From NCBI GenBank assembly GCA_009842645.1, contig VYFB01000052.1:2501-35547 (forward strand): a DNA stretch of 33,047 nt, in the 5' to 3' direction. This document shows positions 1 through 33,047 of this stretch, piece by piece; within the stretch, counting starts at the first letter, position 1, and the number at the start of each line of letters is the position of its first letter. The notes beneath the pieces were generated by a model. It made no database searches, was not told the DNA's origin, and was given only the letters and a program-made list of their open reading frames with translations. The stretch comes from Nitrospira sp. SB0677_bin_15 (GTDB lineage Bacteria; Nitrospirota; Nitrospiria; Nitrospirales; UBA8639). The translations under genes and the position numbers were made by a program.

Positions 1-1138
<1,138 letters not shown>

Positions 1139-1875
1139 AGAGAAGGGCCACTGTAGTTCCGAAAACAAATCCGGCTATATGCTGGGACACCCGGTGGATG
1201 CTCCGGTACTCGCCACGATCATGGTGGCAGTGACAAACCAGGAGATGCGGGCAATCAGCAGGAAAGGCTTGGGTTATGCTCAAAGTCAACGAGATCCCTG
1301 CAAACATCGGCTATTATCTGGCTGGGTTTGCGGATGGAGAAGGAAGTTTCAATGTCTCCTTCCGACCGCGGAGTGATTACAAGACTCCGTGGAAAATTTC
1401 GCTCTGCTTTAACATTTCGCAACGTGATCAAGTGATATTAGCACTCTATAAGCGTCACTTGCATTGCGGAACGATGAGGCAGAGGCAAGATGGCGTCTGG
1501 TACTACGAAGTCAATAACCTTACGGCCATTGCTGAAAATGTGATTCCGTTCTTTGAGCGCTTTGGGTTTTTGTCAGCGAAGAAAAAACGGGACTTTGCCA
1601 AGTTTCGGCAGTTGGCTGAACTGATGAGCAAAGGTCGGCATCTTCATCGTGATGGGATTGAAGAGATTCTTCGAATCCGACGCGATATGAATGACGGTGG
1701 AAAACGCCGGTATTCAGATGATGAAATCCTCAAGCGACTTGAGAATCCTCAGAGACTGTACGCCGGACTCAACGCATAGTTGAAGAAGATACAGTCCGAT
1801 CTGTATGGCGACATCCAGAGCGCGACAGAAATGATCGCGTCCTCCTTGGTGAGAGCCGAGGAGAGTAACAACATG
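1139..1875 (+). other. Group I self-splicing intron in 23S rRNA (helix 69 site, E. coli about 1917)
   Basis: Removing 1139-1875 restores the universal sequence gtaactat|aacggtcctaaggtagcg. The 5' exon ends in U1138 and the intron ends in G1875. P1: exon AACTAT (1133-1138) pairs with IGS GTAGTT (1153-1158) with a U.G at the splice site. P3 CCGGC 1171-1175/GCCGG 1762-1766; P4 TGCTGG 1180-1185/TCAGCA 1255-1260; P8 TCAAC 1769-1773/GTTGA 1779-1783; P7 GACTGTA 1754-1760/TACAGTC 1790-1796. Confidence 0.92.
1276..1779 (+). CDS. LAGLIDADG family homing endonuclease (intron-encoded, single motif)
   Basis: 167 aa ORF inside the intron; motif 'YYLAGFADGEGSFNVSF'; SD-like AGGAAAGG upstream of the ATG. 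Confidence 0.93.
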   Translation: MLKVNEIPANIGYYLAGFADGEGSFNVSFRPRSDYKTPWKISLCFNISQRDQVILALYKRHLHCGTMRQRQDGVWYYEVNNLTAIAENVIPFFERFGFLSAKKKRDFAKFRQLAELMSKGRHLHRDGIEEILRIRRDMNDGGKRRYSDDEILKRLENPQRLYAGLNA

Positions 1876-2859
<984 letters not shown>

Positions 2860-2986
2860 TCAATTTACTTCTGATAGACATGACCTCTCACGAACGGGAT
2901 GTCCGTAACGGGAAAGATGAGAGGTGTCGGTACGCACCTCGTTTCTCGTCCCGTCATGGAATTTCGAGAGGACACGGATCATCACA

Positions 2987-3106
<120 letters not shown>

Positions 3107-3111
3107 CTTTG

Positions 3112-3148
3112 AAAGCCCACGGGTGTAAATCCGTGGGCTTTTCTTTTG
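3112..3148 (+). terminator. Rho-independent terminator of the rrn operon
   Basis: AAAGCCCACGG-gtgtaaat-CCGTGGGCTTTT followed by ctttt. Confidence 0.9.
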
Positions 3149-3256
3149 TCCCTCGTTTGGACGGAGCGTCATCGGAATGACGCCGCGCATGGCACCGATG
3201 AAAAAAGGTGGTCTTCGGACACTCAGGTTTGTTACTCTTGGAGAAACGATCATTGA

Positions 3257-3451
3257 GGAACCTCTGATCCCCGATTAGATCCCCGATTAAAAACGTCGGG
3301 GACAGGCGTCGAGGACAGGTTTAGTGTGATAGCGGGATGCAGGGCAAGGCGTCCCTGAGCGAAACCCGAAGCTATCTCAGAGAGATAGGTGAGGGTTGAG
3401 CGAGGACACAACGCAGCCCTGCGCCTGATAGTGCAGTAAATCAGAGGTTCC
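3257..3451. mobile_element. MITE-like non-autonomous element, 195 bp
   Basis: 12-bp perfect terminal inverted repeats GGAACCTCTGAT (3257-3268)/ATCAGAGGTTCC (3440-3451), flanked by direct repeat TTGA (3253-3256 and 3452-3455); no coding capacity; interior folds as a long imperfect hairpin. Confidence 0.75.
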
Positions 3452-3486
3452 TTGAGTATCCGGCTCAAGTGACCATATAAGACTGC

Positions 3487-4923
3487 ATGAGACAAATTAC
3501 CTTTGGGACCTCAGGGTGGCGCGCCGTTCTGGGAGAGGATTTTACGTTTCAGAGCGTCCGCATCGTCGCTCAAGCCATCGGCCAAGTCCTGAAACAAGAA
3601 AAAATCGGACATCGCGGCCTGATTATCGGCTACGATGCCAGGTTTCTTGGTGAAAAATTTGCCAGAGTCGCGGCCGAGGTGTTTGCAGGCCACGGCATGT
3701 CGGTGTTCCTGTGTGACCGGGAAACGCCCACTCCAACCATTTGCTACCACGTGCTTCGGCAAAACCTGGCCGGCGGGGTGAATATTTCCGCCAGTCACAA
3801 CCCTCCTGAATACAACGGGATTAAGTTTACACCGGAGTGGGGCGGTCCTGCGCTTCCTGAAACCACCCGCGCCATCGAACAACGGCTGGTGCATCTGTTG
3901 CACGGGGAGCACGTCAAATGGCTCCCGTGGGAAAAGGCTCAGCGAACGCAAATGGTGCAACTCTTTGATCCGTGCCCTGATTATTTGGCTGCGCTGGGGA
4001 AGCATATCGACGTGGACGCGATCCGCGGGGCCGACCTGCGTGTGGTCATGGATCCCCTGTACGGAACGTCGCGCGGGTATCTTGATGCGTTCCTCAGAAA
4101 CGCCGGGGCGAAAATGGCGGTCCTGCACTATTGGCGCGACCCCTATTTCGGGGGACTCTGTCCTGAACCCACGCGAGAGACGACGGCGGAATTGCAAGAA
4201 ACGGTGAAAGAGGGGAAAGCCCATATCGGGTTGGCCACTGACGGCGACGCCGATCGATTTGGTATCGTGGACCGGGACGGCAGTTTTATCGATGCCAACG
4301 TCATTTTGGCGTTACTGGTGGATTATCTGGCGACGACCAGAGGTTGGACGGGAGACGTAGGACGATCCGTTGCCACCACGCATCTGATCGATCGCGTGGC
4401 CCACAAGCACGGATTGGGCGTGCAGGAAACCCCCGTCGGGTTCAAATATCTCGGGGAACTCCTGGCCAAGGACGAAATCCGCATGGGCGGCGAAGAAAGT
4501 GCGGGTCTGTCGATTCAGGGGCACGTGCCGGAAAAAGACGGGATTCTGGCCTGTCTGCTGGTGACGGAGATGATTGCCCGAACCAGGAAAACGCTCGGAG
4601 AGCTCAGAGAAGACTTGTTGCAACGAGTGGGCCCCGTCTTTTCGACGCGCCACGACCAACCCCTTACGGACACGATGCAGGACAATTTGCTCAAGGTTCA
4701 GAAGTCCCCGCCTGGCGATCTTGCGGGGAAATCCGTTCAGCAGGTCAATACCCTCGATGGATGCAAGTTTGTGTTGGAAGACGGGAGTTGGTTTCTTTTC
4801 CGTCTTTCCGGGACTGAACCTTTGGTACGCTGTTATGCCGAAGCGTCGACTCGTGAAGAAATGGAGGCGCTGATGGCAGCCGGCCAGAAACTCGTGCATC
4901 ACGGCCCCTCAAAGGGCAATTGA
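3487..4923 (+). CDS. Phosphoglucomutase/phosphomannomutase family protein
   Basis: 478 aa; 'GTSGWRAVLGEDFT', active-site 'NISASHNPPEYNGIKFTPEWGG', 'ATDGDADRFGIVD', 'GGEESAGLSI', 'FRLSGTEPLVRCYAEA'. Confidence 0.93.
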   Translation: MRQITFGTSGWRAVLGEDFTFQSVRIVAQAIGQVLKQEKIGHRGLIIGYDARFLGEKFARVAAEVFAGHGMSVFLCDRETPTPTICYHVLRQNLAGGVNISASHNPPEYNGIKFTPEWGGPALPETTRAIEQRLVHLLHGEHVKWLPWEKAQRTQMVQLFDPCPDYLAALGKHIDVDAIRGADLRVVMDPLYGTSRGYLDAFLRNAGAKMAVLHYWRDPYFGGLCPEPTRETTAELQETVKEGKAHIGLATDGDADRFGIVDRDGSFIDANVILALLVDYLATTRGWTGDVGRSVATTHLIDRVAHKHGLGVQETPVGFKYLGELLAKDEIRMGGEESAGLSIQGHVPEKDGILACLLVTEMIARTRKTLGELREDLLQRVGPVFSTRHDQPLTDTMQDNLLKVQKSPPGDLAGKSVQQVNTLDGCKFVLEDGSWFLFRLSGTEPLVRCYAEASTREEMEALMAAGQKLVHHGPSKGN

Positions 4924-5082
4924 GGCGCAAGCGGTCCTGAACCTTCACACGTGCTCCTTCTCCGACATGAACCTCTGCTTCAACCAACCCGATAGCGTCC
5001 ACGCGCCACGTGTTCGTGTTTACCCGTCACAGCCGCGTCGCTTAGCAGTTTCGAGAAACCCGTGCATTCGCTGACTGAGAAA

Positions 5083-5121
5083 CCCCCTCTCCCCACGTGG
5101 GAGAGGGCTGGGGTGAGGGGG
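5083..5121 (+). repeat. Intergenic palindromic repeat, copy A
   Basis: ccccctctccccacgtgggagagggctggggtgagggggaa. Confidence 0.85.
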
Positions 5122-5151
5122 AAATTGTCACCGAACAGAAGGAGAGAAAAC

Positions 5152-6006
5152 ATGGACAGGGAATTGTCAGTGGCCGTGGAATTGGCTCGACGAGCGGGCC
5201 AAGCTGTGATGGACGTGTATGCCACGGAATTTGCCGTGGCGTCCAAAGGTCACAACGATCCCGTGACCGAGGCCGACCGGCAAGCAAACGACTGCATTGT
5301 GACGGGCTTGAAGGAGGTGTTCCCCCAAGACACCGTGGTGGCAGAGGAGAGCCCTCCCCCTGACGATCTCCCTGCCTCGGGTCGAGTCTGGTACGTGGAC
5401 CCGCTGGACGGCACAAAAGAATTTATCGCCAGGAACGGAGAGTTCTCGGTGATGATCGGACTTGCCGTCAACGGGCAAGCGCAACTCGGTGTGGTCTATC
5501 ATCCGGAGGGAGACGTGCTGTATGCCGGAGACTTGGGACGTGAGGCGTGGATGGAACAGGGGGGCATCCGGTCAGCCTTGGTGATCAAGAAACAGGATTC
5601 CGGAAAACCGCTCACCTTGGCGGTTTCCCGGTCGCACCGACATCCCATGGTCGAAAAGATTCGCCGGGCTCTCGACGTGGGAAACGAAATTCCATCGGGA
5701 AGCGTGGGATTGAAGATCGGCCTGATTGCGAGAGGAGAAGCCGACGTGTACCTGGAGCCGGGTCCCTATACCAAACTCTGGGATTCCTGTGCCCCGGAAG
5801 CGATCCTCCGGGCCGCGGGCGGAGCATTTACCACCATCCTGGGCCAGCCGCTGGTCTATGGTGAGACCCGTTCGGAGGCTTCAGTCAAGGCGCAACTCGC
5901 CAACGTGCACGGCCTGCTGGCGACCAACGGGTTCTGTCACGAACGAGTGGTGCAAGTCCTGAAACCGGTCGTTGAAGAACTGGGGCTGAAGCCACGGGGA
6001 ACTTGA
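5152..6006 (+). CDS. cysQ: 3'(2'),5'-bisphosphate nucleotidase / inositol monophosphatase family (CysQ-like)
   Basis: 'DPVTEADRQAND', 'VVAEESPPP', 'VWYVDPLDGTKEFIARNGEFSVMIGL', 'LWDSCAPEAILRAAGG'. SD-like aaggaga precedes ATG 5152; the longer ORF call (5062) starts inside a palindromic repeat. Confidence 0.88.
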   Translation: MDRELSVAVELARRAGQAVMDVYATEFAVASKGHNDPVTEADRQANDCIVTGLKEVFPQDTVVAEESPPPDDLPASGRVWYVDPLDGTKEFIARNGEFSVMIGLAVNGQAQLGVVYHPEGDVLYAGDLGREAWMEQGGIRSALVIKKQDSGKPLTLAVSRSHRHPMVEKIRRALDVGNEIPSGSVGLKIGLIARGEADVYLEPGPYTKLWDSCAPEAILRAAGGAFTTILGQPLVYGETRSEASVKAQLANVHGLLATNGFCHERVVQVLKPVVEELGLKPRGT

Positions 6007-6023
6007 GCATTGTAAATGTTCAA

Positions 6024-6075
6024 ACTGTAGGTCGGGTTAGCCCTGAGCTTGTCGAAGGGCTAACCCGACTTACAG
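6024..6075. repeat. Intergenic long palindrome (hairpin)
   Basis: CTGTAGGTCGGGTTAGCCCTgagcttgtcgAAGGGCTAACCCGACTTACAG; probable terminator/repeat downstream of cysQ. Confidence 0.8.
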
Positions 6076-6201
6076 TCTCCCCTCCTTCTGTCATCCTCGA
6101 CTTCTCTTTCTGTCATTCTTGTCTTCTCCTTCTGTTATTCTTGCGTACGCGAGAATCCAGAATCTTTGTTTTTCCCCGTTCGCAACAACCTGGAGGCAAG
6201 G

Positions 6202-6489
6202 GTGTCCGTCAATCTTTCCATCAAAAACGTTCCGAAAGAATGGGTGCAGCATCTGCGGCAACGCGCCAGGAAACACCATCGTTCGCTCCAAGGGGAATTA
6301 CTGTCCATTTTGGAAGACAGCCTGAATCAGCAGGACACGATTTCCCCACAACGTCTGTTGTCAGAATTACGGCAGCGGGGCTTACGCACTCCCAGGGAAT
6401 CGGTGACGATCGTGAGGAAGGATCGGGATGGCCGTCAACGTGACAGAGGTCGTGACCTTCGCCGAAGCCAAACAGTTGACTGCGTATGA
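6202..6489 (+). CDS. FitA/Arc-like ribbon-helix-helix antitoxin; C-terminus apparently altered by deletion
   Basis: 'VSVNLSIKNVPKEWVQHLRQRARKHHRSLQGELLSILEDSL'; GTG start preceded by GGAGG; the track start 6166 lacks an equivalent SD. Confidence 0.75.
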   Translation: MSVNLSIKNVPKEWVQHLRQRARKHHRSLQGELLSILEDSLNQQDTISPQRLLSELRQRGLRTPRESVTIVRKDRDGRQRDRGRDLRRSQTVDCV

Positions 6490-6586
6490 CGCTTTCTTCT
6501 TATGGCTCGCCCAGCAGTTAGACGTTGAATTGGTCACCCTGGATAAGACGTTAGCGAGACAGGTGAGTCCCCGAAAGGTCGAATAG
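6428..6586 (+). pseudogene. Truncated PIN-domain toxin remnant (FitB/VapC-like C-terminal part)
   Basis: Frame reads MAVNVTEVVTFAEAKQLTAYDAFFLWLAQQLDVELVTLDKTLARQVSPRKVE*. The 'LTAYDAxxLxLA...LVTLDKxLA' C-terminal PIN signature is present; the N-terminal D/E catalytic segments are absent. Below the ORF-track length cut-off. Confidence 0.7.
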
Positions 6587-6662
6587 GTCTTCCCTCCCAG
6601 GGGTTCCATCTATTTTATGCGGGTTTTTGCCACTGCGTGACGAGGTACTTTTGTTTCGGGAC

Positions 6663-6704
6663 TTGACTCATAATGGCGACCATTTTATACTCATGCCTAT
6701 GAGT
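6663..6704 (+). promoter_or_regulatory. Sigma70-type promoter overlapping candidate VapB operator
   Basis: TTGACT (6663-6668) - 17 bp - TATACT (6686-6691); inverted repeat ACTCAT-gcct-ATGAGT (6689-6704) plus another ACTCAT half-site at 6666-6671. Confidence 0.65.
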
Positions 6705-6956
6705 AAGCGACTGCAAGTGATCCTGGACGATCGGGAAATGCGGGACATTCAACGGACCGCCAAACGGCAGCAGATGACGGTGGCGGAATGGGTGCGGCAA
6801 GCCTTACGGGCCGCGCAGCGCCAGGTGCCGCTGAGCGACGCGAAAAAGAAGCTGGGCGTGGTTCGCACGGCGGCCCGGCATGATTTTCCGACCGGCGACG
6901 TCGATCTAATGCTTCGAGAGATCGATCAAGGGTATCAAGTCAAGAGCCCTTCATGA
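6699..6956 (+). CDS. vapB: VapB-like ribbon-helix-helix antitoxin
   Basis: [40 protein letters not shown]; stop overlaps the toxin start (ATGA). Start 6693 or 6699, not 6627. Confidence 0.8.
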
Positions 6957-7363
6957 TTTTCATCGACTCCAACGTCCCGATGTATCTGGTTGGAGCGACC
7001 CATCCCAACAAAGTTCTCGCCCAACGAGCCCTGGAAACCTGGATTGCTCATGACGAACGGCTGGTTACGGACGTGGAGGTCTTACAGGAAATCCTGCATC
7101 GGTACGTGGCGATTGCTCGGCGCGAAGCCATTCTTCCGGCGTTTGAGGCCTTGACGGGTATTGTGGACGAAGTCTTTCCCGTCGATCGACGGGACGTGGA
7201 GCGTGCCAAGGATATCGTGCTTTCCACCGAACGATTGTCTGCCCGAGACGCACTCCATCTTGCTGTCATGGCACGTCATGGGATCAGCCGAATCATGAGT
7301 TTTGATGAAGAATTTGACGGTGTTCCAGGGATTATTCGCTTAACCGACAGAGCTCTTAGCTAA
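6953..7363 (+). CDS. vapC: VapC-like PIN domain toxin/ribonuclease
   Basis: '[15 protein letters not shown]', '[17 protein letters not shown]', '[28 protein letters not shown]'. Confidence 0.88.
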
Positions 7364-7402
7364 TATCGGCATGGCCGGTTTTTAAAGGAAAATCAACGCA
7401 GC

Positions 7403-8719
7403 ATGCGCGATGACGTGGTGGTCATAGGAGGGGGACTGGCGGGGTCGGAAGCGGCGTGGCAGGCGGCGGAGCGCGGAGCCCGGGTCACGCTGTACGAGAT
7501 GCGACCCAAGCAAGGGACCGCGGCACACAAGACGGATCAGTTGGCGGAAATCGTGTGCTCGAATTCGTTGGGCTCCGCTGATCCTCTCAGCGCGCCGGGC
7601 ATTTTGAAGGAAGAGATGCGCCTCTTGAATTCGTTGGTCATCCGGGTGGCGGAAGCGGCCCGCGTGCCCGCCGGGGCGGCGTTGGCCGTGGACCGCGAAA
7701 TCTTTGCGCGCGAAATCACCCTGGCCCTGGAATCTCATCCGAATATCCGGATCATTCGGGAAGAAATCCGGGAGATCCCCACGGACGCCCTGTGCATCGT
7801 GGCCACGGGTCCCTTGACGTCCGAGAGCCTGGCGCAGGCCTTGACCGCGCTCACCCACAAAACGAACCTGGCGTTTTTCGACGCGATTTCTCCGATCATC
7901 GATGCCGAGTCCATTGACATGAACAAGGTGTTCCGGGCGTCACGCTATGAAAAAGGCAGCGCGGATTACCTGAATTGTCCGATGGATGAAGAAACCTATT
8001 CGGCCTTTTACGAGGCGCTGATGGCCGCGGACAAGGTGCAACCGAAGGATTTTGAACAGGTTCCCTACTTTGAAGGCTGTCTCCCCATTGAAGCCATGGC
8101 GGAACGTGGAAAACAGACGTTGACCTTCGGCCCGATGAAGCCGGTTGGGCTGGTTGATCCGCGCACCGGCGTCCGGCCGTACGCGGTACTCCAGTTACGT
8201 GCGGAAAATTGTCATGGTTCGTGTTATAACATGGTGGGGTTTCAGACCAAGCTGACGTACCCGGAGCAGAAGCGTGTGTTCCGGATGATTCCGGGCCTTG
8301 AACGGGTGGCGTTTCTCCGCTATGGAAGCGTGCATCGGAACACCTTTGTGAATTCCCCTGCCGTGTTGCGCAACACGTTGCAACTGAAGGCGTCCGAAAC
8401 CACGTGGCTGGCGGGCTGTATCGTCGGGGTGGAAGGCTACGTCGAATGTGCCGCCACCGGCGGGTTGGCGGGCATCAACGCCGGGCGGGCGTTGGCTGAT
8501 CTGCCGTTGGTAACGCCTCCCTTGGCCACGGCCCATGGGGCCTTGCTGCATTATATTACGACCAGCGACGCCAAGCATTTCCAGCCCATGAATACGAATT
8601 TCGGCTTGTTCCCGCCCCTTCCCATGAACGTGCGGGACAAAGAACGCAAGCGTCGCATGATCCACGAACGGGCCCTTGAAGAGTGGCAAGCATGGAAACG
8701 GCAATACGCACTTTCCTGA
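7403..8719 (+). CDS. trmFO: Methylenetetrahydrofolate-tRNA (uracil-5-)-methyltransferase TrmFO
   Basis: 'VVVIGGGLAGSEAAWQAAERGARVTLYEMRP', 'EIVCSNSLGS', 'KGSADYLNCPMDEETY', 'FEGCLPIEAMAERGKQTLTFGPMKPVGL', 'GVEGYVECAATGGLAGINAGR'. Confidence 0.96.
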   Translation: MRDDVVVIGGGLAGSEAAWQAAERGARVTLYEMRPKQGTAAHKTDQLAEIVCSNSLGSADPLSAPGILKEEMRLLNSLVIRVAEAARVPAGAALAVDREIFAREITLALESHPNIRIIREEIREIPTDALCIVATGPLTSESLAQALTALTHKTNLAFFDAISPIIDAESIDMNKVFRASRYEKGSADYLNCPMDEETYSAFYEALMAADKVQPKDFEQVPYFEGCLPIEAMAERGKQTLTFGPMKPVGLVDPRTGVRPYAVLQLRAENCHGSCYNMVGFQTKLTYPEQKRVFRMIPGLERVAFLRYGSVHRNTFVNSPAVLRNTLQLKASETTWLAGCIVGVEGYVECAATGGLAGINAGRALADLPLVTPPLATAHGALLHYITTSDAKHFQPMNTNFGLFPPLPMNVRDKERKRRMIHERALEEWQAWKRQYALS

Positions 8720-9666
8720 CGTATCTGCACGTGGAGCGAGGCGCGTCCCGTGAAACGATTCGCAGTTATACGTCTGACCTGCGACAATTTGTGGCCTTTC
8801 TGAAGACCGTGGCGGACGTGCTGCCGGAGCCGGCCGCGGTCGATGCGTCGCTGGTTCGCCGGTTTCTGGTGTGGTTGGCCGAGCGACAGGATAAAAAGTC
8901 ATCGCAGGCGCGGAAGCTTGCGACGCTACGCAGCCTCTTCAAATTTTTGCACCGTCGCGGGAAGGTTCCGAGTAATCCCGTGGCGAACGTTCGTTCTCCA
9001 CGGCTGGGACAACGCCTGCCCCGGGTCCTCACGAAAGATGAGGCGGAGCGGATGATCGAGTCTCCTGATGCCGATGAGGGAACTGCCGCCGCTCGGGATC
9101 AAGCGATCCTGGAAACGCTCTATTCGACGGGTGCGCGGGTGAGCGAGTTGGTGGGAGTGAATTGGAGCGATCTGAGTTTCGATGAAGGGATGGTGCGGTT
9201 GAAAGGCAAAGGCAAAAAGGAGCGACTCGTGCCGGTCGGGCACGTGGCCATCGAGGCGATCCGGGATTATCTTGCGATGACACCGGTTCTGGCGAATCCG
9301 GCCACGGACAAGGACGCGGCCTCGCCCCTCAACGTGAAGCTGCCGGACGGTCCGGTATTTCGCAACAATCGAGGAGGCCGGTTATCGGTCCGGAGCGTGG
9401 AGCGGATCGTCCGCCGTTACGGCGACCGCTTGCAGGTGGGGACCGTGACCCCGCATACTTTCCGGCATTCCTATGCCACGCATTTATTGGACGAGGGGGC
9501 CGACCTCCGGGTCATTCAGGAAATGCTCGGACACGCATCGTTGGCCACCACCCAGAAATACACGCACTTGGCCACAGACCGGTTGATGGAAGTGTACGAT
9601 CAGGCCCATCCGCGGTCCGGAAACGTGAAGACGGGAAAACCCGCTACCCCGAGGCAATCTCCATGA
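8692..9666 (+). CDS. xerC: Tyrosine recombinase XerC
   Basis: '[16 protein letters not shown]', '[12 protein letters not shown]', '[39 protein letters not shown]'. The track start 8683 is GTG; ATG at 8692. Confidence 0.92.
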
Positions 9667-10205
9667 AAATCCGGTCCACCACGATTCTTTCCGTGCGTCG
9701 GGACGGAGCCGTGGCCATGGGCTGTGACGGTCAGGTGACGGTTGGGACCACGGTGATGAAGGCCAATGCCCGTAAAGTCCGCCGTCTCCATCATGATCAG
9801 GTCGTTGCGGGCTTTGCCGGAGCCACGGCGGACGCCTTTACCTTATTTGAAAAGTTCGAGGAGAAATTGGAAGAATATCGAGGTAATCTGACCAGGGCCG
9901 CGGTCGAGTTGGCGAAAGACTGGCGGACGGATCGCGTGTTGCGACGCCTCGAAGCACTGTTAGCCGTCGCGGATTTGGATCGGTCCTTTCTCATTTCCGG
10001 CACGGGTGACGCTGTGGAACCGGAAGACGGGATCCTCGCCATCGGGTCGGGCGGACCCTATGCTCTGGCCGCGGCTCGCGCGCTGATGGACCATTCTTCC
10101 TTGACGCCGCGGGAAATCGTCGACAAAGCCATGCGCATTGCCGGCGGCATTGATATCTACACCAATCACGAAATCGTGATCGAAGAACTGAAGGCACTCT
10201 CATGA
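9663..10205 (+). CDS. hslV: ATP-dependent protease subunit HslV
   Basis: '[37 protein letters not shown]', '[17 protein letters not shown]', '[12 protein letters not shown]'. Confidence 0.96.
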
Positions 10206-11578
10206 ATCCCGAAGCTCCAGCGGTGAAACTCGATAGCTTGTCTCCTCGCGAAATTGTCGAAGTGCTCGACCGGTACGTAATCGGACAACGTGACGCCAAA
10301 CGGATGGTGGCCATCGCCTTGCGAAATCGATGGCGCCGCCAGCAGCTCAGCCCGGAACTGCGTGAAGAAATTTTCCCGAAGAACATCGTCATGATCGGGC
10401 CGACGGGCGTGGGCAAGACGGAAATTTCCCGGCGATTGGCGAAACTGGCCGACGCCCCGTTCATCAAGGTCGAAGCGTCGAAGTTTACCGAAGTGGGGTA
10501 CGTGGGGCGCGACGTGGAATCGATCATCCGCGACCTGACCGAACAGTCGGTCAACCTGGTGAAGGGTTCGTCGCTTCAGCGAGTCGAACGAAAGGCCGAA
10601 GACGTAGCCGAAGATCGCGTGCTCGATTTGTTGCTTCCTCCGAGTACGTCTCGAACCGCGGAGGGGCAGGAGAACGGGCCGGGTCAACCGGCGCCGGGTG
10701 ACGCCACGCGACAAAAGCTGCGCAAGCAATTACGGGAAGGCGGGCTGGATAACCGGACCGTGGAAATCGAAATCAAGGAGCGCGGGCTGCCCGTCGGAAT
10801 TATCTCCAACGTCGGAGGCATGGAAGAACTGGAAAATCATTTGCGCGACATGCTTGGCGGGTTGATGCCCGGCAAGAAGAAAAACCGGGTCATGAAAATT
10901 CCCGACGCCCTGAAATATTTTGCACAAGAGGAAGCACAGAAACTGATTGACATGGATGAGGTGACGCGCGACGCCATCGAACGGGTTGAGCAATCCGGCA
11001 TCGTCTTTTTGGATGAAATCGATAAAATCGCAGGCAGGGAGAAACACATGGGACCCGACGTGTCACGGGAAGGCGTGCAACGGGATTTGCTGCCGATTGT
11101 CGAAGGAGCAACCGTCAATACAAAATACGGGCCGGTGAAGACCGACCATATTCTGTTTATTGCCGCCGGAGCGTTTCACGTGGCCAAGCCGACCGATCTG
11201 ATTCCCGAGTTGCAGGGCCGGTTCCCCATTCGGGTCGAGCTGGAACCCTTGACCAAAAGCGACTTGGTGCGCATCCTGACGGAACCCAGAAACGCCTTAG
11301 TGAAACAATATCAGGCCTTGATGAAAACCGAAGACATCACTCTGGACTTTACGAAGGAAGGCATTGACGCCATTGCGGCCATTGCCGTGGAGGTCAACGA
11401 TCGCACGGAAAACATCGGCGCGCGACGGCTTTTTACGATCGTGGAGCGGTTGCTCGAGGAAGTCTCCTTCGAGGCGCAGGAACTGGAAGAGAAAAAAGTG
11501 GTGATCGACGCGCCCTACGTACACGAACATTTGAAGGAGATCGTCAAGGACCAGGACCTGAGCCGGTACATCCTGTAG
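10202..11578 (+). CDS. hslU: ATP-dependent protease ATPase subunit HslU
   Basis: '[37 protein letters not shown]', Walker A '[10 protein letters not shown]', '[10 protein letters not shown]', C-terminus 'QDLSRYIL'. Confidence 0.97.
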
Positions 11579-11610
11579 AAACGCCGGTTGACGTTTCCGC
11601 GGTGGATTTA

Positions 11611-11650
11611 CTCCCTCTCCCCTGGTGGGAGAGGGCCGGGGTGAGGGGGA
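11611..11650 (+). repeat. Intergenic palindromic repeat, copy B
   Basis: ctccctctcccctggtgggagagggccggggtgagggggaa; followed by a second palindrome ATTCCCGCtaacgcttGCGGGAAT (11662-11685). Confidence 0.85.
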
Positions 11651-11701
11651 AGAAGATCCGGATTCCCGCTAACGCTTGCGGGAATGACAAGTGGTTGTCC
11701 C

Positions 11702-12595
11702 ATGAATCGACTGATCAAGAAAGCCGACGTCCTCGTCGAAGCATTGCCCTACATCCGGACGTTTGCGGGAAAGACCATCGTCATCAAATACGGCGGGAAA
11801 GCCATGGTCGAGGATGGACTGAAGGACGGCTTTGCCGAAGACGTGGTACTGATGAAATACGTCGGCCTCAATCCCGTGATCGTGCATGGCGGCGGGCCGC
11901 AGATCGATCAAATGCTGGCCCGGCTGGGCATGAAGCCGACTTTCAGACGAGGCGTCCGGGTCACCGATCAAGCCACCATGGACGTAGTCGAAATGGTCCT
12001 GGGCGGAAAGATCAACAAGGAAATCGTGACGATGCTCAATCAACACGGGGGGAAAGCCGTCGGGATCACCGGAAAGGACGCACAGTTCATCGTGTGCAAA
12101 CCGTTTTCCGCAAAGGCCTGGGTACAGGGGTTGAGTCACGAGCTTCACGGTCAGGCGGAGGAAGAGTACGGCTTCGTGGGGGAGGTCGATCGAATCGAAC
12201 CGCAACTCATCACGAAATTGCAGCAGGAAAATCTGATTCCGGTCATCGCTCCCATCGGCGTCGATCGCAGAGGGAAACCGCACAACATCAATGCGGACCT
12301 GGTGGCCGGTGCCGTGGCCGGCGCGCTGAAAGCGGAGAAACTATTGATGCTCACTGACGTGCGGGGCATTCGCGGTGCCAACAACCGGCACCTGCCCACG
12401 GTCTCCAGGAAAGACGTCGAACGCATGGTGAAGAAAGGCACGATCAGTGAAGGCATGCTGCCCAAAGTGCGGGCCTGTTTAGCCGGTATCGAAGCCGGAG
12501 TGCAAAAGGCCCACATTATTGACGGCCGGATCGAGCACGCCGTCTTGCTGGAGATTTTCACGGACAAGGGAATCGGCACGGAGATCGTGGCGTAA
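11702..12595 (+). CDS. argB: Acetylglutamate kinase
   Basis: 'IVIKYGGKAMVEDGLKDGFAEDVVLMKYVGLNPVIVHGGGPQIDQML', 'GFVGEVDRIE', 'HNINADLVAGAVAGAL'. The ORF-track start 11684 lies inside a palindrome. Confidence 0.95.
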   Translation: MNRLIKKADVLVEALPYIRTFAGKTIVIKYGGKAMVEDGLKDGFAEDVVLMKYVGLNPVIVHGGGPQIDQMLARLGMKPTFRRGVRVTDQATMDVVEMVLGGKINKEIVTMLNQHGGKAVGITGKDAQFIVCKPFSAKAWVQGLSHELHGQAEEEYGFVGEVDRIEPQLITKLQQENLIPVIAPIGVDRRGKPHNINADLVAGAVAGALKAEKLLMLTDVRGIRGANNRHLPTVSRKDVERMVKKGTISEGMLPKVRACLAGIEAGVQKAHIIDGRIEHAVLLEIFTDKGIGTEIVA

Positions 12596-12601
12596 ATCTA
12601 T

Positions 12602-12740
12602 TCCCCCTCACCCCAGCCCTCTCCCTATTTCCCGCTTAAGGCAGGAAATGGGAGAGGGAGCAGATGGTCGCCCTCCCGTCTGGGGTCAGAGGAGAGGCAA
12701 TTTCCTCTCCCTTGATGGGAGAGGATTAAGGTGAGGGTGA
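12602..12740. repeat. Inverted pair of palindromic repeats (copies C and D)
   Basis: ccccctcaccccagccctctccctatttcccgcttaaggcaggaaatgggagaggg (minus orientation), then cctctcccttgatgggagaggattaaggtgaggg (plus orientation). Confidence 0.8.
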
Positions 12741-12879
12741 GGAACAGGGAAGGAGCACCCCCGGCGTAGGGGCCAACGATCGTTGGTCCCTACATGAGAA
12801 AGACATCATTGCCCCGTAGGGGACGGCCCGAGCCTGCACTGAGCGAAGCCGAAGGGTGCCGTCCTGCAGCTCTCACGAC

Positions 12880-13500
12880 ATGAAACTCACGAAATCGCAA
12901 TCCGAGCGGAAGAATCGTGCCGCGCCGCCGCCGGACCGGAAGACCGTGCTGCTGCTGGTTCACCTCCAGAATGACTTTTGTCCGGGCGGAGCCTCGCCGG
13001 TGCCTGAGGGGGATCACGTTATCCCCGTGGCCAATGAATGGATTCGGTTTTTTGCCGGGCAGGGTTACGGGATTGTCGCCACGCGGGATTGGCATCCGGC
13101 GGACCACTGTTCATTTCAGGAGCAGGGCGGACCGTGTCCGCCGCATTGCGTACAAGGGTCACTGGGTTCCCAGTTCCATCCGGATTTGAAAATGCCGCCC
13201 GGAACGCTGATTGTGTCCGGGGCCACCAATCCGAAAAAAGAAGCCTATTCCGGGTTTGACGGGACCACGTTGGACGAACGCCTCGAAGATCTGGGGGCAC
13301 AGACCCTGTACGTGATCGGGCTAGCCACGGACTATTGCGTGAAGCAGACCGTCCTGGATGCCTGCCGGCTGGGGTTTCGTGTCGTAGTCATCAGAGATGG
13401 TGTGCGCGGGATCAACGTGGAACCCGGAGATGCCGACCGAGCCTTGGAGTCCATGCAGGAAGCCGGCGCCATCGTCGCCCATTCGGCAGATCTTGGATAG
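12880..13500 (+). CDS. pncA: Nicotinamidase / isochorismatase-like cysteine hydrolase
   Basis: 'TVLLLVHLQNDFCPGG', 'TRDWHPADHCSF', 'CVQGSLGSQFHPDL', 'LYVIGLATDYCVKQTVLDACRLGF'. Confidence 0.87.
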   Translation: MKLTKSQSERKNRAAPPPDRKTVLLLVHLQNDFCPGGASPVPEGDHVIPVANEWIRFFAGQGYGIVATRDWHPADHCSFQEQGGPCPPHCVQGSLGSQFHPDLKMPPGTLIVSGATNPKKEAYSGFDGTTLDERLEDLGAQTLYVIGLATDYCVKQTVLDACRLGFRVVVIRDGVRGINVEPGDADRALESMQEAGAIVAHSADLG

Positions 13501-13502
13501 TA

Positions 13503-13540
13503 CCCTCGCCCCTGGAGGGAGAGGGCTGGGGTGAGGGGGG
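13503..13540 (+). repeat. Intergenic palindromic repeat, copy E (between convergent pncA and xthA)
   Basis: ccctcgcccctggagggagagggctggggtgagggggg. Confidence 0.8.
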
Positions 13541-13599
13541 ACGAACCAGCGTTGGCGGGAATCCAGTGTCTTGACATCCTGGGTGCAATGCTTAGGACG

Positions 13600-14382
13600 T
13601 TAGGCCGCTCTCTCCATCTGCAACGCACACCAAGCGGGCGTATGATCGGACGGTTTCTCTTTCCCGCGAGGGCCTTTATCCACCCCGGAGTCGATGAGCC
13701 GGTCAGCCGCCTGCGGGGAGAGAAGCAAGTGGTCGATCCGTAACCCTTGACCCTTGTTCCAGCACCCGGCCTGGTAATCCCAAAACGTGTACACTCCCGG
13801 GTGCGGGTGCCTGGCACGAATCGCATCGGTGAGTCCCAAGTAACACAAGGTCTGAAACCGGGCTCGGGTTTCGGGATGACAGAGCGCGTCAGCGGCAAAT
13901 CCCTCGGGGTCGTAGACGTCCGAATCCGTGGGGCACACGTTGTAATCGCCGCCCAACACCAACGCCTCCTCATGCGCCAGTAGGTTGCGCACGTGGGCGA
14001 TCAGGCGATCCATCCACGCCAGCTTGTAGGAAAACTTGTCCGTGTCGGTCGGATTGCCGTTCGGCAGATAGATAGACGCGACGCGGACGGAGCCGATAAC
14101 GGCTTCGATGTACCGGGCGTGCCCATCGGTCGAATCGCCGGGCAGCGTTCGCTGTTCCACCTCAATGGGCTGTTTCGCCAGAATCCCCACGCCATTGAAG
14201 GTCTTCTGTCCGACAAGCGCAACGTGGTAGCCCACGTCTTCAATCTCGGCGTGAGGGAACCGCTCCTCCGTGGATTTCAATTCCTGAAGCAACAGGACGT
14301 CCGGGCCCACCTCTCTCAGGTACGCCGTCACGTGCGGCAACCGGACGTTGATGGAGTTCACATTCCACGTGGCAATCTTCAT
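13600..14382 (-). CDS. xthA: Exodeoxyribonuclease III
   Basis: 'MKIATWNVNSINVRLPHV', 'LLLQELKSTEERFP', 'GDYNVCPTDSDVYDPE', 'RIDHLLLSP', 'KPSDHTPAWCAL'. Confidence 0.94.
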   Translation of the reverse strand: MKIATWNVNSINVRLPHVTAYLREVGPDVLLLQELKSTEERFPHAEIEDVGYHVALVGQKTFNGVGILAKQPIEVEQRTLPGDSTDGHARYIEAVIGSVRVASIYLPNGNPTDTDKFSYKLAWMDRLIAHVRNLLAHEEALVLGGDYNVCPTDSDVYDPEGFAADALCHPETRARFQTLCYLGLTDAIRARHPHPGVYTFWDYQAGCWNKGQGLRIDHLLLSPQAADRLIDSGVDKGPRGKEKPSDHTPAWCALQMERAA

Positions 14383-14425
14383 GCCGGGAGATTCTAAAGA
14401 GTTCCGTAGATTCGTGGCAAATTTC

Positions 14426-17239
14426 TCAATGGGCCTCGCCCCATGAATGACCCTGTCCTACGTCAACCGTCAGCGGCACCGAAAGAGAAAGCGCGGGCAG
14501 GCATGCCGATTCCATGACAGTCTTGACCACCCCGGCCGTTTGATCCACGGCCGCTTCATCGACTTCAAAGAGCAATTCATCGTGAACCGTCAACAGCATG
14601 CGGGCGTGTGTGTCGAGGCCATACCGCGCCAATGCCGGGGGTACGCGAATCATGGCGCGTTTCAGCACGTCCGCGGCCGTGCCTTGGATTGGGGCGTTGA
14701 TCGCCGCGCGTTCGGCAAAATTGCGCCGGGCGGCGTTCTTGTCGTGAATGCCCGGCACGTGGCACCGGCGCCCGAAGAGGGTTTCCACGTATCCATGTTC
14801 GCGACAGAACTGCTTGGTCCGGGTCATGTAGTCTTGGATACCCGGGTACCGTTCGAAATAGGCTTTCATATACGCTGCGGCCTCTTCGTTGGAAATGCCC
14901 AGTTGGCGGCTCAGCCCGAACGAGCTGATCCCGTAGATGATGCCGAAATTGATGGCCTTGGCTTGACGCCGCATCGCCGAATCCACCGTGCCGGCGTCGA
15001 TGCCGAAGATCCGGGCTGCGGTCAGGGCATGAATATCCAAGCCGTCGTGGAACGCCCGCTTCAACGCGTCGATCCCGGCGACGTGGGCCAAAAGCCGCAG
15101 CTCGATTTGGGAGTAGTCCAACGAGAGCAGGATGCGTCCGGGCTCGGCCACGAACGCGTGGCGGATTTTTCGGCCGTCTTCGGTCCGAATGGGAATGTTT
15201 TGCAGGTTGGGATTCGTCGATGACAGACGGCCGGTGGACGCCGCGGCCATGGCAAAGGAGGTGTGCACGCGACCCGTTCGCGGGTTGACTTGTTCGACCA
15301 GGGCGTCGGTATAGGTGCTCTTGAGTTTGTCGAGCTGTCGCCATTCCAGCACCGTGGCCGGGAGTTTGTGCCCTTCGGCAGCCAGCGATTCCAGCACGTC
15401 GGCGCCGGTGGCATAGGCGCCGGATTTTCCCTTGTGCCCGCCCTCCAGGCGCAGTTCGTCGAACAGGACCTCACCAAGTTGCTTCGGGGAGCCTACGTTG
15501 AATTCGCGACCAGCGAGCCGGTAAATGTCCTGCTCTAAGGCGCGCTGACGTTCCGCGAATTCCCGGCTGAGTTGTTCCAGTTTCTCCCGGTCCACGTGGA
15601 TGCCGTCGGTTTCCATGTCGGCCAGGACCGGCAAGAGGGGCCGTTCCAGCGTTTCGTAGGGCGTCACCATGCGTTCGGCCAACAGGCGGGGCTTGAGGAA
15701 CCGGTGGAGCCGCAGGGTCACGTCCGCGTTTTCCGCGGCATAGGCCAGGGCCCGGTCCAGCGGAACCAGGTCAAAGGTCACTTGTGATTTTCCCGTGCCG
15801 GTCACGTCCTTGAACGGAATTGTCCGATGGTCCAAATGCATCGCGGCCAACTCTTCCATGCCGTGGGCATGGCTGCCCCCGTCCAGGACGTAGGACGTCA
15901 GCATGGTGTCGTCCAAAGGTGAAACAGCGACGTTGTATCCTCGCAGCACCACCACGTTGTATTTCAGGTTGTGGCCGATTTTCAGCACCGAGGGATCGGC
16001 CAGGAGCGGGCGCAGGAGATCCAGTGCCGCGTCGAGCGGAATTTGTTCGAGTGGTTCCTGTTGTTGAGAAGGCGGCTCCTTCCCGGCGGTGGAATCCTCC
16101 GGTTCGGCCGCGGCCGCCGGCAGGTGGTGCGCGAGGGGGATGTAGCACGCGTGGCCGGGTTGTACGCACAGGGAGATACCAACCAGGTCCGCGCGGCTTT
16201 CATCCGGCGACGTAGTTTCCGTATCGAGCGCCACGACACCGGCGTAGCGCGCTCGAGTCACCCAGTCCTGCAGGACTTCAACGGATTGGACCAGTTCATA
16301 GCGGGTGCCGGCAGGAGCTTCTTCGGTTTTGGGTGTGGTTTCCCCGGAGGCCAGCCGGTGTTGAACCTTGGCCATGACCGACCTGAAGCCCTGTTCTTCG
16401 AGGAATGCCAGCAGTTGGGCAGGGTCCGGGTCCTGGCGTCGCAACTCGGATATGGTCACGTCCATCGGTACGTCATCCCGCAGACAAACCAGTTCGCGGG
16501 AAAGCCTGGCTTGCTTGGCGAAGTCGATGAGGCTTTGACGTCGCTTCGGTTGTTTGATTTCGGATGCCCGTTCAAGCAGGGAATCCAGGTCGCCGTAGGC
16601 TTGAATGAGTTGGGCAGCAGTTTTCACGCCGATGCCGGGGACGCCAGGGACGTTGTCCGTGGAATCACCGGCCAGGGCTTGCACGTCCACGACTTGCTCC
16701 GGACCCACGCCGAATTTTTCCTTCACTTCGTCCGGGCCGATCCTGCGGTTCTTGAGGGCGTCGAACATGCTCACTCTCTCAGACACCAATTGCATCAGGT
16801 CCTTGTCCGAGGACACGATCATGACGTCGAAGCCGTCTGCTTGGGCGCGTCGCGCGTAGGTGGCGATCAGGTCGTCCGCTTCGAAACCGGGCCGTTCGAG
16901 ACATTCAACGTTGAAGGCCCGCGTCGCGTCGCGCACCAAAGGGAATTGGGGGATCAGTTCGTCGGGAGGGTCCGGACGATTCGCTTTGTACTCCGGGAAA
17001 ATCTCGTTGCGAAAGGACTCTCGTGCCGAATCGAATATCACGGCTACGTGCGTGGCCTGAAGATCGTCCAACAGTTTGAGTAACATGTTGGTAAACCCGA
17101 GAACGGCGTTCACGGGTGTCCCGTCCGGCCGGGTCAGCACCGGGAGTGCGTGGAACGCCCGGAACAGGAAACCGGACCCGTCCACCAGACACAGGTGCCG
17201 GTCCGGAGCGTTTTCGTGTTGCGACGGCGTCATCCTCAA
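14426..17239 (-). CDS. polA: DNA polymerase I
   Basis: 5' nuclease domain 'VIFDSARESFRNEIFPEYKANR', 'GVPGIGVKTAAQLI'; polymerase motifs 'SLDYSQIELRLLAHVAG', 'RRQAKAINFGIIYGISSFGLSRQL', 'LLTVHDELLFEV'. Confidence 0.97.
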   Translation of the reverse strand: MRMTPSQHENAPDRHLCLVDGSGFLFRAFHALPVLTRPDGTPVNAVLGFTNMLLKLLDDLQATHVAVIFDSARESFRNEIFPEYKANRPDPPDELIPQFPLVRDATRAFNVECLERPGFEADDLIATYARRAQADGFDVMIVSSDKDLMQLVSERVSMFDALKNRRIGPDEVKEKFGVGPEQVVDVQALAGDSTDNVPGVPGIGVKTAAQLIQAYGDLDSLLERASEIKQPKRRQSLIDFAKQARLSRELVCLRDDVPMDVTISELRRQDPDPAQLLAFLEEQGFRSVMAKVQHRLASGETTPKTEEAPAGTRYELVQSVEVLQDWVTRARYAGVVALDTETTSPDESRADLVGISLCVQPGHACYIPLAHHLPAAAAEPEDSTAGKEPPSQQQEPLEQIPLDAALDLLRPLLADPSVLKIGHNLKYNVVVLRGYNVAVSPLDDTMLTSYVLDGGSHAHGMEELAAMHLDHRTIPFKDVTGTGKSQVTFDLVPLDRALAYAAENADVTLRLHRFLKPRLLAERMVTPYETLERPLLPVLADMETDGIHVDREKLEQLSREFAERQRALEQDIYRLAGREFNVGSPKQLGEVLFDELRLEGGHKGKSGAYATGADVLESLAAEGHKLPATVLEWRQLDKLKSTYTDALVEQVNPRTGRVHTSFAMAAASTGRLSSTNPNLQNIPIRTEDGRKIRHAFVAEPGRILLSLDYSQIELRLLAHVAGIDALKRAFHDGLDIHALTAARIFGIDAGTVDSAMRRQAKAINFGIIYGISSFGLSRQLGISNEEAAAYMKAYFERYPGIQDYMTRTKQFCREHGYVETLFGRRCHVPGIHDKNAARRNFAERAAINAPIQGTAADVLKRAMIRVPPALARYGLDTHARMLLTVHDELLFEVDEAAVDQTAGVVKTVMESACLPALSLSVPLTVDVGQGHSWGEAH

Positions 17240-17250
17240 CCTGTCTCTTC

Positions 17251-17370
17251 TTTCCCCTCCTTTGTAAGGAGGGGTGAGGGGAGGTAGAGTTGTAGCCGGA
17301 GAGGGCAGGCCGTGTGCTTAATGGACGGATAGCTCTACCCCACCTAGCCTCCCCTTACAAAGGGGAGGAA
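17251..17370. repeat. Composite inverted repeat of two palindromes
   Basis: cccctcctttgtaaggaggggtgaggggaggtagag ... ctctaccccacctagcctccccttacaaaggggagg. Confidence 0.8.
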
Positions 17371-17461
17371 AAGAACCCGGCAGCCTCCACTCAATCTGAG
17401 CATTCTATCAATCCAATGATGAAGAATGCAGCTATCACGTGAGGCTCGGAGAGCCGCTTTA

Positions 17462-17616
17462 TTGACACGTTCGGGAAAACGGGCTTACATTATATTATGA
17501 GAAATTTTTTACAAAAGAGGCAGGTGATGGGGTAGTTTCCAGGACATCCTGCGGCAGAGAAAATCGAGGCAAAGCCCTTTGGATTATGATGGATCCAAAG
17601 GGCTTTGCCAGTTTTC
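17462..17616 (+). ncRNA. Candidate small RNA or 5' leader: promoter-like sequence followed by a perfect hairpin with a short T-run
   Basis: TTGACA (17462-17467) - 18 bp - TACATT; perfect 17-bp stem GGCAAAGCCCTTTGGAT (17568-17584)/ATCCAAAGGGCTTTGCC (17593-17609), then agtttt. No good ORF between. Confidence 0.45.
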
Positions 17617-17763
17617 GGTCCTGATAGCGAAACTTGGTCCTTTCCGCACGTGAACGGTCGAGGGATTTGACGAGGCCGGAAAACCGTCACCTCGGTCTCT
17701 CGATATGGGGCGCAGTGCGGGGAGGCAAAATCATTATGGGCTTTTTTATCAAGGAGGGTCATC

Positions 17764-18558
17764 ATGACTGAACCAAAAACTGCTGCAATGTTTGGCTCCA
17801 AACCGGGGAATGGCCGCGTCTTGTTGATAGAGGACGACCCCGGTATTTGCAAAGAGATGCGCACGACCCTGGAAACGGCGGGGTTCGACGTATTGGAGGC
17901 CGACACGGAAGATCGGGCCATCGGTATGGCCAGGGAAGGTGAAAATCCATTGCTGCTTGACGTGGTGATTACGGATGTCGACAAGAAACTGGGTGTCGGG
18001 TCCCTGAACTATTTTAAATCCCAATTTCCGCATATTCCCTTGATTGCCTTAACGGGCATGATCGATCAGGAAAGTTCCGGTTCTTCGACCATTAGGATCG
18101 GCGTGGTGGGAGCCGGGAGAGGCGGGCGGGCGTTGCTCGACGTGTTCCTGCACCTTCCGGACATCCAGGTGGTGGGCGTCACGGACAAGAATCCCGGAGC
18201 GACGGGGTTACAGTTCGCGCAGGAATTTGAGATCCCGGTAGTGCCTGAGCCGATGAACCTGATACGCAACGAACACGTGGATCTGCTGATCGACGTCACC
18301 GGCGACCCGGCCATGGAGAGGTTGATCGCCGAGAACAAACAAGAACGGACCCAGGTGCTCAGTGGAGCCGCGTCAAAGCTTTTATGGCTACTGGTTCAAC
18401 GGGAACGCGAAATCCAATCCTACGTGCTTCGGTCTGAAAAGTTGGCGGGGATGATTCGTGACGGGGTGAAAGATTTTCTGATGAAACCGATCGGGAAGGA
18501 TCGTTTGGTAAAGGCGGTTTCATCGGCCGTGGAGCAACACGAATTGAGTCGTTTGTGA
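17764..18558 (+). CDS. Response regulator whose receiver domain is interrupted by a Rossmann-like (NAD(P)-binding type) domain
   Basis: SD AAGGAGG upstream. N-terminal receiver part 'GRVLLIEDDPGICKEMRTTLETAGFDVLEADTEDRA...DVVITDV...IPLIALTGMIDQES'; insert 'TIRIGVVGAGRGGRALLDVFLHLPDIQVVGVTDKNP...VDLLIDVTGDPAMERLI'; receiver resumes 'IRDGVKDFLMKPIGKDRLVKAVSSAVEQHEL'. Confidence 0.85.
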   Translation: MTEPKTAAMFGSKPGNGRVLLIEDDPGICKEMRTTLETAGFDVLEADTEDRAIGMAREGENPLLLDVVITDVDKKLGVGSLNYFKSQFPHIPLIALTGMIDQESSGSSTIRIGVVGAGRGGRALLDVFLHLPDIQVVGVTDKNPGATGLQFAQEFEIPVVPEPMNLIRNEHVDLLIDVTGDPAMERLIAENKQERTQVLSGAASKLLWLLVQREREIQSYVLRSEKLAGMIRDGVKDFLMKPIGKDRLVKAVSSAVEQHELSRL

Positions 18559-18566
18559 GGAGATCC

Positions 18567-18625
18567 GACGATCGTGGCCCCCGGGCCGCGGCTTGGCCCG
18601 GGCCCGGGACGGCTACAGGATCGTC
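18567..18625. terminator. Candidate bidirectional terminator between convergent genes
   Basis: GACGATC (18567-18573)/GATCGTC (18619-18625) enclosing the GC-rich stem GGGCC..GGCCC. Confidence 0.5.
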
Positions 18626-21003
18626 TTGATGGTGTTCCCGGGCGCGAGGGTCTGGAATTGGTCTTTGACGGATACCTGAATCGGGGCCGCAAGACCCGGG
18701 CATGAGGTTAACTGAAAAGTGTTTTGGGTCACGGACACGTCCAGGGAATGTCCCCGATACCTCGCCCGGAGGTGAAGGGCTTCTACTGCCGAAGGAAGGC
18801 AGGGATTGAAACAAAGCGCGCCGTCCCTGGCCTTCCATCCCGTATAGGCGCGCTGCATCAGATCCACTGTCCCGGCCATGGCTCCCGTGTGGATGCCTTC
18901 TGCTGTGGTGCCGGCTTGCAGGTCAGACACGTCCACGCCCAATGCATCCTTGAACAGTTTCCAGGAAGCTTCAGGGTCTGACTTTGTCATGGCCCAAGCA
19001 TGCACCACCCGGCTGAGTGAAGACCCGTGTGCCGTTCGCGCCGAGTAATATTCGACGTTCCGGGAAATGGTAGTGGTTTCGAAGGGATAGCCCAACCGGT
19101 CGAACAGGGATTGCAGTTCCTCCTTGGAAAACACATAAAAGAGCATCAGAACGTCGGCCTGTTTGGAGAGTTTGTAACGGTTCGTGGAATCCCCTTCGGC
19201 TTCCAGGATTCGATCCAGCCGGTGGATGTCCCCGTATCGTTGCCGGTAGCCTTCCCAATCAAATTCCGCCAAAGCCTCATACCCTTCAAATTGACTGATG
19301 ATTCCCTCGTCGTGAAACGGCACGAACATCTTCCGGCTGATGTCTTCCCACAAGGCGACCTCGGTGGGGCTGACGTGAAGGAGGTCCCGCACTTCGGGCC
19401 GGTTTGACGCCGCGAGCCGGTCCAGGAGTTCCAAAGCCCGGCATAGAATCCAGACGACCATGACGTTGGTATAGGCGTTGTTGTCCAGCCCGGGGGTTTC
19501 GGAATCCGGATACTGATCGTGGTATTCATCGGGTCCCATCACCCGTAAAATCTCATAGCGTTCCTTTTTGGGATCGTATGACGTGGTGCTGACCCAGAAC
19601 CTGGCGATCTCCAGGAACATTTCCGCGCCTTGGGAGGAAAGAAACTCCCAGTCGCCGGTGGCTTCGACGTACTCCCAGATGTTATAGGCAATGGCCGCGT
19701 TCACGTGTCGTTGAAGCGTGCTCAGGTCCGGGATCCATCGGCCGGATTTGGGGTTCAGGTGCAGGACCTGGCTTTCTTCACGGCCGTTGCTGCCGCTTTG
19801 CCAGGGATACAGCGCCCCGCTGAATCCGGCTGTTGCGGCGTTCCGCCTCGCCTGTTCGAGGCGCCGGTGCCGGTACAACAACAGCGCCTTCGTCAGGGCC
19901 GGAAACCGCAGGTTCAACACCGGGAAAATGTACAGTTCATCCCAGAAAATATGGCCCCGATACGCCTCGCCGTGCCATCCCCGTGCGGGAACGCCCGCGT
20001 CCAACTCAACCGTATGCGACGAGACCGTTTGCAGCAGGTGAAAGAGGTGTAACCGGAGCGTGAGTTGTGAGCCTTCGCCGCCCTGAAGGCCCAAGTCGCA
20101 CTGTTGCCAGACCTGAGCCCAGCGTTGAGTATGCGAGCGGAGCAGTTCCTCGAACCGGCCGGCATGCACGAGGGCATCACGGGCTTCTTCTCCGCATTCG
20201 GATATGCCGTGATCGCGCGAGGTATACAACGACGCGATTTTTTCAATGGTCAAAGGCTGTCCTTCCGTCATGGAAATCGTACATTCCTGGGCGACGTAGG
20301 CCTGTTCCTGCACCAAGGTCCCGGGCAGGTCTGCCCAAGCCGCATCGGGAAAGAACCCTGTGCGCGCGGCTTGGGCGATGCGGACTTTCGATTGAGTCGT
20401 CTCCGTACACAGAAAGATACTGTCGTGCTCGAAAGCAAAGGCTTCCAGGGGAGATAAGTGAAGGTTGTTCAGGGCCGCGTAGCGCGGCACGCCGGTGTTG
20501 CGAACCCGGCCGTCGAGGCCGGTATGAATCTCCAACGGACCGGACCAGTTGTCAGGGGTGATGACGACCTCCAGCCCGGCCAGGTGCGGATCACCCAAAT
20601 GGACGAACCGGCGGCTGTTCACCGTGGTCTTTCGTCCTTCGCGGTCCTGAAATTGATACGAACGGTGCAGGACCCCAGCCTTCAGGTCCAGGGTCTGGCG
20701 GTAAGAGAGCAGATCAACGGCCTGAATGTTGAACCACTCGCCGCCGGGGTGGCGAAAGGTGAGGACCAACCAATTCGGCAGGTTCACGAGGTCTTCATTC
20801 TCGATCGTCCGGCCTTCGATCTCGGTCTGCAACCGGTTGTATCCGCCGGCCAGGTAGGTTCCCGGGTAGTGCGTGGCATCGGCGTGGGCTTCGGAAGCCG
20901 CCCCGCGGGTGGCAAAATACCCGTTGCCCAGCGTACACAGGGCTTCGCGGAGGCGTTCCTTCGCGGGGTCGAACCCGTCGTAGATCAAGGCCCAGTCGCT
21001 CAT
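18613..21003 (-). CDS. Glycoside hydrolase family 65 protein (trehalose/kojibiose/maltose phosphorylase type)
   Basis: 'ALCTLGNGYFATRGAASE', 'GHIFWDELYIFPVLNLRFPALTKALLLYRHRRL', 'YPWQSGSNGREESQ', catalytic 'MGPDEYHDQY', 'DNNAYTNVM', 'KQADVLMLFYVF'. Confidence 0.92.
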   Translation of the reverse strand: MSDWALIYDGFDPAKERLREALCTLGNGYFATRGAASEAHADATHYPGTYLAGGYNRLQTEIEGRTIENEDLVNLPNWLVLTFRHPGGEWFNIQAVDLLSYRQTLDLKAGVLHRSYQFQDREGRKTTVNSRRFVHLGDPHLAGLEVVITPDNWSGPLEIHTGLDGRVRNTGVPRYAALNNLHLSPLEAFAFEHDSIFLCTETTQSKVRIAQAARTGFFPDAAWADLPGTLVQEQAYVAQECTISMTEGQPLTIEKIASLYTSRDHGISECGEEARDALVHAGRFEELLRSHTQRWAQVWQQCDLGLQGGEGSQLTLRLHLFHLLQTVSSHTVELDAGVPARGWHGEAYRGHIFWDELYIFPVLNLRFPALTKALLLYRHRRLEQARRNAATAGFSGALYPWQSGSNGREESQVLHLNPKSGRWIPDLSTLQRHVNAAIAYNIWEYVEATGDWEFLSSQGAEMFLEIARFWVSTTSYDPKKERYEILRVMGPDEYHDQYPDSETPGLDNNAYTNVMVVWILCRALELLDRLAASNRPEVRDLLHVSPTEVALWEDISRKMFVPFHDEGIISQFEGYEALAEFDWEGYRQRYGDIHRLDRILEAEGDSTNRYKLSKQADVLMLFYVFSKEELQSLFDRLGYPFETTTISRNVEYYSARTAHGSSLSRVVHAWAMTKSDPEASWKLFKDALGVDVSDLQAGTTAEGIHTGAMAGTVDLMQRAYTGWKARDGALCFNPCLPSAVEALHLRARYRGHSLDVSVTQNTFQLTSCPGLAAPIQVSVKDQFQTLAPGNTIKTIL

Positions 21004-22574
21004 GGCGTTTGGCTTTCCAGGTGACGACTCAATCGCACGAGAAATTCTTTCACCTCATGGGGGTTTTGCAATGAATAGGAGGCCGAGGAAAAACGGGAGC
21101 CGTGCTCCACCACGATCCCTACGCCACGCTCCACCAACTCACGAAACGCATGCTCGTCCGTCAAGTCGTCGCCGAGATACATGGGCTGGTACTGGCGCTC
21201 TTTCCATTTCAGCCCTTCCAGCAACCACAACAGGGCTTTCCCTTTGTCCCAGTCGAGTTGCGGTTGCATTTCAAAGACCATCTTGCCCGCCGAGCGCCGG
21301 AGATCGGGAGACTCGGCCATGACCCGGGCAACGGCCTCTTCGACTTTGGAGGCTTCACCGGGATCGACCAGGCGATAATGCACCGCGATGGAAAATTTCT
21401 TTCGCTCGATCAAGGTGCCGGCAATGGGTTCGAGAAGAGGCCGCAGCATGGCCTCCGCGTGATCGAGGGCCTTGGAAAATTGGGTTCCGACTTCATGGGA
21501 CAAGGCGAAGCGTTCCGGTCCGGCTATGTCGAATCCATGGCTACCGGCGTAGATCAGCGAGTTCAGGTTGACGAGATTCGTGACATCCTTGCGGTCCCGG
21601 CCACTGATAATCCCCACCGGACATTGATGACTCAACGCGTCCAGGACGTCCCGCACGTCCTGCGCCAACACGGCCAGTTCGGGCCGGTCCACAATCGGCG
21701 TCAGGGTGCCGTCGTAATCGAGAAATACCACCGGTTGTTTTCCTATCCGTTTCAGGACGTTGTCGAATCGATCGAGCGCGGACGGCAGGGCCGTGGCGCT
21801 GCGCCACGTGATTCCGGCTTCGTCCCGGACCACGAGTTCTTCCAAATCGGGGACAACCAGGTCGCCGCCGTGGGCGTACAGGGCTTCGGCCTGGCCGACG
21901 CGATCAAGGCCCACGACCAGGCCGAATGATCCGGCCCGGCCGGCTTCCACCCCGGCCAGCGCGTCTTCACACACCACGGCTCGTTGAGGCAGGACCTCCA
22001 AACATTCGGCGGCTCTCAAGAAGGTGTCGGGGTGCGGTTTCCCGCGCAGGCTCAAGGCACGGGCATCCCGGCCGTCCACCATCACCTCGAACAGGTCCGT
22101 CACCCCCGCGGCTTGCACGATGACCCGGCCGTTTTCACTGGCCGTGACGATTGCGGTTTTTTTGCCCAGAGATTTGAGCAGCCGCATGAGCGCGACCGTC
22201 GAGGGAAAGACCTCCACTCCGTTCTCGTGCAGGGCCTTCAGGAACTGGACGTTTTTGCGATTCCCCAGCCCGCAAATGGTCTCCTGCTCGGGCGGGTCCG
22301 AGGGGTCTCCATGGGGCAGCGTGATGCCGCGGGAGGCCAGAAAACAGGTTACGCCGTCGTACCGTGGCTTGCCGTCCACGTAGGCGCAATAATCATTGAC
22401 GGGGTCGAAAGCGTGAAACGGCTCCCCGGTTTGCCCGGCTTGCGTCCGGAGATAATCATCAAACAGGTGTTTCCACGCGGCCGCATGAACCGCCGCAGTC
22501 CTGGTGATAACTCCGTCGAGGTCAAAAATCGCGGCATCGAATCCGCTCAATTCCAGTATGGGTTGATCCGTCAC
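21000..22574 (-). CDS. Fused beta-phosphoglucomutase-like HAD hydrolase / trehalose-6-phosphate phosphatase (OtsB)
   Basis: N-terminal 'FDLDGVITRTAAVHAAAWKHLF ... RGKPHPDTFLRAAECLEVLPQRAVVCEDALAGVEAGRAG'; C-terminal 'VFLDYDGTLTPIVDRPELA ... IISGRDRKDV ... YAGSHGFDI ... YLGDDLTDEHAFREL'. Confidence 0.92.
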   Translation of the reverse strand: MTDQPILELSGFDAAIFDLDGVITRTAAVHAAAWKHLFDDYLRTQAGQTGEPFHAFDPVNDYCAYVDGKPRYDGVTCFLASRGITLPHGDPSDPPEQETICGLGNRKNVQFLKALHENGVEVFPSTVALMRLLKSLGKKTAIVTASENGRVIVQAAGVTDLFEVMVDGRDARALSLRGKPHPDTFLRAAECLEVLPQRAVVCEDALAGVEAGRAGSFGLVVGLDRVGQAEALYAHGGDLVVPDLEELVVRDEAGITWRSATALPSALDRFDNVLKRIGKQPVVFLDYDGTLTPIVDRPELAVLAQDVRDVLDALSHQCPVGIISGRDRKDVTNLVNLNSLIYAGSHGFDIAGPERFALSHEVGTQFSKALDHAEAMLRPLLEPIAGTLIERKKFSIAVHYRLVDPGEASKVEEAVARVMAESPDLRRSAGKMVFEMQPQLDWDKGKALLWLLEGLKWKERQYQPMYLGDDLTDEHAFRELVERGVGIVVEHGSRFSSASYSLQNPHEVKEFLVRLSRHLESQTP

Positions 22575-22583
22575 GTTCCCGCT

Positions 22584-23580
22584 CTATTCACGCCGCGCGC
22601 CGAAGGCACCGGCCACGCCGCCGCGCTCGAACACGCCCGCGGCCTCCCCGGCCTCCGGTCCGTAGAACGCGCCCTCAACCTGCCCCAGCGTGGGGTGCAG
22701 GTTTGTGCCGGCGCGGTCGTTGCCGCTCGTCGATAGGCCGAACGTCCCATCGGCCGCGACCTGCAGATCTTCCCACGCGAACCTGGTGGGGCCTCCATAG
22801 CCTTGCCCCTTGGTGGTAGCCCTTTCCGAAGGCGCGATACCCTCCAGCGTCAGGTCCAGAGAGTGGTCGTTGAAGTCATAGTCGAGTCTGGAGCGGCCCT
22901 CCACCTCGATTCCATCCGCACGGGTGCGTCCGATCATCCCGCCCCGCCAGGTTGCCGAACCCTGCACCGCGGTCGGTTGTGCGTCGCTGAGGTCACCGAA
23001 GGCAGCACTCCAGGTCAGGTCGAGCGCGTTAAGGCGGTCGCGTTCCCACACCGCGTAAAAGGTGCTCCAGGCTCCCCACCCGCCGTAGATCTCGGCGGAC
23101 GGATTATTGGCGTCGACCCGGAAGGCCGGAAGGCCGCCGACCTGCCCGGTCTGAAGGCTTTGCCCGAGGATATTCTTGTGGAACCCGATCGAGGCATCTC
23201 TGGCCTTGCTCCGGAGATGCCAAACGTCGTCGTGTGCGTTCCGTCCTCCGTCCGTTCCGGCCGGAAAACCGCACGTCGTGCCGCCCGCGGTACACACCAC
23301 CTCGTCGCGCCGGGCGCGGGTATAGACCGGCGTGCCTTGGGCCTCCAGGTCCTGCGCCACCATTTGCCCAGGCTCGCGGATCACAAACACGTTGTCCGTC
23401 ATCTCCAGGTGCGTGGCCGTCACGGCCTGAGGGCTCGATGCCATCCCTGGCGGCTCCGGCCTCGGGGGGCTGTCCGGAACGACCGGAACGGCCGGACCAC
23501 CGCCACCACCACCACCTCCACCACAGGCGGTGAGAAGCGCCAGTGCCGCCATCGGTACGAGAAAAGAATTCACGGTCATG
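22584..23580 (-). CDS. Surface lipoprotein with transferrin-binding-protein B-like beta-barrel domain
   Basis: 'MTVNSFLVPMAALALLTACGGGGGGGGG' lipobox LTAC plus Gly tract; C-terminus 'TLGQVEGAFYGPEAGEAAGVFERGGVAGAFGARRE' resembles TbpB B/D-type barrel repeats. The track ORF extends to 23711 but the signal peptide starts at 23580. Confidence 0.75.
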
Positions 23581-23649
23581 ACAGTCTCCTCCGCGGTATC
23601 GCCGAGCCCATCGCTTGCGGGCATGGACCAACCGGGACCGCGCCTTGGG

Positions 23650-26600
23650 TCAGAAGCGTCGCCGTACTTCCAGCATGACGCCATGATCGGTTGCGCCGGC
23701 GGTGGGCTCACGCCAGTTGGTCTCCAGGTACGCGTCGAGTCCCGCGCCTGTAGCGAGTCGCATGCCCGCGCGCCAAGTCACGGCCCGGGTATCGGCGAGC
23801 GAGAACCCGGCATAGGGCGTAGTGGTGCCGCTGGTGCCCGGCGCAGCGAACCCGTAGCCCAGTGCTGCCTCCAACCTCGGCTCATAGCGCGTCGCCGCCG
23901 CCGGCGACCTCGACACGCCTTCGTTCCATAGCCGTGCCACGCCGCTGGTGGCCACGCCCAAGGCAGGCGAGACGCTCAGCGACATGCCTCGGCCATCCGC
24001 GCCCGGGTCGATGCGCACCAAGCCGGCCACGCCCCACTGCCGGTAGCTGCCGCGCCCGAGCAGGGTGCGGGCGCGCGCCTGCATCGTCAGCCCTTGGGCC
24101 GGATGGCTCCAGCGCACTCCGCCGCCGAGTTCCACGCCCGTCCCGGTCTCGCCGTCACCGCCGTCGTGGCGTACGCCGACCTCCAGTTCAGGGACGACGA
24201 CCGAGCCCGATGCGAGGGTCCAGGTCTGTTGGCCCTCCAAGGCCAGGCGCAGGCGTTGCGCGTCCGCGTTCAGGGCCGCCAGTGGGCCATTGCCATCGGC
24301 CTCCCACTGCGTGACCCACGCCTCTCCCTTGAGCGCCAGCACCATCTGCCCGGCTGCCAGAAGGGTTCCACGGGCTCCGGCACCCGCGCTCCACGCGGTT
24401 GCCTCACTGTCGTACTGCCCGGCCTCTGCGTCGTTCAGTTTGACCTCGCCACGACCAAGCGTCGCGCCCGCCCACCCTGTCAGGCGCTCGTGCGCCGTCC
24501 ACCCCAGGTAGGGCATCAGGCTCGTCATCCGGCTTTGGTAGGTCCCCGTCACCGAGGGGGCGCCACCCTGGTCAGTCCAGTCGAAGGTACCCCGCGCGTG
24601 CGACAGCGCAAGGCCTCCCATCAGGCGCTCGCTGAGGCGGACGTCCGCACCGAGGTGGGCGTTGAACATGCCGCCGTCCCAGTCGGTGACGCGGCCGCCC
24701 GAGAGCGCGGTCCAGTCCACCGCGCCCCATAGCACCGGGGCCAGTCCTGCTGCGTCGCCGGTAGCCGACAAGGGCAGGACGAACTCGCTGCCCGCGAGCA
24801 GCTGGGGCAGGTCGGGCAGGGCCACGCCGGTCGACAGCGTCTCCGCAAGGTTCGCTGTGGCGGTTCGCAACTCGTATCCGGCCACCCGCAGCCGGGTTGC
24901 CGTGCGGGTCGCGTCCATGCGCTCGCTCACCGCGGCGAATGCGCTTCCCGCTGCCAGCCTCGCTGCCTCGGGCAGCACCGTCTGACGCACCCGGTTCAGC
25001 CGTGACACGGTGTCCGCGTCGCGCACCTCGACGGTCACCTGGGTCTCCGCCACGCGCCCCCGGGAGTCGGTGGCCTGCACCGTCAGGGCGTAGTGACCCG
25101 TCGCCGCGCCAGGGCCAACGTAGTGCACTGCGCCCGTGGCCGCGTCGACCTGGAACAAGCCGTCGCCCCCCGACGCGAGGGTGTAGGTGACCCCGATGCC
25201 CTCCGCGCGGACCACTCCGAGGGCGCCCCCGGCGTCACGCACCGGCGCTGGTCCCACCAGGTTCCTCGCCATCGTGAACGCGAACTGCGTTTCCATGAAT
25301 ACCGGCCCGGGGTCCTCGGGGTCACTGCCGACGTCCACGCCACTGTCAACATTCCCGTCGTTCTCGTCACTGCCGCTATCGCCATCATCCCCGTCGTCAT
25401 CGGCGACCGTCACGGTGACGGAGTCCGCCGTAACTTGGGCATAGTCGCCGGTGCCGCTCACCATATGGGTAATCGAGGCGGTATCTTGCGTCGTGTCGGT
25501 ATCCTGCTGCGGCGTGACCGTCACCGTCTGCGTCTGATTCCAGTTTCCGCTTGTTCCGCCAGTGAAGGTCAATGTGACTCTGACCGCCGGCTGGCCGTTG
25601 CCCGTGTGTACCTTCACCACCGTATTGTCCGAACTGGTTGCGGTTACCGTCACGCTGGTCGTCGGCATCTTGGTCAGCACCACGGTGTAAGTGTCAGCGG
25701 TCCCGCCTTCGGTCAGGCTGAGCATGCCCTTTGAAACCATCACTCCGGCCACCGGCCCGGTGTCGTCGTCGGTGATGCTGAAACTCGCGGTGCCGGATGA
25801 CGTGGCCCCACCGCCGAGACTCGAGGGGGTGAGGGTTCCGAGGGCTACCGTTACCGTCTCGGCAGTGCCTTCGTCCATTGTGTCGTTTCTTGTGGACAGC
25901 GTGAGGGTCGCCGTTCGTGAGCCTGCGCTGAAGATGACGCGGGCGTTGCCGCTGTTCAGGTTGTGGTAGGTGACTCCGGCCGCGGGCGTACCCGCGAGCA
26001 TGTAATCCGTGTTGCGCGTCGCCGTTCCCCCAAAGGTCAGGGGCACCGTCAGCGACTCGCCCGCTACCAGCACCCGGTTCAGGGTCGCCGTGATGGTTTT
26101 CGTGCCTCCGGTCTCGGGAATGTTTCCCACGGCCGCGGAGAGCGTGACCCGGGTGAGGTCGTTGTCGTTCACCGTTACCGAGGCCGAGGACGGACTGCCC
26201 ACCGTGTAGCCGCTGCCGCCGGACACGGTCACGGTCACGGAGCCGTTCGGTTCGTCGGTGTCGTCGTTCACCGTGGCAACGGTGTAGGCGGCCGAGGTCG
26301 CGTTGGCCGCGATGGTGACGGTCTTGCGACCCTGGTTGCCGGAGGCCACGAAGTCCCTGCCATTGTTGCTGTTCTCCGAGACGTTCAGGTTGACCGTCAA
26401 GTTCGACGTCGGCGCGGGGCTGGCCGTGATGGTGAAGCTGGCGTTGTTGCCCTCGGTGACCGGGCTGCCTCCACTTATCGATAGGCTTGTCTGCTGAACA
26501 GGTTGCTTGAGAGTGAAGGTCATCCTTGCCACACGAACGTTTGTGAATTTGCCCGTTCCCTTCAGACTGCTGATTGGGACGTGGGGATTGCTGGAAGAAT

Positions 26601-27258
26601 TTTCTATCGACCAACCAGTTCCTTCCTCGGTGCCGGCGTCGTAAGCAAACAAATCCACGGTGCGAGAAGAGTGCCAGTTCCCGTTTCCGTCCAGGAGAGA
26701 ATAACCCGAGAGGCCCACGAACCAGTCCGGGGAGGGGCCGAGCATGGATAAAATGGTAAAGAGAGGATGATCCTTGCTGAATTCAACGGTTTTCGTCACC
26801 GTAGCTCCGCCACCGTTTCCGATCCCCCAACTTATAATCGTTTTGACATTGTTGCCTGCTGCCATAAGTTCACTTCTAAATCTTGACGTGCCGCCAATTT
26901 CCGCCACCAGCTCCACGCCAGGGGTGGCCAGGCTGCCCGCATTCCAGAAAGTCTGGTTGCCGTTATGCACGGCGCCTATCAACGTCGTGAAATGTGCGCC
27001 GCTTGGAACATCGGTTGTACTTTCCGCTTTCCAATTGCCCTGAAACGTGACGGTATAGGTGGCCGTGTTCTGTGCGCGCGCCGTTTCCGGGTTTATGCCG
27101 AAGACCATGCCTGCAGCGAGAAGAATCCCCGTGATGATGCGGAAGGTGCCTTGAGAAATGCTGAAGAATCGCGGCTGAGAAGCACGTCCCCGCGGGCGGA
27201 TATCGTGACTGTGCAACGGAAAGAACAAACGACCGTCTGACATCAGTGTCACCATCAC
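23650..27258 (-). CDS. Large secreted/outer-membrane protein: spondin domain + Calx-beta-like repeats + cadherin-like domain + autotransporter-type beta-barrel
   Basis: 'YTVTFQGNWKAESTTDVPSGAHFTTLIGAVHNGNQTFWNAGSLATPGVELVAE ... HPLFTILSMLGPSPDWFVGLSGYSLLDGNGNW' (Spond_N-like); several 'VTEGNNASFTI...VTVNDND'-type Calx-beta units; Asp-rich linker; barrel ending in '..VMLEVRRRF'. Confidence 0.82.
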   Translation of the reverse strand: MMVTLMSDGRLFFPLHSHDIRPRGRASQPRFFSISQGTFRIITGILLAAGMVFGINPETARAQNTATYTVTFQGNWKAESTTDVPSGAHFTTLIGAVHNGNQTFWNAGSLATPGVELVAEIGGTSRFRSELMAAGNNVKTIISWGIGNGGGATVTKTVEFSKDHPLFTILSMLGPSPDWFVGLSGYSLLDGNGNWHSSRTVDLFAYDAGTEEGTGWSIENSSSNPHVPISSLKGTGKFTNVRVARMTFTLKQPVQQTSLSISGGSPVTEGNNASFTITASPAPTSNLTVNLNVSENSNNGRDFVASGNQGRKTVTIAANATSAAYTVATVNDDTDEPNGSVTVTVSGGSGYTVGSPSSASVTVNDNDLTRVTLSAAVGNIPETGGTKTITATLNRVLVAGESLTVPLTFGGTATRNTDYMLAGTPAAGVTYHNLNSGNARVIFSAGSRTATLTLSTRNDTMDEGTAETVTVALGTLTPSSLGGGATSSGTASFSITDDDTGPVAGVMVSKGMLSLTEGGTADTYTVVLTKMPTTSVTVTATSSDNTVVKVHTGNGQPAVRVTLTFTGGTSGNWNQTQTVTVTPQQDTDTTQDTASITHMVSGTGDYAQVTADSVTVTVADDDGDDGDSGSDENDGNVDSGVDVGSDPEDPGPVFMETQFAFTMARNLVGPAPVRDAGGALGVVRAEGIGVTYTLASGGDGLFQVDAATGAVHYVGPGAATGHYALTVQATDSRGRVAETQVTVEVRDADTVSRLNRVRQTVLPEAARLAAGSAFAAVSERMDATRTATRLRVAGYELRTATANLAETLSTGVALPDLPQLLAGSEFVLPLSATGDAAGLAPVLWGAVDWTALSGGRVTDWDGGMFNAHLGADVRLSERLMGGLALSHARGTFDWTDQGGAPSVTGTYQSRMTSLMPYLGWTAHERLTGWAGATLGRGEVKLNDAEAGQYDSEATAWSAGAGARGTLLAAGQMVLALKGEAWVTQWEADGNGPLAALNADAQRLRLALEGQQTWTLASGSVVVPELEVGVRHDGGDGETGTGVELGGGVRWSHPAQGLTMQARARTLLGRGSYRQWGVAGLVRIDPGADGRGMSLSVSPALGVATSGVARLWNEGVSRSPAAATRYEPRLEAALGYGFAAPGTSGTTTPYAGFSLADTRAVTWRAGMRLATGAGLDAYLETNWREPTAGATDHGVMLEVRRRF

Positions 27259-27384
27259 CGTGTTGAACCAAGTAACGTCATTTATTCTTACACGAACGAT
27301 TGTGAGAAGTCACCTCCGGTTTCTTGCAAAGACGGGTACGTCTGCGTATGCTCCATCGTACGTCGCGATTGCGACGGGCACGGT

Positions 27385-28467
27385 ATGTCGGAACAACAAC
27401 AAATAGACGCAGCCCGCAAGGAAATCGATCGGCTGGACGATGAGATCCTGCGGCTGCTCAATGAACGCTCCGGTCACGTCATCACGATCGGCAAGGCGAA
27501 GCGGCAGGTGGACCCTGATGCCCTGTTGCACACCGCCGGGCGTGAAGCCTTTGTGGTGGAACGTCTGTTACGTCAGAATACCGGTCCTTTTCCCAACGAG
27601 GCGATTCGCCCGGTCTATCGGGAAATCATGTCCGCCTCGTTGTCGTTGGAAGGGGCGCAGACCGTGGCGTACCTGGGTCCCCCCGCCACGTTTACGCATT
27701 TGGCGGCCCTGGGAAAATTCGGCGCGTCCGCCCGATACGTGCCGGTCAACGGAATTCAGGAAGTGTTTGACGCCGTGGAACGCGAGCGCGCGATCTATGG
27801 AGTCGTGCCGATCGAAAACTCGACCGAAGGCGTGGTGAATCACACCCTCGACATGTTTATCGACTCGAACCTGATGATCTACGGGGAAGTCATGCTGGAA
27901 ATTGCCCATCATCTCATGTCGAAAAGCGAGCGGATCGAGGACGTTGAGAAGATCTATTCCCATTCGCACGCCTTGGCGCAGTGCCGGAATTGGTTGAAGA
28001 CCCACGTGGCCGCGGTGCCGCTGGTGGAAGCCCCGAGTACTTCGCGCGCGGCCGAACGGTGCCAGGAGGAACCGCGCGCAGCAGCCATTGCCTCAGAATT
28101 GGCAGCCAACATGTACGGCTTGCACGTGTTGAGATCGCGCATCGAGGACAACACCAACAACTGCACGCGGTTCCTGATGTTGTGCCGGCATGGTGCCGAG
28201 CCCACGGGAAAGGACAAGACGTCCGTCATGCTGTCGGTGAAGGACAGGGCCGGTGCGCTCTATGATCTGTTACGGCCCTTTGCCTCCAACGGCATCAGCA
28301 TGACTAAAATCGAGTCGAGACCCTCCCGACGCAAGGCATGGGAATATATCTTTTTTGTCGATTTCGAAGGACATATACAAGAGGACCGAATCCGCCGGAC
28401 CATTGAAGAACTGAAAGGCCGGTGTCTGTTCATGAAAGTGCTCGGTTCGTATCCCGCCCATTCGTGA
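27385..28467 (+). CDS. pheA: Bifunctional chorismate mutase / prephenate dehydratase
   Basis: 'ARKEIDRLDDEILRLLNER', 'VAYLGPPATFTHLAALGKFG', 'GVVPIENSTEGVVNHTLDMF', 'IEDNTNNCTRFLML', ACT 'IESRPSRRKAWEYIFFVDFEGH'. Confidence 0.95.
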   Translation: MSEQQQIDAARKEIDRLDDEILRLLNERSGHVITIGKAKRQVDPDALLHTAGREAFVVERLLRQNTGPFPNEAIRPVYREIMSASLSLEGAQTVAYLGPPATFTHLAALGKFGASARYVPVNGIQEVFDAVERERAIYGVVPIENSTEGVVNHTLDMFIDSNLMIYGEVMLEIAHHLMSKSERIEDVEKIYSHSHALAQCRNWLKTHVAAVPLVEAPSTSRAAERCQEEPRAAAIASELAANMYGLHVLRSRIEDNTNNCTRFLMLCRHGAEPTGKDKTSVMLSVKDRAGALYDLLRPFASNGISMTKIESRPSRRKAWEYIFFVDFEGHIQEDRIRRTIEELKGRCLFMKVLGSYPAHS

Positions 28468-28472
28468 GAAAC

Positions 28473-28530
28473 GCCCCCTCACCCCAACCCTCTCCCTATT
28501 TCCCGCTTAATGCAGGAAATGGGAGAGGGA
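28473..28530 (-). repeat. Palindromic repeat copy F (minus orientation, extended stem)
   Basis: ccccctcaccccaaccctctccctatttcccgcttaatgcaggaaatgggagaggga. Confidence 0.85.
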
Positions 28531-28533
28531 GTT

Positions 28534-28569
28534 GAGGAAGGAGAGGAAGGAGAGGAAGGAGAGGAAGGA
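28534..28569 (+). repeat. Perfect 9-bp tandem repeat, 4 copies (GAGGAAGGA)
   Basis: gaggaagga x4 read directly. Confidence 0.95.
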
Positions 28570-28570
28570 A

Positions 28571-28612
28571 ACCCCCTCGCCCTTGGTGGGAGAGGGCTGG
28601 GGTGAGGGGGAA
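28571..28612 (+). repeat. Palindromic repeat copy G (plus orientation)
   Basis: accccctcgcccttggtgggagagggctggggtgagggggaa. Confidence 0.85.
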
Positions 28613-28659
28613 ATGCCAGCGAATGACTGCACACGTACAGGAATGACAGAGGGGAGCAG

Positions 28660-29769
28660 GTGCGAATGCCTATCCGGGTTCATCCCGACATCGCCAAGCT
28701 TGTTCCGTATTCACCGGGGAAACCCCTGGATGAATTGGAGCGGGAATTGGGCATCGGCGGAGCCGTGAAACTCGCGTCCAATGAAAACCCGCTCGGCCCC
28801 TCCCCCGAGGCGCTTGCGGCATTGGATGAGGGAAAGGCAACCCTGCATCTTTATCCGGACGGCGGGGCGCATCATCTCACCCGGGCTTTGGCCGACAGGT
28901 GGAAGGTGTCCGGCGATCAGGTCGTCGTGGGCAACGGGTCCGATGAAATCATCAGCCTGCTGGTCAAGACGTTCATGTCCCCCGGGGAGGAAGCCGTGAT
29001 GGCGGATCACACCTTCGTCATGTATCGGCTCGCCGTGGCCGGCGGGCACGGGGTCTGCGTGGAAGTGCCCTTGAACGACTGGCGTCACGATCTCCCGGCC
29101 ATGGCGCGGGCCGTCACCGGCCGCACGCGATTGGTGTTCGTGTGCAATCCCAACAACCCCACGGGCACCATGGTGACCCGCGATGAAGTCCGGGAATTCA
29201 TGGCCGCGGTCCCGGATCACGTGATCGTGGTGTTCGACGAAGCCTATTATGAATACGTCCGGGACCCGCAGTATCCCGACGCTCTCGAATACGTTCGACA
29301 AAACCGGCCGGTGGTGGTGTTGAGGACGTTTTCCAAGATTTACGGGCTGGCGGGATTGCGGATCGGATACGGACTCACGACGCCGGAGATCGCCGGGTAC
29401 CTGCATCGCGTGCGCAACCCTTTCAACGCCAATACCCTGGCGCAAGTCGCGGCGCGGGCCGCGTTGGGTGACGAACGGCACGTGGCCGCGAGTCGCGCGC
29501 TCAATGAAGCGGAGATGGTCTCAGTGGACAACGGACTTCGCGCATTGGGATTGGCGCCCCTTCCCAGCCAGGCCAACTTTCTCTATTTTGATACGCACCG
29601 CGACGGCCGTGCCGTGTTCGACCGGCTTCTTCAAGAAGGCGTCATCGTTCGTCACATTGCCGGTTCGATGCTTCGCGTGACGATCGGGCGGCCCGAGGAA
29701 AACCGTCGATTTCTGACGGCCCTGGGCCGCTTGCTGGAGGCATTGCCGGTGGATAAGGATTCCCGATGA
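28660..29769 (+). CDS. hisC: Histidinol-phosphate/aromatic aminotransferase
   Basis: 'VKLASNENPLGPSPEALAAL', 'VVGNGSDEIISLLVKTF', 'VFVCNPNNPTGT', 'DEAYYEYV', 'VVLRTFSKIYGLAGLRIGYG'. Confidence 0.95.
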   Translation: MRMPIRVHPDIAKLVPYSPGKPLDELERELGIGGAVKLASNENPLGPSPEALAALDEGKATLHLYPDGGAHHLTRALADRWKVSGDQVVVGNGSDEIISLLVKTFMSPGEEAVMADHTFVMYRLAVAGGHGVCVEVPLNDWRHDLPAMARAVTGRTRLVFVCNPNNPTGTMVTRDEVREFMAAVPDHVIVVFDEAYYEYVRDPQYPDALEYVRQNRPVVVLRTFSKIYGLAGLRIGYGLTTPEIAGYLHRVRNPFNANTLAQVAARAALGDERHVAASRALNEAEMVSVDNGLRALGLAPLPSQANFLYFDTHRDGRAVFDRLLQEGVIVRHIAGSMLRVTIGRPEENRRFLTALGRLLEALPVDKDSR

Positions 29770-30779
29770 TTATCGTCTTCAAGCCGACTGCCACGGAAGA
29801 GGACATCGATCACGTAACGGACCGGCTTCGGGATCTGGGCCTGAAATCGCAAATGTCCCGCGGGGAGGAGCGCATCATCATCGGGGTGATCGGCGACGAG
29901 CGCCTGTTGGACAACCAACCCCTCACGGTGTTCCCCGGCGTGGAAAGCGTGACGCCCATCTTGACGCCGTGGAAACTGGTGGGCCGGGAATTTCAACCCC
30001 AGGACTCGACGATCGCGGTGGATCGGGTCACGGTGGGCGGCAACCGGTTGGTGGTGATGGCCGGTCCCTGTGCCGTTGAGAAATTGGAAGTGACCGTCGG
30101 GATTGCGCATGACGTCAAAGCCGCCGGGGGCACGATCCTGCGGGGCGGTGCGTACAAACCGCGAACCTCTCCGTATTCGTTTCAAGGTCTTGGCCGGGAA
30201 GGGCTCGATTTTCTGGTTGAAGCGAAGAAGCAGACGGGGATGCCCGTGGTCAGCGAAATTCTGGACCCTCGTGACACTGACGTGTTCCTGGAAAAAGCTG
30301 ACGTGATTCAGATCGGGGCCCGGAACATGCAGAACTTTGAATTGCTCAAGGAAGTCGGGGCCTATGACAAACCGGTCCTCTTGAAACGAGGGCTGTCCGC
30401 TACGATCAAGGAATTTTTATTGTCGGCCGAATACATCGTCTCCCGCGGCAATCGCAACGTGATGTTGTGTGAACGCGGCATCCGCACCTTTGAAACTCAG
30501 TATCGGAATACGTTGGATCTGGCTGCGGTGCCTACATTGAAAAAACTCTCGCACTTGCCGGTGATCGTCGATCCCAGTCATGCGACGGGCAAATGGGATC
30601 TCGTGGCCCCCATGGCCAAGGCCGCCGTGGCGGCGGGTGCCGATGGGCTTCTGATCGAGGTCCATTCGAATCCGGAATGCGCCCTCTGCGATGGCGAGGA
30701 ATCGCTTAAACCCAGCCGGTTCAAGGAATTGATGAGCACCCTGAGACTCCTTGCACAGGCCGTGGGACGAGAATTGTAA
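29766..30779 (+). CDS. aroF: 3-deoxy-7-phosphoheptulonate (DAHP) synthase with N-terminal ferredoxin-like domain
   Basis: '[14 protein letters not shown]', '[17 protein letters not shown]', '[17 protein letters not shown]', '[22 protein letters not shown]', '[15 protein letters not shown]'. Confidence 0.96.
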
Positions 30780-30811
30780 AGGCTACCCAGGAAAACCAGG
30801 AAGAACGGGCA

Positions 30812-30903
30812 TCCTCCCCTACCTCCCCTTACCCCTCCTTACAAAGGAGGGGTAAAAGAGATTCCCTCTCCCCTGGTGGGAGAGGGCCGGGGTGAGGGGG
30901 AAT
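30812..30903 (+). repeat. Two adjacent palindromic repeats (cctcctttgtaaggagg type and copy H)
   Basis: acccctccttacaaaggaggggt followed by ccctctcccctggtgggagagggccggggtgaggggga. Confidence 0.85.
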
Positions 30904-30932
30904 CGTTCATGAACGGGCGAACATCGACAACC

Positions 30933-31799
30933 ATGACCATCCATTTCAAACAAGTGGCGATTGTCGGAGTCGGTTTGATTGGGGGCTCCATGGGGATGAT
31001 CCTGAAGAGTCGAGGTCTGGCCGATCGTGTCGTCGGCGTGGGCCGGACTCTGGCCAATCTGGAATTGGCCGTGCAACGTGGGGCCATTGATGCGTTTGAA
31101 CGTGATCCCAAGGCAGCGGTGCCGGGGACGGAGTTGGTCATTCTCGCCGCGCACGTGGAAAGTTACGCCGGGCATCTCAAGGAGTGGGGACACCTCCTGG
31201 AGCCCGGAACGATCGTCAGCGACGTGGGAAGCGTCAAGGGCCCCTTGGTGGGACAGGTGGAATCACTGGTTCCGGCCGGCGTGCATTTTGTGGGTGCGCA
31301 TCCCATCGCCGGCAAGGAATCGTCCGGGGTCGGGGAAGGGTCCGTCGATTTGTTTGCCAATGCCCTGTGTCTGGTCACGCCGACGGCGAACACCGATCCC
31401 CTGGCCCTCCGCACGGTGCAGCACGTCTGGGAAACCATGGGTGCCGTCGTCCGGTCGATCGACCCGTTTGTGCACGATTGGATCCTGGGAGCGGTCAGCC
31501 ACCTGCCTCACGTGGCAGCCTTCGCACTCATGAACGCCTTGACGGATCTTCAGGAACGGGGCGAGGCGGATTTATTGGACTATGCCGGCGGCGGCTTGCG
31601 GGATACGACCCGAATTGCGGCCGCGTCTCCGGAAATGTGGCGCGATATTTTTCTGTGGAACGCCGACAATCTTCTGACGATGACCGAGGCCATGGAAAAA
31701 CACTTGCAACGATTCAAGGCGTTGATCCAAGCCAAGGATGCCCCGGGCTTGGCGCGCGAAATCGCCAAGGCGCGGGAAGCGCGGCAACGGCTGAAATGA
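30933..31799 (+). CDS. tyrA: Prephenate dehydrogenase
   Basis: 'VAIVGVGLIGGSMGMILKSRGLADRVVGVGR', 'VSDVGSVKGPLV', 'HPIAGKESSGVGEGSVDLF', 'LLDYAGGGLRDTTRIAAASPEMW'. Start 30909 or 30933; the track start 30876 is inside a repeat. Confidence 0.93.
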   Translation: MTIHFKQVAIVGVGLIGGSMGMILKSRGLADRVVGVGRTLANLELAVQRGAIDAFERDPKAAVPGTELVILAAHVESYAGHLKEWGHLLEPGTIVSDVGSVKGPLVGQVESLVPAGVHFVGAHPIAGKESSGVGEGSVDLFANALCLVTPTANTDPLALRTVQHVWETMGAVVRSIDPFVHDWILGAVSHLPHVAAFALMNALTDLQERGEADLLDYAGGGLRDTTRIAAASPEMWRDIFLWNADNLLTMTEAMEKHLQRFKALIQAKDAPGLAREIAKAREARQRLK

Positions 31800-33047
31800 G
31801 CACGCTCACGATCACGCCGCAAGGACCCTTGCGCGGGACGATTCGAGTGCCCGGTGACAAATCCATCACCCATCGGGCCTTGCTTGCCAGCGCCTTGGCC
31901 GAAGGTTCCGCCACGATTACAGGCTATTGTCGCGGAGAAGATTGCCTGAATACCCTCCATGCCTTGCAGGCGTTGGGCGTCGACCTCGAAGTCGAAACGG
32001 ACCGGGTCCGGGTTCGGGGTAAGGGGTTGAACGGGTTGACCGAGCCCGTGCAGCCATTGGATTGCGGCAATTCCGGGACGGGCCTTCGTCTGCTGGCTGG
32101 CGTGTTGGCCGGTCAACCGTTTTTTTCAGTCCTCACGGGTGACGACTCGTTACGCCGCCGCCCCATGGGCCGGATCGTCAACCCCCTGCGCATGATGGGC
32201 GTGGTCATCCAAGGCAGGAAGGGTGGAGAATTGGCGCCGTTGGCCATCCAAGGAGGAGCCTTGCGGGGCATCGAATATCAATCGCCGGTCTCGAGTGCGC
32301 AGATCAAGTCGGCGGTCCTCTTTGCTGGGCTGTTCGCCGAGGGAGAGACGCGGTTTTCCGAGCCCTTGCAATCGCGTGACCATACCGAGCGGATGTTCAG
32401 GTATCTGGGGATTCCGCTCGAAACCGACGGGTGTCGCGTCGTCCTGCAGGGACGCCCCACCTATGCGGTCAAGGATCTATCGGTTCCCGGGGACCTGTCC
32501 GCGGCTGCCTTCTTTCTCGTTGGGGCGACCCTGATTCCCGATTCCGAGGTCCGGATCGAGAACGTCGGCCTCAATCCGGCCAGGACGGGGCTATTGGATA
32601 TTCTCGGCGAAATGGGCGCTGATATCAGGATCGTCAATCCCAGGGAAGAGTCCGGTGAGCCAGTGGGGGACCTGGTGGCCCGCACGGCCCCGCTACGCGG
32701 GGTGACCATCGAAGCCGCACGCGTCCCCAAAATGATCGACGAATTTCCCATTTTTTGCGTGGCCGCGGCGTTGGCCCAAGGCCGGACCGTGGTGAAGGGC
32801 GCCGAAGAGTTGCGCGTCAAGGAAACCGACCGGATTCGGAGCATGGCAGCGGAACTCACCACGCTCAACGTCCCCATTCAGGAAACCCCGGACGGATTCA
32901 TTCTCCAAGGGGGTGCTTCCGTCAAAGGCGGGACCTGCATGAGCCATGGCGACCATCGCGTAGCCATGGCCCTGGCCATCGCCGCGTTGACCGGCGACGC
33001 GCCAACGACCATTCTCGACACCGGCTGCATTGCGACCTCCTTCCCGG
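31796..33047 (+). CDS. aroA: 3-phosphoshikimate 1-carboxyvinyltransferase (EPSP synthase), 3' end outside the window
   Basis: Frame from ATG 31796 (overlaps the tyrA stop, ATGA): 'MSTLTITPQGPLRGTIRVPGDKSITHRALLASALAEG...LDCGNSGTGLRLLAGVLAG...SAQIKSAVLFAGL...VPKMIDEFPIFCVAAALAQG...ELRVKETDRI...GDHRVAMALAIAAL'. Open to the window end, so absent from the ORF track. Confidence 0.96.
   Translation, partial: MSTLTITPQGPLRGTIRVPGDKSITHRALLASALAEGSATITGYCRGEDCLNTLHALQALGVDLEVETDRVRVRGKGLNGLTEPVQPLDCGNSGTGLRLLAGVLAGQPFFSVLTGDDSLRRRPMGRIVNPLRMMGVVIQGRKGGELAPLAIQGGALRGIEYQSPVSSAQIKSAVLFAGLFAEGETRFSEPLQSRDHTERMFRYLGIPLETDGCRVVLQGRPTYAVKDLSVPGDLSAAAFFLVGATLIPDSEVRIENVGLNPARTGLLDILGEMGADIRIVNPREESGEPVGDLVARTAPLRGVTIEAARVPKMIDEFPIFCVAAALAQGRTVVKGAEELRVKETDRIRSMAAELTTLNVPIQETPDGFILQGGASVKGGTCMSHGDHRVAMALAIAALTGDAPTTILDTGCIATSFP

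Follow-up and report, generated by a model that had tools for sequence, protein, structure and literature searches.

A Nitrospirales receiver domain split by a Rossmann module shared with histidine kinases, a probable ligand-responsive receiver

The locus

The window, the whole 33,047-nucleotide stretch of DNA analysed here, comes from a Nitrospirales genome of 2.55 Mb. Its closest named records are those of an uncultured Nitrospirales bacterium and of Nitrospira sp. bin75, which we take to be sponge-associated. The genome would be placed in Nitrospira lineage IVb, the members of which are mostly sponge-associated and have smaller genomes (PMC12342949).

The gene under study is a forward-strand open reading frame of 264 amino acids at 17764-18558, with coordinates and content as the first-pass annotation had described. 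It encodes a chimera of a receiver (REC) domain and a Rossmann module, and is monocistronic, lying between a divergent polA and a convergent GH65 gene (both on the minus strand). The features referred to below are as follows.

17462..17491, + strand: sigma-70-like promoter match TTGACA-18-TACATT (10/12), upstream of the chimera
17751..17757, + strand: strong ribosome-binding site AAGGAGG, 6 nt 5' of the ATG, kept in 8 genomes
17764..18558, + strand: chimeric gene REC-N / Rossmann module / REC-C (264 aa; Pfam, ORF)
17764..18087, + strand: REC N-terminal part, residues 1-108, beta1 to beta4 plus exit linker (Pfam, alignment, model)
17974..17976, + strand: Asp71, phospho-acceptor (Asp in 16/18 chimeras, Asn in G066 and G067)
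18052..18054, + strand: Thr97, switch Thr at the end of beta4 (invariant)
18088..18366, + strand: Rossmann module, residues 109-201 (GAGRGG loop, Asp141, DVTGDP, SGAASKLLW)
18184..18186, + strand: Asp141, acidic residue closing beta2 (Asp in all chimeras, Asp/Glu in most kinases)
18367..18456, + strand: shared helix, residues 202-231, the last Rossmann helix and the kinase pre-H-box linker (LRSEKLAGM) running into the residual REC alpha4
18451..18555, + strand: REC C-terminal part, residues 230-264 (end of alpha4, beta5 with Lys241 in MKP, alpha5)
18484..18486, + strand: Lys241, conserved REC lysine, C-terminal of the insert (invariant)

The interval between polA and the chimera contains two conserved stretches. 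The non-coding block at 17462-17615 contains, in this order, the promoter-like match, the conserved GAGGCAGGTGATGGGGTAGTTTCC... and a 17-bp hairpin free of mismatches, with AGTTTTC after it. It is kept in eight genomes of the window's genus, and a search of the block against Rfam gave nothing above threshold. Judged by these features the block is a candidate small RNA gene, which the promoter match may serve; one genome without the chimera (G012) still has a sequence matching 17400-17585 (76%). The second stretch, 17620-17745, lies directly 5' of the ribosome-binding site and is predicted to be strongly structured (consensus fold, little covariation), and might be the leader of the chimera mRNA. 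On the other side of the gene, at 18613-22574, a GH65 glycoside phosphorylase-type enzyme adjoins a fused HAD hydrolase and trehalose-phosphatase protein, a probable trehalose or disaccharide unit. The output of the chimera could not be read from its gene neighbours, the gene being monocistronic and the flanking genes differing outside the window's genus.

A receiver split by a complete Rossmann module

The gene had been annotated as a receiver interrupted by a Rossmann-type insert, and both the Pfam matches and the AlphaFold model bear this out. Response_reg matched the whole protein over residues 19-109 with 44.7 bits. When the insert was spliced out, a step that had been expected to restore a normal receiver, the score indeed rose to 52.5 bits and the match covered all but the last of the 111 profile positions (1-110; PF00072, cut-off 30.2). 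By itself, the 40-residue C-terminal stretch matches the end of a standalone REC (40% identity, E 8.7e-7), and the predicted fold is that of a (beta-alpha)5 receiver, running from beta1-alpha1 to beta4 and resuming with beta5-alpha5 after the insert. The full receiver set is present in the window protein, namely the acidic pair E23/D24, D71, T97 and K241; with its acceptor Asp and acidic pocket intact, the protein does not display the losses of a pseudo-receiver. The chain ends at EQHELSRL, straight after alpha5, and lacks an Arg-rich C-terminal tail of the Cle type. The claim that there is no further output domain also held, as none was found in Pfam or in the model and the chain simply goes back to REC.

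The insert is a complete Rossmann module about 120 residues long. From residue 110 onwards Pfam gave GFO_IDH_MocA (E 9.6e-7, above the cut-off) and DapB_N. The former (PF01408, positions 1-67 of 120) scored 29.9 bits in the whole protein and 32.2 bits with the insert alone, against a cut-off of 24. The catalytic second domain of Gfo/Idh/MocA enzymes is absent from the chimera, as it is from the kinases carrying the same module (hereafter Rossmann-kinases). A profile of the module searched against PDB sequences returned only five matches at E 0.001, consisting of acetaldehyde dehydrogenases and the NADH sensor Rex. The GxGxxG loop (GAGRGG) and D141 are both present, and this motif type is invariant across 18 chimeras. 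An acidic residue closing beta2 usually marks a preference for NAD over NADP, and Asp141 would thus be an NAD-type signature. The ligand of the module would be a dinucleotide, most likely NAD(H).

Junctions and predicted structure

The junction had been assigned to the beta4-alpha4 region, and the same junctions recur in 18 homologues. Comparison of REC sequences (ALTG- or VLTGFPDMEMATSFLKHGIVDYLVKP) with the chimera (ALTGMIDQESSGSST-[module]-EKLAGM-IRDGVKDFLMKP) refines this assignment, indicating that the insert does not sit cleanly in the loop and that it replaces the first half of alpha4. The segment LRSEKLAGM had been proposed to be a kinase linker preceding the H-box, which is supported by the Rossmann-kinases, in which LFQAEKLAGM occupies that place.

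AlphaFold2 modelling with a curated 27-row alignment gave a mean pLDDT of 81.8 and a pTM of 0.49. Two recognisable folds were obtained, REC up to beta4 (93-97) and a Rossmann fold at 110-199 mostly with pLDDT above 90, while their mutual orientation is uncertain at this pTM. They are followed by one unbroken helix (202-231), beta5 (235-240) and alpha5 (245-263), and confidence is low at both junctions (residues 100-106 and 226-232). Several solved receivers align with the model across the insert, among them 3jte with a TM score of 0.81 on its own length over 248 columns. In the structure predicted for a Rossmann-kinase, the counterpart of helix 202-231 (residues 101-128) leads to the DHp helix (133-157).

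Distribution and selection

The same architecture was found in 18 proteins that are 39-88% identical to the window protein, all within one Nitrospirales family. Full-length chimeras occur in 16 of the 49 family genomes, in at least five of the ten genera and in nine of the 14 genomes of the window's genus; one genome (G015) carries two. Misassembly or a frameshift is ruled out by the identical junctions in independent genomes, including G009 and G010, two single-contig genomes of the window's genus. Full-length chimeras were found neither in 24 genomes from other families of the order, nor in the sample from the rest of the phylum, nor on plasmids. The single match outside, a 'Gammaproteobacteria' contig (L055, JAALKB010000128.1), is probably mis-binned, because its coverage (73.9) almost equals the value for a Nitrospirae bin of that sample (73.6); spread beyond Nitrospirales was accordingly rejected. 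The chimeras L042, L044 and L055 carry an N-terminal hydrophobic segment in place of the usual leader, probably a membrane anchor. The gene is dispensable for some relatives, since it is absent from five of the 14 genomes of the window's genus and the polA-GH65 interval of G012 keeps only its last 22 codons as a deletion remnant.

The chimera is under purifying selection in all three parts, with dN/dS values within the genus of 0.13-0.24 over the full gene and no higher than 0.30 in any of the three segments, the Rossmann part evolving somewhat faster than the REC parts in most comparisons. Across the family, the Rossmann motif has been conserved more tightly than the site of phosphorylation. 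GxG[KR]GG, the Asp closing beta2 and DVTG are invariant in all 18 chimeras, whereas L041 and L043 depart from the usual acidic pair and G066/G067 have Asn in place of the acceptor Asp. The window's genus keeps E23/D24, D71, T97 and K241 throughout.

Origin from a receiver-kinase pair

Kinases with the same N-terminal module were indeed found. Relatives in the family and the order encode a standalone REC of about 144 residues followed by a Rossmann-HisKA-HATPase kinase of about 343 residues, adjacent and on one strand. The chimera is similar to both partners. Its leader MTEPKTAAMFGS corresponds to standalone REC leaders such as MSETKTAAMFSG and its tail EQHELSRL to the standalone tail MEQREIHRL, while the end of its insert (LRSEKLAGM) corresponds to LFQAEKLAGM-GTFASGIAHDINNPL in the kinases, the linker directly before the H-box. 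Module and linker are thus common to the chimera and the kinases, and sequence kinship suggests that the donor kinase was the product of the gene adjoining the parental REC in related genomes. At the three loci examined (L047, L050 and L051), the REC/kinase pair stands beside a dCache-HAMP-PAS kinase and a Tll0287-like c-haem protein in an apparent operon.

A single origin is compatible with the trees of both the Rossmann part and the REC part (p-AU 0.44 and 0.41, respectively). All chimeras also share a two-residue deletion after the phospho-acceptor Asp (DIRMPKINGVEA vs DVDKK--LGVGS), and the usual Met-Pro of the post-Asp loop is lost in every one of them. Emergence on one occasion is thus allowed by these sequences, not proven, and independent origins are superfluous because one clade is rejected in neither tree and the deletion is common to all. 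The chimera probably arose when a REC-kinase pair was duplicated and two deletions then occurred in frame, a course that would directly yield the observed order of parts.

Proposed mechanism and alternatives

Building on the architecture and its conservation, the linker shared with the kinases, the purifying selection and the predicted two-fold topology, we propose the following ligand, allostery and output. In an ancestral operon, the gene for a CheY-like REC would have preceded that for a histidine kinase carrying a Rossmann sensor at its N-terminus, and a copy of the sensor together with its signalling helix would have been inserted into alpha4 of REC. The Rossmann module would bind a dinucleotide, most likely NAD(H), and binding would shift the helix at the C-terminal end of the module. 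In the kinase this helix runs on into the DHp/H-box helix, in the chimera into alpha4 of REC. The shift may then reset the alpha4-beta5-alpha5 output face, so that a protein partner would be bound according to the cellular redox or NAD state. With Asp71, Thr97 and Lys241 kept in the window's genus, phosphorylation of D71 may be a second, combined input there, and it appears from the sequence changes to have been weakened or lost in other lineages. We give a probability of about one half to this reading of the protein as a ligand-responsive single-domain receiver in which a dinucleotide moves alpha4 and the output face. The more specific version, an NAD/NADH sensor made by domain insertion, in which the redox state switches the output face with no kinase and phosphotransfer is bypassed, is put forward more tentatively. 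If the proposal is true, the protein is a natural transplant of a kinase sensor into its partner receiver, by which a two-component system has been short-circuited into one ligand-gated protein, and it offers a testable example of one helix doubling as kinase signalling linker and receiver alpha4.

The first-pass annotation had suggested that redox or dinucleotide binding gates phosphorylation or output. The split receiver, the junction, the module and linker shared with kinases and the lack of an output domain in that interpretation were all supported, and the rest of it stands as a proposal. The idea that it is phosphorylation which is gated is weakened by the altered post-Asp loop of all chimeras, the acidic-pocket changes in two proteins and the Asp-to-Asn replacement in one lineage, and an output face controlled solely by the ligand is an equally good fit. 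An ordinary phospho-receiver, switched mainly by kinase phosphorylation of D71 with the Rossmann module serving dimerisation or stability and no sensing, would agree with the phosphorylation site and acidic pair kept intact in the window protein and its whole genus, with the lowest dN/dS falling in the REC parts in most comparisons, and with the at least 15 HATPase-type proteins above the cut-off in the genome as possible donors. However, such a receiver would hardly be expected to have lost two residues and Met-Pro from the post-Asp loop in every chimera, to have the first half of alpha4 replaced, or to vary at the acceptor (G066/G067) and acidic pair (L041/L043) while GxG[KR]GG, Asp141 and DVTG never vary, and we regard this reading as rather unlikely. 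The opposite view is that phosphorylation plays no part in any member and that a REC-shaped surface is controlled solely by the ligand of the Rossmann module, in a Cle-like or FrzS-like manner. This view has precedents (PMC5677366, PMC1974792) and would accommodate the Asn acceptor of one lineage, the degraded acidic pocket of two proteins and the beta3-alpha3 loop altered in all. It is unlikely given that 16 of the 18 chimeras retain the Asp and all retain the Thr and Lys, and that the fully canonical site of the window's genus would be unexpected if it had no role.

The chimera might also act as a decoy or modulator of the parental system, using its Rossmann or its REC part either to pair with Rossmann-kinases or to compete with the standalone REC. 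Co-occurrence of the chimera with the REC/Rossmann-kinase pair in three genomes (G024, G026 and G034) and the kinship to both parental partners in both trees are in line with this idea, but its supposed target is missing in the window's genus because the HisKA-type Rossmann-kinase pair is absent there, leaving only a distant HisKA_3-type Rossmann-kinase (32% identity), and it is considered improbable. That the gene is an artefact of assembly or a decaying, functionless fusion is very improbable. Its patchy presence in the genus and the 22-codon remnant in G012 would be compatible with decay, which is contradicted by the purifying selection on all three parts as measured by dN/dS; open frames with the same junctions in independent assemblies, among them the two single contigs, and the presence in at least five genera also argue against it.

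Comparison with known systems

The nearest relative of the chimera is the Nitrospirales REC/Rossmann-HisKA pair (G017, G026, G058 and others), which has the same REC leader and tail, Rossmann module and kinase linker. It differs in consisting of two proteins, with an unsplit REC that keeps the canonical DIRMP loop and a Rossmann module that faces the H-box instead of alpha4. The redox-sensing repressor Rex (PDB 5zz5 family), among the few PDB matches of the module profile, also has a non-catalytic Rossmann module, which serves Rex as its NADH/NAD sensor. Rex has a winged-helix DNA-binding output, forms a domain-swapped dimer and, unlike the chimera, contains no REC. The NAD-binding domains of Gfo/Idh/MocA-type enzymes and acetaldehyde dehydrogenases share the GxGxxG loop, the acidic beta2 end and an NAD-type Rossmann profile, and differ in having a catalytic second domain, which neither the chimera nor the kinases possess.

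Cle proteins, CheY-like c-di-GMP effectors, are ligand-activated single-domain RECs in which alpha4-beta5-alpha5, the proposed effector face, was suggested to be remodelled and phosphorylation is dispensable (PMC5677366). The proposed action of the chimera would be analogous, in that a nucleotide ligand would activate REC via the same face. The Cle ligand site is, however, a short C-terminal Arg-rich tail with an alpha4 Arg, whereas that of the chimera would be an inserted folded domain. Pseudo-receivers such as FrzS (PMC1974792) and the aspartate-less receivers (PMC4395418) have the REC fold and, like some chimeras, deviate where phosphorylation would take place. They differ in that no insertion of a second fold into the domain is described for them, and most chimeras keep the Asp, Thr and Lys. 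In the open-licence literature we found neither a receiver split by a Rossmann fold nor a Rossmann-sensor kinase of this type. Taken against these systems, the chimera is atypical as a receiver and probably ligand-responsive.

The same module in other proteins

The Rossmann module also stands at the N-terminus of HisKA and HisKA_3 kinases, sigma-54 activators, a GAF-GGDEF protein and GAF-PAS-kinase-REC-REC-GGDEF hybrids, and its spread over so many output types fits a general sensor. If this is true, the Nitrospirota module that precedes kinases, sigma-54 activators and cyclases would be a redox/NAD sensor of nitrite oxidisers, of which no description was found in open-licence papers. The window's own genome encodes, on another contig (C131, L002:1315-2562), a 415-aa HisKA_3 kinase with the same N-terminal module beside a NarL-type response regulator; it is matched in nearly all family genomes and is apparently the widespread form of the Rossmann sensor. 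In more distant Nitrospirota, L147, L148 and L149 encode Rossmann-GAF-PAS-kinase-REC-REC-GGDEF hybrids of about 1100-1140 residues (Pfam-checked in L147). In the Rossmann-GAF-GGDEF protein at L150:629-2257 the sensor precedes a diguanylate cyclase.
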